A stretch of DNA of 64,000 nucleotides, taken from assembly GCA_028281825.1 (NCBI GenBank), contig JANQJC010000016.1:1-64000 (forward strand), in the 5' to 3' direction. Both the position numbers and the translations under genes were made by a program. Below are positions 1-64,000 of this stretch, piece by piece; position 1 is the stretch's first letter; every line of letters starts with the position of its first letter. The notes beneath the pieces were generated by a model that saw only the letters and a list, made by a program, of their open reading frames with translations, was not told where the DNA came from and searched no databases. This DNA is from Flavobacteriales bacterium. GTDB taxonomy: Bacteria > Bacteroidota > Bacteroidia > JANQJC01.

Positions 1-617
1 GCCACAGGAGCTTTGCCCCCAATCTTTTGCAGTAATTCTTCACACTTACCCAACAATTCATCTTGGCTGGTTACGTAGTTCACCAATCCTAACTGAAGGG
101 CTTCTTCAGCACCTATCATATCAGCGGTCATCAGCAGTTCAAAAGCCTTGCCTTTTCCAATCAACTGGATAAGCCTTTGGGTGCCACCATAGCCCGGTAT
201 CAGCCCCAGGTTAACCTCAGGTTGTCCAAACTTAGCATTATCACTGGCTACCCGAAAGTGGCATGCCATAGCCAATTCACACCCACCACCAAGAGCAAAG
301 CCATTCACAGCAGCAATAATCGGCTTAGGGCTGGTTTCTATCATATCAAAAATCTCTTGCCCTCTTGCAGCCAGCATGCTTCCCGTTCTGGCATTCAATT
401 CCTGAAACTCAGAAATATCTGCTCCGGCAACAAATGCTTTTGGTCCTGCACCTGTTATAATGGCACTCTTAATAGCATCGTTCTCCTTCACTTCAATCAC
501 TGCATTGCGGATGTCAGTTAATGTGTCTTTATTCAATGCATTAAGCTTGTCTGGGCGGTTTATGGTGATGGTAAAAATGCCATCTTCAAGGTTGGTTAAG
601 ATAGTTTCGTAACTCAT
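1..617 (-). CDS. Enoyl-CoA hydratase/isomerase (crotonase), 3' end cut by window
   Basis: The reverse strand reads from an ATG at 617 (MSYETILTNLEDGIFTI) through to base 1 without a stop, so the C-terminus lies outside the window. The visible ~205 residues carry the crotonase oxyanion-hole signatures: GADISEF, then the family signature IIAAVNGFALGGGCELAMAC, then the FGQPEVNLGLIPGYGGTQRL segment whose Glu and the preceding Glu of the GGCELA motif are the usual hydratase catalytic pair. The expected role is hydration of trans-2-enoyl-CoA in fatty acid or amino acid degradation, in the cytoplasm. The substrate cannot be told from sequence. It is divergent from purD across about 150 bp. Confidence 0.93.
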   Translation of the reverse strand, partial: MSYETILTNLEDGIFTITINRPDKLNALNKDTLTDIRNAVIEVKENDAIKSAIITGAGPKAFVAGADISEFQELNARTGSMLAARGQEIFDMIETSPKPIIAAVNGFALGGGCELAMACHFRVASDNAKFGQPEVNLGLIPGYGGTQRLIQLIGKGKAFELLMTADMIGAEEALQLGLVNYVTSQDELLGKCEELLQKIGGKAPV

Positions 618-734
618 AGCTTTATTGTTTTATCGGTGCTAATGTAAGAAAATGAGCAGCAATTAACAGTCGCGAAAAATATGCGTGATGTTACACTCTC
701 ACAAATGGAAAGATTTCTTTCATTTGAGAACACA

Positions 735-762
735 TTTGCCTGAATTATAATTCGTTACTTTG
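735..762 (+). promoter_or_regulatory. Probable promoter of purD
   Basis: A TTTG at 735-738 is followed 16 nt later by TTACTTTG at 755-762, a 7/8 match to the Bacteroidetes -7 box TAnnTTTG. The box ends 8 nt before the purD ATG. Spacing is shorter than the usual 19, so the -33 assignment is tentative. Confidence 0.5.
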
Positions 763-770
763 TAATCAAT

Positions 771-2069
771 ATGAAAAACATACTACTGATTGGCTCTGGA
801 GGAAGAGAGAGCACCTTTGCATGGAAATTGAGTCAAAGTGAAGAGCTAAACCAGCTCTACATAACACCTGGCAACGCGGGCACTGGAGCATATGGGGTTA
901 ATCTGAATTTGGCAGTAGACGACTTTGAAGGCATAGGTAGTTTTGTGTTGGAGAATGGTATTCACATGGTAATTGTGGGGCCTGAAGCTCCATTGGTTGC
1001 AGGTATAAGTGATTATTTTGAAGCTCACCCAAGGTTAAAGTACATACCAGTAATAGGCCCAGCCAAGCAGGGAGCCATGCTGGAGGGGAGCAAGGACTTC
1101 TCCAAGCAGTTTATGATAAAACATAATATCCCGACCGCTGCTTATGGCACTTTCACTTCAGCAAGCCTGGCAGAAGGTATCGAGTTTTTAAAAAGATTAA
1201 AACCACCCTACGTATTAAAAGCAGATGGCCTGGCAGCCGGCAAGGGGGTATTGATATGCGACGAATTGGTGCAGGCAAGGCTTGAGCTATCATCAATGTT
1301 GATTGAGGAAAAATTTGGCGAAGCGAGCAGCAAGGTGGTTATTGAAGAGTTTTTGAATGGAATAGAGCTATCGGTATTTGTAATTACCGATGGAGATAAC
1401 TACAAAATATTGCCTGCTGCTAAAGACTATAAACGCATTGGTGAAGGTGATACTGGTCTTAATACGGGCGGCATGGGTGCTATTTCTCCTGTTGTTTTTG
1501 CTGATGATGAGTTCATGCAAAAAGTGGAAGAGAGAATAGTGAAGCCTACTATAAATGGGCTGAAGCAAGATAAAATACCATATAGGGGCTTCATATTCAT
1601 CGGCTTGATGAACGTTGGTGGCGAGCCTTTTGTGATTGAATACAACTGCCGCATGGGCGACCCCGAGACAGAAGTGGTATTGCCGAGGATTAAAAGCGAC
1701 CTGGTAGAGGTAATGGAGGCAGTAGGTAATGGTTCTTTGGATGAGGTGGATTTGGAAATAGACCCAAGGTTTGCAACAACTGTAATGTTGGTGTCTGATG
1801 GCTATCCTGGTAAGTATGAAAAAGGCAAAGCGATAAAGAACCTGGATAAAGTGACAGAGAGCTTAGTATTTCATGCTGGCACCAAAAAGGATGAAAGTGG
1901 TCAGGTGCTTACCAATGGTGGCAGGGTGATTGCCCTCACTTCTTTTGGAGATACCATGCAAGAGGCGTTAGGTAAATCATTTAGAACTGCAGAAGTAGTA
2001 GACTTTGACGGTAAGTATTACCGTAAGGATATTGGCTTTGACCTTCAGGGCAAAGTACTCCAGAAATAG
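771..2069 (+). CDS. purD: Phosphoribosylamine--glycine ligase
   Basis: A 432-residue ATP-grasp enzyme that joins glycine to 5-phosphoribosylamine, the second step of purine synthesis. The N-terminal Rossmann-like domain begins MKNILLIGSGGRESTFAWKL. The PurD-specific VGPEAPLVAGISD comes next, then the ATP-grasp segment with VLKADGLAAGKGV, the signature YRGFIFIGLM and the metal-binding EYNCRMGDPETEVVLPR. Length matches the family (420-430). The gene stands alone. It faces a small membrane-protein gene (2091..2276) tail to tail, with 21 bp between. Confidence 0.97.
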   Translation: MKNILLIGSGGRESTFAWKLSQSEELNQLYITPGNAGTGAYGVNLNLAVDDFEGIGSFVLENGIHMVIVGPEAPLVAGISDYFEAHPRLKYIPVIGPAKQGAMLEGSKDFSKQFMIKHNIPTAAYGTFTSASLAEGIEFLKRLKPPYVLKADGLAAGKGVLICDELVQARLELSSMLIEEKFGEASSKVVIEEFLNGIELSVFVITDGDNYKILPAAKDYKRIGEGDTGLNTGGMGAISPVVFADDEFMQKVEERIVKPTINGLKQDKIPYRGFIFIGLMNVGGEPFVIEYNCRMGDPETEVVLPRIKSDLVEVMEAVGNGSLDEVDLEIDPRFATTVMLVSDGYPGKYEKGKAIKNLDKVTESLVFHAGTKKDESGQVLTNGGRVIALTSFGDTMQEALGKSFRTAEVVDFDGKYYRKDIGFDLQGKVLQK

Positions 2070-2090
2070 AATCTTAAGATAAAGATTATA

Positions 2091-2276
2091 TCAGATAGGG
2101 TTATCTGGGCTGTTAGGTATCTCGTCTTTTTGGTACCTGAACATCAAGGCAATCCAAACAACAATACCAAAGCTTATCAAGGCGATAATCGAGTTATTGA
2201 TTAATGTGCCCAATGTTGGGATAAAACCAAAAGTCCATTCAAATAAGTCCTTAAGAGGATATACTAACCAATCCAT
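2091..2276 (-). CDS. Small membrane protein, DUF6341-like
   Basis: A 61-residue protein with a short amphipathic start (MDWLVYPLKDLFEWTF) and one strong transmembrane segment at about residues 28-47, ending in a polar tail with QKDEIPNSPDNP. From memory, flavobacterial genomes carry a small DUF6341 protein next to DUF6427 and purD, and this gene sits in the same place. The name therefore rests on synteny and general shape, not on a searched match. It is divergent from the DUF6427-like gene and has a good -7 box upstream, which supports its being real. Function unknown. Confidence 0.55.
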   Translation of the reverse strand: MDWLVYPLKDLFEWTFGFIPTLGTLINNSIIALISFGIVVWIALMFRYQKDEIPNSPDNPI

Positions 2277-2299
2277 TTCTTTTGTTTTTTAGGGTGGGG

Positions 2300-2307
2300 C
2301 AAATATA
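2300..2307 (-). promoter_or_regulatory. -7 box of the DUF6341-like gene
   Basis: The reverse strand reads TATATTTG, an exact match to TAnnTTTG, 23 nt before the ATG at 2276. No clear TTG is seen 19-20 nt further upstream. Confidence 0.5.
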
Positions 2308-2368
2308 AATAATGATACTTAAGCTGTAAAACTTTTTCTTTGTAAAGTTCTACAAGCTATTACTATTC

Positions 2369-3322
2369 ATGCTCATTCGCTTTTTTAGGTCAGCCCAACC
2401 ATTGCAACTCGTCAGCTTCATAGCGCTGTGTGTTGTAGTTTGGTTAGTGGGTTTTATGCATTTCGCCAGCTATCAATCAGGCATGCCTTTCTACATGAGC
2501 TTGGAATCTCTCCTCGATATAGACATAGTAAATCGCCTATTGGTTTTGCTGTTGTTGATAGGGCAAGCCCTATTAGTTAAAAACATAGCGGATAGCTACA
2601 TCACACCAGTACGCAATTCAATGCTGCCACCCTTGGTTTTTTTGGTGTTGGCAACCAGCTTTGCCGATTGGTTTACACTAAAGCCTTATATGATAGCCAA
2701 CTTATTGCTCCTGCTGTTACTGAGAAAGGTGCAGGTGTTTTACAGGCAAGAGAATATCCTTAGGCCTGCGTTTGATGCTGGCTTGTTGGTTGGTGTAATG
2801 TCCTTTTTTTATTTGTCGGCAGCCCCGTTTTTCATCCTGATATGGGTAGCACTGGCAACCTTTAGGCCTTTTAACTGGAGAGAATGGCTGGTGCCAGTTT
2901 TTGGGCTCATTTTTCCGTGGATGATAATCCTTACCATGTATTTCGTGTTCGACGGATTAGGCGAACTCTTCCAGGTGGTTATTCCTGAGAGCTTTGAAAA
3001 AGTAGATTTGCATTTAGGGAATTATAAGTTTTATCTCGTAGCATTGGGAGTGAGTTTTTTGCCGGCAATGTGGTTGTTTTTGGGAGCTTTGAATGGAGCC
3101 ACCGTCAGGGTAAGCAAAATGCTCAACCTCATTTTTTGGATGAGCCTATTGGTTGTAGGAGTGTGGTTGCTATCGGGTATGCAATATGGCGCAGCCTACT
3201 TCTTATGTTTCCCTTTAGCCATAGTCCTCTCAAATCACTACCTTGCAATAAGAAGAAAATGGATAGCAGAACTACTTTTCTTGGTGCTACTGATATTGCA
3301 ATACTATGAGCGCTTTAGCTAA
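2369..3322 (+). CDS. DUF6427-like polytopic membrane protein
   Basis: A 317-residue very hydrophobic protein with roughly nine or ten predicted transmembrane segments (for example residues 13-33, 56-72, 88-105, 148-168, 174-192, 219-238, 249-266). It is recognised as the Bacteroidetes family DUF6427 from its start (MLIRFFRSAQPLQLVSF), its length and its place beside a DUF6341-like gene and purD. No catalytic motif is visible and no function is known. Its last 17 nt overlap the start of the following lipoprotein gene in another frame, so the two are probably translationally coupled. A TTTCTTTG at 2335-2342 is the nearest -7-like box. Confidence 0.7.
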   Translation: MLIRFFRSAQPLQLVSFIALCVVVWLVGFMHFASYQSGMPFYMSLESLLDIDIVNRLLVLLLLIGQALLVKNIADSYITPVRNSMLPPLVFLVLATSFADWFTLKPYMIANLLLLLLLRKVQVFYRQENILRPAFDAGLLVGVMSFFYLSAAPFFILIWVALATFRPFNWREWLVPVFGLIFPWMIILTMYFVFDGLGELFQVVIPESFEKVDLHLGNYKFYLVALGVSFLPAMWLFLGALNGATVRVSKMLNLIFWMSLLVVGVWLLSGMQYGAAYFLCFPLAIVLSNHYLAIRRKWIAELLFLVLLILQYYERFS

Positions 3323-3680
3323 AATATTCCTTCCATTGCTGTTAGTTGCAACTGTTTTTACAGCTTGTAAAAAAGAAGAGGAGATGTGCCGAATAGTCTA
3401 TCAGGTAACTACACGCAATGGCCTTGAACTCGACTTTCGGGTATCATACACAGGCACCAATGGCGAAACCATGATTGAAGAGCACAAGGGCCCTATATGG
3501 ACTTCAGAAGTAGTGGAAAGAGAAAGAGGTGATTATGTCTCCATAACCGTTGAAAGCGACGAAACCGAAGGCTCTTTTGATATCAACATCTTCAAGAATT
3601 CAGTGCCTTTCTTTCAAGGTGAAATGCACAACCCCAGCAACCCCGTTACTGTGGATGGTAATCTCTTGGATTTGTTTTAA
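3306..3680 (+). CDS. Small lipoprotein of unknown function
   Basis: A 124-residue protein with a lipoprotein signal (LLLVATVFTAC) and lipidated Cys20. The next residues are KKEEE, which fits the Cys-X-Lys-(Asp/Glu)2 lipoprotein export signal described in Bacteroidetes, so surface exposure is likely. The rest (residues 25-124) is polar and strand-rich, without a recognised motif. It overlaps the DUF6427-like gene by 17 nt and should be co-transcribed with it. The ATG at 3306 is chosen because it gives the complete signal peptide. Confidence 0.7.
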   Translation: MSALAKIFLPLLLVATVFTACKKEEEMCRIVYQVTTRNGLELDFRVSYTGTNGETMIEEHKGPIWTSEVVERERGDYVSITVESDETEGSFDINIFKNSVPFFQGEMHNPSNPVTVDGNLLDLF

Positions 3681-3681
3681 G

Positions 3682-3805
3682 AAGCTGTGGAGTAGCGGCA
3701 TATTAATAGCAAAGGACGGACAAATGATGCCAAGCTCCAGAGGAGCGACATATTTGTAGCAATAGGTTCACCCCCACCTATCAAAAAGGGCCGTAGGTGC
3801 GATAT
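3682..3805 (+). repeat. REP-like palindromic repeat cluster (modules A', A, B)
   Basis: Module A at 3732-3758 holds the hairpin GCTCC-AGA-GGAGC followed by GACATATTTGTA. Module B at 3790-3805 holds GCCGTAGGTGCGATAT, whose TAGGTG can pair with CACCTA at 3777-3782. A degenerate copy of A lies at 3682-3712 (AGCGGCATATTAATAGCAA compared with AGCGACATATTTGTAGCAA). A second A-B pair in opposite orientation occurs at 60802-60873. The modules fill much of the 318-bp gene-free stretch 3681-3998; I see no credible gene there. Confidence 0.65.
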
Positions 3806-3969
3806 GTAAAACGTGTCAATACATGCCGCATCTACTATGCTTGATTTTCTGCCTGATATATTATTGCTGCAAATATTTGGCCTCGATGAGACCGTAGAGG
3901 AGTTAGAGGGTAGTTTTTTCTGTCACTCAAACCCCGAGCTTTTGGGGAAGATGTTCTGTTATACTTTTG

Positions 3970-3997
3970 CCAACTGCCAACTGCCAACTGCCAACTG
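3970..3997. repeat. Four tandem copies of a 7-bp unit
   Basis: CCAACTG is repeated four times without a mismatch, ending one base before the stop codon of trpS (3999-4001 on the reverse strand). Similar CCAACTG runs are, from memory, common in intergenic DNA of this phylum. Copy number probably varies between strains. Confidence 0.9.
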
Positions 3998-3998
3998 A

Positions 3999-4967
3999 TT
4001 AATACCCCAACTTTTCTCTCACCCTTCCAATTACATCTTGGGCCACCACTCTGGCTTTATCAGCACCCACTTTCAGTCGGTCTTCCAATTCATCAGGGTT
4101 ATTTATAAAGTTGTTGTAGGCTTCACGCTCTGCGGCATACTTCCCAATCAACACTTCGTAGAGTGCCTGCTTGGCATGCCCATAGCCATAACCACCTTTT
4201 AGATAATTTTCGCGCATTTCAGCTACCTGCCCATCTTTGGCTACTAGTTTGTATAGTGCATATACATTGCACACATCTGGGTCTTTGGGTTCTTCAAGAG
4301 GGGTGCTATCAGTCACAATAGCCATCACTTGCTTACGCAACTTTTTATCAGGCAAAAAGATGTCAATAAAGTTGTTGTATGACTTACTCATCTTTTGTCC
4401 ATCAGTACCTGGTACAACCATCACCTGCTCATCATAAAGTCCTTCAGGCACCACAAAAGTGTCTCCGTATTGGTGATTGAATGAGCTGGCAATATCGCGT
4501 GTCATTTCCAGGTGCTGTTGCTGGTCTTTGCCCACAGGCACAAAATTGGCATCGTAAAGTATGATATCGCACGCCATCAAGACAGGATAGGTAAAAAGCC
4601 CGGCATTCACATCAGCCAATCGCTCAGACTTATCTTTAAAAGAATGCGCATTCGCCAACATGGGATATGGCGTAAAGCAATTCATATACCAGGTTAGTTC
4701 AGCCACTTCATTTACATCAGACTGGCGGTAAAAAACATTCTTATCCGTATCAAAACCAAAGGCCAACCAGGCTGCGGCTACGCTCCTTACATTTTGCCTG
4801 CGCACTTCTGCATCTTTAATAGTGGTTAGGGAGTGCAGGTCAGCTATAAAAAAGAAAGACTCATTCTCAGGCTGCTCCGATAGTTTTATACCCGGAAGCA
4901 TCGCTCCCAGTATGTTTCCAAGGTGTGGTGTTCCCGTGCTTTGTATGCCAGTTAGTATTCTTGCCAT
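3999..4967 (-). CDS. trpS: Tryptophanyl-tRNA synthetase
   Basis: A class I aminoacyl-tRNA synthetase that charges tRNA-Trp. Starting at the ATG at 4967 gives 322 residues beginning MARILTGIQSTGTPHLGN, the normal start of bacterial TrpS. An ATG seven codons upstream (4988) is possible but adds an atypical MAQHKNH. The HIGH-type motif is PHLGN (residues 14-18) and the KMSKS loop is intact at 192-196 (TDGQKMSKSYNN). The C-terminal helical anticodon region closes with GRVREKLGY. It is divergent from plsC. The stop codon directly abuts the 7-bp tandem repeat. Confidence 0.96.
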   Translation of the reverse strand: MARILTGIQSTGTPHLGNILGAMLPGIKLSEQPENESFFFIADLHSLTTIKDAEVRRQNVRSVAAAWLAFGFDTDKNVFYRQSDVNEVAELTWYMNCFTPYPMLANAHSFKDKSERLADVNAGLFTYPVLMACDIILYDANFVPVGKDQQQHLEMTRDIASSFNHQYGDTFVVPEGLYDEQVMVVPGTDGQKMSKSYNNFIDIFLPDKKLRKQVMAIVTDSTPLEEPKDPDVCNVYALYKLVAKDGQVAEMRENYLKGGYGYGHAKQALYEVLIGKYAAEREAYNNFINNPDELEDRLKVGADKARVVAQDVIGRVREKLGY

Positions 4968-5020
4968 GTGGTTTTTGTGTTGCGCCACGAAATTAGGAAA
5001 TAAAGCAAAAAGGTCATTTC

Positions 5021-5050
5021 TTGGTGGTAAATACTATTTCCCTACTTTTG
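5021..5050 (+). promoter_or_regulatory. Promoter of plsC
   Basis: TTG at 5021-5023, a 19-nt spacer, then TACTTTTG at 5043-5050. This is an essentially perfect Bacteroidetes promoter. The box ends 8 nt before the plsC ATG at 5059, so the 5' leader should be only a few bases long. Confidence 0.75.
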
Positions 5051-5058
5051 GCAACTTG

Positions 5059-5823
5059 ATGAAACGTTTAACACTTCCATTCCAGCTAGTCTGGCGCGTG
5101 CTTTTCTTCTTAAATGCATGCATCACCTTTGGTTTGCTGTACCCCTTGTTTGTGGTATTGCTTTCAAAACCACAGTGGTATAGGAAAGCGTTTAGGCTCA
5201 AAAAAGTATGGGCGAGATTGATACTGCACAATGTGGGTATCTTCTTTACCATAGAGAAAAAAGGCAGCTTTGGCGATGGCCCTTACGTGTATGCCCCCAA
5301 CCATACTTCCTACCTGGATATCATTATCAGCTACCTGATTATCCCAACTTATTTCCATTATATGGGCAAGGTAGAGTTGACCCGTTGGTTCATGTTCAAT
5401 ATCTTTTTCAAGGGGATGAACATCCCAGTGCAACGTGGGCACCTGCGTAGCAGCTATAATGCCTATAACCGTGCTGCCGATGATGTAGACAAAGGGATTA
5501 GCATTGCTATCTTCCCTGAAGGGATGATACCTGATGATACGCCTAAACTGGCTCGTTTTAAGAATGGAGCATTCAAATTAGCTATCGAGAAGCAGGTGCC
5601 TATTGTACCAATCATATTCATCAATGGTTGGAAGATATTACCCGCAAACGATAATCGCCTAAATGGTGGGAGGCCGGGTTTTGTCCATTGCATTATTCTC
5701 GACCCCATTGAAACTAAAGGCATGACAGATGCCGATATGAGCACCCTGCGCGATAAAATGCACGCCATGATGGAGGGGGTGTTGAGGGAAAGAGAAAAGG
5801 ATTATCCTGCCGCAGTAGCGTAA
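5059..5823 (+). CDS. plsC: 1-acyl-sn-glycerol-3-phosphate acyltransferase
   Basis: A membrane-bound acyltransferase of 254 residues that makes phosphatidic acid. The start at 5059 (MKRLTLPFQLVWRVLFF) is chosen over in-frame codons further upstream because those would run antisense through trpS and past a well-formed promoter. It has one or two N-terminal hydrophobic segments (about residues 10-40), then the HX4D motif in NHTSYLD, the second block around GMNIPVQRG, the substrate-binding FPEGM and the VPIVPIIF block. All four PlsC blocks are visible in the expected order. The stop codon is 24 bp before gatC, which has its own -7 box. Confidence 0.92.
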   Translation: MKRLTLPFQLVWRVLFFLNACITFGLLYPLFVVLLSKPQWYRKAFRLKKVWARLILHNVGIFFTIEKKGSFGDGPYVYAPNHTSYLDIIISYLIIPTYFHYMGKVELTRWFMFNIFFKGMNIPVQRGHLRSSYNAYNRAADDVDKGISIAIFPEGMIPDDTPKLARFKNGAFKLAIEKQVPIVPIIFINGWKILPANDNRLNGGRPGFVHCIILDPIETKGMTDADMSTLRDKMHAMMEGVLREREKDYPAAVA

Positions 5824-5835
5824 TATTCCATTTAC

Positions 5836-5843
5836 TATCTTTG
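5836..5843 (+). promoter_or_regulatory. -7 box of gatC, leaderless
   Basis: TATCTTTG is an exact TAnnTTTG match ending only 4 nt before the gatC ATG at 5848. Transcription should start at or next to the start codon. No clear -33 TTG is seen at 19-20 nt. Confidence 0.6.
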
Positions 5844-5847
5844 CACC

Positions 5848-6147
5848 ATGCAAATAGACAAGAAAACGGTTGATGAATTAGCCCAGTTGGCTCGCCTGGA
5901 GTATGATGACGAGTCAAAAACGGAAATGATTAACGACCTGAACAAGATATTGAAGTTTGTGGACAAGCTAAATGAGTTAGACACTGATAATGTGGAACCA
6001 CTTATCTACATGACGGAAGAAACTAACCGTTGGCGTGAAGATGAAGTGAAAGTAACCATCACTCAAGATGAAGCGCTGAAAAACGCACCAAGGCACGACT
6101 CTGATTACTTCAAGTCACCCAAAGTGATTGAAAACCCAAATGAATAA
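5848..6147 (+). CDS. gatC: Aspartyl/glutamyl-tRNA amidotransferase subunit C
   Basis: A 99-residue small subunit of the GatCAB complex, which converts mischarged Glu-tRNA-Gln and/or Asp-tRNA-Asn. Typical features are the helical start VDELAQLARLEYDDESK, the DLNKILKFVDKLNELDTDNVEPL segment that wraps around GatA, and the C-terminal LKNAPRHDSDYFKSPKVI. Length is normal. gatA and gatB are not in this window, so the complex is encoded at scattered sites. Confidence 0.95.
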   Translation: MQIDKKTVDELAQLARLEYDDESKTEMINDLNKILKFVDKLNELDTDNVEPLIYMTEETNRWREDEVKVTITQDEALKNAPRHDSDYFKSPKVIENPNE

Positions 6148-6163
6148 TTCTACCTCAATGAAG

Positions 6164-6198
6164 TCCTTCTCCCCGAGGAGAAGGATTTAGGATGAGGG
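6164..6198. repeat. REP-like palindrome with GGATGAGG tail
   Basis: TCCTTCTCC, loop CCGA, GGAGAAGGA form a perfect 9-bp stem at 6164-6185, followed by TTTAGGATGAGGG. From memory, this hairpin plus GGATGAGG tail is a recurrent dispersed motif in Bacteroidetes and other genomes. It lies between gatC and its terminator. Confidence 0.7.
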
Positions 6199-6209
6199 CA
6201 TTATAGAGC

Positions 6210-6238
6210 AAAAAAGCCATTCATTGAATGGCTTTTTT
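6210..6238. terminator. Bidirectional intrinsic terminator gatC / bacilliredoxin
   Basis: A run of A, then GCCATTC, loop ATT, GAATGGC, then a run of T. The stem is perfect and has T-tracts on both strands, so it can end gatC (+) and transcripts of the bacilliredoxin gene (-). Confidence 0.9.
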
Positions 6239-6290
6239 GTTGTTATAAGTTAGAAGACTCCCGATAGAGTTCATCCTCAAACATAAGAAA

Positions 6291-6701
6291 TTAACAAAAC
6301 TCTTCAAAGGCAGTTGCCAGGTTTTCTGCGATAATCTCAGCAGACCTGCCCTCTATATGGTGCCTCTCAATAAAATGCACCAATTTACCATCCTTAAAAA
6401 GCGCAATTGATGGTGATGACGGAGGGTAAGGCAACATATAATTCCTGGCATGTGCCGTAGCCTCTTTGTCAAAACCGGCAAAAACGGTAGTCAACCTATC
6501 CGGTTTCTTACCATTCTGCACTGCCATCTTCACTCCTGGCCTTGCCATGCCCGCAGCGCAACCACATACTGAGTTCACTACCACTAAGGTAGTACCTTCA
6601 GACTTGATAGCACCATCAACAGCTTCAGGGGTTAATAATTCTTCAAACCCAACCGAAGTCAGGTCTTGTTTCATGGGTATTACTATTTCTTCAGGATACA
6701 T
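6291..6701 (-). CDS. BrxA/BrxB family bacilliredoxin
   Basis: A 136-residue member of the YphP/YqiW (DUF1094) family. The signature CGC motif is at residues 46-48 within VVVNSVCGCAAGMARPG, with the DKEATAHAR and PSSPSIALFKDGKLVHFIERH segments of the family. In Firmicutes these proteins remove bacillithiol from mixed disulfides, so the presence here agrees with bacillithiol being made in many Bacteroidetes; the thiol partner in this organism is inferred. Length is normal and the protein is cytoplasmic. It stands alone, convergent with gatC and divergent from the lipid kinase gene. Confidence 0.9.
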   Translation of the reverse strand: MYPEEIVIPMKQDLTSVGFEELLTPEAVDGAIKSEGTTLVVVNSVCGCAAGMARPGVKMAVQNGKKPDRLTTVFAGFDKEATAHARNYMLPYPPSSPSIALFKDGKLVHFIERHHIEGRSAEIIAENLATAFEEFC

Positions 6702-6725
6702 TTTCTTGTACTTTTAATTACACAG

Positions 6726-6753
6726 CAAAGGTAAGCAAATGGGCTTACATCAA
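6726..6753 (-). promoter_or_regulatory. Promoter of the bacilliredoxin gene
   Basis: The reverse strand reads TTG (6751-6753), a 17-nt spacer, then TACCTTTG (6726-6733), an exact TAnnTTTG, 24 nt before the ATG at 6701. Confidence 0.6.
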
Positions 6754-6850
6754 CTTTGGATAATAACCAAATGTCGGTTAAAATGTTCTGGATAATTTTT
6801 AGGTAATAAAAACATCCTTTCTTTGTAGCGACCATTTAAGCCAAAACAGC

Positions 6851-7771
6851 ATGAAAAGTATCACCTTTGTTATCCACGGAAAGCTCAAGAAGCGCAAGGT
6901 AGTCCAAAGGCTGGAGGACTTTTTTGGTGGGGATTACAAGATGAAGATGTTGTTTTCAGAAGAGCCTGGTGAATCAGTTAGCTTGGCGAAAAACGCGGTA
7001 GCTCAGGGTACAGATTACCTGATTGCTGCGGGAGGCGATGGCACACTCAATGAAGTAGCCAACGGGCTGATGCAAAACATAGAACAAACCCGCAGCAGGG
7101 TGAGTTTAGGGATGATACCCGCTGGCAGCGGCAACGACTTCGCTAAAACTATGGGTGTGGAGAACGACCTTGAAGACCTAAAAAAAGCAATCAAACAGGA
7201 TAACTATGTCTCCATTGACCTTGGCTTGATGAAATTTAAGTCACCAAAAGGGGAAGACACTCAGCGCTATTTCATCAACATAGCCGATATAGGTATTGGT
7301 GGCTTAATCGCACAAATACTGCACGAGTCACCAAAGGTATTAGGCCCTAACTTGAAATACATGATAGGCATTATTAGGGGCTTTTTAAAGTTCAAACACC
7401 TACCTATCAAGTTTACTTATGATGGAGGCGAATGGCAGGGCAATGCCATGAGTTTGTGCATGGCTAACGCTAAGTGGTTTGGCAGTGGAATGGGAATCGC
7501 TCCGCAAGCGGACCCAACCGATGGTAAGATGCAACTGGTACTGCTCGGTGAGGTAAAAATGATGGACTACATCAAGAACCTCTCAACCATCAAGAAATGC
7601 CAAAATGTGAAACATCCGGAAGTGAAATATCTTGATTCAGCCAATTGCACCATTGAGGCTCTTAGTGCCCCATGCCCTATTGACATGGACGGTGAATTTG
7701 TCGGCTATACTCCAGTTGTAATGGAAACCAAACCTGCTCATGTAAAGTTTTTAACCAACAAGAAGTTTTAA
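6851..7771 (+). CDS. Diacylglycerol kinase family lipid kinase
   Basis: A 306-residue YegS/DgkB-type lipid kinase. It begins with the usual IxNP-like strand, here MKSITFVIHGKLKK, then the nucleotide-binding GGDGTLNEVANGL, followed by IPAGSGNDFAKTMG, both hallmarks of the DAGK catalytic domain. The C-terminal half is the beta-sandwich with DPTDGKMQLVLLGEV and PIDMDGEFV. It probably phosphorylates diacylglycerol or a related membrane lipid at the cytoplasmic face. The usual NPxSG in the first strand is replaced by HGKLK. TTTCTTTG at 6818-6825 is the nearest -7-like box. Confidence 0.9.
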   Translation: MKSITFVIHGKLKKRKVVQRLEDFFGGDYKMKMLFSEEPGESVSLAKNAVAQGTDYLIAAGGDGTLNEVANGLMQNIEQTRSRVSLGMIPAGSGNDFAKTMGVENDLEDLKKAIKQDNYVSIDLGLMKFKSPKGEDTQRYFINIADIGIGGLIAQILHESPKVLGPNLKYMIGIIRGFLKFKHLPIKFTYDGGEWQGNAMSLCMANAKWFGSGMGIAPQADPTDGKMQLVLLGEVKMMDYIKNLSTIKKCQNVKHPEVKYLDSANCTIEALSAPCPIDMDGEFVGYTPVVMETKPAHVKFLTNKKF

Positions 7772-7812
7772 ATACTAAAGGCCCTGTGTCTGCTTTGTGC
7801 CCCGTATTTAAA

Positions 7813-7840
7813 GAGATTCTTCACTGCGTTTAGAATGACA
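7813..7840. repeat. REP-like fragment GATTCTTCACTGCG type
   Basis: GATTCTTCACTGCGTTTAG followed by AATGACA contains the inverted pair ATTCT (7816-7820) and AGAAT (7832-7836). This motif resembles a very common dispersed repeat in Bacteroidetes and other bacteria (a GAGATTCTTCxC..CAGAATGACA consensus, from memory). It lies in the 174-bp gap between the lipid kinase and msrA. Confidence 0.55.
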
Positions 7841-7932
7841 ACAAACTCTCAATACTCATATCTGATATCTATTATCTCTTCCAAGAACTATTGATTGTCT
7901 CCACTGTTACAACTCTATGACGCGACCATTGA

Positions 7933-7940
7933 TAAATTTG
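7933..7940 (+). promoter_or_regulatory. -7 box of msrA, leaderless
   Basis: TAAATTTG, an exact match, ends 5 nt before the ATG at 7946. It decides the start: upstream in-frame codons would lie before the transcription start. Confidence 0.55.
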
Positions 7941-7945
7941 TAATA

Positions 7946-8608
7946 ATGAATTGCAGCATCATTTTCTTTTTCGGAATTTTGACACTTCCCCTCTATTCGT
8001 GTTCAAATGGACATATAGGGGTAGGTAAACCTACTATTCAAACAGTTATGAGCGATGAAATAAACCAATCAGGTAAATTAGATACAGCCACTTTTGGCGC
8101 AGGATGTTTTTGGTGTGTAGAAGCAGTTTTTCAGGAGTTGAAAGGGGTAACCTCCGTCAAACCGGGCTATGCCGGGGGGCATGTAAAAAACCCTTCTTAC
8201 AAAGAAGTATGTAATGGGACTACAGGTCATGCCGAAGTAGCCCAAATAGTGTTTGACCCCGAAGTGATAAGCTACGAGACTCTTTTAGATGTATTTTTCC
8301 ATACGCATGATCCAACCACTATGAATAGGCAAGGGGCAGACGTAGGCACACAGTATCGCTCCGCTATCTTTTACCATAGTGAAGAACAAAAAGAGCAAGC
8401 AAAAGAAGCAAAAAGAGTAACTGACTTCTCAGGTTTGTGGAACGACCCAATTGTGACGGAGATAGTCCCCATCAGCAATTATAGTGATGCGGAAGACTAT
8501 CATAATAACTACTTCCAAAACAATCCCAATCAGCCTTACTGCTCTGCTGTGATAAGGCCCAAAGTGGAGAAATTCAGGAAGAAATACGAGCATTTACTTA
8601 AGAAGTAA
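7946..8608 (+). CDS. msrA: Peptide methionine sulfoxide reductase MsrA, lipoprotein form
   Basis: Reduces the S-epimer of methionine sulfoxide in proteins. With the start at 7946 the 220-residue product begins with a lipoprotein signal ending LPLYSC (Cys19), followed by a linker to residue 46 and the complete MsrA domain. The catalytic motif GCFWC is at 53-57 (nucleophile Cys54). Next come GYAGGHVKNPSYKEVCNGTTGHAE and the FFHTHDPTTMNRQGADVGTQYRS core. A C-terminal resolving Cys is present in QPYCSAVIRPK. Unlike the usual cytosolic MsrA, this one is predicted to be membrane-anchored outside the inner membrane, repairing envelope proteins. Confidence 0.93.
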   Translation: MNCSIIFFFGILTLPLYSCSNGHIGVGKPTIQTVMSDEINQSGKLDTATFGAGCFWCVEAVFQELKGVTSVKPGYAGGHVKNPSYKEVCNGTTGHAEVAQIVFDPEVISYETLLDVFFHTHDPTTMNRQGADVGTQYRSAIFYHSEEQKEQAKEAKRVTDFSGLWNDPIVTEIVPISNYSDAEDYHNNYFQNNPNQPYCSAVIRPKVEKFRKKYEHLLKK

Positions 8609-8688
8609 ACCAAGATATCAGCTATTCAGTGGGTAAAGAACTATTTTTTGAATCCAGAACCTGCTGGTGTATTTCTGCAGCCCCAATT

Positions 8689-8712
8689 GGCCTCATAGTT
8701 TAATGGATAGAA
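8689..8712 (+). pseudogene. tRNA-Arg fragment (5' half)
   Basis: GGCCTCATAGTT followed by TAATGGATAGAA matches the first 24 nt of the intact tRNA-Arg at 9855 at 23 of 24 positions, in the same orientation. The anticodon arm and T-arm are missing or unrecognisable, and the following bases run into the 3' end of the SPFH gene. It is a relic of duplication or of an integration event. The rest of the 128-bp gap 8609-8736 shows nothing else. Confidence 0.75.
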
Positions 8713-8736
8713 AAACCAAGCCTCGACCTAGAATTC

Positions 8737-9525
8737 TCATTGTGTTGGGTCAATGACCATTGGCGCTTTGTCTTCGCTGCCACCGACAAACACTATTTTC
8801 GAGTTCTGCGATTCAGCCAGTCTCTGCAAGGCCTCAATTCTTCTAAGCTCAAGAATTTCTTTGGTTAGCCCTTCTGAACGAATCATCTGGGCATCTCTTT
8901 CGCCAGTGGCTTCAATCACTTTTCTTTCGGCCTCTCTTCGCTCTTGATCAATCACGTACTGCATTCTCATGGCTTGTTGCTCGGCTTCCAATCGACTTTC
9001 AATGGAACTGTAAAGCCCAGGCGGTAGTTGAATGGTTTTGAGAAGCACGGCTTCGATAAAAATCCCCTGTGGTTCCAGAATTTTATTCATAGTTATCGCA
9101 ATCTCTGCCTCAATATCTGCGCGCTTTCCTGAGTGCATATCCTTGGCCATGTACTGTGCACAAACGTCCGCTGAAGATGAACGAAAGACGGAGCGAATAA
9201 TCGGCTCGTAATTGCCTCCAATGTTTTCGATAAGCGTTGGCACAGATTCCTTTTCAATCTTGTAGAGGATTGAAATCTCTGAGTTGATGTTCAGCCCTTC
9301 TTTGCTTGGAAGGTTGAGTGACATTTCAAGGTTTACAGTTCTGATAGGTGTGCGGATAACCTTGGTTGCAAACGGGTTCACACCATGTGCGCCTTGCTCC
9401 ATTACCTTTGGTTGTAGTTTGCCGAGCGTTCTTCTAACACCAACTTCTCCTGGTTTTATAATCACGCACCCTGAAAAGAAAACAATGCTGGATAGCACGG
9501 CAATTAAAATAGTTAGCTTTTTCAT
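8737..9525 (-). CDS. SPFH/prohibitin-family lipoprotein
   Basis: A 262-residue protein with a lipoprotein signal (IVFFSGC, Cys20) followed directly by the start of an SPFH domain: VIIKPGEVGVRRTLGKLQPKV, then NLEMSLNLPSKEGLNINSEISILYKI, then the MNKILEPQGIFIEAVLLKTIQLP segment. Residues ~180-245 form the charged coiled coil (EAEQQAMRMQYVIDQERREAERKVIEATGERDAQ) typical of prohibitin-like proteins that assemble into large membrane rings. A lipid anchor in place of a transmembrane helix suggests an outer membrane or periplasmic location. The gene lies alone between a tRNA fragment and the intact tRNA-Arg. Its stop codon is inside the remnant region. Confidence 0.88.
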   Translation of the reverse strand: MKKLTILIAVLSSIVFFSGCVIIKPGEVGVRRTLGKLQPKVMEQGAHGVNPFATKVIRTPIRTVNLEMSLNLPSKEGLNINSEISILYKIEKESVPTLIENIGGNYEPIIRSVFRSSSADVCAQYMAKDMHSGKRADIEAEIAITMNKILEPQGIFIEAVLLKTIQLPPGLYSSIESRLEAEQQAMRMQYVIDQERREAERKVIEATGERDAQMIRSEGLTKEILELRRIEALQRLAESQNSKIVFVGGSEDKAPMVIDPTQ

Positions 9526-9558
9526 GACCTTAAGATTATAGTTTAACTTTCTGTTTAA

Positions 9559-9571
9559 ATTGTATTACAAT
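9559..9571. promoter_or_regulatory. Palindrome upstream of the SPFH gene
   Basis: ATTGTA-T-TACAAT, a perfect 13-bp palindrome, begins 34 bp upstream of the SPFH start codon. It is a plausible operator; no regulator is known. Confidence 0.4.
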
Positions 9572-9652
9572 CGTTAATGATAACACTGCTATAATTAAAA
9601 AGTTTATTTTGTGCAGAGGCTCTCAGCTCATACCATTTTCCAAATTTTATAA

Positions 9653-9715
9653 GCGGGTGCTTTCTGTTGGGGGAAGGTTGTAAGACCAACAGAAAGCATT
9701 TCACTGGCTACCCGC
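9653..9715. repeat. Two-tier inverted repeat of unknown nature
   Basis: An inner perfect stem, TGCTTTCTGTTGG (9658-9670) with CCAACAGAAAGCA (9686-9698), is enclosed by an outer pair GCGGGT (9653-9658) and ACCCGC (9710-9715). The inner loop is 15 nt. No T-run follows on either strand, so it is not an ordinary terminator. It lies in the 329-bp gene-free stretch 9526-9854, where otherwise only the SPFH upstream palindrome and the tRNA promoter are seen. Confidence 0.75.
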
Positions 9716-9808
9716 CTGAATTTGCTCAAAGAACTAATTTATTGTGCATGAGTAGAGCCAGCAGCACCCACCGCGCCATGCCTATGAAGTAAGTAGGACC
9801 CTTCTAAA

Positions 9809-9839
9809 TTGCATCAGTTAAATAAATCCTTTAAATTTG
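9809..9839 (+). promoter_or_regulatory. Promoter of tRNA-Arg
   Basis: TTG at 9809-9811, a 20-nt spacer, TAAATTTG at 9832-9839 (exact). The tRNA begins 16 nt later. Confidence 0.65.
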
Positions 9840-9854
9840 CATCCTTCTTTTTCT

Positions 9855-9926
9855 GGCCTCATAGTTCAATGGATAGAATAGAAGTTTCCTAAACTTTTGA
9901 TCTAGGTTCGATTCCTAGTGAGGCTA
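9855..9926 (+). tRNA. tRNA-Arg(CCU)
   Basis: The 72-nt cloverleaf folds completely. Acceptor GGCCTCA pairs with TGAGGCT (9919-9925, with a G-U at the first pair) and the discriminator is A9926. The D-arm is GTTC/GAAT. The anticodon stem GAAGT/ACTTT encloses loop TTCCTAA with anticodon CCT. T-stem CTAGG/CCTAG encloses TTCGATT. It reads the AGG codon. CCA is not encoded. Own promoter upstream and terminator downstream. Confidence 0.95.
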
Positions 9927-9927
9927 C

Positions 9928-9966
9928 AAAGCGGGTGTGAAAGCGGAGGCAATTACCCCGCTTTTT
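9928..9966 (+). terminator. Intrinsic terminator of tRNA-Arg
   Basis: AAAGCGGG (9928-9935) pairs with CCCGCTTT (9957-9964), followed by further T. The 21-nt loop may itself be partly paired (GCGG with CCGC alternatives). Confidence 0.8.
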
Positions 9967-10042
9967 GTTTTTCCACTTTTCAGCGCTTATCTAACCCTAA
10001 TACATACTTGTTAATTTGTTAACGGGGTTTATCGAATATGCC

Positions 10043-10093
10043 TTGTAAATCGTTGGTTAAAGGACTATTTTTGATATTCCTGAAATTTTCAGG
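10043..10093 (+). promoter_or_regulatory. Promoter and start-site palindrome of the subtilase gene
   Basis: TTG at 10043-10045, a 20-nt spacer, TATTTTTG at 10066-10073. Right at the expected transcription start lies CCTGAAA-T-TTTCAGG (10079-10093), a perfect 7-bp dyad that could be an operator or a 5' stabilising hairpin. The ATG is at 10126, leaving a leader of about 45 nt. Confidence 0.6.
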
Positions 10094-10125
10094 CACTGAC
10101 TAACCCAAGATTTAAATAGTAGCCG

Positions 10126-13100
10126 ATGAGAAGTTTAATAAGAATTTTGTGTGCCCTCCTTGTCCTGGTATGGAGCGTAAAGACTGTATTTGGCGATAAT
10201 GAAATATTCAATTACACGCCTGAAGGAAAAAACTACTACTCACTTTCCACTTCGCAAATTCTAATCAAGTTTAATAAAGACCTGACTTTTGAACAGAAAC
10301 AAGCCATATTGGCTTCTGAGAAGGCAGTACTAGCCTTGAAGGACGAAGATGTACTCCCCGTGCCAGATGTAACCATCGCCAAAGTTCAAGGTTTGAACGA
10401 AGAAGCACTTTATGAGTTGCTGAAGCGTCTACAGGCCAATCCGTCAGTTCATTATGCCAATCCTTTTTTGGTGTACGAAGACGGTACCTTGCAAGGTATA
10501 CAGGATAGGGTGGTAGTTAGATTGAAGTCAAGCAAAGACCTTCAAACCCTTAGAACTTATGCCAAGCGTTTCAATTTCTCAATAGTTGATTGGGATAACT
10601 ATGACCCAAACATCTACATAATTCAAACCAACAAAAACTCGAAGGGCAATGCCTTGGAAGTGGCCAATGCACTTTATGAAACACAGGTATTTGACTGGGC
10701 GGAGCCTGATTTCTTGTTATTGCTAAAAAGGTTCAATACCAATGACACTTACCTAAACTACCAATGGTCGCTAAACAACACGGGTTCTGGTATACAATAT
10801 AGTGGCACTGCTGGTGCTGATATGAATGTCTTCGATGCCTGGAATGTAACCAATGGTTCATCTTCTATCAAGGTAGCAATATTGGATGAAGGTGTGGATT
10901 TAACCCATCCCGACTTACTGGCCAATATGTTGGGCGGTTATGATGGCACAGGCCAGGGCAGTGGTGGCGCCCCTTCAGGTGATGATGCTCACGGTACTGC
11001 ATGTGCGGGTATCGTTGCAGCCGTGGGCAACAACAACCAGGGTGTAGCTGGTGTGGCATACAACTGCAAGATAGTGCCTGTAAGGATAGCATACAGCAGC
11101 GGCAATAGCTGGGTAACTACCAACACTTGGATTGGTAACTCTATCAATTGGGCGTGGTCAAATGCAGGCGCTGATGTATTGAGCAATAGCTGGGGAGGCG
11201 GTGGAAATTCATCCACCATCAATAACGCTATTAGCGGCGCTGTGAATAGTGGTAGGGGCGGCTTAGGTGCACCAGTATTATTTGCCGCAGGCAATGATAA
11301 TAGTTCGGTGAGCTACCCTGCCACGCGCACCAATACTATTGCAGTGGCATCAATGAGTATGTGCTATGAAAGAAAGAATCCATCGTCGTGTGATGGTGAA
11401 ACTTGGTGGGGTTCAAACTACGGGACTAACCTTGATGTAGCTGCCCCCGGTGTGAAAATATATTCAACCGATATTTCAGGTTCTGATGGCTATTCAAGCG
11501 GCAACTATGTAGCTACTTTCAACGGTACTTCGAGTGCAACACCAAATGCGGCGGGAGTAATGGCATTGATATTATCGGCTAATCCTTCACTGACTGAAGC
11601 ACAGGCTCGTTACGCTATGGAGTCGACTTGTAGAAAGGTAGGAGGCTATGCATACAATTCAAGTGTTTCGGGTCAGCCAAATGGCACTTGGTCAACATCA
11701 TTGGGATATGGTTTGGTAGATGCCTATCAGGCGGTACTTTCAGTAGCTCCTCAAGTTCAGGATGATGCAGGTATTGCTGCAATCAACTCACCAACAGGCT
11801 CTATTTGTTCATCAACAATCAGCCCTTCAGTTACTTTAAACAACTATGGAACAAACACATTAAACACCGTTACCATCAACTACCAGGTGGATAACGGCAC
11901 AATTAATACCTACAACTGGAGCGGTTCATTAGCAAGTACAAACAGCACTACTATTAGCCTGCCTTCAATGAATGTGTCTTCTGGCTCCCATACTTTTGAT
12001 GCCTATACTTCAAACCCTAACGGTACAAGTGATAATAATAGTGGGAATGACGGTGCTTCATCTTCATTCACTTCAGGTTCCAACCCTGTAACTTTAACTA
12101 TAGTTCTCGATAACTACGGCTCAGAAACCACTTGGGAAGTGAGGGATGGTTCCAGTCAGGTTGTGGCTTCAGGTGGGCCTTATTCTAATGGACAGAATGG
12201 CACAGTGGTTACTTCAAACTTCTGTTTGGCAGATGGCTGTTTTGACTTCATCATATATGACTCTTATGGTGATGGTATCTGCTGCGGATATGGTCAGGGC
12301 TCTTATGAATTGGTTGCGGACTTAACCAGCGACGTATTAGCATCAGGTGGCGCCTTTAATGATGATGAAACAACCAACTTCTGTGTACAATCTGTAATAC
12401 CATTGAGCGCTTATATTGATGCAAGCAGCGATGTAAGTTGTAACGGTGGTAATGATGGTTCTGCTTCTGTTTTAGCAAGCGATGGAGAGTCTCCGTATTC
12501 CTACCTTTGGAGCAACGGTGGAACTGGTTCTTCTGTTTCAGGTTTAGCAGTCGGCACATACACAGTTACAGTAACGGATAACAGTTCCAACACAGCTACT
12601 GCAAGTGTTACCATTTCTGAGCCATCAGCTTTAAGCGTTGGCACTACTGGTTTTGATATAGCCTGTTTCACTGGAAACAATGGAGCAGTTAACTCATCGG
12701 TAACTGGTGGAGCGTTGCCTTATAGTTATGCATGGAGTGATGGAAGTACTTCTCAAAATATAAGCGGCTTATTTGCAGGAACATATACAGTAACTGTGAC
12801 TGACGCTAATGGTTGTAATGCGACTGCTTCAGCCGCCATCACTGAGCCACCTGCTTTGGTAGCTATTGCTTCAGGCAGCAATGCTAACTGTAACGGCAGT
12901 AATGATGGTTCAGTTACATTGAATACTGTAGGAGGCAGCGGAGCTTATTCATATAATTGGAGTAATGGCAGCCAATCTCAAAACTTAAGTAATGTGGCGG
13001 CAGGTGCATACACAGTAACCGTAACTGATGGCAATGGGTGTACTGGGACAGCCTCGGCTAGTGTGAGTGAACCAGATGCCTTGGTGCCTTCTGTTTCAGC

Positions 13101-16020
13101 AACTGATGCTTCTTGTGGCGGCGTAAACAATGGCTCCGTTGATTTAGGTGTTGCTGGTGGCACAGGTGCTTATGCTTATGTCTGGAGTAATGGAGCAACG
13201 ACTGAAGATATTTCAAACCTGGGCGAAGGAACATATACAGTGACTGTAACAGATGCCAACGGATGTGCAGCAACAACTTCGGCAGTTGTTGGTCAAACAT
13301 CAACATTAGCGGCTACTGCTTTTTCAGTGAATATTAATTGCAATGGAGATGGTAATGGCGGCGTTTCAGTTAGTGTAATAGGCGGTACTCCAGGTTATAA
13401 CTACCTGTGGAGTAATAGTGCAACGACTGATGATGTGTCTGGGCTTTCAGGTGGTACTTATACAGTTACTGTAACCGATGCAGTTGGTTGTACAACAACA
13501 GCTTCAGTAATAGTAGAAGAACCCACCGCACTTTCATTATCAGTTTCATCAGGCGATGTGAGTTGTAATGGTGGTTCTGATGGTTCAGCTTCCGTTTCAG
13601 TTTCAGGTGGAACCACCCCATATTTCTATAGCTGGAGCAATAGCAGTCCGGGAAGCAGCGCAACCAGCCTTTCTGCTGGCATCTATACAGTAACAGTTAC
13701 CGATGGTAATTTCTGTACTGCAACAGCTTCAGTAACAATAGGTGAACCAAGCGCACTATCAGCATCGGCTTCTTCAAGTGATGTATCTTGTAATGGTGGC
13801 AACGATGGAGCACTTTCTGCTTCAGCTTCAGGGGGCACAGCACCTTACAGTTATCAATGGAGCAGTGGTGGCAGTAATGATAGCGTTTCGGGTGTATCAG
13901 CAGGCAATTATGGTGTAACTATCACTGACGCTAATGGTTGCACAGCAACAGCCTCAGCAGATGTAAGCGAGCCAGCAGCCTTAGCAGTTTCTGCTTCAGC
14001 GACTGATGCATCATGCAGCAGTGTAAACAACGGTTCAGTTGATTTGAGTGCAGCTGGCGGCACAGGCGCCTATACTTATACTTGGAGCAATGGCGCAACA
14101 ACTGAAGATATGTCAAACCTCGGTGAAGGGGCATACACAGTTACCATTACAGATGCCAACGGTTGTACTGCCACAATTTCAGTTTCTGTTTCGGCTCAAT
14201 ACTCTTTATCAGTTTTGGCATCTTCGAATGATGTAAGTTGTAATGGTGGTTCTGATGGCTCACTTTCTGCTTCAGCATCTGGTGGAGCTGAACCTTATAC
14301 TTACTTATGGAGTAATGGGGCTACCGATGCTAACTTAGCCAATGTAACTGCTGGCGTTTATACCCTAACGGCAACCGATACTAACGGATGTTCGGCTTCA
14401 GTTTTTACGGCCGTAAGTGAGCCAGCAACTCTTGAAATATTAATATCTAGTACTCCTGAAGGTTGCGATTTAGGAGATGGAACCGCACTTGCGATTGTAT
14501 CTGGGGGTACAACTCCTTACAGTTATACCTGGGGCAATGGTGGAAATACACCTAATTTGGGCAACCTTGCAACGAACACTTACACGGTTACAGTAACAGA
14601 TGCTAACGGCTGTACCATAGTTAGCTCTACGGAGGTTATATACGATTGTAGTGGTTGTGCTTACATCACTATTGATGAGAATGATTTTGAAACAGGCTGG
14701 GGAATTTGGAACGATGGCGGCAATGATTGTGCTTTAATCTCAAATAGTGCTGTTGCCAATAGTGGTACCAATGTGATACGACTAAGGGATAATTCGGGTG
14801 AGAACTCTTCCACGACTACAAACAGCTTAAATCTTACTAATTATAGTGAGGTAACAATTTCTTTCTCATATCTGCCATATAGCATGGATACCTGGCAAGA
14901 AGATTTTTGGCTGCAAATATCAACAGATGGTGGTTCCACATTCACAACTATAGAAGAGTGGAATGTAACCGATGAATTCGAAAATGATGTTCGTGAAAAT
15001 GAACAGGTAATCATTTCCGGGCCTTTTACATCTAACACGCAATTCCGATTCCGCTGCGATGCCTCAGGAAACAATGATAGAATTTATCTGGATGACGTAA
15101 TAATTACTGGATGCTATGAGAATCAGCCAAACCCTACCTGTGAAGATGGTATCCAAAATGGTGATGAAACGGGTGTTGACTGTGGTGGCTCCAACTGTTT
15201 GCCTTGTGCTACCAGTTGTGTATACACAGATATAAATATCAATAACTTTGAAAGTGGTTTGGGTATTTGGAATGATGGTGGTTCTGATTGTGCTTTAGTG
15301 AGTAATTCATCATATTCAAATAGCGGTGTAGCATCTGTTCAGTTGAGAGATAATACTAGTACTTCAGTGCTTACTACCAATACGTTAGATTTAAGTGCCT
15401 ATGAAGAATTAACAGTTGCTTTTTCTTACTTCCCAGTGAGCATGGATAATAGCAATGAAGACTTCTGGCTGCAGATTTCTACTGACGGCGGCTCTTCTTT
15501 TGCGACGTTTGAAGAGTGGAATAGAAATGATGAGTTTTTGAATAACCAGCGTTACAATGAGCAAGTAATTATTCCTGGGCCGTTTAGTGCAACTGCACAA
15601 TTACGTTTCCGTTGCGATGCTTCTGGTAATAGCGATTGGGTATATATAGATGATGTTGCTATTACAGGGTGTTACAATGCAGATGCAAGGTTGGCAATAG
15701 TGCCTGACAATGAGCCTGTATTGGAAGAGGAAGAAAGTGTATTACCTATGATTTTTGTAGATGTGAAAGACGAGTTGAAAATGTATCCAAACCCAACAGT
15801 GGGTGAGGTGAACTTGATTTTTACATCAACAACTGAACAAAGGCTCAACTTGATTGTCAGCAATATGTTTGGTCAGGTTGTATATCAGGAGGGCAAAGCA
15901 ATGAATGAAGGTGAAAACAGGATGAAACTTGATATGAGCCATATTGCTGATGGTGTATATGCAGTAAGCTTTATAGGTAGTGACACTAAGATTAGTCAAA
16001 GGTTAATTATCCAAAGGTAA
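10126..16020 (+). CDS. Secreted S8 subtilisin-like protease with SprB-type repeats and T9SS type A tail
   Basis: A 1964-residue multidomain exoprotein. Domains in order: signal peptide (1-23), pro-region (~30-195), S8 protease domain with Asp254 (AILDEGVDLTHPDL), His289 (DAHGTACAG), oxyanion Asn390 (FAAGN) and Ser469 (NGTSSATPNAAG), a CARDB/Ig-like module (~540-640), a second sandwich module, ten 75-residue SprB-type repeats (~761-1505), two copies of a ~150-residue MAM/jelly-roll-like module (DFETGWGIWNDGG and NFESGLGIWNDGG) separated by a CEDGIQNGDETGVDCGG motif, and a C-terminal sorting domain starting MYPNPTVGEV (~1886). The catalytic triad is complete, so an active surface or released protease is expected, exported by T9SS. 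It is monocistronic with its own promoter and terminator. Confidence 0.95.
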   Translation: MRSLIRILCALLVLVWSVKTVFGDNEIFNYTPEGKNYYSLSTSQILIKFNKDLTFEQKQAILASEKAVLALKDEDVLPVPDVTIAKVQGLNEEALYELLKRLQANPSVHYANPFLVYEDGTLQGIQDRVVVRLKSSKDLQTLRTYAKRFNFSIVDWDNYDPNIYIIQTNKNSKGNALEVANALYETQVFDWAEPDFLLLLKRFNTNDTYLNYQWSLNNTGSGIQYSGTAGADMNVFDAWNVTNGSSSIKVAILDEGVDLTHPDLLANMLGGYDGTGQGSGGAPSGDDAHGTACAGIVAAVGNNNQGVAGVAYNCKIVPVRIAYSSGNSWVTTNTWIGNSINWAWSNAGADVLSNSWGGGGNSSTINNAISGAVNSGRGGLGAPVLFAAGNDNSSVSYPATRTNTIAVASMSMCYERKNPSSCDGETWWGSNYGTNLDVAAPGVKIYSTDISGSDGYSSGNYVATFNGTSSATPNAAGVMALILSANPSLTEAQARYAMESTCRKVGGYAYNSSVSGQPNGTWSTSLGYGLVDAYQAVLSVAPQVQDDAGIAAINSPTGSICSSTISPSVTLNNYGTNTLNTVTINYQVDNGTINTYNWSGSLASTNSTTISLPSMNVSSGSHTFDAYTSNPNGTSDNNSGNDGASSSFTSGSNPVTLTIVLDNYGSETTWEVRDGSSQVVASGGPYSNGQNGTVVTSNFCLADGCFDFIIYDSYGDGICCGYGQGSYELVADLTSDVLASGGAFNDDETTNFCVQSVIPLSAYIDASSDVSCNGGNDGSASVLASDGESPYSYLWSNGGTGSSVSGLAVGTYTVTVTDNSSNTATASVTISEPSALSVGTTGFDIACFTGNNGAVNSSVTGGALPYSYAWSDGSTSQNISGLFAGTYTVTVTDANGCNATASAAITEPPALVAIASGSNANCNGSNDGSVTLNTVGGSGAYSYNWSNGSQSQNLSNVAAGAYTVTVTDGNGCTGTASASVSEPDALVPSVSATDASCGGVNNGSVDLGVAGGTGAYAYVWSNGATTEDISNLGEGTYTVTVTDANGCAATTSAVVGQTSTLAATAFSVNINCNGDGNGGVSVSVIGGTPGYNYLWSNSATTDDVSGLSGGTYTVTVTDAVGCTTTASVIVEEPTALSLSVSSGDVSCNGGSDGSASVSVSGGTTPYFYSWSNSSPGSSATSLSAGIYTVTVTDGNFCTATASVTIGEPSALSASASSSDVSCNGGNDGALSASASGGTAPYSYQWSSGGSNDSVSGVSAGNYGVTITDANGCTATASADVSEPAALAVSASATDASCSSVNNGSVDLSAAGGTGAYTYTWSNGATTEDMSNLGEGAYTVTITDANGCTATISVSVSAQYSLSVLASSNDVSCNGGSDGSLSASASGGAEPYTYLWSNGATDANLANVTAGVYTLTATDTNGCSASVFTAVSEPATLEILISSTPEGCDLGDGTALAIVSGGTTPYSYTWGNGGNTPNLGNLATNTYTVTVTDANGCTIVSSTEVIYDCSGCAYITIDENDFETGWGIWNDGGNDCALISNSAVANSGTNVIRLRDNSGENSSTTTNSLNLTNYSEVTISFSYLPYSMDTWQEDFWLQISTDGGSTFTTIEEWNVTDEFENDVRENEQVIISGPFTSNTQFRFRCDASGNNDRIYLDDVIITGCYENQPNPTCEDGIQNGDETGVDCGGSNCLPCATSCVYTDININNFESGLGIWNDGGSDCALVSNSSYSNSGVASVQLRDNTSTSVLTTNTLDLSAYEELTVAFSYFPVSMDNSNEDFWLQISTDGGSSFATFEEWNRNDEFLNNQRYNEQVIIPGPFSATAQLRFRCDASGNSDWVYIDDVAITGCYNADARLAIVPDNEPVLEEEESVLPMIFVDVKDELKMYPNPTVGEVNLIFTSTTEQRLNLIVSNMFGQVVYQEGKAMNEGENRMKLDMSHIADGVYAVSFIGSDTKISQRLIIQR
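12406..14640 (+). repeat. Ten 225-bp in-frame repeats (SprB type)
   Basis: Each unit encodes 75 residues on the pattern DVSCNGG.DGS, GG..PYSY.WSNG, G.YTVTVTDANGCTATAS, EPSAL. Units 4 and 8 are the most alike in protein (SVDL, AGGTGAY, WSNGATTED, SNLGEG shared) yet differ at many synonymous positions. Unit 10 is the most divergent and lacks the EP.AL end. Confidence 0.92.
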
Positions 16021-16044
16021 TTTAATAGATAAATAATTGCTGAG

Positions 16045-16070
16045 AGCCACTCCATTTGGAGTGGCTTTTT
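16045..16070 (+). terminator. Intrinsic terminator of the subtilase gene
   Basis: AGCCACTCC, loop ATTT, GGAGTGGCT, then T6. Perfect 9-bp stem directly after the stop codon. Confidence 0.9.
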
Positions 16071-16087
16071 TATTTTTCTGAATGCAT

Positions 16088-16095
16088 TAGTTTTG
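16088..16095 (+). promoter_or_regulatory. -7 box of the Crp/Fnr-family gene
   Basis: TAGTTTTG, an exact TAnnTTTG, lies 24 nt before the ATG at 16120. It overlaps an in-frame TTG codon, which is therefore unlikely to be the real start. Confidence 0.5.
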
Positions 16096-16119
16096 TATAC
16101 CAACTCCAATCAATACCCA

Positions 16120-16701
16120 ATGATAGATACATTTGAATTCTTTAAAAACAGGTACCCTTTTCTTACTGGGAGGGATTTGGAATTATTACTGGAAGAGTCA
16201 CACATGGTTCACCTGAAGCCTGGGGAAATCTTTTTCAAAGAAGGAGATACGAACATGAGAACTGGCTTTGTACTGAGGGGAATATTACGAGGATATCATA
16301 TTGAAAAAGGAAAAGAAGAAGAAACTACTGTGGTTTTCATCACCGAAGGACAGCCATGTACTTCATACCAATGGCTTTTAGGTCCTAACCCTTCACATGA
16401 AACCTTTGAGGCATTAGAACCTACCGTCTTAATGGTCAACAGTCTGGAAAGATTAGAAAAACTAAGGGAGGACAACATCAACATCCTTAGGCTTTACAGT
16501 TATACTCTTGAAGAAAAATTGATTGGTGCTATTGAGCGTATCCAGGACTTTACCATGAGAAACCCTGAAACACGATACTTGGCTCTAGTAAAAAGCAGAC
16601 CTGAATTGCCCCAAAGAGTTCCCCAGAAGCACTTGGCATCCTATTTAGGGATTACTCAGCAGTCACTCTCAAGAATAAGGGCCAGAATTGTAAAAAAATA
16701 G
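16120..16701 (+). CDS. Crp/Fnr-family transcriptional regulator
   Basis: A 193-residue protein from the ATG at 16120 (MIDTFEFFKNRYPFL). The N-terminal cyclic-nucleotide-binding-type beta-roll is visible in KPGEIFFKEGDTNMRTGFVLRGILRGYHI and EETTVVFITEGQPCTSYQWLL. A long dimer helix follows (ILRLYSYTLEEKLIGAIERIQD), then a C-terminal winged helix with recognition segment VPQKHLASYLGITQQSLSRIRARI. The Fnr cysteine cluster is absent, so it does not look like an iron-sulfur oxygen sensor. The ligand is unknown and the canonical cAMP-binding Arg motif is not evident. This resembles the abundant Bacteroidetes Crp-like group with no assigned effector. Confidence 0.88.
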   Translation: MIDTFEFFKNRYPFLTGRDLELLLEESHMVHLKPGEIFFKEGDTNMRTGFVLRGILRGYHIEKGKEEETTVVFITEGQPCTSYQWLLGPNPSHETFEALEPTVLMVNSLERLEKLREDNINILRLYSYTLEEKLIGAIERIQDFTMRNPETRYLALVKSRPELPQRVPQKHLASYLGITQQSLSRIRARIVKK

Positions 16702-16813
16702 GCTACTCATTAGTAGAAAATGCGACCTAATTGGTTGAATTTAATGCAAGCCTCCTTGCATTTTATCTTTCTTTGTATCCTATACTGATATAGGTTTCAT
16801 TCTATTTGTTGCA

Positions 16814-17992
16814 ATGATTAAAAAGATAACTTTTTTAGTAGGCCTGTTTTGTTTTTTGGGCACGATAAACCTACAGGCCCAATGTTTAACCAATACTGAA
16901 TGGAAACAGATAATTCCCTCGGATAATCTTCCTGGGCAAGTTCAAACCATGCATTCCAATAATAACGTGGATGTGATTGAGTTCAAAGGCAAGTATTATG
17001 TAGGTTTCCGCACGGCTCCTAATCACTTTGCGTCAAAGAAAACCAGGATGTACGTTTTGAGTACTACTGATTTCACCAATTGGAGGGTAGAAAAAGAAAT
17101 AGCCTTGGGAGCCGATGTGCGGGAGCCTCGCTTTTATAGAAGTAATGATACCCTGTTTTTCATGTTTTTTAAGGTCGGCAAAAAGAAAACAAAATTTGAG
17201 CCGAATGGCATCTTTCAAAGTCACCTTACCAACGGGAACTGGAGTGAGCTTAAAGAGTTGAATTTACCGCTGGGGTATGTGCCCTGGAGGATAAAAAAGC
17301 ACGAGGGTTTATATTATCTTTCTTCCTACTCAGGTTGGAGTGAGTACAAAGTTGATGAGTCTTGTGAGTCTCGCTTTTTCATCAGCAGGGATGGTTACCA
17401 GTGGGATTCAATCAGTAAAGAGCCGCAAATATTACACCCCAGGGCTACCGCAGAAAATGCTTTTGTTTTTGTTGATAGCGGCGATGCCTGGGGTATTTCA
17501 AGACTGGAGTTTGATGGCTCTTATATATGGCGCGCAAAGAAAGGGGCATTGCATAAATGGCAAACGTGGTATTCAAAACACAAGTTTGATAGTCCCATTA
17601 TGTTTACCCACAAAGGCAATATTTTTCTTATTGCCCGTCGCAATCTGGATGGGGATGGTACTTTTTACCGTAAAGAAAGCAAGTACAAAAAAAATCTGGT
17701 GCGCTATTCGTTTAAAAGGAAAACAACAGCAGTTTATTTGCTGGATACTTTGAGTAAGTCCCTTATTCATGTCAAAGACCTAAACAGCACCGGTGATTGT
17801 GCTTTTCCTGCGGTTGCACAGATAAATGATTCTACCTATTACGTTTTAAACTACTCCAGTGACATCACCAGGAGAAAGAAAAATTGGATTACAGGCCAAT
17901 TGGGCAAGACTTATATTTACATGTCTATCTTCACTATTGGTGATTGCAAGCTTGAAGAATATGACAAGCTGCACCAATACTATTTCGAGTAG
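16814..17992 (+). CDS. Secreted protein of unknown function, beta-propeller-like
   Basis: A 392-residue protein with a signal peptide (MIKKITFLVGLFCFLGTINLQAQ). The mature part has repeated propeller-like strands: VIEFKGKYYVGFRTAPNHF, MYVLSTTDFTNWRVEKEI, REPRFYRSNDTLFFMFF, GLYYLSSYSGWSE, FFISRDGYQWDSI, SPIMFTHKGNIFLIARR. The 'STTDFTNW' and 'SRDGYQWDS' segments resemble the Asp-boxes and strand ends of sialidase or GH43-type folds. I cannot identify catalytic residues and do not assign an activity. No T9SS tail is visible, so it is probably periplasmic. It follows the Crp-like gene on the same strand. Confidence 0.75.
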   Translation: MIKKITFLVGLFCFLGTINLQAQCLTNTEWKQIIPSDNLPGQVQTMHSNNNVDVIEFKGKYYVGFRTAPNHFASKKTRMYVLSTTDFTNWRVEKEIALGADVREPRFYRSNDTLFFMFFKVGKKKTKFEPNGIFQSHLTNGNWSELKELNLPLGYVPWRIKKHEGLYYLSSYSGWSEYKVDESCESRFFISRDGYQWDSISKEPQILHPRATAENAFVFVDSGDAWGISRLEFDGSYIWRAKKGALHKWQTWYSKHKFDSPIMFTHKGNIFLIARRNLDGDGTFYRKESKYKKNLVRYSFKRKTTAVYLLDTLSKSLIHVKDLNSTGDCAFPAVAQINDSTYYVLNYSSDITRRKKNWITGQLGKTYIYMSIFTIGDCKLEEYDKLHQYYFE

Positions 17993-17995
17993 TTA

Positions 17996-19396
17996 CTAGA
18001 GATAAAAGCTCTGCCCCAGACTGGGTATAACGATGTTGTGAAAGCCCTTATCATACAATCGTTCTTGCATTTGGTTAAGCGCATCTTGGTCGCCGTGCAC
18101 TAAAAAGAATTGCTCCACAATTTGCGGATCCTGACAAGAAAGAAATTGTATGATTTCGTTATAATCAGCATGGGCACTAAAGAAATCAATGCGGTAAATA
18201 TCAGCCTTTACAGGAAACTCTTGTCCAAAAATGCGAACGATGTTATCTCCTCGCAATATCCTTCCGCCCAGCGATGAAGGCTCGCAATAGCCGATAAACA
18301 ATATGGAGTTGCGTTGGTTGGTAATGTTGTTTATCATGTGGTGCTTCACCCTTCCTGCATCAGCCATGCCTGAGGCTGAGATAATGATGCAAGGTTCCTT
18401 GAGTTCGTTGATAGCCTTTGATAGCTGGACTTCTCTTACGTACTCCAAACCATTGAAACCAAATGGGTCAGGATCTTTTTTCATAAATTCTATCATAGGC
18501 TCACTAAAGCAACCGGTGTGCTTTCTAAAAATGTCTGTTGCGTTTATGGCCAAGGGGCTATCCACAAACACTTTTACCTTAGGCAGCTTGTCTTTGAAAG
18601 CCAACTTATTGAGTGTGTATACCAACTCTTGAGTCTTACCAATACTAAAAGCAGGGATAATCAACTTGCCTTTTTTCACCACGCAAGTTTCCATTACAGC
18701 CTGCATAAGCGTCTCGTTTGCTTTATCTACAGTCTCATGAAGCTTGTCGCCGTACGTGCTTTCGCATATAATAGCATCAGCTTGAGGAAAAACTTGCGGC
18801 CTTCTTAAAATCTTATTGATATACCGGCCCACATCCCCTGAAAAGCAAATTCTCTTTTTCCTGTCACCTTCTGTGATTGTTAGATTAACAACGGCACTGC
18901 CCAATATATGGCCAGCATCTGTAAACATAACATCCATCTCATCATCTATACTAAATGGCTCATTATAAGGTACCGTTTCAAAATACTCCATGCATTTTTC
19001 AGCATCCTCTTTAGTATAGAGCGCTTCATATGGCTCTAGCCCTTCCCTAAGCCGCCTCTTGTTTATGTACAAAACATCTTGTTCTTGTATATATGCGCTG
19101 TCGAAGAGCATTATTTCGGCCAGGTCTCTTGTAGCAGGGGTGCAGATTATCCTTCCTGTAAACCCCTTTTTCACTAAGCTGGGGATGTTACCCGAATGGT
19201 CAATATGTGCATGGGATAACACAAGGTAGTCTACGTCTGAAGGCTCAAAGGGAAAACTTCGGTTCATGCGATGGCTTTCACCACCCCGCCCTTGAAAAAA
19301 ACCACAGTCAAGCAGTAGCTTTTTGCCGTTTTTTAGCTCAATAAGGTGCTTGCTTCCAGTTACCTGCCCTGCAGCACCATGAAAGGTTATCTTCAT
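17996..19396 (-). CDS. MBL-fold beta-CASP RNA-processing exonuclease-like protein
   Basis: A 466-residue metallo-beta-lactamase-fold hydrolase with the zinc motif HAHIDH (residues 62-67), an early LLDCGFFQG strand, the DAGHILGSA motif, CFSGDVGR, then the beta-CASP segment with STYGDKLHE, IPAFSIGKTQELVYTLNKL and IIISASGMADAGRVKHHM, and finally the C-terminal SAHADYNEIIQFL and VHGDQDA motifs. This full set is typical of the CPSF73-like/YsgA group of RNA nucleases. It is encoded 16 bp after a universal stress protein gene and surely in the same operon. A tie between stress signalling and RNA turnover is inferred from that pairing. Confidence 0.92.
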   Translation of the reverse strand: MKITFHGAAGQVTGSKHLIELKNGKKLLLDCGFFQGRGGESHRMNRSFPFEPSDVDYLVLSHAHIDHSGNIPSLVKKGFTGRIICTPATRDLAEIMLFDSAYIQEQDVLYINKRRLREGLEPYEALYTKEDAEKCMEYFETVPYNEPFSIDDEMDVMFTDAGHILGSAVVNLTITEGDRKKRICFSGDVGRYINKILRRPQVFPQADAIICESTYGDKLHETVDKANETLMQAVMETCVVKKGKLIIPAFSIGKTQELVYTLNKLAFKDKLPKVKVFVDSPLAINATDIFRKHTGCFSEPMIEFMKKDPDPFGFNGLEYVREVQLSKAINELKEPCIIISASGMADAGRVKHHMINNITNQRNSILFIGYCEPSSLGGRILRGDNIVRIFGQEFPVKADIYRIDFFSAHADYNEIIQFLSCQDPQIVEQFFLVHGDQDALNQMQERLYDKGFHNIVIPSLGQSFYL

Positions 19397-19412
19397 TAAG
19401 AAAAGCTCCTAT

Positions 19413-20240
19413 TTAAAAATCGTGTAGTACCAAAAGTGGTAATTTCACATGATTGGCTACTTGCTTTGTAACGCTCTTGTGGAAAAGCCTGTCAAAGAAA
19501 CTCACTTTTCTTTCAACCATGGCAAGCATATCTACGGCGTTGTTGGAGATGTACTCATTAATACCTGCTTCAATATCATCATTCTCTAAAAAGGCGAATT
19601 CTAATGAAACTCCCTGAAAAAAGGCATTCAACTTCAAGCCTTCTATGGCTTCATCGGCATCAGTAGTTTCTCCTTTCTTCATTACGTTAAGTAGTGTAAT
19701 GGTAGCTCCAAATTTCAAGGCAATTTCCTTTAGTGCAGTAAGCTTCGATACATCTTTGAGTGAGCCGTAATCAGCAGCAAATACGATGTTTTTTGGAATC
19801 TTGTACTCAGCACTCTCAGGGATTGCCAACACGGGAGCTATAGCTCGTTTAATTACTGCTGAAGTAACACTTCCTACAAATACTTCCATCAACCCACTGG
19901 AGCCTTTTGTTCCCATTACTATAAAATCAGCCGCCTGTTTTTTAGCAACCTTTTCTATCTCACTCACAGCCTCTCCCTGCGTTGATATACCTTCTACTTT
20001 GCTATCAGGGTTTTTTAGCTTCCCCCGCAGTTCATTAAGTTGCTTTTCAATGCCTTTTCTTGAGTCTTGTTCAATAATATCAGTAACGGATACCATCACC
20101 TCTGAAGTAGAGTAAGGCATTTCAAAAGAGTTGACAAGCACAAATCGGTATGCTTCTTCATCACTAAATATTGAAAAAGCATACTTAGCTGCGTTTTTCG
20201 CATTATCAGAAAAATCGGTTGGGAGAAGGATAGTCTTCAT
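19413..20240 (-). CDS. Tandem universal stress protein (two USP domains)
   Basis: A 275-residue protein made of two UspA domains. The first begins MKTILLPTDFSDNAKNAAKYA and ends with the ATP-binding type motif FIVMGTKGSSGLMEVFVGSVTSAVIKRAIAPVLAIP. The second begins IPKNIVFAADYGSLKDVSKL and closes LLVLHDF, but its nucleotide motif is degenerate (MLAMVERKVSFFDRLFHKSVTKQ). Such two-domain proteins usually have one nucleotide-binding and one regulatory half. It is the first gene of the operon with the beta-CASP nuclease and is divergent from an ArsR-type regulator across 216 bp. Confidence 0.93.
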   Translation of the reverse strand: MKTILLPTDFSDNAKNAAKYAFSIFSDEEAYRFVLVNSFEMPYSTSEVMVSVTDIIEQDSRKGIEKQLNELRGKLKNPDSKVEGISTQGEAVSEIEKVAKKQAADFIVMGTKGSSGLMEVFVGSVTSAVIKRAIAPVLAIPESAEYKIPKNIVFAADYGSLKDVSKLTALKEIALKFGATITLLNVMKKGETTDADEAIEGLKLNAFFQGVSLEFAFLENDDIEAGINEYISNNAVDMLAMVERKVSFFDRLFHKSVTKQVANHVKLPLLVLHDF

Positions 20241-20361
20241 ACACAGGGTGTCTTAATGGTTCATTGTTGATATTCGAAATAAATATACCACAAATAGTAT
20301 TTATCTTTTTTGGGTTAATCATAAACGCATGTAAAATTCAAACACTTTAATGTTTTTTAAT

Positions 20362-20375
20362 ATGATAAATGTCAT
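20362..20375. promoter_or_regulatory. Possible Crp/Fnr-type site in the usp-arsR intergenic region
   Basis: ATGATAAATGTCAT has the TGA-N6-TCA core shared by Crp and Fnr sites. It lies in the 216-bp divergent region 20241-20456, where I see no convincing TAnnTTTG box on either strand. A Crp-like regulator is encoded 4 kb away. Single occurrence, so tentative. Confidence 0.3.
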
Positions 20376-20456
20376 TATTTTGCCTGATGCTCATCATAGA
20401 TTAAGCAAATTTCATAAATGATTTTTGTAAGTGAGATTAATCATTAAATAACACCC

Positions 20457-20735
20457 GTGAGCAAGGAAAACAAGCAAATAGCTGAAGTTTTAAAAACTAT
20501 CGGCAATCCATTAAGGATAGGTATCATAAGGTTGCTTGAAATGAATGGGGAGATGTCAGTTACAGCCATGTGCAAGGCTCTCAAGGCTGAGCAATCGCTA
20601 ACATCACATCATTTGAACAACCTTAGACAAAAGAATATCATAGCAAATCGCAGGAATGGTAAAGAAGTGATATACTCTTTAGCTTCTGATGCTACAGTAA
20701 AGTTACTAGATTCCGTCAAGGCAGACTTTTTATAA
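20457..20735 (+). CDS. ArsR-family HTH regulator
   Basis: A 92-residue winged-helix protein with a GTG start, the only usable start because the frame is closed upstream. The domain is complete: VLKTIGNPLRIGIIRLLEMNGEMSVTAMCKALKAEQSLTSHHLNNLRQKNIIANRRNGKEVIYSLA. The metal-binding CVC motif of ArsR/SmtB is missing; a single Cys lies in TAMCKAL. It may therefore sense something other than metal through another site. Divergent from the usp-nuclease operon, which is its likeliest target besides itself. Confidence 0.88.
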   Translation: MSKENKQIAEVLKTIGNPLRIGIIRLLEMNGEMSVTAMCKALKAEQSLTSHHLNNLRQKNIIANRRNGKEVIYSLASDATVKLLDSVKADFL

Positions 20736-20844
20736 CATCGCGTTTGCGAAGATTGCATTGAGGACACGGGAAAGTGAGCCAGTTTTTTCAGTTGTAAAAT
20801 AAATTACTTAACTTACTGGTTACTAACCCCTTAAATCCTCTATT

Positions 20845-21030
20845 ATGAACAGCAAGAAATTAATTGGTTTTGCAATCGCTTTCGTGTCTTTTGTTCTGCT
20901 TTTCAAGCCAGCCTTTATTGACATAGGAGAAATTAACCCCACGGTGCAACTCATGGCATACTTGGGTATGCTTGCTGGAGCTATTGTGGCTGGTGTTTTA
21001 ACTAACGGTGGCGAAGAGAAAAGCCACTAA
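20845..21030 (+). CDS. Small two-helix membrane protein
   Basis: A 61-residue protein with two hydrophobic segments (about 5-25 and 34-52) and a short acidic tail GGEEKSH. I do not recognise a family. It lies downstream of the ArsR-type gene on the same strand and faces the ribonucleotide reductase gene with a 3-bp gap. A small perfect palindrome, GGTTACTAACC (20818-20828), is 16 bp upstream of the ATG. The reading frame and composition look real, but confidence is moderate because of its size. Confidence 0.55.
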   Translation: MNSKKLIGFAIAFVSFVLLFKPAFIDIGEINPTVQLMAYLGMLAGAIVAGVLTNGGEEKSH

Positions 21031-21033
21031 AGC

Positions 21034-23625
21034 TTAACCACACTTACTGTGTCCACAGCTTTTGCAGTTAAGGCATCCTTCTTCATATATCAATGCTGCA
21101 TCGCCACATTCTGAACAAACGTTATCAACCGGGGTGGTGCCATCGGGGATGAATTTTTTCAAAGCCCTAACCACACCATTTTTCCAAGTGTTCAGTGATT
21201 CATCGTTCAGGTGAAGGTCTGACACCATGTCAACTGCAAACTGCAATGGCATACCATGTCGCAGCACGCCTGAGATTAACTTGGCATAGTTCCAGTATTC
21301 TGAGTCAAATGCACGAGATAAGCCACCTAGTATCATTTCGTAGCCATCCTTGTCCATATACTTAAAGTCGTAGCGAGAGCCGTTTTCATTCTTGCGTTTC
21401 AGTACCCAGCCTTTGTTTACATAACTTGGTATGTCGAATGAGTCTTCAGCTTTTCCGGTAAATATTTCGTAAGGCCTATCATTAAGTATTCCAACTACGG
21501 CAATCCACTTTTCTGAGTCATTCATAAAGCGCACTACTTCAGCTTCTAATTCTTCTGGCCTTTTTGGCGCGCGAGTTTCTTGAAACTCATTCACTTTACC
21601 TTCCTGTGCCTTCTTATTATCGCTATCAGATACCAATACACCTGAACGTGAGCCATCGCGATAGACAGTGATGCCTTTACAGCCACTTTCCCACCCCGTC
21701 TGGTATATCTGCCCAACCAAATCTTCAGTCACCTCATTAGGCACATTCACAGTTACACTAATGGAATGGTCCACCCATTGCTGTACTGAGCCTTGTAATT
21801 TTACTTTTTGCACCCAATCTACATCATTGGCAGTGGCTTTATCATATGGCGACTTAGCGATTACTTCCTTCAATTCTTCATCACCCATAGCCTTTACCTG
21901 CTCAAGGTCATAGCCATTCAATTGTAACCAAGTTGCAAAATGATGATGAAATACATGATACTCTTCCCATGAGTCACCCACTTCATCTACAAAGTCAACG
22001 CGGGCTTTTTGGTCATTAGGGTTTACCTTTTTGCGGCGCTTGTATGCAGGCATAAAAACTGGTTCCAATCCAGAAGTAGTCTGTGTCATTAAGCTGGTAG
22101 TGCCTGTAGGAGCAATAGTTAATAAAGCAATATTCCTACGGCCATACTTCAGCATGTCTTTATGTAACTCAGGGTCAGCCTTCGCAATTCTTTCTATAAA
22201 AGGGTTGTTCTCTTCCCTTGCCGGGTCAAACACTTTAAAAGGTCCCCTGTCTTTCGCCATCTCTACTGAAGAGCGGTAAGCTTCAATAGCAAGGTTCTTA
22301 TGCACCTTGGTGCTAAAGAAAATAGATTCATCAGAGCCGTAACGCATACCCAATGCAGCCAGCATATCACCTTCAGCGGTAATGCCAACACCAGTCCTTC
22401 TACCTTCCAGGCATTTCGTCCTAATGTTTTGCCATAAGTTATGTTCCACCCTTTTCACTTCACTGGTTTCTGGGTCAGCATCTATTTTTTTTATGATTTC
22501 ATCTATCTTCTCAATCTCCAGGTCAACTATGTCATCCATGATGCGTTGAGCTAGTCTCGCATGTTTTTTGAACAATGGAAAGTCGAATTGAGCATCGTTG
22601 GAGAATGGTTCTTTTACATACGAGAACAGGTTGATGGCCAACAAGCGACAACTGTCATAAGGACAAAGGGGTATCTCACCACAGGGGTTAGTGGATACGG
22701 TTTTGAAGCCTAAATCAGCATAGCGGTCAGGAATAGACTCATTAATAATGGTATCCCAGAAAAGTATTCCAGGCTCTGCAGATTGCCATGCATTGTGAAC
22801 GATTTTTGCCCACAACTTTTGGGCATCTATTTCTTTCGTCACAGTTGGGTTAGCTGAGTCAACGGGAAACTGTTGCACATAAGGCTCTCCGCTAGCCACC
22901 GCTTTCATAAATTCATCATCTATCCTCACAGAAACATTGGCTCCTGTTACTTTAGTGCCATCCATCTTGGCATCGATAAACTTTTCTGCATCAGGGTGTT
23001 TGATAGAGATACTTAACATCAGGGCACCACGCCTACCGTCTTGTGCTACTTCGCGTGTAGAGTTAGAGTAACGCTCCATGAATGGCACCACACCAGTTGA
23101 AGTAAGTGCTGAGTTTTTAACTGGTGAGCCGGCAGGACGGATGTGCGATAAGTCATGCCCTACGCCCCCACGCCTTTTCATCAATTGCACCTGCTCTTCA
23201 TCAATTTTCATGATGCCACCATAGGAGTCTGAGGTTCCATCATTACCAATTACAAAGCAATTGCTAAGCGATGCTATTTGATATTTATTGCCAATGCCTG
23301 TCATAGGCCCGCCTTGTGGCACTATGTACTTAAATCCCCTAAGCACATCAAAAATTTCTTCCTCACTCAAGGGGTTGGGATACTTAGCTTCAATACGGGC
23401 AATTTCTTTTGCCATGCGTCGATGCATGTCATCAGGAGTTAACTCAAAAATATTACCAAATGAATCTTTTAAAGCATACTTATTAATCCAAACACTGGCA
23501 GCTAATTCATCGCCATTGAAATACTTTTTGGATGCCTCAAAACACTCATCATAAGTGTAGGACTTTCTTCCGTTTGAACTTGGTTCGGCCACGTCGGTAG
23601 TTTTTTCTTCAGTTTCGGTCAGCAT
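21034..23625 (-). CDS. nrdJ: Adenosylcobalamin-dependent (class II) ribonucleotide reductase
   Basis: An 863-residue enzyme that makes deoxyribonucleotides with B12 instead of an oxygen-activated metal centre. Recognisable parts are SLSNCFVIGNDGTSDSYGGI with the first active-site Cys, KRRGGVGHDLSHIRPAG, the catalytic NPCGEIPL with the thiyl radical Cys, APTGTTSLM, the C-terminal GCKGITVYRDGSRSGV and a terminal zinc-ribbon-like CSECG..CLNCKSCGHSKCG. That end is typical of the long class II enzymes. A strong Shine-Dalgarno AGGAG precedes the ATG. I find no convincing cobalamin riboswitch in the 196-bp leader. The cell needs B12, imported or made elsewhere. Confidence 0.95.
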   Translation of the reverse strand: MLTETEEKTTDVAEPSSNGRKSYTYDECFEASKKYFNGDELAASVWINKYALKDSFGNIFELTPDDMHRRMAKEIARIEAKYPNPLSEEEIFDVLRGFKYIVPQGGPMTGIGNKYQIASLSNCFVIGNDGTSDSYGGIMKIDEEQVQLMKRRGGVGHDLSHIRPAGSPVKNSALTSTGVVPFMERYSNSTREVAQDGRRGALMLSISIKHPDAEKFIDAKMDGTKVTGANVSVRIDDEFMKAVASGEPYVQQFPVDSANPTVTKEIDAQKLWAKIVHNAWQSAEPGILFWDTIINESIPDRYADLGFKTVSTNPCGEIPLCPYDSCRLLAINLFSYVKEPFSNDAQFDFPLFKKHARLAQRIMDDIVDLEIEKIDEIIKKIDADPETSEVKRVEHNLWQNIRTKCLEGRRTGVGITAEGDMLAALGMRYGSDESIFFSTKVHKNLAIEAYRSSVEMAKDRGPFKVFDPAREENNPFIERIAKADPELHKDMLKYGRRNIALLTIAPTGTTSLMTQTTSGLEPVFMPAYKRRKKVNPNDQKARVDFVDEVGDSWEEYHVFHHHFATWLQLNGYDLEQVKAMGDEELKEVIAKSPYDKATANDVDWVQKVKLQGSVQQWVDHSISVTVNVPNEVTEDLVGQIYQTGWESGCKGITVYRDGSRSGVLVSDSDNKKAQEGKVNEFQETRAPKRPEELEAEVVRFMNDSEKWIAVVGILNDRPYEIFTGKAEDSFDIPSYVNKGWVLKRKNENGSRYDFKYMDKDGYEMILGGLSRAFDSEYWNYAKLISGVLRHGMPLQFAVDMVSDLHLNDESLNTWKNGVVRALKKFIPDGTTPVDNVCSECGDAALIYEEGCLNCKSCGHSKCG

Positions 23626-23783
23626 GGTAAATCTCCTGTTTAAAGATAAAAAAATGAACTATAAATCGCAGGTTTTATGCGGGATAGAGGGCGTATCCAA
23701 CGACTTGCAATTTAGTAAAACTTAACGGCTTGCCACACCAAAAAGTGCAGAGTTATCAAATAGTTTTCAACGGGCAATTGTTC

Positions 23784-23803
23784 TTTACTTTAAAGTAAAT
23801 TTG
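23784..23803 (+). promoter_or_regulatory. Palindromic operator overlapping the -7 box of map
   Basis: TTTACTTTAAAGTAAA (23784-23799) is a perfect 16-bp palindrome. Its last four bases are the first four of the exact -7 box TAAATTTG (23796-23803), which ends 18 nt before the map start codon. A protein bound here would block that promoter. The rest of the 196-bp region shows no other dyad of this quality. Confidence 0.6.
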
Positions 23804-23821
23804 TGAATAAACTGTAAACCT

Positions 23822-24586
23822 ATGTCAATAACATCTCAAACAGAATTAGAAGGAATGGAGCAGGTGAGTCAGGCTGTTGCCATTACCTTGAAAAAGATGC
23901 GTGAATACGCTGAATCCGGAATGTCAACCCAAGAGTTGGATGATTATGGTAGAGATATTCTAGAACATTTTGGAGCGAAGTCTGCTCCTAAAATGGCGTA
24001 TAATTTTCCAGGATGGACATGCATAAGTGTAAATAATGAAATTGCCCATGGCATACCATCAATTAGCACCATTCTTAAAGAAGGTGATTTAGTAAATATT
24101 GATGTGTCAGCAGAATTAGATGGTTTTTGGGCAGATAATGGCGGCTCATTTGTATTAGGTGAAGATGCACACGGACATCAAACCCTAGTGGACGCGTCAA
24201 GGGGAATACTTCACAAGGCAATACACAATATTAAAGGAGGAGTAAAAATTGCTGAAATAGGAGGCTTGATAGAAAGGGAAGCCAAAAAAGCTGGCTTTAA
24301 AGTGATAAAGAACCTGGTAGGGCATGGAGTAGGCCGCAGCTTGCACGAAGAGCCTAATGAAATTCCTAACTTCAAGGATAGAAGTAATAAAAGCCGTTTC
24401 AGGAAAAATTCAGTGGTTGCTGTTGAGACTTTTATTTCAACTCAGGGAACCATTGCCTATCAGCAGAATGATGGTTGGACATTAAAGACCAATGATGGAA
24501 GCTATGTGGCCCAACATGAGCATACCATAATTATTACTGATGGCAGGCCGATTATCTTAACTGAAGCAAATGGGGTATGGGATTAA
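23822..24586 (+). CDS. map: Type I methionine aminopeptidase
   Basis: A 254-residue cytoplasmic enzyme that removes N-terminal methionine. The five metal ligands are present: Asp94 (VNIDV), Asp105 (FWADNGG), His168 (LVGHGVGR), Glu202 (AVETF), Glu233 (AQHEHT). The substrate-binding His76 (EIAHGIP) and His175 (SLHEEP) are also present. In place of the usual HGDTS it has WADNGG, a variant seen in a diverged subgroup of MetAP-I, so it may be a second paralogue rather than the essential housekeeping copy. It meets the TlpA-like gene tail to tail, sharing 4 bp (TTAA) that carry both stop codons. Confidence 0.88.
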   Translation: MSITSQTELEGMEQVSQAVAITLKKMREYAESGMSTQELDDYGRDILEHFGAKSAPKMAYNFPGWTCISVNNEIAHGIPSISTILKEGDLVNIDVSAELDGFWADNGGSFVLGEDAHGHQTLVDASRGILHKAIHNIKGGVKIAEIGGLIEREAKKAGFKVIKNLVGHGVGRSLHEEPNEIPNFKDRSNKSRFRKNSVVAVETFISTQGTIAYQQNDGWTLKTNDGSYVAQHEHTIIITDGRPIILTEANGVWD

Positions 24587-25065
24587 TCAACAAACCCCTC
24601 CAAAACTTCTTCCAGTTCCCCTTCATGAAATTTCTTTTCGTAAAATTTTTCCTTACCTAATTTGCCATTGCGCACAATAGTGGCAGGTATGGCTCCACTC
24701 CAATCAGGGCTAAAAACAGGTATCCAGCTATTGGGTTTAGGCTCTGAGAAAAGCACAACTGTTGACTTCAATTGCTTTTCTTCAAGGTAGGGCATAAGGC
24801 GGGTAGCCATGTGTTTCTCACCATCCATACTGGCAAGGATAACTTTTACTTTTTTGTTTTTATAGTCTTCTGTTATTTGGTCGATGTAGGGTAGTTCTTC
24901 CACACATGGCACGCACCAGGTAGCCCAAAAATTAAGGATGTAAGTAGTGTCATTATCCTGGATATACATCTCCTGCAATTGCTTCAAACCCACCACAGGA
25001 ACATCTTGCGAAAAACCCAAACAAGGTATAAACAACAATATTGAAAGTAGTTTTTTCATCTTCAT
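24583..25065 (-). CDS. TlpA-like periplasmic thioredoxin
   Basis: A 160-residue protein with a signal peptide (MKMKKLLSILLFIPCLGFSQ) and a thioredoxin-like domain carrying NFWATWCVPC with active cysteines 51 and 54, followed by SMDGEKHMATRLMPYL and the cis-proline region GAIPATIV. The ATG at 25065 is chosen for its GAGGGGG upstream; a further in-frame ATG at 25080 would disturb the signal peptide. It probably reduces disulfides in the periplasm, as in cytochrome c maturation. Whether Cys15 inside the signal makes it a lipoprotein is unclear; I think not. It lies 106 bp after glpD on the same strand. Confidence 0.88.
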   Translation of the reverse strand: MKMKKLLSILLFIPCLGFSQDVPVVGLKQLQEMYIQDNDTTYILNFWATWCVPCVEELPYIDQITEDYKNKKVKVILASMDGEKHMATRLMPYLEEKQLKSTVVLFSEPKPNSWIPVFSPDWSGAIPATIVRNGKLGKEKFYEKKFHEGELEEVLEGFVD

Positions 25066-25110
25066 TTTACACCCCCTCATTGAAAGTTATTTTGCTTTAA
25101 CTAGGCTGTT

Positions 25111-25130
25111 CGTCCCCCTCAAGAGGGACG
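25111..25130. repeat. REP-like palindrome CGTCCC..GGGACG
   Basis: CGTCCCCCTCAAGAGGGACG forms a hairpin with outer CGTCC/GGACG and inner CTC/GAG pairs. It lies between glpD and the TlpA-like gene on the same transcript and could shape mRNA processing. No T-run follows. Confidence 0.55.
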
Positions 25131-25171
25131 ATATTCCAAAAGTACTGAATGCTCTTCAGAGAGAGGGTGTA

Positions 25172-26788
25172 CTAAACAAACGCTAGCACTTCCTTGTACT
25201 CTTTGTCAAACTCAGCAAGTTGTTTTTGCCTTTCTGTATCGTCCCAGCCCAATAATTGGGCAAATGCTTCAGCAAAGATAGGAAGCTCAGCTTCCACATC
25301 CTGTATCTTGAAGTATAACCTTCCGGTTCTTCTTATCATGAAATCGCACAAATTTCCTGCCATTTCATAGTTTACAACATACCACGCTTCAGCAACATCA
25401 ATCACGGTCTCTTTGTTCTCAGCTTGCTGGTAGATTTCATAAGCGCGTTTGATGATAACATCAGTATTACTGCCGTAGCGTCTAACCAGTGCAGCGATTT
25501 TCTTAGGGTTATTGCAAACCTGCTTGGCTTCATCAATCTTATTGTCAGTATATTCAGCAATCATTTTCCTCGATTGGAAATCACCACCCTCTAGTTTAAT
25601 CTTGTCGGTAATACAGCTCTTACCTGAAACCAAATCAACCACTCTTTCAGCCATCTTACGATAGCCCGTAAGCTTACCGCCAGCAATGGAAATCAAGCCT
25701 GACTCTGAAATGAATATCTCGTCCTTTCTAGATAACTCAGATGGTGATTTTCCATCTTCATGTATCAACGGCCTTAGCCCACACCAAGATGAAATCACGT
25801 CACTTTCTTCTAGCGGCTCAATTTTGAAAAGCCTGTTCACAGCTGCAAGAAGGTAGTTGACATCATCCTTTGTCACTTTTGGTCTCTCTAATTGTTTTTT
25901 GTAATTGGTGTCGGTAGTTCCAATATAGGTTTGCCCTTCACGCGGGATGGTAAAAATCATCCGTCCATCACCCACATCAAAATACATGGCATTTTGAATG
26001 GGGAATTTTTCATGGGGTACTACCAAATGCACCCCCTTGGTATGATGTAAGCGCTTCCCCTCTAGTGAGTTGTCTTTCTCTCTGAGAGTATCTACCCATG
26101 GGCCAGCTGCATTCACTATCTTTTTGGCTTTTATTTCCATCTTGGTGCCACCCGTCAGGTCTTCGGCCATCACCGCAGTTACTTTATTTCCGTCATACAC
26201 AAAGTTTTTAGCTTCCATGTAGTTTAGGCATAACGCTCCTTTTGAGGCGGCTGTTTTCATTACCTCTACGGTAAGCCGTGCGTCATCAGTTCTGTACTCT
26301 GTGTATGTAGCACTGCCAATAAGCTCGTCTTCCTTCAAAAGAGGCTCTAACTTCATCGTTTCCTCTTTCTTGAACATTTTTCTGCGCTCCTTGCGTTTTA
26401 CCCCAGCCAGCCAATCATAAACATAAATACCAAACGAGGAAGAATACCATCCCAATGAACCGCCCTTGATAACAGGCAACACCATTTTCTCAGGGATTAC
26501 CAGATGAGGGGCGTTACGGTATACAATTTCTCTCTCTTTGCCGACTTCACTCACCAGTTTAAATTCAAATTGCTTGAGGTAACGCAAGCCCCCATGTATC
26601 AATTTGGTAGAACGGCTGCTGGTGCCTGCAGCAAAATCCTGTTTTTCAATTAATGCAACTGAAAGTCCTCTGGTGGCTGCATCCAATGCAATGCCAGCTC
26701 CTGTAATACCCCCACCAATCACCAATAAGTCAAATTCGCTGGATGAAAGAAGGTCAATTGATTGAGGACGCTCTAAGGCTGAAAACAC
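25172..26788 (-). CDS. glpD: FAD-dependent glycerol-3-phosphate dehydrogenase
   Basis: A 538-residue membrane-associated flavoenzyme that oxidises glycerol-3-phosphate to dihydroxyacetone phosphate and passes electrons to quinone. The N-terminal FAD fold reads LLVIGGGITGAGIALDAATRGLSVALIEKQDFAAGTSSRSTKLIHGGLRYL in a single long signature, followed by the second motif TKGVHLVVPHEKFPI, MIFTIPREGQTYIGTTDT and SIAGGKLTGYRKMAERV, then the C-terminal helical GlpO-type domain. It starts with GTG, the only start giving the complete fold. No glpK or glpF is adjacent. Confidence 0.94.
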   Translation of the reverse strand: MFSALERPQSIDLLSSSEFDLLVIGGGITGAGIALDAATRGLSVALIEKQDFAAGTSSRSTKLIHGGLRYLKQFEFKLVSEVGKEREIVYRNAPHLVIPEKMVLPVIKGGSLGWYSSSFGIYVYDWLAGVKRKERRKMFKKEETMKLEPLLKEDELIGSATYTEYRTDDARLTVEVMKTAASKGALCLNYMEAKNFVYDGNKVTAVMAEDLTGGTKMEIKAKKIVNAAGPWVDTLREKDNSLEGKRLHHTKGVHLVVPHEKFPIQNAMYFDVGDGRMIFTIPREGQTYIGTTDTNYKKQLERPKVTKDDVNYLLAAVNRLFKIEPLEESDVISSWCGLRPLIHEDGKSPSELSRKDEIFISESGLISIAGGKLTGYRKMAERVVDLVSGKSCITDKIKLEGGDFQSRKMIAEYTDNKIDEAKQVCNNPKKIAALVRRYGSNTDVIIKRAYEIYQQAENKETVIDVAEAWYVVNYEMAGNLCDFMIRRTGRLYFKIQDVEAELPIFAEAFAQLLGWDDTERQKQLAEFDKEYKEVLAFV

Positions 26789-26877
26789 GGCAGTAAATAT
26801 CTTGGCTATGATTTGAGGCTACGAAATAAGGAATATTTGCCCAAATGGCGTAAGGAAAAGAGAGGATGAATAGTGAT

Positions 26878-27936
26878 TTAGGCCTCTTTTTTAGATGAAG
26901 TAGCCAATATCTTCTTTAAGTTGGGCCTCAAGCGACTCTTGTATATGTTGTTTTCTTTTTTCAAATTGCCTTTCCTGCGAGCTACTTGCTCTTCTTTAGG
27001 CAAGTGTATTATTTCCTGGCACTCAGGGGTGCAGCATCCTTCATATTTTTCAGAGCAACTCGGGCATTGTATAAAAAGTAAATGGCATTCAGCATTAGCG
27101 CAGTTGGTATGTGTATCGCAAGGCTCACCACATTGGTGGCAGGTGCTGATGATATCATCAGTAATGCGCTCACCTAAACGCTCATCAAACACAAAGTTCT
27201 TGCCTATATATTTTGACTCCAGTCCTTTCTCCTTTATCTGCTGGGCATAGGAAATGATACCACCGTGCAATTGGTTAACATCCGTGAAGCCATTGTGTTT
27301 CATCCATGCGCTGGCTTTCTCACAGCGTATACCGCCCGTGCAATACATTAAAACCTTATTGTCTTTTTTGTTGTCAAGAATTTTAACGACCTCCTGAAGC
27401 TCCTCTTTAAACGTGTCCACTTCAGGGCATATCGCACCAACAAAATGACCGACTTCACTCTCATAGTAGTTACGCATATCCACCACAATTGTATTTGGGT
27501 CTTCCAGCGCAGCGTTGAATTCTTCGGCAGAGAGGTGATTGCCCACATTAGTGACATCAAATGTATCGTCGTTGAGACCATCAGCCACGATTTTCTCACG
27601 GACCTTGATAGTGAGTTTGTAGAATGACTTGCCATCATCTTCTAACGCCATCTTCAAGGGCATATTTTGCAGATAGGTGATATTTTCCATTACAGCAATA
27701 AAGGCATCCCAATTATCTTCAGGAACACTCATCTGGGCATTGATGCCTTCGCGGGCCACATATATCCTGCCGAAGCAGTTTAGCTTGGCCAGCTCATAAT
27801 ATAAATGGTCACGGAAAAAAGCAGGGTTTTGGATAATAACATATCGGTAGAATGAAACCGTTGTGCGTTTGAACGGTTCTTCCATCAACTTCTTGCGAGC
27901 TTCTTCCTTGCTCAATTTATTATACAGGGTAATCAT
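26878..27936 (-). CDS. trhO: tRNA uridine(34) hydroxylase (rhodanese-like)
   Basis: A 352-residue TrhO/YceA protein, which introduces the 5-hydroxyl on wobble uridine of tRNA in an oxygen-dependent way. The order is the N-terminal acylphosphatase-like part ([16 protein letters not shown]), a rhodanese domain with [15 protein letters not shown] and the active loop CTGGIRC (Cys199, Cys205), then the cysteine-rich C-terminal part ([27 protein letters not shown]). Length matches the longer family members. It precedes glpD on the same strand with an 89-bp gap. Confidence 0.93.
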
Positions 27937-27996
27937 ACTTTTCAGAAAAGAGGTGTAAATTTAGGGAAATCCAGTTTATTCAACCACTGACATTGG

Positions 27997-29397
27997 TCAG
28001 TATTCGGTAGACTGCGGGGTCCAGTTAGCGAATGTTGCCCAGTTATCACTACCGAAGGCTCCCTTGTATGACACTTGTTGAATAAATGGATCTTGAAGAT
28101 TTCCATAACTATAATCCGTTCCAGACAATAAAGGAGAACCGCTTTGAGGTAAAAAGCTTGGCCCCTCAAGACTAAAAGGATTACTTAGCAATACATCACC
28201 GTTCAAGTTTAGTACAGTATTGGCATATGCAGTCGTATTGTACCATGCGGCTAGGTCGAAACTGCTACTTTGGTCAACTACAAAATCCAACGGGCAGCCA
28301 GCCAGCACACTGGTTCTCACTTGCAGGAAATCATTGGCTGCGTGGGTTTCAGTAATCATGCCACTAAGCTCCATACCAACGGGGAAACCAACAATTACAG
28401 AATTATACAATCGATGCTGCGTATTATTTTTGAATGAAAGACCTGCATTATACCCTGATGATGGCACAGTGCTTAACTCCGTTTTTGGGCCAATCAAAGT
28501 GACATTGGTAAATGATGGATTGGTGAATGGAGGCAGGTTACTCGTTCCATCATCATTATCCGATTCAATGCCGTTGGCGTTATCATACACATTGGCATTC
28601 GGGTCTCTCAAACCTACAGCGAATTGAACTACACCGTGAAAGGCATAATTACAATCAAAGTCATCATCTAATGGCCTGTATGATATCAAATGACCACTAC
28701 TATTAAGGCCTCCCAGCCAAAGAAAAGAGTCATCACCAGAGTACGAGGCTTGCACAAAATCACAAACCGTTTGTTTTCCAACACCTGCTAGCGTAAGTGC
28801 GCCTAATTCCTGGTCGGTGCCAGTAACATGTCCGGCATATTCAATTCGTATGTTTCTTAAAAAGCCTGAACTTTCCTCAGGTTCCATTCCTCCGAACTCG
28901 GTTCCTGGTATATTGTTTACCAATCCACCACTTCCTGCGTTAAGGTTGGTAGGTGCGTTTCCGCAAATAATGATACCCCCCCAATCACCTGGGCTGCGGC
29001 TTCCGGGGTCTTGGTCTGATGTGAATATAACAGGTGTTTCTGTTGTGCCTTCGGCCAGTATTTGTGCCCCTTTTTGAACAATTAAGGTCCCATTGCTTGC
29101 CTTTTCGCCAAATACAACCACTCCTGTATCAATGCGTAATTGGGCGCCGCTTCTCACATACACATTACCTCTCAATATATAGTAGTAATCCCTATACCAA
29201 ATGGTTGTATCGGTTATCTCACCTTCAACCAGGATGGAGCCTTTTTTATACTCACAAGTGCCATCGTCATAAGCTGCTTCTGGGTCGTAATTGGATGCCA
29301 AGGGATCTGTGCATCCATCCTTGTTTTCGTTTTTGGTACATGCTGCCAATAAAACAACTGCCAGAAATAAGGAAAATGGTAGGAGTCCTCTATTCAT
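27997..29397 (-). CDS. Beta-helix-like surface lipoprotein with calcium-type motif
   Basis: A 466-residue lipoprotein (signal MNRGLLPFSLFLAVVLLAAC, Cys20). The ATG at 29397 is preferred over one 14 codons upstream because it starts the signal peptide. Directly after the anchor is a CTDPLASNYDPEAAYDDGTC repeat, a Cys-bounded acidic motif common in secreted Bacteroidetes proteins and related to TSP3-like calcium loops. The remaining part has repeated short strands (RGNVYVRSGAQLRIDTG, TLIVQKGAQILAEG, GALTLAGVGKQTVCDFVQASYSGDD, NVTLIGPKTEL) that look like a right-handed parallel beta-helix. No enzyme motif seen. It is followed by no close partner except the PLC-like lipoprotein upstream on the same strand. 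Confidence 0.85.
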   Translation of the reverse strand: MNRGLLPFSLFLAVVLLAACTKNENKDGCTDPLASNYDPEAAYDDGTCEYKKGSILVEGEITDTTIWYRDYYYILRGNVYVRSGAQLRIDTGVVVFGEKASNGTLIVQKGAQILAEGTTETPVIFTSDQDPGSRSPGDWGGIIICGNAPTNLNAGSGGLVNNIPGTEFGGMEPEESSGFLRNIRIEYAGHVTGTDQELGALTLAGVGKQTVCDFVQASYSGDDSFLWLGGLNSSGHLISYRPLDDDFDCNYAFHGVVQFAVGLRDPNANVYDNANGIESDNDDGTSNLPPFTNPSFTNVTLIGPKTELSTVPSSGYNAGLSFKNNTQHRLYNSVIVGFPVGMELSGMITETHAANDFLQVRTSVLAGCPLDFVVDQSSSFDLAAWYNTTAYANTVLNLNGDVLLSNPFSLEGPSFLPQSGSPLLSGTDYSYGNLQDPFIQQVSYKGAFGSDNWATFANWTPQSTEY

Positions 29398-29470
29398 AGC
29401 TGTAAATATCGGAAGAATTTGGATAATCTTGTGATACAAGGAGCCTAGGTTAATCAGAAATTAACTGTAG

Positions 29471-30721
29471 TTAATTCTCACTTAAATCGCCCCAATGCGT
29501 ATAGTCTGCTCCGCTGATTGGGTTAATACGGAAGCGTTTCTCACCTTCAAATTCAACGTGATAATCAGTCCAATCTGAACTAGACGTATGGCGCGGGTCA
29601 GGTTTATAATAATCTGTAGAGACTATTTGGGCACCACTGGCAAATGCAGCATTCATGGTTGAATAGTCTCCTGTTCTAGCTTCATCGGTATCTGAGTCAG
29701 CCCTTGTTCTTACGATATATCCTTGCTCCACAAGGTTATTTATTTCTGCTTGATCTCCTTTGGAGTTGTTCTTTATCACAAAGGCGGCTTCAGGCTCGCC
29801 TGGGCTTGAATATACAAACATAGCCCTGCCTTGTAGTGACGGGTGGCCGCTCTTGTAATGTGATACTGCAGCACCTTCCATTACAAGTAGAAATTTACCT
29901 CTTGATTCGCCCAATGTGGGCCAGCCATCTGTTAAGATAGCTTCTTCCAACGTAAAGTAAGTGCCTCTCACTTCATCAGGTGTGATTACCCGGTCAAGAT
30001 TATTTCCAAAAACTGACTTGATTTCAGCATCGAGGGCATCGGCAGCTGCTGCATCAAAAGGGATTGCCTCAGTTAAATCAAACTGAGTGAGTACATCGGC
30101 CACGGTACTCGTTTTGCTCTCAATCAGTATGATAAAGGGAATATGTTTGGGATGCGCATCCGACCAGTTTTTTAGTTCGGTTAAAGCGCTCACGAAAGTA
30201 TAGTGATGTGTTTGGTAGTCAAAATCGGGGATGTGAAGTACTTTAAAACCTGGTTGTTGAAGCTCTGCGATACCTGATTCTGCACTTTCGCCAACTAAAG
30301 GTAGGCCCTTGCGTTCGTAGTACTGGCCACCCTGAGGGTCATTATAAATGTCTATTTCCATGCTTCTGATGTTATAGTCATTCAACTGCACTGGAAAACT
30401 TTCGTGTGTGTAATCCCATCCATCAGGGTTGTATTGTGCAGGTAACAGAAAGGAAATGCCTTGAACAAAATCATAAATGGGCTGATAAGTTTTGGTGCGA
30501 TAGCTGTTGTGGCTACCAATCATTTGTAGTTGATTGATTTTGAGCAAGTTGGTGGAGTCAAATGTTGCGGGTGGAGGCTCAGGAATGCTGTCATTTAATG
30601 TGTCCTGCAGGTCGCACACATTAGGGACTGCTGGTGTAAGGCTAGGGTCTTTTTTGCATGAGGTGATTGCAATAAGGCCTGCGAAGGCAATAACACTCAG
30701 GTGACTAATAGAAAAGCGCAT
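29471..30721 (-). CDS. PI-PLC-like lipoprotein (Ca2+-dependent phosphodiesterase family)
   Basis: A 416-residue lipoprotein (IAITSC, Cys22, then KKDPS). Residues ~60-400 form a TIM-barrel of the phosphatidylinositol-specific PLC1-like family: catalytic His71 in QMIGSHNSYRTK, the metal-binding SMEIDIYND, the second His in KVLHIPDFDYQTHHYTF, PFIILIESK, FLLVMEGAA and the late ADSDTDEARTGDYSTMNAAFASGAQIVSTDYY. It should cleave phosphodiester-linked lipid headgroups or a similar substrate at the cell surface. It is followed after 73 bp by the beta-helix lipoprotein in the same direction, so the two may be co-transcribed. Confidence 0.87.
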   Translation of the reverse strand: MRFSISHLSVIAFAGLIAITSCKKDPSLTPAVPNVCDLQDTLNDSIPEPPPATFDSTNLLKINQLQMIGSHNSYRTKTYQPIYDFVQGISFLLPAQYNPDGWDYTHESFPVQLNDYNIRSMEIDIYNDPQGGQYYERKGLPLVGESAESGIAELQQPGFKVLHIPDFDYQTHHYTFVSALTELKNWSDAHPKHIPFIILIESKTSTVADVLTQFDLTEAIPFDAAAADALDAEIKSVFGNNLDRVITPDEVRGTYFTLEEAILTDGWPTLGESRGKFLLVMEGAAVSHYKSGHPSLQGRAMFVYSSPGEPEAAFVIKNNSKGDQAEINNLVEQGYIVRTRADSDTDEARTGDYSTMNAAFASGAQIVSTDYYKPDPRHTSSSDWTDYHVEFEGEKRFRINPISGADYTHWGDLSEN

Positions 30722-30793
30722 ATGTTTCGTTTAAAGGGCCTTGAATTTACAAAAAACACTTAACATTAAGTTAACATAATGATAATAAGTTGC

Positions 30794-30847
30794 TTCTTCA
30801 GATATATATTGAAGGGAATAGGGGTAAAAGCTCCGTTTGCTGAAGAA
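30794..30847. promoter_or_regulatory. Widely spaced inverted repeat between PLC and hydroxylase genes
   Basis: TTCTTCAG (30794-30801) and CTGAAGAA (30840-30847) are perfect inverted copies 38 nt apart in the 194-bp divergent region. They could be paired half-sites for a regulator. No exact TAnnTTTG box is seen. Confidence 0.3.
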
Positions 30848-30915
30848 AGCGTGTAGTTGATTGAATAAATTTCAATCTGTCCTGCTTCTAAAGGTATTTG
30901 CAGTAAAATCAAAAA

Positions 30916-31746
30916 ATGCAAGGTATGGAAGCAATATTTTCAATAGATAGCTATATAGGAAAGGGTATAGCACTATACAGTTTACAAGCCATTCGTTACC
31001 TCTTGTTTGCTGGAGCCGCATGGCTGCTTTTTTATCGCATTTATAAAAGCCAATGGCTTCATAAAAAAATACAGGAGCGTTTTCCAAAGCCAAAAGCGGT
31101 CCTTACAGAAATCAAATACTCTTTCTTATCACTGGTAATATTTTCATTCACTGGTATAGGGGTTTATTGGGCTACTGAGATGGGATGGACACAGGTGTAT
31201 CCTGAAGCAGGTCAATATGGTTGGCTTTATTATGGAGTAAGTATCATATTGTGCATTGTATTGCATGACACCTATTTCTACTGGACACACAGGCTCATGC
31301 ATGTAAAATGGATATTCCCATACGTACATAAAGTGCATCACTATTCTCATAATCCATCGCCCTGGGCTGCCTTTTCATTTCATCCCCTAGAGGCTATAAT
31401 TGAAGCAGGGATTTTACCGCTAATTGTACTCATAATGCCAGTGCATATATCTGCGCTACTTATCTTTTTACTTTACATGACGGCCATGAATGTAATGGGC
31501 CATTTAGGTTTTGAGTTGTTCCCAAAGGGGTTCGTAAGGCATTGGCTTGGGGGGTGGTACAATACTTCAACCCACCACAATATGCACCATAGGTTTACCA
31601 AGTGCAACTATGGCTTATACTTTAACCTATGGGACAGGGTAATGGGAACCAACCATGCCAAGTACCACGAGACGTTTGAAAACGTCGCCTCAAAAGAAAG
31701 GGAAAAAGCTGCAGAAGTAACTCCTAGTCCAGTAAGAAGCGAATGA
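30916..31746 (+). CDS. Sterol desaturase/fatty acid hydroxylase-family membrane protein
   Basis: A 276-residue integral membrane di-iron protein with four hydrophobic segments (about 18-42, 64-85, 100-120, 168-190). All histidine boxes are there: HDTYFYWTHRLMH, HKVHHYSHNPSPWAAFSFHP and THHNMHHRF. The family hydroxylates or desaturates lipids with oxygen. The substrate is unknown; carotenoid or fatty-acyl substrates are both possible. Its 3' end overlaps the CBS-domain gene on the other strand by 23 bp. Confidence 0.9.
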   Translation: MQGMEAIFSIDSYIGKGIALYSLQAIRYLLFAGAAWLLFYRIYKSQWLHKKIQERFPKPKAVLTEIKYSFLSLVIFSFTGIGVYWATEMGWTQVYPEAGQYGWLYYGVSIILCIVLHDTYFYWTHRLMHVKWIFPYVHKVHHYSHNPSPWAAFSFHPLEAIIEAGILPLIVLIMPVHISALLIFLLYMTAMNVMGHLGFELFPKGFVRHWLGGWYNTSTHHNMHHRFTKCNYGLYFNLWDRVMGTNHAKYHETFENVASKEREKAAEVTPSPVRSE

Positions 31747-32152
31747 GGTCGTAAGTAGTGATGATGCCTTTTAACTCGCCGTTTTCTGTTACTGGTATCG
31801 CATGAAACATGTTTAACTCGAATAGGTCGGCTGCTTTTCTCAGCGTGTCAGTTGGCGCTACTGAAGCGGGGTTTTTAGTCATAATTTCACCCACTTCAAG
31901 GCTATCATAAATCACATTATTGATGCCTTCATTGTCAAAGGCTTCACCAGCTTCATACAAGGTAGCTCCCATGCTCAATCTCAGGAAATCAGTCATACTT
32001 ATTATGCCTACCAAATTATTTCCATCAACTACAGGTAAGTGATGTAGCCTATGGCTTTCCAGCTTTTCTTTCACAGTTTTTAGGGTGTCTTTAGGGCCAA
32101 CTGTTACCAGTTTGGTACTCATTATTTCTGAGATCACAGTATTGGATTTCAT
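31724..32152 (-). CDS. Tandem CBS-domain protein
   Basis: A 142-residue protein made of two CBS motifs: ISEIMSTKLVTVGPKDTLKTVKEKLESHRLHHLPVVDGNNLVGIISMTDF and VGEIMTKNPASVAPTDTLRKAADLFELNMFHAIPVTENGELKGIITTYDLIRFL. Such pairs bind adenine nucleotides and regulate partner proteins. No fused effector domain. It overlaps the hydroxylase gene tail to tail by 23 bp, leaving no room for separate terminators. Confidence 0.9.
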   Translation of the reverse strand: MKSNTVISEIMSTKLVTVGPKDTLKTVKEKLESHRLHHLPVVDGNNLVGIISMTDFLRLSMGATLYEAGEAFDNEGINNVIYDSLEVGEIMTKNPASVAPTDTLRKAADLFELNMFHAIPVTENGELKGIITTYDLIRFLLD

Positions 32153-32234
32153 GATTATAAGGTTTTGATATTTAATACGTTACGAAGTAAGAGCTTTAAA
32201 GCAAGCCAAAGAATGACTTGTGTCATCTAAGCGT

Positions 32235-32264
32235 AAAAAAAGCCCACCTATTTGGGTGAGCTTT
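32235..32264 (-). terminator. Intrinsic terminator of the T9SS cargo gene
   Basis: On the reverse strand, AAAGCTCACC pairs with GGTGGGCTTT through one mismatch, followed by T7. It lies 24 bp after the stop codon at 32288. Confidence 0.8.
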
Positions 32265-32287
32265 CTCAACTTTATACTTTATTCTTC

Positions 32288-33340
32288 TTACTTGGTGACT
32301 TGCAATTTACCCGACTTGACCTTTTCATTTCTTAAGAAAACTTCATACAAATAAATACCATTATCCAGGTGGCTTATTGGTATGCGCTTTCCTGGATTAA
32401 AGGTGGTAGTATAAACCAGTTTTCCTATCGCATCATAAATCATCAAGCTATAATTATTGCCTGGGCTTGGGGCGCTTATTGTAATGAAATCACTGGCAGG
32501 GTTAGGATAGGCAACTATATTGTCATTTTCCACTTCATCAGTTGAGATAGTAACTGAAGGAGGGATTAACGACCAGGTGAAATTCTTTGGATTGCCCAAT
32601 GTATCAAAACTCAACTCGGCAACATTTAGCTTAGTTTCAAGGGCCAACCATGAGTAGGAAACACTAGTATCTCTTGTAACACTAAAAGTAGTCCACGAGC
32701 CGAAAGGTGGCGGAAATAGACGTATTAAAAGAGAATCATAAGAGTGTTCTACATGCTTTTGCCTTAAACAGTTGTAAGTGCCCACTGGGGTTGTTATGGT
32801 TCCCCAGGCATCAACTGTATCATAAACTGTCCCCTCATGAAAAAGCCAAACTGCATCTACACTAAAACTTGATCCGTCAGCTTGTGCATCAAAGGCATAA
32901 AAATCGGTATGAGTATCTCCGTAGGTCTTAGGGAAATTATGAAGCAAAAGAGTAGGGTTAAATATAGTCAAGATGTTATCTCCATTCATCAATAAGTCTC
33001 CTGCTGCACCATCAGTATACAAGCTGTTTGAGTTGGACGACATAAATATGTAAGCAGTATTATCATTGGTGTATGCCAGGTCCGAGTTAGGAAAATCTGA
33101 AGCATACGGCGTAGAGGCAACAGTTACCACAGTAGTTGTAGGGCTATTGTGCACCGTATTATTCAAAAAAGTCCAGCTTTGGTTGGGGCCAGATGGCCCA
33201 GGTTGATGACTGGTCAGTGTGTCCTGTGCACGTGGGATTACATCATTTAGTTGCGGCATGTGTGCTGCTGTGATAGTAATCTGGCATAACGCGGATAAAC
33301 TAAACGATAAAGCCAGTAAAAGTGTAAAGGTGCGTTTCAT
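32288..33340 (-). CDS. T9SS type A cargo protein of unknown function
   Basis: A 350-residue secreted protein from the ATG at 33340 (MKRTFTLLLALSFSLSALCQ signal); an upstream ATG adds seven residues before the signal and is less likely. The mid part is strand-rich, with WLFHEGTVYDTVDAWGTITTPVGTYNCLRQK, a lipocalin-like or beta-sandwich pattern without known motif. The last ~75 residues are a sorting domain: AYPNPASDFITISA, YSLMIYDAIGKLVYTTTFNPGKRIPISHLDNGIYLYEV and a closing KSGKLQVTK. It is therefore exported across the outer membrane by T9SS. It has its own terminator. Confidence 0.87.
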   Translation of the reverse strand: MKRTFTLLLALSFSLSALCQITITAAHMPQLNDVIPRAQDTLTSHQPGPSGPNQSWTFLNNTVHNSPTTTVVTVASTPYASDFPNSDLAYTNDNTAYIFMSSNSNSLYTDGAAGDLLMNGDNILTIFNPTLLLHNFPKTYGDTHTDFYAFDAQADGSSFSVDAVWLFHEGTVYDTVDAWGTITTPVGTYNCLRQKHVEHSYDSLLIRLFPPPFGSWTTFSVTRDTSVSYSWLALETKLNVAELSFDTLGNPKNFTWSLIPPSVTISTDEVENDNIVAYPNPASDFITISAPSPGNNYSLMIYDAIGKLVYTTTFNPGKRIPISHLDNGIYLYEVFLRNEKVKSGKLQVTK

Positions 33341-33476
33341 AATATTAGTTTGGTTAGGCAACTAAAATAGGGATTATTTGATTTAGTACTAAGGATGGCG
33401 GGAATGAAACAATGCCCTGAAAGTTAAAAGATTAAATCATCTATCAAAATAAATCACTTATCGAACCTTTTCAATG

Positions 33477-33507
33477 TTTCATCGTATATCCCGAATATAT
33501 AATGAAA
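33477..33507. promoter_or_regulatory. Dyad operator upstream of the ArsR-family gene
   Basis: TTTCAT (33477-33482) and ATGAAA (33502-33507) enclose TATAT (33485-33489) and ATATA (33495-33499). The dyad ends 4 bp before the ATG, which fits autorepression by the ArsR-type protein. Confidence 0.5.
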
Positions 33508-33511
33508 TATT

Positions 33512-33922
33512 ATGGCTTACAGTAAGAAAGATGAGTTTAGTCAAGTAGATGTGCAAGTAGCAGGATTTGCCAAGTCTATGGCGCATCCAGCTCGAATTGC
33601 CATATTAAAACTACTGGCTGAAAAAACTACAAGCACCTGCGGTGAAATAGTGGATAGGCTTCCTTTATCCCAGGCTTCCGTTTCCCGTCATTTGGATGAA
33701 CTAAAGATTGCCGGTTTAGTGATTGGCAAGCCTGAAGGTACCAAAATTTGTTATAGCGTGCATCAGGAAAACTGCAAAAAAGCAATGGACTTCTTTGGCG
33801 CAGTTTTCAGGTTGTCCAAACCTGAGTCAGATAGGGTAGATACGCCTTCCATTGCTGATGTGCTCATGTCAGGGCATAAGTACCGCGCCAACGAGGGAGT
33901 ATCATATAGCAAGAGGTGGTAG
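33512..33922 (+). CDS. ArsR-family HTH regulator
   Basis: A 136-residue protein with a complete ArsR winged helix: AKSMAHPARIAILKLLAEKTTSTCGEIVDRLPLSQASVSRHLDELKIAGLVIGKPEGTKICYSV, extended by ~45 C-terminal residues (MDFFGAVFRLSK...). Cysteines occur in TSTCGEI, KICYSV and ENCKKAM; the first lies near the position of the ArsR metal motif but the CxC is missing. It stands alone on its strand and ends 5 bp before the end of the HxlR gene. Target unknown apart from the dyad at its own start. Confidence 0.87.
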   Translation: MAYSKKDEFSQVDVQVAGFAKSMAHPARIAILKLLAEKTTSTCGEIVDRLPLSQASVSRHLDELKIAGLVIGKPEGTKICYSVHQENCKKAMDFFGAVFRLSKPESDRVDTPSIADVLMSGHKYRANEGVSYSKRW

Positions 33923-33927
33923 TGCCA

Positions 33928-34284
33928 TCATTTTTTGTTATCTGAATTCACTTCAAATTCCTCCATTAGTTCTATTCCGTAATTTCTTATCGTATCTATA
34001 ATTTTAATAGAACGCATGCCGCGTTTGGTTATGGAATATTCCACTTTTGGTGGTACAACGGCATATACTTTTCTGTTTATAAAGCCTTCTTCTTCCAACT
34101 CTCTTAGTTGAGATGTGAGCATTTTATGAGTGATATGGGGGATATCTTTCTTTAATTCTCCATAACGCATTATCCGGTCTTTTAATCGCCAAAGAATTGG
34201 CATTTTCCAGGTTCCACCAATTCTGTCCATCGCAAATTCTACAGGGTTGTAGTATAGCTTTTTCTTGTACAAAAACTCAGGCAT
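33928..34284 (-). CDS. HxlR-family transcriptional regulator
   Basis: A 118-residue winged-helix protein of the HxlR/YodB type: PVEFAMDRIGGTWKMPILWRLKDRIMRYGELKKDIPHITHKMLTSQLRELEEEGFINRKVYAVVPPKVEYSITKRG. The YodB/QorR type regulatory Cys near the N-terminus is absent (FLYKKKLYYNPVEF instead), and the whole protein contains no Cys, so it does not sense by thiol chemistry. Divergent from the DJ-1/bestrophin operon across a 116-bp region that contains a dyad. It is almost certainly the regulator of that operon. Confidence 0.9.
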   Translation of the reverse strand: MPEFLYKKKLYYNPVEFAMDRIGGTWKMPILWRLKDRIMRYGELKKDIPHITHKMLTSQLRELEEEGFINRKVYAVVPPKVEYSITKRGMRSIKIIDTIRNYGIELMEEFEVNSDNKK

Positions 34285-34305
34285 TTTTTAACTATTTGAT
34301 AATCA

Positions 34306-34329
34306 GTATACTTTCTAAAAAGTGTGTAT
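34306..34329. promoter_or_regulatory. Candidate HxlR operator
   Basis: ACTTT-CTAA-AAAGT (34310-34323) is a perfect 5-4-5 dyad, flanked by GTAT on the left (34306-34309) and GTGTAT on the right. HxlR-family operators commonly have this form of dyad. It is 72 bp upstream of the DJ-1-like start codon and 22 bp upstream of hxlR. A GAAATTTG at 34373-34380 is the nearest -7-like box on the plus strand. Confidence 0.5.
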
Positions 34330-34400
34330 GGGTTATTTAGGTAAGTATATTGCCAAAGGTAGTATGATTATTGAAATTTGTCAAATCAAAAAACAAAAAA

Positions 34401-35282
34401 ATGAAAAAGACATTACTGGCACTGGTTCTCGGTTCAATTATTCTTACTGGATGTGAATCTCAAGGACAATCTACAAATGACAAATCAATTAAAAACAAAA
34501 ACGGTAAAATGGAAACACAAAAGCAAATTGTAGAAGTAAAAAATTATGTTCATCCACATGGCGCGCCTGCAAAAGGTAAAATACTAATGGTGGCAAGCAG
34601 CCCAACTGTTTCTGAACAAACAGGCTGGCCGATTGGCTTTTGGGCTGCTGAATTAACCCATCCCCTTAAGGTGTTTCAGGAAGCTGGCTATGAAGTTGAG
34701 TTGGTTTCTACTAATGGTGGACAGCTACAGATGGACGGCTACTCTGACCCTACGGATGCCAGTGGATATTCATCTCATGATATTATTTCGTTGGGCTATA
34801 TGCAACAAGAATGGTTCAATAAAATGTTAAGTAATACCAAGAGGCTGAAAGAAGTAAGTGAAAATGAGTATGACGGAATATTCTTGGTTGGTGGCCAAGG
34901 CCCTATGTATACATACCGTGGCAACGAGGAGTTGGAAGAGCTTTTTGTTTCTTTTTATGAGGCAGGTAAACCAAGTGCGGCAGTGTGTCATTCAACTACC
35001 CTATTGCTTGGAGCAAAAAAATCAAACGGAGAATTGTTGGTAAAGGGCAAGACATGGACCGGGTTTGCAAACTCTGAAGAAGACTATGCTGACCAGGCTG
35101 TTGGAATGGCGATACAACCATATAGGATAGAGGATGAGGCTAAAAAAATAGAGGAAACCAATTTTAAGGTAGCAGACGCATTTTCTTCTTATGCCATAGC
35201 TGACGGTAATTTAATTACCGGCCAACAGCAAAATTCGGGGGCTGCGGCAGCTGAATTATTAGTCGGACAACTTTCAAAATAG
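34401..35282 (+). CDS. DJ-1/PfpI-family lipoprotein
   Basis: A 293-residue protein from the ATG at 34401 with a lipoprotein signal (SIILTGC, Cys18). The DJ-1/PfpI domain follows: KILMVASSPTVSEQTGWPIGFWAAELTHPLKVFQEAGYEVELVSTNGG, YDGIFLVGGQGPMYTY, the nucleophile elbow PSAAVCHS (Cys196, His197) and the late GNLITGQQQNSGAAAAELL. This matches the Hsp31/YajL-like branch with known glyoxalase III or deglycase-type activity on aldehydes; the activity here is inferred. Being lipid-anchored is unusual. First gene of a four-gene operon with gaps of 31, 5 and 23 bp. Confidence 0.9.
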   Translation: MKKTLLALVLGSIILTGCESQGQSTNDKSIKNKNGKMETQKQIVEVKNYVHPHGAPAKGKILMVASSPTVSEQTGWPIGFWAAELTHPLKVFQEAGYEVELVSTNGGQLQMDGYSDPTDASGYSSHDIISLGYMQQEWFNKMLSNTKRLKEVSENEYDGIFLVGGQGPMYTYRGNEELEELFVSFYEAGKPSAAVCHSTTLLLGAKKSNGELLVKGKTWTGFANSEEDYADQAVGMAIQPYRIEDEAKKIEETNFKVADAFSSYAIADGNLITGQQQNSGAAAAELLVGQLSK

Positions 35283-35313
35283 TCACCACTTTGGGGCTTT
35301 AAGCTTCAGTAAA

Positions 35314-35970
35314 ATGAAGAAACTATTAATCATATCCATTATTGCAATTTGGGCTGGTGTATCAGCATCAGCCCAAATACCGGTTGAAGTTTTTTCAGGT
35401 AATGAAAGAACCACCTTAGACATAATGTTTTTTAGGTTCTTCAAAAACAAAAATGGCGAAAACAGCCATTGGCTTTTTTTCAATCGTAATAGGGCTGGTG
35501 TTGATTATAGGATAACAAGTTCTAAGCATCTCCCTGTGTTTGGTTTTACCGAGGCTATCTCATACAATCATCCCAAATTCAAGGGTTTTGCTCCAGTTGC
35601 TGTGGCCCAAGTGTTAAGTTGGGGAGTGTATCCCAAAGCTGGGGTACAGTATGTGGCAATGAAAGAGAGTTTAACCATTTTCTCATGGATAGTGAGTGAA
35701 ACATTAAGAAATCCTACAATTGATTTCTACGTGCTTTGCAGATATACACCACCATTGTCTGAGCATCTTAATTTGTTTTGCCAGATTGAAAGTCTGAATG
35801 CATTTTCAACTCCCTCTGAAGAAGGTAATACTTCTTTGGTTCAAAGGGCTAGGCTCGGACTAAAAATAAAAGAATGGCAGTTTGGTGCAGGGGCTGATTT
35901 TAGCCAGGCAAGCAGTTCAAGATATATCCTAAATAAAAACATAGGGGCTTTTTTAAGACATGAATTTTAA
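35314..35970 (+). CDS. Putative outer membrane beta-barrel protein
   Basis: A 218-residue protein with a signal peptide (MKKLLIISIIAIWAGVSASAQ). The mature part has alternating amphipathic strands separated by short turns (FFNRNRAGVDYRIT, FGFTEAISYNH, PVAVAQVLSWGVYPKAGVQYVA, LTIFSWIVSETL, TIDFYVLCRYTP, LNLFCQIESLNAF, RARLGLKIKEWQFGAGADFSQ) and ends in a terminal Phe (LRHEF), as outer membrane barrels do. I do not recognise a family. It is the second gene of the HxlR-controlled operon, 5 bp before the bestrophin gene. Confidence 0.72.
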   Translation: MKKLLIISIIAIWAGVSASAQIPVEVFSGNERTTLDIMFFRFFKNKNGENSHWLFFNRNRAGVDYRITSSKHLPVFGFTEAISYNHPKFKGFAPVAVAQVLSWGVYPKAGVQYVAMKESLTIFSWIVSETLRNPTIDFYVLCRYTPPLSEHLNLFCQIESLNAFSTPSEEGNTSLVQRARLGLKIKEWQFGAGADFSQASSSRYILNKNIGAFLRHEF

Positions 35971-35975
35971 TAGAA

Positions 35976-36914
35976 ATGCTAGTAAAGAGAAATTTTAACC
36001 CAGTTAAGGTTTGGCAATACATCAAAGGTCAGATGACATGTATAATACTGTGGTCAGTAGCAGTTTGGTTGGTGTATTATTTAAGCGAAAACCAGAGCAT
36101 GGCTATAAACTTTGCCCCAGTTGGGGTAATGGGTTCTGCCCTTGCTATTTTTGTGGCTTTCAGGAACAATTCGGCTTATGGGCGCTGGTGGGAGGCCAGA
36201 CAACTTTGGGGTGGTATTGTTAATTCAAGCAGGGTGTTGGCAAGATTGGTTATTACTTTTACAGACAGCCATTCTCATCAAGAGAATTACAATAAAGAGC
36301 GAAGTAATGATTTTAAACATGATTTGGTTTATTTATGTATTGCCTGGGTTCATTCACTAAGACTACATTTAAGGGCACAAAATACCTGGGAAGAATTGAA
36401 TCCCTTTTTTACTTCGAAAGAGGAATATAATGAACTGATAAACAGACAAAACAAGCCCACTTATTTACAACTGCTTATAGGTAATAGGATATACCAAGCT
36501 ATGGCTGATGGCACTCTAGGTGGTTTTGATAGTTTTCAGATGGAAGGTCAGTTGTTAGCGTTGGCCAATTACCAGGGAGGGTGTGAACGTATTAAAAACA
36601 CTCCCCTTCCCAAGCAATATGATTTTTTCACCAGGGTATTTATCGTTATCTTTTCTTTTTTGTTGCCTTTTGGGCTTTTAACTTTTTTTGCAGAAGCTAA
36701 TTCATGGCTTATTATTCCAATTTCTATATTGGTTTCCGGAGTGTTTGTTATTATGGAGCGCACTGGTGCTGCAAATGAAAATCCTTTTGAGAATTTGATA
36801 ACTGATGTGCCTTTAACAGCAATTTGTAATACTATTGAACGGGATTTGAAAGAAATGCTAGGTGATAAAAGCCTGCCTGAAAAATTAGAGCCAACTGAAG
36901 GTTACTTATTTTAG
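35976..36914 (+). CDS. Bestrophin/UPF0187-family anion channel
   Basis: A 312-residue inner membrane protein of the bestrophin-like (YneE) family. Signature: AIFVAFRNNSAYGRWWEARQLWGGIVNSSRVLARLV, with further transmembrane segments at about 25-45, 50-65, 215-235 and 240-260, and the ENPFENLITDVPLTAICNTIERDL segment that matches the conserved neck region. Bacterial bestrophins form pentameric channels for anions, in some cases cations. Placed in an operon with a DJ-1 lipoprotein and a dehydrogenase, it may control ion flux during the same stress. Confidence 0.92.
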   Translation: MLVKRNFNPVKVWQYIKGQMTCIILWSVAVWLVYYLSENQSMAINFAPVGVMGSALAIFVAFRNNSAYGRWWEARQLWGGIVNSSRVLARLVITFTDSHSHQENYNKERSNDFKHDLVYLCIAWVHSLRLHLRAQNTWEELNPFFTSKEEYNELINRQNKPTYLQLLIGNRIYQAMADGTLGGFDSFQMEGQLLALANYQGGCERIKNTPLPKQYDFFTRVFIVIFSFLLPFGLLTFFAEANSWLIIPISILVSGVFVIMERTGAANENPFENLITDVPLTAICNTIERDLKEMLGDKSLPEKLEPTEGYLF

Positions 36915-36937
36915 TTGAAAAAAATATAAAGAATGAT

Positions 36938-37555
36938 ATGAAAATAGCTGTAATTGGAACTGGAAATGTAGGTGGTGCACTGGCTACTAAATGGGCAAAT
37001 TCAGGTCATACTATTTATTTGGGTGCTAATGACTTAGATAGCTTTAAAGGCAAAGAGTTGCTTAAAAACCAGAATACTACTGTTAATACAATCGCCGATG
37101 CAGTAGCCAATTCTGAAATAATTTTACTGGCAACTCCTGCGACTGTTGCGGTTGAGGTGACCAAATCTTTGGGAGACACTACTGGCAAGGTGATTATTGA
37201 TGCGATGAACATTATAATGGGTAGGGGGCCAACTGGATATAGTAATACGGCTGATGCGGTCTTGGCAAACACACCAACTGCAGATGTGGTAAAATGTTTT
37301 AATACCACCGGATTTAATAATATGCTAAATCCTATGTATGGCTCTACTGCTATTGATGCTTTTGTAGCTGGCGATAGTGAGAGAGGTAAATCAATGGCAA
37401 TTGCACTGGCTAAAGATGCAGGTTTCGGGGAGTGTTATGATATAGGAGGAAATGATAAATTTCAACTGATGGAACAATTCGCATGGTTTTGGATTAACCT
37501 GGCAATGTTTAAAGGCCAAGGTAGGGACATTGGTTTCAAATTGTTGAAGCGTTAA
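36938..37555 (+). CDS. F420-reductase-like NAD(P)-binding oxidoreductase
   Basis: A 205-residue protein with the N-terminal dinucleotide motif VIGTGNVGGALA (Gly7, Gly9, Gly12), then AVANSEIILLATPATVAVEVTKSLGD, KVIIDAMNIIMGRG, ADVVKCFNTTGFNNM and a C-terminal helix LMEQFAWFWINLAMF. It belongs to the NADPH-dependent F420 reductase superfamily (COG2085), whose bacterial members without F420 act as reductases of unknown substrate. Last gene of the HxlR-controlled operon, facing the DUF2807 gene with 8 bp between. Confidence 0.88.
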   Translation: MKIAVIGTGNVGGALATKWANSGHTIYLGANDLDSFKGKELLKNQNTTVNTIADAVANSEIILLATPATVAVEVTKSLGDTTGKVIIDAMNIIMGRGPTGYSNTADAVLANTPTADVVKCFNTTGFNNMLNPMYGSTAIDAFVAGDSERGKSMAIALAKDAGFGECYDIGGNDKFQLMEQFAWFWINLAMFKGQGRDIGFKLLKR

Positions 37556-37563
37556 AGATATTT

Positions 37564-38292
37564 TTAGTCTAAAGCAATTAACTCACCTTCACCATTGCCA
37601 TTTAGATTAATAGTGGAGGGGTTGCCTGCGTAGTGCACGTTGCCTATGTAGTTAATCTCAGCATTGAGGGTGTCTTGGGCATTTACATACATTTCACCAG
37701 TACCGCTATGTATTGCCCAGGCTTCATTGGCAATTAATCCATCACAATAGACAAAGCCGTTGCCTGTGGAGTAAGCATAGAAAAAGTTGGTATTGCCTAT
37801 TAATTGCACATCACCTGGGCCAGTGTGATTTTTAGCGTGAACATAGTCTGCTTCCACTTGAAGCGAAATATTTGAATAGGACTCCCATAAATCAATTAAC
37901 AAGGTGTCAGCAGATATAGTATTTGTACTGAAAATGTTACCTGTCCCATAACAGGTCAGTTCAGTCAGTTCAGTCAGGTTTATATAAACAGTAAACTGGT
38001 TTTTGAGGCTCCTTACCCAGTTGCAATCATTTTGGTTGCTAATTTTTAAAACTCCCTGTGACACTTCAGTTTTTATTTTTCCAATAAGCTTGCTTCCCGC
38101 TTCTATTCTAACTTCAGGTATAGAATCTTGGGTGATGTAAACGCTGACGTTATCATTCACTTCAATTTTATCAAAGTACGGCAAGTTTCTTGTTTCGGTG
38201 GTGGTGTCACCAGTGCCTTTAAAGCAATCTCCTATATCTTTTTTACAAGAAGCAAGTGTGACAAAAACAAGAAAGACCAGAGATAAACGCAT
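37564..38292 (-). CDS. DUF2807 (head GIN domain) lipoprotein
   Basis: A 242-residue lipoprotein from the ATG at 38292 (MRLSLVFLVFVTLASC, Cys16, then KKDIGDC). The remaining part is the DUF2807 beta-solenoid: RNLPYFDKIEVNDNVSVYITQDSIPEVRIEAGSKLIGKIKTEV, then repeating strands LTELTCYGTGNIFSTNTISADTLLIDLWESYSNISLQVEADYVHAKNHTGPGDVQLIGN. Function unknown; such proteins are adhesin-like in fold. The start codon follows the lipB stop after one base (TAG-C-ATG), so translation is coupled to lipB. Confidence 0.87.
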   Translation of the reverse strand: MRLSLVFLVFVTLASCKKDIGDCFKGTGDTTTETRNLPYFDKIEVNDNVSVYITQDSIPEVRIEAGSKLIGKIKTEVSQGVLKISNQNDCNWVRSLKNQFTVYINLTELTELTCYGTGNIFSTNTISADTLLIDLWESYSNISLQVEADYVHAKNHTGPGDVQLIGNTNFFYAYSTGNGFVYCDGLIANEAWAIHSGTGEMYVNAQDTLNAEINYIGNVHYAGNPSTINLNGNGEGELIALD

Positions 38293-38293
38293 G

Positions 38294-39028
38294 CTAATAT
38301 ACTGGCTGCTTTTCCAACAATTCCATTTCAAAAACCCGGGATAGGTATAGTTTGAGTTTTTGTTTCACATCTTCAATGTCCATTTCCTTACCAAGTTCTT
38401 TTTGCAGGGAAGTAACTCCTTTATTGTCTATGCCGCAAGGAACGATGTGACCAAAGTAATCCAGGTTGGTGTTTACATTGAGGGCAAAGCCATGCATGGT
38501 TACCCAACGGCTGGTGTGCACTCCAATAGCCAATATTTTTCGGGCTTTAACCGGGTCTTCAAAATCAAGCCATACACCAGTGTAGCCTTTCTCTCCGCGT
38601 ACAGATTCGATACCGTATTCTTCTTTCAATAGCATAATTGCCGCATCTTCCATGTAGCGTAGAAACTTGTGGATATCACCAAAAAAGTTGTCCAAATCAA
38701 AAATGGGATAGCCTACTATTTGCCCAGGGCCATGGTAGGTCATATCACCACCACGATTGATTTGGTAAAATTCAGCGTGATTTTCATCTAAACCCTTTTC
38801 ATCCAACAACAGATGTTTTTCATCCCCGCTTTTGCCTAGGGTATAAACATGGGGGTGTTCGCAGAAAAGGAGATGATTATTCGTTGGTGTGCGTTCTTCT
38901 TCAGGTAAATCCCTGTTTTCAAGCTTAAGGTCAATGATTTGATAAAAAAGCTTTTTCTGGTAATCCCAGCAGGTTTGATAATCAATCAAACCAAGGTCTT
39001 CAAAAAAAACTTTTTTGTTCTGTTCCAT
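38294..39028 (-). CDS. lipB: Octanoyltransferase
   Basis: A 244-residue enzyme that moves octanoyl from ACP to lipoate-dependent enzymes. Motifs: LLFCEHPHVYTLGKSG, RGGDMTYHGPGQIVGYPIFDL, TGVWL, KILAIGVHTSRWVTMHGFALNVN and the catalytic Cys-containing IVPCGIDNKGVTSLQKELG. The ATG at 39028 overlaps the stop codon of the upstream isomerase gene in TGATG, so the pair is coupled. No lipA neighbour is seen. Confidence 0.95.
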   Translation of the reverse strand: MEQNKKVFFEDLGLIDYQTCWDYQKKLFYQIIDLKLENRDLPEEERTPTNNHLLFCEHPHVYTLGKSGDEKHLLLDEKGLDENHAEFYQINRGGDMTYHGPGQIVGYPIFDLDNFFGDIHKFLRYMEDAAIMLLKEEYGIESVRGEKGYTGVWLDFEDPVKARKILAIGVHTSRWVTMHGFALNVNTNLDYFGHIVPCGIDNKGVTSLQKELGKEMDIEDVKQKLKLYLSRVFEMELLEKQPVY

Positions 39029-40011
39029 CACAGTTTAGCTAATTCACCTTTCAGGTGGTCTATCACTTTCACTTCTACGGCATCTACTCCTCTTTTGTCA
39101 GCCAAAAAGCAAGAAACCCAATCGCATAAGTGAATCAAGTAAAGTGATTTTTCTATTGCTGAATCTCCTTTTGAGAAAAGTTCAATGATATTGGGGGTGT
39201 ACTTAGCAAATACGCCCTCATTGATTTCAATGCGGCTTTTCACACGCTCATAATCATCATCATTACGGAAAATAACTACAGCCAAATCATGGTTCTCATC
39301 ACGCCAACCCACCAGCTCATTGTGGTTCATCTCGGGGATTACATGATGCCAGCAAAGTATTTTACTGTTTTCATTCAATTGCTGGCGGAAACGCACGGCT
39401 ACACCTTCATACCCAGCGGGAGCATATAGAATGGGTAGCTTTTGGTGCAATTGCTCAGTTATGTTTTCAGCCTTTTGGATGATATCTTCTTTATCATTCT
39501 CAAGAAGGGTGATGGCTTTTTCCAGTTGTGCCTCAAAGCCACCAGAGATTATTTCAAAGTGATTGAGTACATAGAATAGTTGCGTCAAGGAATACCCCAA
39601 ACAGGCACGTGGTGGCTTGCCTTCAGGGATAATAATATGGTCAAACCCCAGGGCTTGTGCTTTGTCAATCACCTTTCCGCCCGATGAAACACATACTATT
39701 TTGGCTCCCCTTTCAATGGCTATATCCATTGCGTTAAGGGTTTCCTCAGTATTGCCTGAATAGGATGATATTATTACCAGCGAATTCTCGTTGACATAGG
39801 CAGGTAAAAAGTAATCCTTGTTCACCAAAATAGGTACAGTAGCTTCCTTGGCGGTTAATTCAGCAGCGATAGTGCCACCAATGCCTGAACCACCCAAGCC
39901 TGATATTACTACATTTTTAATCTCATGGCTTGCTGCACTTAGGCTTGCTTTTCGGCCTATCTCAATGGCTTCCTTTAATTGTGATGGAAAGCTTTCAACT
40001 AATTCTTTCAT
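39028..40011 (-). CDS. Bifunctional phosphoglucose/phosphomannose isomerase (SIS family)
   Basis: A 327-residue protein from the ATG at 40011 (MKELVESFPSQLKEAIEIG), just downstream of a good -7 box. The SIS domain has VVISGLGGSGIGGTIAAEL and LVIISSYSGNTEETLNAMDIAIERGAKIVCVSSGG, the C-terminal bac_PGI domain has RFRQQLNENSKILCWHHVIPEMNHNELVGW with the catalytic Glu-His pair. It interconverts glucose-6-P or mannose-6-P with fructose-6-P. First gene of the operon with lipB and the DUF2807 lipoprotein. Confidence 0.93.
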   Translation of the reverse strand: MKELVESFPSQLKEAIEIGRKASLSAASHEIKNVVISGLGGSGIGGTIAAELTAKEATVPILVNKDYFLPAYVNENSLVIISSYSGNTEETLNAMDIAIERGAKIVCVSSGGKVIDKAQALGFDHIIIPEGKPPRACLGYSLTQLFYVLNHFEIISGGFEAQLEKAITLLENDKEDIIQKAENITEQLHQKLPILYAPAGYEGVAVRFRQQLNENSKILCWHHVIPEMNHNELVGWRDENHDLAVVIFRNDDDYERVKSRIEINEGVFAKYTPNIIELFSKGDSAIEKSLYLIHLCDWVSCFLADKRGVDAVEVKVIDHLKGELAKL

Positions 40012-40031
40012 AAGGATATTATAGTTGCAGA

Positions 40032-40039
40032 CAAAGTTA
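40032..40039 (-). promoter_or_regulatory. -7 box of the isomerase-lipB-DUF2807 operon
   Basis: The reverse strand reads TAACTTTG, an exact match, 20 nt before the ATG at 40011. Confidence 0.55.
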
Positions 40040-40109
40040 AGGATTTCAAATTTTGTTTGCGCTATCCGAAGCATTCCAATAAATAGCTGTATAAAAGATT
40101 CTCAATACC

Positions 40110-40117
40110 TATCTTTG
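40110..40117 (+). promoter_or_regulatory. -7 box of lysS
   Basis: TATCTTTG, an exact match, ending 15 nt before the ATG at 40133. The -33 position carries TGT rather than TTG. Confidence 0.55.
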
Positions 40118-40132
40118 CGCAAAATTTGAGAA

Positions 40133-41656
40133 ATGAGCAGAGAACTCAGCGAGCAAGAGCAAGTGAGGCGCGATGCCTTGCGGCAAATCAGGGATTTGGG
40201 TATTGACCCTTACCCCGCAGACCTATTTGATGTAGACAACTATGCCAAAAACATTAAGGACAACTATGAAGAAGGCAAGGAGGTAAGCATAGCTGGCCGC
40301 TTAATGAGTGTGCGTATCATGGGTAAGGCATCTTTTGCTGAGTTGCAAGACTCTTCAGGTAGGATACAATTGTATGTATCAAGGGATGATATTTGCCCTG
40401 GAGAGGACAAAACACTCTATAATTCTGTTTTCAAGAAGCTATTGCACATTGGTGATTATATCGGTGTAAAGGGTCATGTGTTTAAGACCCAAGTGGGTGA
40501 GACTTCAGTTCATGTTACTTCTTTGACCGTATTGAGTAAGACACTAAGGCCATTGCCAATCGTGAAAACTGATGCAGAAGGTAATGTGCACGACGCTTTT
40601 GTTGACCCTGAACTCCGCCATAGAATGAGGTATGTTGATTTGGTGGTGAATAAGGGAATCAAAGAAACATTCATTAAACGTACCCAATTGATGAACTCTA
40701 TGCGTGAGTTTTTTAATGCTAAAGGGTATTTGGAGGTAGAGACCCCAATTTTGCAAGCAATTCCAGGTGGTGCCAATGCAAGGCCATTTGTTACGCATCA
40801 TAATGCATTGGATGTGCCGATGTACTTGCGTATCGCCAATGAGCTTTACCTAAAAAGGTTGATTGTAGGTGGCTTTGATGGGGTTTATGAGTTCGCGAAG
40901 GATTTCCGTAACGAGGGGATGGACAGGACCCATAACCCTGAGTTTACAGTGATGGAAATATATGTAGCCTATAAAGACTACAATTGGATGATGGAATTCA
41001 CCGAGCAGATGTTGGAAAAAGTGGCGATGGACTTGCATGGAAAAACAGAGGTGCAAGTAGGTGATAAAATCATTGATTTTAAAGCACCTTACCCAAGGGT
41101 AACTATGTATGATGCCATCAAAGAGCATACTGGCATTGATATTTCAGGCATGGGCGAGGATGAGCTAAGGGATGTTTGCAAGAAACTACACATTGATGTA
41201 GACGAGAGTTTCGGAAAAGGCAAATTGATAGACGAGATATTCGGCGAGAAATGTGAAGGCAACTATATTCAACCTACTTTTATTATTGATTACCCTATTG
41301 AGATGTCACCGCTTTGTAAAAGACATAGGACTAATCCTGAATTGACTGAGCGTTTTGAGTTAATGATAAACAGTAAGGAAATAGCCAATGCTTACTCAGA
41401 GTTGAATGACCCTATTGACCAAAGGGAGCGTTTTGAGGAGCAAATGCATTTGGCGGATAAAGGAGATGATGAAGCCATGCTTATAGACCAGGATTTCTTA
41501 CGTGCATTGGAGTTTGGTATGCCGCCAACTTCAGGCATGGGCATAGGTATTGACAGGCTTACCATGCTAATGACTAATAATGATACGATACAGGAAGTGC
41601 TGTTCTTCCCACAGATGCGCCCAGAGAAAAAGGCTGAGCCTGTAAGTGAAGACTAG
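40133..41656 (+). CDS. lysS: Lysyl-tRNA synthetase, class II
   Basis: A 507-residue enzyme. The N-terminal OB-fold anticodon-binding domain is at about 50-160 (VSIAGRLMSVRIMGKASFAEL). Class II motif 1 lies around FFNAKGYLEVETPILQ, motif 2 is FRNEGMDRTHNPEFTVMEIY, motif 3 is GMPPTSGMGIGIDRLTMLMT. Length is normal. It is monocistronic with a -7 box before and a strong terminator after. Confidence 0.97.
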   Translation: MSRELSEQEQVRRDALRQIRDLGIDPYPADLFDVDNYAKNIKDNYEEGKEVSIAGRLMSVRIMGKASFAELQDSSGRIQLYVSRDDICPGEDKTLYNSVFKKLLHIGDYIGVKGHVFKTQVGETSVHVTSLTVLSKTLRPLPIVKTDAEGNVHDAFVDPELRHRMRYVDLVVNKGIKETFIKRTQLMNSMREFFNAKGYLEVETPILQAIPGGANARPFVTHHNALDVPMYLRIANELYLKRLIVGGFDGVYEFAKDFRNEGMDRTHNPEFTVMEIYVAYKDYNWMMEFTEQMLEKVAMDLHGKTEVQVGDKIIDFKAPYPRVTMYDAIKEHTGIDISGMGEDELRDVCKKLHIDVDESFGKGKLIDEIFGEKCEGNYIQPTFIIDYPIEMSPLCKRHRTNPELTERFELMINSKEIANAYSELNDPIDQRERFEEQMHLADKGDDEAMLIDQDFLRALEFGMPPTSGMGIGIDRLTMLMTNNDTIQEVLFFPQMRPEKKAEPVSED

Positions 41657-41676
41657 GCCATAAAAATTAACCCCAT

Positions 41677-41709
41677 AAAAAAGCCCGGCCAATTTGGCCG
41701 GGCTTTTTT
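41677..41709. terminator. Bidirectional terminator lysS / superoxide dismutase
   Basis: A6, GCCCGGCCAA, T, TTGGCCGGGC, T6: a near-perfect GC-rich hairpin with T-tracts on both strands. It serves both convergent genes. Confidence 0.93.
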
Positions 41710-41729
41710 GGTTATCGGCAGTTGCGAAA

Positions 41730-42335
41730 TTAACTGCCGTAGTTTTCAGCCACTTTATCCCAATTCACTACGTTCCAAAAAGCAGAGATATAATCAGGTC
41801 TGCGGTTTTGGTAGTTCAGGTAGTAAGCATGTTCCCAAACATCCAATCCTAAAATTGGAGTTCCGTTGCAACCAGCATCAACATCCATTAGTGGGTTGTC
41901 TTGGTTAGCAGTAGAGCAAACAGCTAGTTTGCCGCTATCATCTTTGCAAAGCCATGCCCAGCCAGAGCCAAATCTTGTAGCTGCAGCTGCGGCAAATTGC
42001 TCCTTGAAAGCATCAAATGAGCCAAAGTCGCGATTAATGGCATCACCCAAGGCTCCGCTTGGTGCGCCTCCACCATTTGGGGACATGACTTCCCAAAACA
42101 AGCAGTGGTTATAATAGCCGCCTCCATTGTTTCTAACAGCGCCTGAAGCCGAAGAAACATTAGCAAGAATGTCTTCAATCGATTTTCCTTCCAACTCTGT
42201 GCCCTCTATCGCCGTATTTAATTTTGAAGTATATCCATTATGATGCTTGGTATGGTGTATTTCCATTGTGCGGGCATCAATATGTGGTTCTAATGCGTCG
42301 TACGCATATGGTAAAGATGGTAATTCAAAAGCCAT
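41730..42335 (-). CDS. Superoxide dismutase, Mn/Fe family, probably Mn type
   Basis: A 201-residue cytoplasmic enzyme that dismutates superoxide. Metal ligands: His27 (MEIHHTKHH), His77 ([10 protein letters not shown]), Asp165 and His169 ([10 protein letters not shown]). The second-sphere Gln is at 145 in STANQDNPL, with Gly residues in GGGYYNH where Fe enzymes carry Ala-Gln; this arrangement is typical of Mn or cambialistic enzymes. No signal peptide. It has a perfect promoter, divergent from the large type B adhesin gene. Confidence 0.94.
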
Positions 42336-42367
42336 GATTTATTTTTTTAAATGGTTAGTAAACGGGT

Positions 42368-42398
42368 CAAATATATAACTCGGTTGTTGTTTATCAAA
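42368..42398 (-). promoter_or_regulatory. Promoter of the superoxide dismutase gene
   Basis: On the reverse strand TTTG (42395-42398), exactly 19 nt, TATATTTG (42368-42375). This is the best consensus promoter in the window. The -33 element overlaps a small inverted repeat AACCG..CGGTT (42397-42411), a possible regulator site. Confidence 0.8.
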
Positions 42399-42469
42399 CC
42401 GTTTTGCGGTTAAATTGTTTTGAATAATTTGTATTGATGAGGAATTCTCGTATCAATACTTAATTTACT

Positions 42470-42477
42470 TAAATTTG
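42470..42477 (+). promoter_or_regulatory. -7 box of the type B adhesin gene
   Basis: TAAATTTG, an exact match, ends 9 nt before the ATG at 42487. It covers the in-frame TTG at 42475, which is therefore not the start. Confidence 0.55.
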
Positions 42478-42486
42478 CATGTCCTT

Positions 42487-45400
42487 ATGGCACGTAGTTA
42501 TACAAAGTTTCTGCTATCATTCTGGATGTTAGTGTTGGTTGTTGCCAATGGTGCAGCTCAGAATATTTCAGGTGTGATAAATATATACACCCCCGTTACT
42601 GCCATTGATAGGTGTGAGAATACTATCACCGTTGGAAGTTCTGCCGGTTTTAATGTGGGTGATAGGGCTTTGATTATACAAATGAAAGGTGCCCAAATTG
42701 ATCAAAGCAATACGGCTGCTTATGGGGACATAACCAGCTTGGGCTTTGCAGGTAATTATGAGATAGGCACTATAGCCACAATTACGGGTAATGATATCGT
42801 TTTTCAGAATGTGATGGTGAATGACTATGATGTAACTGGTTTGGTGCAACTGGTTAGGGTTCCCCAATATACAGATGTGACTATAAACGCTACCCTTACT
42901 TGCGACCCATGGAACGGTACGGTAGGAGGAGTCTTGATATTTGAGGCTTCAGGCACCGTTACCATGAACGCTGATATAGATGTGAGTGGGATGGGCTTCC
43001 GAGGAGGGAATAAATCATTGGAAGTATACAATGGTTGTTCTTCTATGGATTATTTCTATGACTATGCAAGTGGCTGGTCTGCGCAAAAGGGAGAAGGTAT
43101 AACACCCAATGTGCCCAATGCTGATGCGGGAATGGGTAAACTAGCCAACGGTGGTGGTGGAGGTAACCATGTGAATGGCGGCGGTGGCGGCGGTGGAAAT
43201 GGTGGCCTTGGTGGTAATGGTGGTAACCAATGGAATGGATGCCCTATTATTGATATAGGCGGGCGTGGTGGCTTAGCAATGACCTACAGCAATGCGGCAA
43301 GCAGGATATTCTTGGGCGGCGGCGGCGGTGGTGGCCATCAGAATGATGGAAGTAATTACGGTTCAGCTGGTACCAATGGTGGAGGTATTGTGCTTATTGA
43401 TGCTGGTACTATAGCGGGCAATGGGCAGCAAATTATAAGTAACGGGCTTGACCAAACTTTTTTAGCTGGTAGTGACGGCTCTGGTGGTGGTGGCGCAGGA
43501 GGAACGATTTTATTAAGCACTGGTACAATTACAGGTACGCTCAATGCTAATGCCGTAGGTGGTGAAGGGGGAAGTTGCAGTACTACTGGGCATGGCACTG
43601 GCGCCGGTGGTGGTGGCGGTGCCATTTGGGTTTCACAGGGTTCGGTTCCCGGTAGTGTTACTACTTCAGTTGCTGGAGGACCTAATGGAACACTATCAGA
43701 TAACACTTCTTACGGGGCACAGCCAGGGCAGCCTGGTACGGTGGTAACCAGTCTTACGGTTAATGAAGGTACTATAACTTTTACACCCAACCCAGCTCCA
43801 ACGGTTTCAAATAATGGCCCTATCTGCCCTGGTTTGGAGGTGACTTTATCAGGTCCAGCTATTCCAGGTGCTACATATAGCTGGACAGGACCAAATGGTT
43901 TCACATCAACAGACCAAAACCCTAGCTTGCCAAATGCTTCAGAGGCGATGGAAGGAACTTACCAATTAATAGTTACGGTAATGGGTTGCCAAAGCCAGCC
44001 TGGCACTACTGACTTGGTAGTTAATCCAGTGCCGTACGTCAACTTTACAGCAACAACAGCATGTGTAAACACACCAACGGCCTTCACGGATGCATCAAAT
44101 ATCAGCAGTGGAAGCTTGGATACTTACTCCTGGAGTTTTGCCGGTTATGGCAGTTCGTCTGATGTTAATCCCACCTTTGCGTTTCCCGTTGCAGGTACCC
44201 ATCAGATTAATTTAACCATATATTCGGATAATAATTGTCCTCATGACACGACTTTACCTGTAACTGTTGACCCAGCCCCATTGTCTGCATTTAGCGCCCC
44301 TGCGGTATGTGAGGGTAATCCTACAGTGTTTACTAATGGCACTTCGATTAGTCAAGGAACAATCACTTCAACTACATGGGATTTTGATGGCTTTGGAAAC
44401 TCTAATCAAACTGACCCTAGCTTCACTTTTCCTGTTGCGGGTGCACATGATGTTCAATTGAGTTCAACATCAGACCAGGGCTGTGTGCATGACACCACAA
44501 TAAGCATATTTGTGAATTATGCCCCAGATGTTGACTTTACATTTATGGATGGATGCTTGGGCACTGCCACTAACTTTACAGATGCAAGCTCTATCACCTT
44601 AGGCACATTAGTAAGCCGTGATTGGGATTTCAATGGTTATGGGTCTAACACCGGGTTAAATCCCACATTTAATTTTCCTATCGCCGGGGTGCATCCGGTA
44701 ACTTTGGAAGTAACATCAAATAGCGGTTGTGTTCATGATACCACAATTGATGTTACAGTATATCCAAGGCCTCATGTAGAATTTACTGCAACTACTGTGT
44801 GTGAGGGGCAAACAACTGACTTTACTGACATATCTAATATTGCAACTGGCACCATTGCCAGCCTTGCCTGGGATTTTGCAGGAGAAGGAACAGATGTAGG
44901 TGCAAATCCATCATTTACATTTACCAACATTGGGCAATTGCCTGTGACACTAACAGCTACATCAGACCAAGGGTGTGTGCATGATACTACCATATATGTA
45001 ACTGTTAATCCTACTCCCGTGGCAGACTTTGATTTTAATAATACCTGTCTGGGCTTACCAGCTTATTTTTGGAATCAATCTACTATAGCCCTTGGCGGAA
45101 CTATTACCGATTGGAGTTGGAGCTTCGGAGACCCACCTACCAATGGCACATCAACCGATGAAAACCCAGTGTATACCTATGGCACAGATGGTAGCTTTTC
45201 AGTGATGCTTACAGTTTCTACCGCTAATGGTTGTTCAAGTGACACTACACAGGATATACTTGTGAATGTACCACCAACGGCAAACTTTACCTATAATGAT
45301 GGATGTGAGGATACGCAGATAGCATTTACCAATACTAGTGTGAATGGCGGTGGTACTATCACAACGTATCAATGGGATTTCGGGGATTTTGCTAATATAC

Positions 45401-46818
45401 CCGCCCTGCCTAACTCGACTAGTTCTTTGCCAAGCCCTAACTTCACCTATTTTACACCGGGGGTTTATGATGTTGACTTAACCGTGACAGATGACAATGG
45501 TTGCTATGGTGGATTGATACAACAGGTAATAATATACCCTAATCCAACTGCGTCATTCACCTTTGATACTGCCTGTACGGGCAATGCCACATCGTTTACT
45601 GATATGAGTACGGTCCTTGGCGATGTGGTAGACGAATGGCTGTGGGATTTTGATTATGCGGGCAATACATCTACTCAGCAAAACCCTGCCTTTTCTTACC
45701 CACAACCTGGATTTTACAGTGTAGAGCTTACAGCTACAACAACCAATGGATGTAGCCATTCAACTTTTAGGAATATTGCGGTTTATGCAACACCTGAAGC
45801 AGATTTTGATTTGGACAATGTGTGTTTGAATGACAGTACCTCATTTGTGAACCTGTCTGAAATTGATGCTGACAGCATAAGTTTGTTTATCTGGGATTTT
45901 GGTGATGCAACCTTCTCGAATGATAGTTCACCAACACATTTGTATGCTGCTGAAGATACCTATACGGTGCAGCTCATCGCCGAGTCTAATCAAGGCTGTG
46001 CAGATACAATTATAAAACAAGCCACGGTGTATCCATTGCCAATAGCCAATTTCTCTTTTGACCCAGATGAAGGTTGTAAGCCTTTAACGGTTAGCTTTAC
46101 TGATGAGTCTACTATTTCTTCTGGTTCAATTACCAATTGGGGTTGGAATCTAGGTGCGGGTGTTACCTCACAGCGCTTCCCAACATTCACCTATACTAAT
46201 GATGGCGTTTATGATATTAGTCTATATGTGGTCTCAACCTATGGTTGTAGGGACACCGTGACACAAACGGATGTGATTACTGTATTTCCGAAGCCTACGG
46301 CTAAGTTTGCTGCCACACCGCCTGTTGTTGATGTGATTTATCCATTTGTTGAGTTTGCCGATGAATCCATTGGAGCAACCACATTCGATTTTTCATTAGG
46401 TGACGGGGCTTCGTCCAGTCAAAGGAATTTTACCCATGAGTATCCTGATACAGGGCATTATACTGTGGTGGAAATCGTTGAGAATCAATATGGATGCCTT
46501 GATACAGCTGAGATGGTAGTAGTTGTTACGCCTACGTTTGCTTTTTATGTTCCGAATGCATTTACCCCGAATGATGACCAAATAAACGATGAGTTTTATG
46601 GAAATGGAGTGGGTATTATCGAATGGCGAATGAGGATATTTAATCGCTGGGGGGAGGAAATTTTTTGGACAATGGACTATCAAAATATTTTTTGGGATGG
46701 AACCCATATGAAAACGGGTGAGCCTGTGCAAAATGGAATATATCAATACGATATTGTAGTGAGGGATTACACTGGAGAGAATCACCGATATAAGGGAGAT
46801 GTTAAACTGATAAGATAA
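42487..46818 (+). CDS. Giant T9SS type B adhesin with polyglycine and PKD domains
   Basis: A 1443-residue secreted protein. Order: signal peptide (1-26), a beta-rich N-terminal domain (~30-215), a glycine-rich region (~221-400) with runs [19 protein letters not shown] and similar, an Ig-like domain (~435-512), ten PKD-type domains (~515-1350), each ending in a pattern like [14 protein letters not shown], and a C-terminal CHU_C/gliding-type sorting domain [18 protein letters not shown] (from ~1353) through to GDVKLIR. Type B cargo is attached to the cell surface or released by T9SS. No catalytic motif is visible. kbl follows after 13 bp on the same strand, an odd pairing. Confidence 0.93.
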
Positions 46819-46831
46819 ACCAACCAATAAC

Positions 46832-48019
46832 ATGCTGGGAGACTACCAAAAGTTTTTACAAAAGGAATTACAATCAATTGAAGAAGCAGGACTATATAAG
46901 AGAGAAAGGATAATTACTAGTCCGCAAGGCGCCGAGATAAAGGTAAAAGGGAAAACGGTATTTAATTTCTGTGCTAATAACTACCTGGGGCTTTCATCAC
47001 ACCCGAAAGTGATTGAAGCTGCAAAGAGCGCATTAGATACCCATGGCTATGGCATGTCGTCGGTCAGGTTTATCTGTGGTACGCAGGATATCCATAAAAC
47101 CCTGGAAGAAAAGATATCTTCATTTCTAGGAATGGAGGATACTATATTATATGCAGCCTGCTTTGATGCAAATGGGGGTGTATTTGAACCGCTTTTCGGC
47201 CCTGAAGATGCATTGATTTCGGATGAATTAAACCATGCCTCTATTATAGATGGTGTAAGGCTATGTAAAGCTGCCCGTTATCGTTACAAGCATAGCAATA
47301 TGGCTGACCTGGAAGAGCAATTGAAGCAATCTCAAGTTCAACGCCATAGAATTATCATCACTGATGGTGTATTCAGTATGGATGGAGATATAGCCAAACT
47401 GGATAAGATATGTGACCTTGCCGAGCAATACAATGCCCTAGTGTTGGTAGACGATAGTCATGCAACGGGTTTTATCGGTAAAACCGGGCGCGGTAGTGCA
47501 GAGTATAATGGTGTGATGAGTAGGGTGGACATTATTACCAGTACTCTGGGTAAGGCATTAGGCGGTGCAATGGGAGGCTTCACCAGCGGTAAGAAAGAGA
47601 TAATAGATATGTTGCGCCAACGCTCGAGGCCCTATTTGTTCTCTAACTCTTTGGCACCTTCGATAGTTGGCGCTGCTATCCAGGTTTTTGACCTATTAAG
47701 TTCCACTACGGAACTAAGAGACAAATTGGAAAGCCACACCCAATATTTTAAAAAAGGTATTCGCAAGGCGGGTTTTGATATTAAGGAGGGTGACTCACCA
47801 ATTGTGCCCATCATGCTGTACGATGCTAAAGTCTCACAAATCTTCGCTGATAAACTGTTGCAAGAAGGCATATATGTAATAGGCTTTTTCTACCCCGTAG
47901 TTGCCAAGGGGCAAGCCCGGATAAGAGTGCAAATTTCAGCCGCCCATGAAACTGAGCATTTAGATAAGGCAGTAGCCGCTTTTGAGAAAATAGGTAAAGA
48001 GCTTGGAGTGGTTAAATAA
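46832..48019 (+). CDS. kbl: Glycine C-acetyltransferase (2-amino-3-ketobutyrate CoA ligase)
   Basis: A 395-residue PLP enzyme that splits 2-amino-3-ketobutyrate to glycine and acetyl-CoA in threonine breakdown. Diagnostic parts: [42 protein letters not shown], the substrate loop [32 protein letters not shown] and the PLP lysine in [16 protein letters not shown]. Length and RFICGTQ favour Kbl over BioF or serine palmitoyltransferase. No tdh partner is adjacent. Confidence 0.94.
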
Positions 48020-48034
48020 TTCCTTTCAGTTCCA

Positions 48035-48084
48035 TTGCACAATTAGAAAATTAGTTTTAACTTTGCAGCCCCAAATTTTAGGGG
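48035..48084 (+). promoter_or_regulatory. Promoter and leader hairpin of the rplM operon
   Basis: TTG at 48035-48037, 20 nt, TAACTTTG at 48058-48065 (exact). The ~50-nt leader begins with CCCC..GGGG (48069-48084), a possible site for ribosomal-protein feedback. The latter is inference only. Confidence 0.65.
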
Positions 48085-48122
48085 AATAGGACATTTATAA
48101 ACCACAATATTAACTGAAAGCT

Positions 48123-48578
48123 GTGGATACATTGAGTTATAAGACCGTTTCTGCTAACAAGGAAACTGCAAATAAAGAGTGGTTGGTGGTAGATGCTGAA
48201 GGCCAGGTTTTAGGCCGTTTAGCTTCTAAAGTTGCCAAGCTACTTCGTGGAAAGCACAAGACAAACTTCACCCCTCATGCTGATTGCGGTGATAACGTAA
48301 TCGTTTTGAACGCTGAGAAGGTAAAACTTACAGGTGCTAAGTGGGAAGATAGAAACATTATCCACTACACAGGTTACCCAGGTGGGCAAAGGATTACCAA
48401 TCCTGCTGAAGTATTGCGCAAACACCCTGAGAGGCTGATTGAGAAAGCAGTGAAAGGGATGTTGCCAAAAAATAAATTGGGTAGCCAACTTTACAGAAAC
48501 CTATATGTGTATGTAGGTGGTGAGCATGGTCATGAAGGTCAACAACCAAAACAATTCGACATTAATTCTTTAAAATAA
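48123..48578 (+). CDS. rplM: Large ribosomal subunit protein uL13
   Basis: A 151-residue L13 with a GTG start giving the Bacteroidetes-type N-terminus MDTLSYKTVSANKETANKEW. Typical segments: VVDAEGQVLGRLASKVAKLLRGKHKTNFTPHADCGDNVIVLNAEKV and YTGYPGG. First gene of the rplM-rpsI-rpsB-tsf operon; rpsI begins 4 bp after its stop. Confidence 0.97.
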   Translation: MDTLSYKTVSANKETANKEWLVVDAEGQVLGRLASKVAKLLRGKHKTNFTPHADCGDNVIVLNAEKVKLTGAKWEDRNIIHYTGYPGGQRITNPAEVLRKHPERLIEKAVKGMLPKNKLGSQLYRNLYVYVGGEHGHEGQQPKQFDINSLK

Positions 48579-48582
48579 TTTC

Positions 48583-48969
48583 ATGGAAGTTATCAATACC
48601 TTAGGTAGAAGGAAGACAGCTATCGCCCGTATATACATTAGCAAAGGAAAGGGCAATGTGGTTGTGAACAATAAAGACTATAAAGAGTTTTTTCCATCTC
48701 CGTTATTGCAGAAAACCTTAATGGATCCATTTGAAGTTGTGAGCGAAGCGGGCAACTTTGATGTTAAAGCCAATGTAAGGGGTGGTGGTATCAGCGGACA
48801 GGCTGAAGCTATTAGGCTTGCTATTTCAAGAGCTTTGGTTGAGTACAACGAAGAAAATCGCCCTGCTCTTAAGGCTAAAGGTTACCTAACCCGTGACCCA
48901 AGAATGGTTGAAAGAAAGAAATTTGGACAGAAGAAAGCAAGGAAACGCTTCCAGTTCAGCAAACGTTAA
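48583..48969 (+). CDS. rpsI: Small ribosomal subunit protein uS9
   Basis: A 128-residue S9. It starts MEVINTLGRRKTAIARIYISKGKGNVVVNNK and ends with the conserved basic tail KKFGQKKARKRFQFSKR that reaches the P-site tRNA. Signature GGGISGQAEAIRLAISRAL is complete. Second gene of the operon. Confidence 0.97.
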   Translation: MEVINTLGRRKTAIARIYISKGKGNVVVNNKDYKEFFPSPLLQKTLMDPFEVVSEAGNFDVKANVRGGGISGQAEAIRLAISRALVEYNEENRPALKAKGYLTRDPRMVERKKFGQKKARKRFQFSKR

Positions 48970-48996
48970 TATTTTAGAAATCTTAGTAATATCTCA

Positions 48997-49791
48997 ATGT
49001 CAGATAACAAAAAATTCGAGCAATTTCTAGACGCAGGTGTTCACTTCGGACACTTGAAAAGAAAGTGGAATCCAGCAATGTCGCCGTATATTTTCGCGGA
49101 GAAGAATGGCATCCACATCATTGACCTGAACAAAACTATCGCCAAGCTAGATGAAGCAGCTGCTGCTATGAAGCAAATCGCTAAGTCAGGAAAAAAGATA
49201 CTTTTCATAGGTACCAAAAAGCAAGCTAAAAGCATTATTGCTGAGCATGCTGGTAGGGTGAATATGCCTTTTGTAGTGGAGCGTTGGCCAGGTGGAATGC
49301 TCACTAACTTTGCAACTATCCGCAAAGCGGTTAGAAAAATGGGAATGCTTGAAAAAATGTCGAATGACGGCACCATGGACAACGTTTCTAAGAAAGAAAG
49401 GTTGATGTTGGGGCGTCAGAAAGAGAAATTACAAAAAGATTTCGGTAGCATTGCCGACCTTAACAGGTTACCAGCAGCGTTATTTATCGTTGATATTTCA
49501 AAAGAGCACATCGCGGTTGCTGAAGCTCATAAGCTAAACATCCCAACATTTGGTGTGGTTGATACAAACTCAAACCCAAATGAAGTTGATTTTGCTATTC
49601 CTGCTAACGATGACGCAGCTAAGTCAATCGAGTTGGTTGTATCTTCCGTAGCTGATGCTATTACTGAAGGCTTGGCTGAGAGAAAGGCAAGTAAAGGCAA
49701 AGATGTGGAAGCCGCAGCCGAAGAAGTAGAAGGCAAGATGGATGAAGCATTGGAGAAAAAGACAAAGAAAAGAGAAGAAGAAAAAGCTTAA
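48997..49791 (+). CDS. rpsB: Small ribosomal subunit protein uS2
   Basis: A 264-residue S2 with [44 protein letters not shown], the [16 protein letters not shown] signature and [21 protein letters not shown] charged C-terminal extension ([28 protein letters not shown]) is usual for Bacteroidetes. tsf follows after 29 bp. Confidence 0.97.
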
Positions 49792-49820
49792 TTATAACTA
49801 TAGTTTAGTAAAGATTTAAA

Positions 49821-50645
49821 ATGGCAATTACAGCAGCAGACGTAAATAAATTAAGACAACAGACAGGCGCAGGTATGATGGACTGCAAAAATGCACTTGT
49901 TGAAGCGAATGGTGATTTTGAAGCAGCAGTAGATATTTTAAGAAAGAAAGGCCAGAAAGTTGCGGCTAAGAGGTCTGACCGTGAAGCTTCAGAAGGATTA
50001 GTTATTGGCAAGACTACTGCAGATAGTTCTAGAGGAGTATTAGTAGTAGTAAACTGCGAAACAGATTTCGTTGCTAAGAACGATGCTTTTGGTGAATTTG
50101 CTAATAGTATTGTAGACTTAGCCATTGAGAAAAACCCAGCTAGCCTTGAAGAGCTTCTTGAGCTTGACCTTAATGGTAAATCAGTGACTGATGCCGTTAC
50201 CAACGAAATAGGTAAGATAGGTGAGAAGATTGAAGTGTCTGGCTATGAGGTTGTAGAAGCTGCACATGTAGTTGCTTACAACCACCCAGGAAATAAGATA
50301 GCTTCAATAGTTGGATTGAATAAAGATGGTTTTGCTGAGATAGCAAAAGAAATGGCAATGCAAGTTGCAGCTATGGCTCCGGTAGCAGTTGATAAAGATG
50401 ACGTGCCACAGAATGTAATCGACAAGGAATTGGAGATTGGCCGTGAGCTTGCTGCCCAAGAAGGCAAGCCGGCTGATATGCTTGACAAGATAGCTCAAGG
50501 TAAGTTAGGTAAGTTCTTTAAAGAAAGCACCTTGCTTAACCAAGCATTTATTCGAGAGAACAAGAAGAGCATCAGGCAATATTTACAAGAACAAGATAAA
50601 GAGTTGACAGTTACAGGGTTCAAAAGAATTTCACTCGCCAACTAA
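49821..50645 (+). CDS. tsf: Elongation factor Ts
   Basis: A 274-residue EF-Ts that recharges EF-Tu with GTP. The N-terminal UBA-like part has [37 protein letters not shown]; the core has [16 protein letters not shown] and [18 protein letters not shown]. Length is normal. Last gene before a strong terminator. Confidence 0.97.
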
Positions 50646-50655
50646 AAATAACGAG

Positions 50656-50687
50656 AATGGGGAATTATTTAATTCCCCATTTTTTTT
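50656..50687 (+). terminator. Intrinsic terminator of the rplM-tsf operon
   Basis: AATGGGGAATT, loop ATTT, AATTCCCCATT, then T-run to 50687. Perfect 11-bp stem. Confidence 0.92.
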
Positions 50688-50721
50688 GCCCGAACTAAAA
50701 CAAAAGCTACCATATAACCAC

Positions 50722-51429
50722 ATGAAATACAATAGGATACTACTTAAGCTAAGCGGTGAAGCCCTTATGGGGGATCAACAATTTGGAATAGATAACAACC
50801 GAATTAGTCAATATGCACAGGATATTAAAGTTGCCGTTGATAATGGAGTTCAAGTAGGTGTTGTGATTGGTGGTGGAAATATATTTAGGGGAGTGCAAGC
50901 GTCTCAAGGTGGCATGGATAGGGTACAGGGTGACTACATGGGTATGTTGGCTACCGTAATTAACGGGATGGCGTTGCAAGCAGCTTTAGAGGCTATAGGG
51001 GTACAAACCAGGCTTCAAACAGCGATAAAGATGGAGGAAGTGGCCGAGCCTTTTATCAGGAGAAAAGCTATCAGGCATTTGGAAAAAGGGCGTGTAGTGA
51101 TTTTCGGGGCTGGTACCGGCAATCCATATTTCACAACAGACTCAGCGGCTTCACTTAGGGCTATTGAGATTGAGGCGGACGTTATTCTTAAAGGTACTCG
51201 AGTAGATGGTATTTACTCCGCTGACCCAGAGAAAGATGCAAGTGCAGTTAAGTTTGATACCATCACTTTTAATGAGGTATATGAGCGCGGGCTGAATGTA
51301 ATGGACCTTACAGCCTTTACACTTTGTAACGAGAATAAACTGCCGATTATCGTGTTTGACATGAACAAGCAAGGTAATCTTGCAAAGGTGCTCAATGGTG
51401 AGCGTATCGGCACACTGGTGGATGCCTAA
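50722..51429 (+). CDS. pyrH: Uridylate kinase
   Basis: A 235-residue UMP kinase from the ATG at 50722 ([22 protein letters not shown]). An upstream in-frame TTG falls inside the terminator T-run and is rejected. Motifs: [12 protein letters not shown], the [18 protein letters not shown] dimer helix, [23 protein letters not shown] and [16 protein letters not shown]. It lies between the rplM-tsf operon and frr, the usual bacterial order, although a terminator separates it from tsf here. Confidence 0.96.
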
Positions 51430-51490
51430 CAGCCACTATATCAACAAAAACATATTTTTTATACCTTTCGCCTCCTAAATCATAAAGGAT

Positions 51491-52054
51491 ATGGACGAAG
51501 AAGTAAAATTTGCTATCGATAGCGCCAAAGAGCAAATGGAAGGCGCAATCAAACATCTTGAAGTTGAATTGCAGAAAGTGAGGGCAGGTAAGGCAAGCCC
51601 AATGATGCTTGATAGTGTTGTAGTGGCTTACTATGGCACTAATCAACCCCTAAAGAATGTAGCGAACGTTAATACTTCAGATGCAAGAACATTGGTTGTT
51701 CAGCCTTTTGAGAAACAAATGTTGCAAGACATAGAGAAAGCTATAATTGATGCCAATCTGGGGCTCACTCCAGCCAACGATGGTAATTTGATACGTATTA
51801 ATGTTCCGCCATTAACAGAGGAGCGTAGGAAAGAATTAGTGAAGCAATCACGTACTGAATTAGAGCATTGCAAGGTATCTATCAGGACGGCGAGGAAGGA
51901 GGCGAACGATTATATAAAAGACCTTGTGAAGAAGGGTCTTTCTGAAGATTTGGGAAAAGATGCAGAGAATGATGTGCAGGAACTAACCAATACATACACC
52001 ACTAAGGCAGATAGACATCTAGAGCGGAAAGAAAGCGAAATTATGACCGTTTAA
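51491..52054 (+). CDS. frr: Ribosome recycling factor
   Basis: A 187-residue RRF. Recognised by the helical start KEQMEGAIKHLEVELQKVRAGKASPMMLDSVVVAYYG, the domain II segment VQPFEKQMLQDIEKAIIDANLGLTPANDGNLIRINVPPLTEERRKEL and the C-terminal helix. TACCTTTC at 51472-51479 (7/8) may be a -7 box, so it can be expressed apart from pyrH, 61 bp upstream. Confidence 0.97.
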   Translation: MDEEVKFAIDSAKEQMEGAIKHLEVELQKVRAGKASPMMLDSVVVAYYGTNQPLKNVANVNTSDARTLVVQPFEKQMLQDIEKAIIDANLGLTPANDGNLIRINVPPLTEERRKELVKQSRTELEHCKVSIRTARKEANDYIKDLVKKGLSEDLGKDAENDVQELTNTYTTKADRHLERKESEIMTV

Positions 52055-52075
52055 TGGGCGATTGCGGAATATTCC

Positions 52076-52207
52076 TATCTTTGTATTGTAATAACACTTT
52101 AATATACTTATTAAGACCAACAACTTTTTGCAAATATTAATGTCTTCCATTTTGTATTTGCGAAGATTAATCCAATCCAATCTAAATCCCTAATTCTCAC
52201 TTATAAC
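52076..52207 (+). promoter_or_regulatory. Promoter box and long leader of the RRM-protein gene
   Basis: TATCTTTG at 52076-52083 (exact) lies 124 nt before the start codon. The leader is A/T-rich and holds two imperfect direct repeats, TTGCAAATATTAA (52128-52140) and TTGCGAAGATTAA (52158-52170), 30 bp apart, and a TCCAATCCAATC run. Unusually long compared with other leaders in the window. Confidence 0.5.
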
Positions 52208-52486
52208 ATGAACATTTACGTAGGAAATCTCCACTATCATTTAGAGGAGTCACAATTGAAAGATGCTTTTAGCCAACACGGACAGGTTGAAAGCGTAAAA
52301 ATTATCATTGACAAGTTTACAGGTCGCTCAAAAGGTTTTGGGTTTGTTGAAATGCCTAACGATGGTGAAGGACAAGCTGCAATCGATGCTCTTGACGGAA
52401 CTGAATTGCAAGGTCGTACTATGAGGGTAAACGAAGCAAGGCCTCCAAAGCCCAGGGAAGAAAGAGCCCCAAGAAACGACTATTAA
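52208..52486 (+). CDS. Small RRM-type RNA-binding protein
   Basis: A 92-residue single RNA recognition motif. RNP2 is IYVGNL (residues 3-8) and RNP1 is KGFGFVEM (42-49), both with the RNA-stacking aromatics. A short basic, Pro/Arg-rich tail (ARPPKPREERAPRNDY) follows. Bacterial proteins of this kind are often cold-induced RNA chaperones; the long leader fits post-transcriptional control. It has its own terminator. Confidence 0.93.
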   Translation: MNIYVGNLHYHLEESQLKDAFSQHGQVESVKIIIDKFTGRSKGFGFVEMPNDGEGQAAIDALDGTELQGRTMRVNEARPPKPREERAPRNDY

Positions 52487-52506
52487 TTAGCATATAGTAA
52501 TTTTTG

Positions 52507-52531
52507 AAAGGAGCTTAGTGCTCCTTTTTTT
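52507..52531. terminator. Terminator of the RRM-protein gene
   Basis: AAAGGAGC, loop TTAGT, GCTCCTTT, then T-run. On the reverse strand it lies just after the M23 peptidase stop and may serve that gene too. Confidence 0.85.
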
Positions 52532-52542
52532 ATGCCTATTTC

Positions 52543-53073
52543 TCAACTGCCATTAAGCAATGGAGTAGGGTTGATATACCACATTTTCATGTGGGGTTGA
52601 TGCTTACTATCGGCATTCCATGGATAAGGTATCATGGTGAGGATGGTGTAATGAAGGTGAGGTGACTTTCCAGCGGCATTGCCTGACGAGCCTACCGTAC
52701 CAATTGTTGTACCTTTTTTTACAAAATCAAACGTTGAGACCTTGCTTTCTTTCAGGTGCGCATAATAATGCAATCTCCACTTTGGGCCTAAGACTAGCAA
52801 CACCTTTCCGCCCCTACCCATAATTCCATTGAAAACCACCATACCATGTGTGGCTGAAAGCACGTTTTTACCTTCTCTCGCGAATATATCCACACCTTTA
52901 TGCGTAACAGACTTACCCCATGGGTAATACCAAAATGATTCTTGATTATAATCACCTCGGGAGGCTCCTTCAACTGGCATTACATAAGATTGCGGTATCA
53001 ATAGTCCGATTATGAATACTGTAAATATCAATGCCAGAAGCCAAAGGCTTATACGTTTTAATTTTCGTTTCAT
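52543..53073 (-). CDS. M23-family (LytM) metallopeptidase, membrane-anchored
   Basis: A 176-residue protein with one N-terminal transmembrane segment (about residues 9-27). The LytM domain has the zinc ligands in THKGVDIFAREG (His, Asp) and SPHLHYTI (HxH), with the intermediate HYYAHL strand. No coiled coil or other domain is present, so this is a minimal enzyme acting on peptidoglycan crosslinks in the periplasm. All expected zinc residues are there. It follows the GH31 gene on the same strand with a 34-bp gap and may share its transcript. Confidence 0.9.
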   Translation of the reverse strand: MKRKLKRISLWLLALIFTVFIIGLLIPQSYVMPVEGASRGDYNQESFWYYPWGKSVTHKGVDIFAREGKNVLSATHGMVVFNGIMGRGGKVLLVLGPKWRLHYYAHLKESKVSTFDFVKKGTTIGTVGSSGNAAGKSPHLHYTILTMIPYPWNADSKHQPHMKMWYINPTPLLNGS

Positions 53074-53107
53074 AGGTGTTATAAGAACAACGAAAATAAA
53101 AGTGGAA

Positions 53108-55195
53108 TTATTTCACTGAGCGCAAGGCTTTTTTGATGCTTTCACTCCACTGGCCACCCACACGAACATATACTGCGGGTTTTCCAAGAGGTGCATCTAC
53201 TAGTACCTGGTCACCACCATTAATAGTGCCACCTGTCCATACGCTCTCCCATTCACCCAATGGGAAATAACCTAAAACTTTATCCGTACCTTTTTCAACT
53301 ACCGGATGTACCAATAGGTCTTCACCAACCAAAAAGGTGTACCATTGCTGAGAAAGATATTTAGGTGTATAGTTGTCAAGAAATGGGCTGCGCACTACGG
53401 GCAAACCTTTTTCGGCTGCTTCTTGGCCAAGATGTTTGAAGTAGCCTTTCAAGGCCAAATGCATTTTGCCCATTTTAGCAAAGAACTCCTGTCCCTCTGC
53501 ATCATTATAAAATTGGTAATTTTTCTCTGGTTTCAAGCCTTCATGAGTGCGAAATACAGGAGTGAATACAGCCATTTCAGCCCAGCGATAGAAAAGTTCT
53601 CTGCTTCTCACATTTTTCCAAAAAGGAAGGGTAACAGTAGTATAACCACCGACATCGGAGTGGTTGAGAGCCATTCCGCTAAGCCCACTGGTTAGCAAAC
53701 AGTTAATAGCTGATGGTAGACCATCGTTTTGGCCCCAGCTTACCATTTGGTCTCCAGCCCAAAACAGGGTGGAGTATTTGCTGGAATATCCAAACCCCGA
53801 GCGACTAAAGAAGACTATTTCATTCTCCTTACCGGTTTCTTGAATAGCCTCTCGATTTAGCCTAGCCCATTCCACGGGGTAGCGATTATGATAACTCATT
53901 GGGTTGGCGCCTGAATGCAGTTTAGCATCCATTGGAAGCCATTCCCCAAAATCAGCCATCCAGCCAGAGAAGCCGTTACCAATTAAGTTGGTCTTAATGA
54001 TATTCTTGAGCCACTCAAAAGCTTCAGGATTGGTCAAGTCTACCAGGTAGGCTTTAAAACCACCTGTGGCCAACTCATAGTCTTCGCCTTTCTGATTTTT
54101 TACCAGGTAACCTTTACTTTTTGCTTCTTCAAACATAGGTCCTTCATCAGCCAGGAAAGAATTGATATAGGCCAAAACCTTCACCCCTTTAGCATTCATA
54201 TCAGTATTAAACTGCTTAATGTTCGGATAGCTCTTTTCATCAGGAACCCACTTCCACCAGAGACGAGAACCAACGCGGGTTTTGCGTTTGCCTACCCAAT
54301 CTTGTATCCAAATGGCCGTAATTGGGTTGCCCGCCTTAAGGGCATCATCTACTATTTTGGTTACTTTTTCTGTACCACCTTGCAGGCCCAGCCAGGTGCC
54401 ATAAGCCCAGTCAGGTAGTTTTGGCATGCGGCCAGTTCGGGCGGTGTAACTTTCTAAAACTTGCTTTGGTTCTCCTTGCCAAATCCAACCATCGATTTTA
54501 TCGTTCCAAACTTTTATTTCCACCATTTCGGGTTGGCTCAAATCGTATTCTAGGTATTCAGTGTTTTCTAAAAACATACCACGTTGACAGTCTGTCATGA
54601 AAAAGGGGATAGGCTTGTAGCTAGTATAAGCATTGCCAGCGGCTCCAGCCATTTTGGTAAGGCTGGTGATTTTTTTATCCCCCCTACCCAGGCCCTGTTC
54701 CTCACAAAAGATGGGGAATTTATGCCCGGTCAGGTTATAATAAGAGCCTTGCTCTCCGAAACCCAGGAAATTCTCATTTCTCCTTTTTTTAAACTTAAAG
54801 ATAAGTCGATTGATTTTAGGGTCTGAGACCTTGGCATTGAAGTAAACCTCGTTATCCGCCCATTTGCTGACAAAAAATTCAAAGCGACAGTCGCAATTAG
54901 CCCCTTTTAGTTTACCGAAGAGCGTAAATCCATCTATACCTTCTTGCAGGCTGCTGATTTCGATATCCTTGCAGGTTCTAACCGTTTCATACTCAAAATC
55001 AAAAGCAGCCATTTTATATTTTACCCTGCCTTTACCTTCACTGGCTTCTAGAAATGATTTTACAGGCAATTCCATCACAGTGCCGTCCTTTAGGTTAATG
55101 GTAATAGTCTCATCTGATAGCATAACCGTAGGTAGCTGTCCCTCAGCATTTATGCCAAGCAAGAGAAAAGTAAAAATGGTAATGGCTCTTATCAT
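53108..55195 (-). CDS. GH31 glycosidase with sulfoquinovosidase signature
   Basis: A 695-residue secreted GH31 enzyme (signal MIRAITIFTFLLLGINAEGQ). The start at 55195 is chosen over a GTG two codons earlier. The catalytic nucleophile is Asp415 (GWMADFGEW) and the acid/base Asp482 (FWAGDQM). Residues that recognise the sulfonate in known sulfoquinovosidases have equivalents: Gln298 (IQDW), Arg311 and Trp314 (RVGSRLWWKW), Tyr518 (HSDVGGYT). As I recall the E. coli YihQ numbering (Q288, R301, W304, D405, D472, Y508), every one is offset by exactly +10. It should release sulfoquinovose from sulfolipid headgroups rather than glucose from maltose. No other sulfo-sugar gene is adjacent. Confidence 0.88.
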   Translation of the reverse strand: MIRAITIFTFLLLGINAEGQLPTVMLSDETITINLKDGTVMELPVKSFLEASEGKGRVKYKMAAFDFEYETVRTCKDIEISSLQEGIDGFTLFGKLKGANCDCRFEFFVSKWADNEVYFNAKVSDPKINRLIFKFKKRRNENFLGFGEQGSYYNLTGHKFPIFCEEQGLGRGDKKITSLTKMAGAAGNAYTSYKPIPFFMTDCQRGMFLENTEYLEYDLSQPEMVEIKVWNDKIDGWIWQGEPKQVLESYTARTGRMPKLPDWAYGTWLGLQGGTEKVTKIVDDALKAGNPITAIWIQDWVGKRKTRVGSRLWWKWVPDEKSYPNIKQFNTDMNAKGVKVLAYINSFLADEGPMFEEAKSKGYLVKNQKGEDYELATGGFKAYLVDLTNPEAFEWLKNIIKTNLIGNGFSGWMADFGEWLPMDAKLHSGANPMSYHNRYPVEWARLNREAIQETGKENEIVFFSRSGFGYSSKYSTLFWAGDQMVSWGQNDGLPSAINCLLTSGLSGMALNHSDVGGYTTVTLPFWKNVRSRELFYRWAEMAVFTPVFRTHEGLKPEKNYQFYNDAEGQEFFAKMGKMHLALKGYFKHLGQEAAEKGLPVVRSPFLDNYTPKYLSQQWYTFLVGEDLLVHPVVEKGTDKVLGYFPLGEWESVWTGGTINGGDQVLVDAPLGKPAVYVRVGGQWSESIKKALRSVK

Positions 55196-55331
55196 CCCCA
55201 CAAAAATGGTAAAATTCTGTAAGGTTTGTATAAGTATGTCGGCTTTGGATTTAATTATAGTGTATGCAGGAGATTAGTTTATATAAATCAAAACAAATTT
55301 TTAGATTTGCCTAAAAATTACAAAATCCTGA

Positions 55332-57221
55332 ATGGGGAAGCAACAACATAGCAGTAAATCACTGGAGGAAGTGCATGGATCTGTAGATACTAGCAAAAAG
55401 AAAGGGCTGTGGAGAAAGTTGTTTGCTTTTCTTGGGCCTGCCTATCTGATTAGCGTGGGCTACATGGACCCAGGCAACTGGGCGACTGATATTGCAGGTG
55501 GTAGTCAATATGGGTATAAACTAATATGGGTACTGCTCATGTCCAACCTAATGGCATTATTGCTACAGAGTTTATGTGCAAGGTTGGGTATCGTGAGTGG
55601 GCGTGACTTAGCCCAGGCTTCAAAAGAGACTTACTCTCCGGTTGTAAATTTCATGCTGTATATCTTGGCCGAGATAGCCATAGCAGCTTGTGACCTGGCA
55701 GAAGTGCTAGGCATGGCGATAGGTTTACAACTGTTGTTTGATATCCCATTGATATGGGGTGTTTGTATCACAGTGCTCGATACTTTCCTTTTACTTTTCC
55801 TTATCAATCAAGGTATGCGAAAAATGGAGGCATTTATTCTTGCGTTAGTAGCAGTGATTGGAGTAGCCTTTGTGATTGAAATGGTATTGGCCGAGCCATC
55901 TATAAGTGGTATAGTTTCTGGCTTTAAGCCTTCTATTCCTGATAGTACGGCCCTTTATATCGCTATTGGTATTATTGGCGCAACTGTTATGCCACACAAT
56001 TTGTATTTGCACTCATCATTGGTGCAAACACGCAAGTTTGAGAGGACGGAAAAAGCAATGCGCAAGGCTATCAAGTTCAATTTTATTGATACTGCTATCG
56101 CTCTTAATCTGGCTTTTTTTGTGAATGCCGCTATTCTTGTTTTGGCGGCTGCTACCTTTTTTAAACATGGCATGTATGAAGTAGCCGAAATTCAAGATGC
56201 TCATCACTTTTTGGAGTCGATACTAGGTACTAAGCTAGCGCCATTGATGTTTGCTATTGCGCTGATTGCAGCTGGACAGAGTTCTACTCTTACTGGTACA
56301 TTGGCGGGGCAGATAGTGATGGAAGGGTACCTTAATTTAAGGATACAGCCTTGGTTGAGAAGAATGCTTACGCGATTGATTGCCATTGCTCCTGCCCTGT
56401 TTACCATCCTGGTGTTTGGTGAAGAGTCTACCAATGAGTTGTTGATATTGAGCCAGGTGGTTTTAAGCCTTCAATTGGGTTTTGCCATTATTCCACTCAT
56501 ACATTTTGTGAGTGATAAACAAAGGATGGGTGTTTTTGCCATTGGCACCGCTGTGAAGATTGGAGCATGGTTGAGTGCAGCCATTGTGGTGATACTCAAT
56601 GCTAAGCTAGTATATGAAGAAATAGTTGGATGGCTGCAGGCATCATCTAATCCTACAGTTTTGTGGTTGACTGTTGTGCCAATATCTTTAGGTTTTGCAT
56701 TTTTGCTGGTATGGATAACTTTCAGGCCATTTGTTTTGAAGTTCCTGAATAGGCCAATACAATTACCTCACGGTGGAGTGAACGAAGTGCAGACAGAAAC
56801 TGTAAGACCCGAGTACAAGAAGATAGCTATGGCTATTGATTTCAGTAAGACTGATGATGCTATCTTGAACCATGCATTGGCTTTGGGTAAGGAGGACACG
56901 GAGTTTTTATTAGTCCATGTGGTAGAGACAGCAGGTGCCCACATGATGGGAGACGAAATAAAAGACTACGAAACTTCTGAAGATGGTAAAAACCTTGAGG
57001 AATATGCCGAAAGGTTGAGAGGAATGGGGTACAAGGCCTCGGTGAAAATTGGTTTTGGTAACCCTAAAAAGAGTATCCCTAAATTGGTAAATGAGTTTGA
57101 TACCGACTTATTGGTGATGGGAGCCCATGGGCATAAAATCATTAAAGACCTTATATTCGGTACTACGGTAGATGCGGTGCGCCATGCGTTGGATATACCA
57201 GTACTGATAGTAAGAGGCTAG
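55332..57221 (+). CDS. Nramp-type divalent metal transporter fused to a USP domain
   Basis: A 629-residue protein. Residues ~30-470 are an Nramp transporter with eleven or so transmembrane segments, the metal-binding DPGN in helix 1 (46-49) and MPH in helix 6 (Met220-His222). These are typical Mn2+/Fe2+ ligands. Residues ~494-629 are a universal stress protein domain (YKKIAMAIDFSKTDDAILNHAL ... VMGAHGHKIIKDLIFGTT) with the Gly-x2-Gly-x9-Gly-Thr nucleotide motif intact. The fusion suggests nucleotide- or stress-controlled metal uptake. The gene ends in CTAG, which also holds the stop codon of the convergent GH36 gene. Confidence 0.93.
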   Translation: MGKQQHSSKSLEEVHGSVDTSKKKGLWRKLFAFLGPAYLISVGYMDPGNWATDIAGGSQYGYKLIWVLLMSNLMALLLQSLCARLGIVSGRDLAQASKETYSPVVNFMLYILAEIAIAACDLAEVLGMAIGLQLLFDIPLIWGVCITVLDTFLLLFLINQGMRKMEAFILALVAVIGVAFVIEMVLAEPSISGIVSGFKPSIPDSTALYIAIGIIGATVMPHNLYLHSSLVQTRKFERTEKAMRKAIKFNFIDTAIALNLAFFVNAAILVLAAATFFKHGMYEVAEIQDAHHFLESILGTKLAPLMFAIALIAAGQSSTLTGTLAGQIVMEGYLNLRIQPWLRRMLTRLIAIAPALFTILVFGEESTNELLILSQVVLSLQLGFAIIPLIHFVSDKQRMGVFAIGTAVKIGAWLSAAIVVILNAKLVYEEIVGWLQASSNPTVLWLTVVPISLGFAFLLVWITFRPFVLKFLNRPIQLPHGGVNEVQTETVRPEYKKIAMAIDFSKTDDAILNHALALGKEDTEFLLVHVVETAGAHMMGDEIKDYETSEDGKNLEEYAERLRGMGYKASVKIGFGNPKKSIPKLVNEFDTDLLVMGAHGHKIIKDLIFGTTVDAVRHALDIPVLIVRG

Positions 57222-59239
57222 ACTTCTACTTTAATGAGCTTTACCCCGTAAATTACTTCGGTGGGCCTTTCTTTTCCATTCACCGTTAAGCGCCTGACAT
57301 CATCTGGGACGGTGATGTAAATAGTACCATTTCTCATAGTGTTTGGCAATAAGGATACGTCTATTTTGCCTTCTTCAACTAGTATATCTCCTACTTCGCT
57401 GCCTGGGAAAATGTGTATGCTGCTACCCGCCACTTGGTAAGGCTCTTCAGGGACTTGAAGGAAGCATCGGGATTGATAGCTTTCTAATTCGGTATTAGAG
57501 TGGCCTGTAATGAAACCCAACTCACGATAATAGTATTTGCCTCCAGGAAGTTTAGCCAAACGTTTTTTGCCTGAAAGGTTGGTAAATAGTATGTATTTGC
57601 TATTACCAATACTAAACTCAATTTCATATAAGTCGTCATTAGAGTAGGCTGAATGGACTGTCTTGTCTCTGTGTGGGAAAGCAGCTATGTATAGGTCTAG
57701 GGTCTCTTCATCGTACTCGGAGATGTTATCAGAAGTGAATACCAATCCACCAAAGAGGTGATTGATGAGAAAGAGCGTGTGCTTCTGATTGTCTTTTAGT
57801 TTATTCTTTTTCTTGCGAAGGATGAAAACATCAGGATCGTTCAGGAATACATTTCTATTCAAATGCCTGCGATGGATGCTATCTTTGATGGAACTCACGG
57901 TTGAAATACTCTCTCGCATATTGGCCATTTTGCCCGACTTTAACTCCCATCCAAGTCCCATGTCACAGCCAATGCGGCAGTAATCGACCTGCCCAAAGGA
58001 AGGCCCCAAAGGAACCCCACAGCCCAAGATAAGTTTATCTCCACACACTTCGTTTAAAAAGCGCATTACCTCGCTCATAACTTGCCCGCGGCTTTTGTTG
58101 TGTTGGGGAATGATAGCTGCTGCAAAAAGAAAGTCCAGCTTCACCATATCAAAACCCCAATCATTAAGAACGGTATTAAATACTTTTTTCAAATACTCCT
58201 TTACATTGGGGTTATAAAAATCCAGTGCATAGTAAGAGCCATGACTAATGCCACCCCAATTAGGGTTGAACCCTACCTTTACCGGGGTTTCTTCATCGTA
58301 GGTGAGTAACCAACCAGGGTTGTTTTTGAAAATATCTGATTTGTACTCGCAAATAAAAGGAGCCAACCATAAACCAGCTTTATAACCGTCGTCATGAACA
58401 GCATCAGCAATGGCTTTCATCCCGTTAGGGAATTTTTCATTGGCGTTGAGCCAATCGCCTACTGCGTTTTGAAAGCCATCATCTATCTGAAAGATATCAA
58501 TAGGTATGCCTTTTTGTTTGAAAGCTTTCAGGTTGTCCAGCACTATTTTCTCACTGATATCAGTATAGTGGTAATACCAGCTTGTCCAGCCTGTTGTGGG
58601 TTTTACTCTGGGCTTGGGCCAGTTGCCATTCTGGTAGTAATAATCAAACACCTGTCTTTCTTCCGCTTCTGCTATAATCAGGTCAAAAGCATCATATTCT
58701 GTTTTAACCAAAACCGTTGCACAGTCTTTTCTGATACAAAGTAGGTTTTCGGGGGTTTTGTGCTCAATAATGGTATAGCCAGAATTTTCATTCAGAGAAC
58801 CCACGAAAAAGAATTCCTTGTTTACTTTTCTCAGATAAGAATAGGTAAAGCCATGAAAGTAACCTGGCTCCTCTGTGTAGGGATAGAAGGTATAGTCACC
58901 ATAATAGCTCATCATGGCCCAAACCAGCTTGCTTAGTTTCTCTATCTTTTCATCCAGCATATACTCTTTTGTTTCTGTCCATGACTGAAAACCGTTTACG
59001 AACACTTTCTCCCCATTCTTGTATCGCACATCGGTTTGCAGGGTAAGTTCTTTTATTTCAAATGGCTTAAGGGCTTTAAGTTTAACTTTTAGTCGGTAAG
59101 CATCCTTGCCTATATTATCTGCTATGCTCGTGATTTCTACATCTGCATTTTTTGCTGGCTCACCAGCTGTAAATACCAGTTCTGCTTTTTGCCCATTTAC
59201 GGTATATACCAGTTTACCTTTGAAGTCATCAATGCCCAT
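57218..59239 (-). CDS. GH36-type alpha-galactosidase
   Basis: A 673-residue protein without a signal peptide, so cytoplasmic. An N-terminal beta-sandwich (~1-210) precedes the TIM barrel with PTTGWTSWYYHYTDISEKI, IFQIDDGFQNAVGDW, AGLWLAPF, the nucleophile Asp369 (MVKLDFLFAAA), the acid/base region CGVPLGPSFGQVDYCRIGCDMGLGW and a C-terminal beta domain. This pattern fits COG3345-type GH36 alpha-galactosidases acting on alpha-galactosides taken up by the cell. The stop codon shares 4 bp with the convergent Nramp-USP gene. Confidence 0.88.
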   Translation of the reverse strand: MGIDDFKGKLVYTVNGQKAELVFTAGEPAKNADVEITSIADNIGKDAYRLKVKLKALKPFEIKELTLQTDVRYKNGEKVFVNGFQSWTETKEYMLDEKIEKLSKLVWAMMSYYGDYTFYPYTEEPGYFHGFTYSYLRKVNKEFFFVGSLNENSGYTIIEHKTPENLLCIRKDCATVLVKTEYDAFDLIIAEAEERQVFDYYYQNGNWPKPRVKPTTGWTSWYYHYTDISEKIVLDNLKAFKQKGIPIDIFQIDDGFQNAVGDWLNANEKFPNGMKAIADAVHDDGYKAGLWLAPFICEYKSDIFKNNPGWLLTYDEETPVKVGFNPNWGGISHGSYYALDFYNPNVKEYLKKVFNTVLNDWGFDMVKLDFLFAAAIIPQHNKSRGQVMSEVMRFLNEVCGDKLILGCGVPLGPSFGQVDYCRIGCDMGLGWELKSGKMANMRESISTVSSIKDSIHRRHLNRNVFLNDPDVFILRKKKNKLKDNQKHTLFLINHLFGGLVFTSDNISEYDEETLDLYIAAFPHRDKTVHSAYSNDDLYEIEFSIGNSKYILFTNLSGKKRLAKLPGGKYYYRELGFITGHSNTELESYQSRCFLQVPEEPYQVAGSSIHIFPGSEVGDILVEEGKIDVSLLPNTMRNGTIYITVPDDVRRLTVNGKERPTEVIYGVKLIKVEV

Positions 59240-59300
59240 ACCCTAATATCTATTAAATCGTTATATCTTTGAAACCCAACCAAAATAATAATTTTAGATT

Positions 59301-59972
59301 ATGATAAAGAGTATAGTTGCAGTTTTATTGGCTGCAAGCAGCATGAGTGCTTTTGCACAAGAAAAGGCGGTTGAATATTGGGATGACGCTAAAAAGAAAA
59401 AAAAGTCTGAAGGTGTTTTGGAGAACGAATTGCGCCAGGGCAAATGGACAGAGTGGCACGAGAACGGCAAGAAAGCCAGCGAAGGAGAGTATAACATAGG
59501 AGAGAAGAATGGAAAGTGGACCACTTGGTTTGATAATGGAAAGGTGGAAAGCAAAGCGACTTACCTGGATGGAGAGATAGAGGGAGAGTATGTTTTTATG
59601 TATAAAAATGGCAATAAGAAAGAAATAGGTGAGAAGATGGATGGAGTGAATGTTGGTGAGTTTGAGTCATATTATGAGAATGAATATCCAAAGGAGAAAG
59701 GGAAGTACGTTGATGGGCAAAAGAATGGGGTGTGGATTACTTGGTATGAGAATGGAAATAAACAGTCTGCGATTACTTATAAAGATGGAATAATGGATGG
59801 AAGCTGGACTGTGGGTTATGATAATGGCCGTAAAGAGTGCGAAGGGGAATATGTTGTGGGTCAAAAGCATGGGAAGTTCACCTTTTACAATGATAAGGGA
59901 AGCAAAATAAAAGTGGAGAGTTATAAGTATGACGACTTAAAGTCAACCAGGACTTATAAACCTAGAGACTAA
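59301..59972 (+). CDS. Secreted MORN-repeat protein (YwqK-like)
   Basis: A 223-residue protein with a signal peptide (MIKSIVAVLLAASSMSAFAQ) followed by about seven MORN_2-type repeats of ~23 residues: GKWTEWHENGKKASEGEYN, GKWTTWFDNGKVESKATYL, GEYVFMYKNGNKKEIGEKM, GVWITWYENGNKQSAITYK, GSWTVGYDNGRKECEGEYV. Databases often label this repeat 'YwqK family antitoxin', but no toxin partner is present here and the protein is exported, so a toxin-antitoxin role is unlikely. Function unknown. The SRPBCC gene follows after 20 bp. Confidence 0.85.
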   Translation: MIKSIVAVLLAASSMSAFAQEKAVEYWDDAKKKKKSEGVLENELRQGKWTEWHENGKKASEGEYNIGEKNGKWTTWFDNGKVESKATYLDGEIEGEYVFMYKNGNKKEIGEKMDGVNVGEFESYYENEYPKEKGKYVDGQKNGVWITWYENGNKQSAITYKDGIMDGSWTVGYDNGRKECEGEYVVGQKHGKFTFYNDKGSKIKVESYKYDDLKSTRTYKPRD

Positions 59973-59992
59973 ACATAAAAAACGAACCGATT

Positions 59993-60517
59993 ATGAAAGC
60001 ATTAAAATTTTTGGTAGGGGGGGTAATGGTATTACTCATAGCCTTTTGGCTGGTGGGTATATTTATTGATTCCGTAAAAACTGAGTATACGGTAACCATT
60101 GAAAAACCGATTGAAGATACCTATGATGCTTTTATGGATGTTGAGATATTGGATGATTGGCTGACAGGTTTTAAATCAATAGAGGTGATTAGTGAAAGTG
60201 GAGACCCCGACGGTGTGGGAAACAAGTATAAAATGATGTTTGAAGAAGGAGGTGAGTTGTATGAGTTTGAAGAGACGATAACTGGGGTAGAATGGGATGA
60301 GTATTTTTCTTTTGACCTGGATAGTAAATTTTTCTCTTCAAGCACTAGGATAGAGTTTGAGGATAAGGGGGATAAAACGCAAGTGACATCAACTACAACT
60401 ACCGAGGGCAAAGGCTTTGTGTTCAAGTCGATGCTGCCATTTATGAAAAACTCTATGCAGCAGCGTGAGAAGGAGGATTACGATAAGCTTAAGGAAATAA
60501 TAGAGACCCAATATTGA
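59993..60517 (+). CDS. Membrane-anchored SRPBCC-domain protein
   Basis: A 174-residue protein with one N-terminal transmembrane helix (residues ~5-25, FLVGGVMVLLIAFWLVGIFI) and a START-like SRPBCC domain: YTVTIEKPIEDTYDAFMDVEILDDWLTGFKSIEVISESGDPDGVGNKYKMMF, then YEFEETITGVEWDEYFSFDLDSKFFSSSTRIEFEDKGDKTQVTSTTTTEGKGF. The fold binds hydrophobic ligands in a deep cavity; ligand unknown. It follows the MORN gene closely and may share its transcript. Confidence 0.85.
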   Translation: MKALKFLVGGVMVLLIAFWLVGIFIDSVKTEYTVTIEKPIEDTYDAFMDVEILDDWLTGFKSIEVISESGDPDGVGNKYKMMFEEGGELYEFEETITGVEWDEYFSFDLDSKFFSSSTRIEFEDKGDKTQVTSTTTTEGKGFVFKSMLPFMKNSMQQREKEDYDKLKEIIETQY

Positions 60518-60528
60518 GTAAGATTGCC

Positions 60529-60536
60529 TAAATTTG
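60529..60536 (+). promoter_or_regulatory. -7 box of the CSMC-protein gene, leaderless
   Basis: TAAATTTG, an exact match, ends 4 nt before the ATG at 60541. Confidence 0.55.
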
Positions 60537-60540
60537 CGGT

Positions 60541-60774
60541 ATGAAAAGGATAGGACTTTTAGCATTGATGATGGTATTGGTTTTTGCGGGACAAGATGCT
60601 TTGGCGCAATGTTCTATGTGCCAGGCTGTTGTGGAAACCAATATGCATGATGGTGAACGGACCTTTGGCATGGGTCTCAATAATGCTATCCTTTACCTTA
60701 TGACCGTACCCTATATTGCCCTTGGAGTAGTGGGTTACCTGATGTACAAGAAGCAGAAGGCGCACCAGCAATAG
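60541..60774 (+). CDS. Small membrane protein with CSMC motif
   Basis: A 77-residue protein with a signal peptide (MKRIGLLALMMVLVFAGQDALA), then QCSMCQAVVETNMHDGERTFGMGLNNAILYLMTVPYIALGVVGYLMYKK. A CxxC motif starts the mature chain and one transmembrane helix follows. I have the impression that this QCSMC..G.GLN..I..LM..PY pattern is conserved among Bacteroidetes, but I know of no function. The CxxC could be redox-active or metal-binding in the periplasm. Confidence 0.75.
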   Translation: MKRIGLLALMMVLVFAGQDALAQCSMCQAVVETNMHDGERTFGMGLNNAILYLMTVPYIALGVVGYLMYKKQKAHQQ

Positions 60775-60801
60775 CTCTTAGGTCTTAGTTTTAGGATTAT
60801 T

Positions 60802-60873
60802 ATATCTCACCTACGGCGTTTTTTGTGTTTAGGCGGCTTTTTTGGTTACTAATATGCCGCTCCTCTGGAGCTT
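60802..60873 (-). repeat. Second copy of the bipartite REP-like repeat
   Basis: On the reverse strand module A (60873 to 60847) reads AAGCTCCAGAGGAGCGGCAT.., matching the copy at 3732-3758 at 25 of 27 positions. Module B (60817 to 60802) reads GCCGTAGGTGAGATAT and matches 3790-3805 at 15 of 16. The spacer is 29 nt here and 31 nt there, and its sequence is not conserved. It lies between the CSMC-protein gene and tsaB. Confidence 0.7.
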
Positions 60874-60899
60874 GAATTTTAACTTCTGTCTCCTGTAAC

Positions 60900-61631
60900 T
60901 TATACTAACTTCTTAGCCACTGTAGCCTGAAATTCCTTTAGGTAGAACGGTTCGAAATAGGCAGTATCTACAAATTTCTTTTCCTTGTATAATTCCTGTG
61001 CCAGTTTGAACATGCCCGAAGCTGAAGGATAGAACTTATCCACAAAATAGGTATTTGGGCGACTGGCTAATATAGTCTTACATTTAGCCATGCCATCACC
61101 AAAGAAAAAGACAGGCCTTTCAGCTATGATTTCTTTGTAAGAATTTTCATCGATTATATCTGCTTGGGTGGCGCGATACTCATTCAGGGACAAATCATAA
61201 AAAGCGGCATACACTTCCATTCTTCGTGCATCTATCATAGGGCAGAATAGAAGATTGGGGTTTCTTTCAGCTACCAAAGCCACATGCTTGGTGTCTTTAA
61301 TCAAGTTAGCCATTGATTTCAAAGTGTCTACTGCTATCAAGGGAATACCCAACGCGTAGCACAAGCCTTTGGCAGAAGCCACACCTATACGGAGGCCAGT
61401 ATAAGACCCTGGGCCCTGGCTCACAGCCACTGCATTCAATTGTTGGGGTTTTATGCCGGCCTCATTGAGAACATCCTTGATATAAACCGCAAGTAGCTCA
61501 GCATGGGAGTACTTCTCGCCACCTTCAATTATTTCATCTCGGTTTTCACGAAGGACAATCACCTTGCCGCCATAGCCTAATGCTACGGAGCACACCTTTG
61601 TGGCTGTTTCTATGTTGAGTATATATGGCAA
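60900..61631 (-). CDS. tsaB: tRNA threonylcarbamoyladenosine biosynthesis protein TsaB
   Basis: A 243-residue TsaB, which partners TsaD in making t6A37 of tRNA. Motifs: ILNIETATKVCSVALG, YSHAELLAVYIKDVLNEAG, AVSQGPGSYTGLRIGVASAKGLCYALGIPLIAVDTL. It starts with TTG, the only start preserving ILNIETAT, 5 bp after the stop codon of the efflux adaptor gene, so it is the last gene of the efflux operon. Confidence 0.93.
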   Translation of the reverse strand: MPYILNIETATKVCSVALGYGGKVIVLRENRDEIIEGGEKYSHAELLAVYIKDVLNEAGIKPQQLNAVAVSQGPGSYTGLRIGVASAKGLCYALGIPLIAVDTLKSMANLIKDTKHVALVAERNPNLLFCPMIDARRMEVYAAFYDLSLNEYRATQADIIDENSYKEIIAERPVFFFGDGMAKCKTILASRPNTYFVDKFYPSASGMFKLAQELYKEKKFVDTAYFEPFYLKEFQATVAKKLV

Positions 61632-61636
61632 GGGAA

Positions 61637-63019
61637 TTAATCTTTACCGAAACCTTTATAGAGTTCTTCTTCGTCTACTATCTCTAGATTGTCGTCCTCT
61701 TTCAATTCTTTGGAAACGGCAGTGTAGGGGCCAGTTACCACTTCTTCGCCTTTTTCGAGGCCTTCCAGCAGTTGTATGTACTCACTATCCTGGATACCAG
61801 TTTTCACTACTTTTCTCACAGCAGTACCGTTTTTATTCACAAAAACACATTCTTCAATTCTCTCTTTGTCTTTCTTTCCACTGTTAGCTTCCTGATATTC
61901 TTGCTCGTCTTCTTCCGTTTTTCGTTTTTCGTTTTTCCTTTCTTTGTCTTTGTCCTCATCCTTGTTTAAGTCGCGAGTGGTAACGGCTTGCAAAGGAACT
62001 GAAAGTACATTCTCTACAGTTTTGGTTTTAATATCCACAGAAGCTGACATGCCTGGGCGGAAAGGAGACATGCCAGGTTGTTTTTCGTTTTCCAAATCGG
62101 TGTAAGATTCTTTCAATACCCTGATTTTTACTTCAAAGTTGGTGACTTCATCCAGTGACATTCCTGAAACATTAGCTGAGTTGGCAATGCTGGTAACTAC
62201 CCCTTTGAACTTGCGCTCATAGTATGCGTCTACTTCAATATCCACACTGTCATTCATCCCTACCCGAATAATATCGTTCTCATTCACTTCTACCTGCACT
62301 TCCATTTCGTTCAAATTGGCAATGGTCATGATTTCAGAACCCATCATTTGCTGGGTACCCACTACAGTTTCACCTACCTCAAAGTTGAGTTTAGATATAG
62401 TTCCATCCACGGGAGAGTAGATGGTGGTTCTTCCCATATTGTCCATTGCTTCCTGAAGGCCAGCTGCCGCGCTTTTTACATTGAACTCAGCCGCATTGAT
62501 GGATTCTTCAGCCGCTTTCACTTCAGCTTCAGCAGTTTTGAAGGAGGAAACTGCAGCGTCATACTCTGCCTGGGAAATAGTTTCTTGCTCGAACAGCTTT
62601 TTGTTTCTCTCAAAACTTTGCTTTGCATTCTCGAATTGGGCCTTTACTTGTTCAAAGCGAGCTTGTGAGTTAGCCAAGTTGGCTTTGGAGGTATTAAGTG
62701 TAGCTTCAAGCCTTTCCACTGTGGCTACGTAAATATCAGGATTAATCTTTACCAGTAGCTGCCCCTTGGTAACTTTATCACCTTCTTTAACAGGTAAGGC
62801 AATTATTTTTCCCGCCACGTCAGGGCTGATGGCGACCTCGGTTTCGGGCTGTATTTTACCACTTGCGGTAACTATCTCGGTGATGGTTCTCTCGGCTACC
62901 TTTTCAGTAGTTACTTTGATGGCGGTAGAAGGGCCAATCCAGCCTTGTTTCTTACCGATGCCGAGTACTATGACCACAAGCACAACGATGCCTATGGCTA
63001 TTAAAAGCTTTTTGTTCAT
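61637..63019 (-). CDS. HlyD/MacA-type periplasmic adaptor of an efflux pump
   Basis: A 460-residue membrane-fusion protein. N-terminal anchor (KLLIAIGIVVLVVIVLGIG), a biotinyl-lipoyl half (TASGKIQPETEVAISPDVAGKIIALPVKEGDKVTKGQLLVKINPD), a long helical hairpin (~95-195), the second lipoyl half GRTTIYSPVDGTISKLNFEVGETVVG and a beta-barrel. After QAVTTRDL an unusual charged insert of about 40 residues (KDEDKDKERKNEKRKTEE...) interrupts the membrane-proximal domain. It belongs with the TolC-family gene 56 bp upstream; no ABC or RND pump gene is visible in the window. Confidence 0.92.
   Translation of the reverse strand: MNKKLLIAIGIVVLVVIVLGIGKKQGWIGPSTAIKVTTEKVAERTITEIVTASGKIQPETEVAISPDVAGKIIALPVKEGDKVTKGQLLVKINPDIYVATVERLEATLNTSKANLANSQARFEQVKAQFENAKQSFERNKKLFEQETISQAEYDAAVSSFKTAEAEVKAAEESINAAEFNVKSAAAGLQEAMDNMGRTTIYSPVDGTISKLNFEVGETVVGTQQMMGSEIMTIANLNEMEVQVEVNENDIIRVGMNDSVDIEVDAYYERKFKGVVTSIANSANVSGMSLDEVTNFEVKIRVLKESYTDLENEKQPGMSPFRPGMSASVDIKTKTVENVLSVPLQAVTTRDLNKDEDKDKERKNEKRKTEEDEQEYQEANSGKKDKERIEECVFVNKNGTAVRKVVKTGIQDSEYIQLLEGLEKGEEVVTGPYTAVSKELKEDDNLEIVDEEELYKGFGKD
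61916..61936. repeat. Three tandem 7-bp units inside the adaptor gene
   Basis: CGTTTTT is repeated three times without a mismatch within the DNA coding for the charged insert. The unit is not a multiple of three, so a change in copy number would shift the reading frame. Confidence 0.75.
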
Positions 63020-63075
63020 GGAGGGGTTTTATGTTCCAATGAATATACATTGGGTTAGTGGTAATTGTTCTGTTA

Positions 63076-64000
63076 TTATTTCAATGTCAAAGGTTTACCC
63101 TGGTAAAAGTCCAGCACTTTGAGCTTAAAGACATAGTCATATTTTGCACGCACAGCCTCTGACTCAGCATTGGTAAGGCGTGTTTTGGTTTCGTTAAAGT
63201 CAGTTGGATTAAGCAGGCCAACTTCAAAACGCTTTTGGGCATACTCAAACGATGTTTCTAATGCCTCCAATGCTTTTATTGAAGCAAAGTACTGCTTAAG
63301 AGAAGCCTTGGCATCAGCATGGGCTTGTTGTATGGTTTGCTCTAATTGCAGTTTAGAAGCTTCCAGTGCCAATTGGGCGTTTTGTTGGTTGATTTTGGCT
63401 CTGGCAATCGCTGTGCGGCTTTGCCATCCATTAAAAATTGGAATATTTAAATTAAAAGTGAGGTTTTCATTTAAATTTTGTTCTAGTTGGTCACTGAAAG
63501 ATTTGGTCTCCAATGTTGGGATGATACCATCTGATAAGCTAAACACCGTATCACCACTAGCAGTATAGCCAGAAGGTGGTGGTGTGGTAATCGTATATCC
63601 AGTTACTTCCTTACTTAAGCCTGAATAGCCAGTACCAACAGAACCAGTTATTGTAACACTAGGACTGGCTGTGCCTTTAGCTATCGCTACACTTTTATCA
63701 GCGCTTAATACTGTTGTCTCAGCACTTTTGATTTGTGGTTGATTACCTAATGCAGTCTGGTATATCTGTTTAGGGTTTAATTTGGACAGGGCATCCGCTG
63801 GGATTTCAATTTGTGGTTTCTCTATCGTTAAAGTAGCATTACTATTCAAATTCATCAATTGCCTTAGCGATAAGTAGGCTAAATCTCTTTGGTTTTCAGC
63901 ATTACTTACCTGCAATTCATCACTGGCCAATTGTGCCTGTATATCAAACAGGTTGCCCTCAGGCAAAACACCAGCATCAACCAATTTACTAGTTCTGTCA
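63076..64000 (-). CDS. TolC-family outer membrane efflux protein, 5' end cut by window
   Basis: The frame is open from the right window edge to the stop at 63076, giving 308 visible residues. The start codon is beyond 64000; a TTG at 63984 is internal. It shows the TolC coiled-coil pattern: VDAGVLPEGNLFDIQAQLASDELQVSNAENQRDLAYLSLRQLMN, then the barrel part with GYTITTPPP, LTFNLNIPIFNGWQSRTAIARAKINQQNAQLALEASKLQLEQTIQQA and QKRFEVGLLNPTDFNETKTRL. It provides the outer membrane channel for the adaptor encoded next. Confidence 0.93.
   Translation of the reverse strand, partial: DRTSKLVDAGVLPEGNLFDIQAQLASDELQVSNAENQRDLAYLSLRQLMNLNSNATLTIEKPQIEIPADALSKLNPKQIYQTALGNQPQIKSAETTVLSADKSVAIAKGTASPSVTITGSVGTGYSGLSKEVTGYTITTPPPSGYTASGDTVFSLSDGIIPTLETKSFSDQLEQNLNENLTFNLNIPIFNGWQSRTAIARAKINQQNAQLALEASKLQLEQTIQQAHADAKASLKQYFASIKALEALETSFEYAQKRFEVGLLNPTDFNETKTRLTNAESEAVRAKYDYVFKLKVLDFYQGKPLTLK

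What the first reader, a model, noticed from the sequence alone, without database searches (positions are those of the whole stretch)
33928..37555. HxlR-controlled cassette: DJ-1 lipoprotein, barrel protein, bestrophin channel and F420-like reductase
A cysteine-free HxlR regulator is divergent from four tightly packed genes (gaps 31, 5, 23 bp). Together they cover every compartment: a lipid-anchored DJ-1/PfpI protein with the Cys196-His197 elbow, a barrel-like outer membrane protein of no known family, a bestrophin inner membrane channel and a soluble NAD(P) oxidoreductase. DJ-1 proteins often detoxify reactive aldehydes and HxlR regulators often respond to electrophiles. Coupling both to an anion channel is unusual and I know of no described system like it. 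The grouping is seen; the function is inference.
Basis: partly seen in the sequence, partly recalled or inferred. Interest (0 to 1): 0.62.

Follow-up and report, generated by a model that had tools for sequence, protein, structure and literature searches.

The report
Conserved DJ-1/bestrophin carbonyl-stress operon
A bacterial operon that pairs a DJ-1-type aldehyde-detoxifying enzyme with a bestrophin ion channel turns out to be conserved, with its own DNA switch, across many Bacteroidota families, and related copies add a potassium channel, suggesting that these bacteria defend against reactive chemicals by combining detoxification with an ion-flux response.

Summary
The order hxlR | dj1 – outer-membrane barrel – bestrophin – COG2085 reductase recurs in about two dozen loci from many Bacteroidota families, including other classes and a named plasmid. 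A second draw of genomes served as an out-of-sample test: 8 of the 9 new bestrophin loci carry hxlR+dj1+barrel, and the ninth is cut by its contig end. A conserved operator, TACTTTC-N6-GTGTGTA, lies between hxlR and dj1 and is the only perfect site in the host genome.

Three points need correction. (1) The lipid anchor of DJ-1 is not conserved. (2) The bestrophin neck is Ser-Ile-Phe; the middle Ile is that of the Na+ channel KpBest, so 'anion channel' is unproven. (3) The reductase is unlikely to use F420: the genome has no CofD homologue.

New: relatives insert a K+ channel after the bestrophin (TMEM175 in 8 loci, an unrelated Ion_trans_2 channel in the same slot in one); some add beta-carbonic anhydrase or a VOC-glyoxalase-like gene. 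I propose a carbonyl/electrophile-stress operon whose enzymes clear the toxin while its channels change cytoplasmic ions or pH, as Kef does. The enzymatic half is likely; the ion half is inference.

The parts
33928..34284 (-). hxlR: HxlR/DUF24-type winged-helix regulator, no cysteine; Asn13/Val15 where B. subtilis HxlR has its sensing pair Cys11/Lys13
   Evidence: Pfam HxlR 1.7e-27; orthologues without the N-terminal Cys in every locus examined; Cys11/Lys13 mechanism from PMC7835342
34309..34328 (.). Operator: inverted repeat TACTTTC-N6-GTGTGTA between hxlR and dj1
   Evidence: Conserved in alignment A5; 11-14 of 14 positions in most loci of the class; only zero-mismatch site in the 4.02 Mb genome
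34341..34347 (.). Second conserved half-site GTAAGTA, downstream of the main operator
   Evidence: Alignment A5
34354..34361 (-). Possible -7 element TACCTTTG (Bacteroidota type TAnnTTTG) for hxlR
   Evidence: Read from the sequence, partly conserved; consensus from own knowledge
34401..35282 (+). dj1: DJ-1/PfpI protein of the Hsp31/glyoxalase III type with a lipoprotein signal; E84, C196, H197, E227 invariant in homologues
   Evidence: Pfam; PDB matches 1u9c, yeast Hsp31 and glyoxalase III 4lru; alignment A4
35314..35970 (+). Signal peptide plus predicted 12-stranded outer-membrane beta-barrel, no Pfam family
   Evidence: conserved charged residues fall on the predicted lumen side
35976..36914 (+). 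Bestrophin_2 (PF25539) channel, neck S54-I58-F62
   Evidence: Pfam 5.6e-61; KpBest homologue; alignment A3; cassette clade support 100/98
36938..37555 (+). COG2085-type NAD(P)-binding oxidoreductase (F420_oxidored fold, npdG/FNO/STEAP-like)
   Evidence: below the npdG equivalog cut-off (51 vs 149.8 bits)

Best explanation
This is a dedicated carbonyl/electrophile-stress operon. A cysteine-free HxlR regulator sits on the operator between the two divergent transcripts and switches the four-gene unit in response to a reactive metabolite or something derived from it (the operator is shown by footprint; the signal is inferred and cannot be thiol chemistry at the usual N-terminal Cys). The DJ-1/Hsp31-type enzyme (intact E-C-H-E site) converts 2-oxoaldehydes such as methylglyoxal or glyoxal to the hydroxy-acid, in periplasm or cytosol depending on the species (family-based inference). 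The COG2085 enzyme reduces a second electrophilic product with NAD(P)H (inference). The membrane genes form the ion arm: the bestrophin, in relatives with a K+ channel next to it and sometimes a carbonic anhydrase, lets ions cross the inner membrane while detoxification runs, shifting cytoplasmic K+ or pH in the way Kef efflux protects E. coli from electrophiles; the 12-strand barrel is the outer-membrane pore for the same traffic (inference). Confidence by step: conserved cassette 0.97; HxlR control 0.9; electrophile or carbonyl detoxification as its purpose 0.65; protective ion/pH flux as the role of the channel 0.3.
For: Synteny across families and classes, and hxlR-dj1-bestrophin on plasmid pHALHY03. 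Out-of-sample test: nine newly drawn bestrophin loci; the eight not cut by a contig end carry hxlR, dj1 and a barrel. Operator. Catalytic E84/C196/H197/E227 in all alignable homologues and solved glyoxalase III/Hsp31 relatives. Detoxification neighbours: VOC-glyoxalase-like, OsmC, zinc quinone reductase, alpha/beta hydrolase fused to DJ-1, and in other phyla GFA, antibiotic biosynthesis monooxygenase and aldehyde dehydrogenase beside DJ-1 relatives. The DJ-1 + COG2085 pair also occurs in Nostoc plasmids under LysR or an annotated transcriptional regulator. Ion arm: TMEM175 between bestrophin and COG2085 (or after bestrophin) in 8 loci, an unrelated Ion_trans_2 channel with a TSIGFGD filter in the same slot in L154, dj1-Ion_trans_2 in L118, beta-carbonic anhydrase in L016 and L157; a bestrophin of another clade joined hxlR-dj1 separately in L117. 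Kef precedent: K+ efflux, acidification and an oxidoreductase partner (PMC10224563).
Against: No expression or enzyme data. DJ-1 family members have several claimed activities (glyoxalase, chaperone, protease), so the substrate is not fixed by homology. Ion selectivity of this bestrophin is unknown. CPA2 antiporter homologues occur in 12 of 13 of these genomes, three over the family cut-off, so the ion arm would be additional, not a replacement. The window's genome has no TMEM175. Five loci keep hxlR-dj1 with a COG2085-type gene (only 31% identical in L113) and no bestrophin, so the channel is not obligatory. The operator match is weak in L149-L152.
Confidence: 0.5

Rival explanations
1. Product-export conduit: DJ-1 makes lactate or glycolate; bestrophin (inner membrane) and barrel (outer membrane) carry the carboxylate, or bicarbonate, out of the cell. 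The K+ channel in relatives supplies the counter-ion.
For: An inner-membrane channel and an outer-membrane barrel gene are adjacent in nearly every bestrophin-bearing locus, and the barrel can be swapped for an unrelated DUF481 barrel. The barrel resembles the small-porin fold KdgM/NanC. Carbonic anhydrase in some loci, and bestrophin-mediated HCO3- transport in algae (PMC6708349 abstract).
Against: The neck's middle residue is Ile, as in the cation channel KpBest (PMC8496536); the predicted barrel lumen carries about equal numbers of conserved positive and negative residues, not an anion-selective pattern.
Confidence: 0.2
2. General envelope or osmotic stress operon: the channels restore ion balance after membrane damage, and DJ-1 acts as a chaperone/holdase rather than a glyoxalase.
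For: DJ-1 is secreted in many loci; Hsp31 is named a chaperone in PDB entries.
Against: The neighbouring enzymes are carbonyl and redox detoxifiers rather than proteases or chaperones, and the nucleophile site is invariant.
Confidence: 0.15
3. Coincidental packing: adjacent unrelated genes, with hxlR controlling only dj1.
For: Gene content varies; bestrophin, COG2085 or barrel is missing in some loci.
Against: Order kept between proteins that have diverged to 26-79% identity in many families; eight of nine new loci fit; ten control bestrophin loci have none of the partners.
Confidence: 0.02

Closest known systems
KefFC/KefGB potassium-efflux system
   Same: Electrophile defence that combines ion movement through the inner membrane with a soluble oxidoreductase partner; K+ channels occur in 9 of the related cassettes
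   Different: No antiporter, no KTN/RCK domain and no glutathione gate in the cassette; the channel is a bestrophin; regulation looks transcriptional through HxlR
B. subtilis hxlAB/HxlR and YodB/HypR-type electrophile regulons
   Same: HxlR-family regulator next to detoxification enzymes
   Different: The sensing Cys is absent (Asn) and so is Lys13 (Val); enzymes and membrane genes differ
Hsp31/glyoxalase III proteins (1u9c, 4lru, yeast Hsp31)
   Same: Sequence family and E-C-H-E active-site residues
   Different: Here secreted or lipidated in several species and embedded in a channel operon
KpBest (Klebsiella bestrophin, 4wd7/4wd8)
   Same: Bacterial bestrophin fold, Ile-Phe in the lower two neck positions
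   Different: 31% identity; Ser in place of Ile62; clade-specific loop DSHAHQ and aperture-region motif GTLGGFDSFQMEGQ

Membership tests
DJ-1 superfamily, Hsp31/glyoxalase III type | Glu30-Cys138-His139-Glu170 (yeast Hsp31 numbering) active site | tested here: met
DJ-1 superfamily, Hsp31/glyoxalase III type | Glyoxalase activity on methylglyoxal | not testable with these tools
   Needs an enzyme assay
HxlR/DUF24 regulators | HxlR winged-helix domain | tested here: met
   Pfam PF01638 1.7e-27; HxlR crystal structures matched
HxlR/DUF24 thiol sensors | Conserved N-terminal Cys (Cys11 in HxlR) | tested here: not met
   Asn13 in its place; orthologues have no N-terminal Cys
Bestrophin family | Bestrophin domain and pore helix | tested here: met
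   PF25539 5.6e-61; KpBest alignment
Anion-selective bestrophins | I-F-F neck (middle Phe) | tested here: not met
   Neck S-I-F in nearly all cassette loci (GIF in L076, TIF in L156); the role of the middle residue is from PMC8496536. Selectivity itself is untested
F420:NADPH oxidoreductase (npdG) | Equivalog score and an F420-making host | tested here: not met
   51 bits vs cut-off 149.8; no CofD homologue in the genome, which is 96% complete
Kef system | CPA2 antiporter with KTN domain, gated by glutathione adducts | tested here: not met
   No such gene in the cassette; CPA2 homologues lie elsewhere in the genomes
Outer-membrane beta-barrel | Signal peptide, even number of antiparallel strands, C-terminal Phe | tested here: met
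   12 strands, pLDDT 84; Phe at the end of the last strand in all 12 homologues; PDB barrel matches up to TM 0.57, a prediction only
DUF481 (PF04338) barrels | Sequence homology to DUF481 | tested here: not met
   hhalign of the barrel profile against the cassette DUF481 proteins finds nothing, though DUF481 fills the same slot in other loci

The most novel reading that the evidence does not exclude
A modular functional analogue of Kef: carbonic anhydrase makes H+ and HCO3-, bestrophin lets HCO3- out, and the adjacent K+ channel (TMEM175 or Ion_trans_2) lets K+ out, so that the net effect is K+/H+ exchange and cytoplasmic acidification during carbonyl stress, co-induced with a glyoxalase by a thiol-independent HxlR sensor. 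The window holds a reduced form with only the bestrophin.
Probability: 0.15. Interest if true: 0.85.

Novelty: new variant of a known kind. Interest (0 to 1): 0.6.

Why it matters
Physiological roles of bacterial bestrophins and of bacterial TMEM175 channels are poorly understood (own knowledge). A conserved operon that ties both to aldehyde detoxification gives each a concrete, testable role, brings out an outer-membrane barrel family without a Pfam model, and points to an HxlR sensor that cannot use the known cysteine chemistry.

Tried and rejected
Anion-only channel reading: not supported by the neck. F420 chemistry: rejected, no CofD. DUF481 homology of the barrel: rejected by hhalign. Replacement of Kef or glutathione: rejected as a general claim, since CPA2 antiporter homologues and a strong GSH-synthetase-type hit occur in the host genome. 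The genome-contig scan with the barrel gave one locus only. Literature searches for bestrophin with PfpI/HxlR, DJ-1, glyoxalase or TMEM175 showed no description of this operon in the titles and abstracts listed; subscription papers are not covered.

Full report
Observation. The DJ-1 gene most likely starts at ATG 34401; counted from there the nucleophile is Cys196-His197. The genome is G000, 4.02 Mb in 144 contigs, with the window on contig C77. None of 60 sampled relatives lies closer than the same class.

Conservation. The barrel was found in 17 of 395 genomes of the class (weak matches included), the bestrophin clade at 54-71% identity in 13 counting the window's own, and DJ-1 in 21. Neighbourhoods show the same order, hxlR divergent from dj1 – barrel – bestrophin – COG2085, in the window, G042, G134, G137, G110, G128 and G407, and the same without COG2085 in LGM1 (L014) and G041; in G014, G209, G122, G052 and G787 a DUF481 gene takes the place of the barrel. 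In G122 and G052, as in L156, the DUF481 gene follows the bestrophin rather than preceding it. G034 keeps the order with a frameshifted dj1 and no hxlR found; G305 has neither dj1 nor hxlR. Loci L017, L036, L112, L113 and L114 keep hxlR-dj1 and a COG2085-type gene (weak, 31%, in L113) but no bestrophin.

Out-of-sample test. A separate draw of 396 genomes from the phylum gave nine new bestrophin loci, most of them outside the class. Eight of nine carry hxlR, dj1 and a barrel or DUF481 gene; in the ninth (L155) the bestrophin begins 163 bases after the contig start, and the COG2085 gene follows. Ten control bestrophin loci outside the clade (L078-L087) show no homologue of any partner. A tree puts the cassette bestrophins in one clade (100/98), while the bestrophin next to hxlR-dj1 in L117 belongs to another, so channels joined this cassette more than once.

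Regulation. Between hxlR and dj1 an inverted repeat TACTTTC-N6-GTGTGTA is kept while the rest of the intergenic region has diverged. It scores 11-14 of 14 in most loci of the class and in L154 and L157, but is weak in L149-L152, where the site may have changed. In G000 it is the only zero-mismatch site; the other hits have three mismatches and are near the level of the reversed-pattern control. Orthologues lack the N-terminal Cys. Sensing must therefore use another chemistry or a bound ligand (inference).

Enzymes. DJ-1 is of the Hsp31/glyoxalase III type. Its localisation, judged by eye from the N-termini, is variable: lipobox in the window and L112, plain signal peptide in L014, L033, L034 and others, none in L016, L037, L074, L113 and L122. 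The COG2085 protein resembles FNO and the STEAP reductase domain, but no CofD homologue was found, so F420 is an unlikely cofactor. The DJ-1 + COG2085 pair recurs in two Nostoc plasmids.

Membrane part. The barrel family has no Pfam model and is predicted as a 12-strand barrel, with conserved Arg/Lys and Asp/Glu on the side that sequence alternation predicts to face the lumen. The bestrophin neck is S-I-F; in KpBest the neck is I-I-F and conducts Na+, and the I66F change favours Cl- (PMC8496536). Selectivity of the present channel is therefore open, with cation conduction at least as likely as anion conduction. After the bestrophin, eight loci carry TMEM175 (L016, L018, L034, L149-L152, L157), one carries an unrelated Ion_trans_2 K+ channel (L154) and one a TMEM175 remnant (L015). 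Beta-carbonic anhydrase is present in L016 and L157, with remnants in L018 and L076. Two unrelated K+ channels filling one slot argues that K+ conduction is a selected function there.

Mechanism. The best-supported reading is a carbonyl/electrophile-stress operon. The Kef system shows that K+ movement and cytoplasmic acidification protect bacteria from electrophiles and that an oxidoreductase can be a partner (PMC10224563). By analogy the channels of this cassette may serve the same end; this step is inference. Rivals are export of the acid product and a general envelope-stress role.

Limits. No transcription, enzyme or electrophysiology data exist here. Chance co-location is excluded, function is not proven. 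Domain calls for extra genes rest on Pfam for representatives and on tblastn with those representatives for the rest. The library of papers holds open-licence papers only.

Noticed in passing
L015 8154-8308; L018 1258-1500; L076 9361-9504: Partial, apparently degraded copies of TMEM175 (L015) and carbonic anhydrase (L018, L076) beside the cassette: the fuller cassette was probably ancestral there and is being pruned.
   Followed up: partly
window 34401-34560 and L014, L015, L033, L034, L112: Signal-bearing DJ-1 proteins keep an internal Met just before the conserved YVHxHG block, where the cytosolic orthologues start; dual start sites and dual localisation are possible.
   Followed up: no
L036 4809-6317; L115 6015-7556: In L036 DJ-1 is fused to a C-terminal alpha/beta hydrolase domain (Pfam Abhydrolase_6); L115 has a similar-length DJ-1 protein (513 aa, not scanned).
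   Followed up: partly
L123 (Spirosoma sp. KNUC1025 plasmid) 4004-5876: A separate HxlR-linked unit: HxlR divergent from an antibiotic biosynthesis monooxygenase and a bestrophin, near pirin-like, YceI and SDR genes.
   Followed up: partly
L121 (Comamonadaceae plasmid CP099604.1) 4327-5888: Carbonic anhydrase gene overlapping a bestrophin gene, an independent hint at bicarbonate handling by bacterial bestrophins.
   Followed up: no
L136 (Agrobacterium plasmid) 1-4702; L134, L137: DJ-1 relatives in Pseudomonadota lie near LtrA membrane proteins, and in Agrobacterium also an MscS-type channel, another DJ-1/membrane-protein association.
   Followed up: no
L127, L128, L129 (G407): Three copies of the cassette or its pieces in one genome, two of them on contigs of about 3.5 kb.
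   Followed up: no
G305 contig C2 around 81500-88380 (L073): dj1 and most of the barrel are missing next to a very long reverse-strand ORF (at least 2179 aa within the stretch); the search reports a 24128-codon open frame on the other strand.
   Followed up: no
L018 3744-4498 (G034): dj1 is frameshifted and hxlR was not found, while bestrophin, TMEM175 and COG2085 remain.
   Followed up: partly
L122 (pHALHY03) 1720-2355: The Haliscomenobacter bestrophin gene is annotated short (181 aa) and matches only residues 100-312 of the query.
   Followed up: partly
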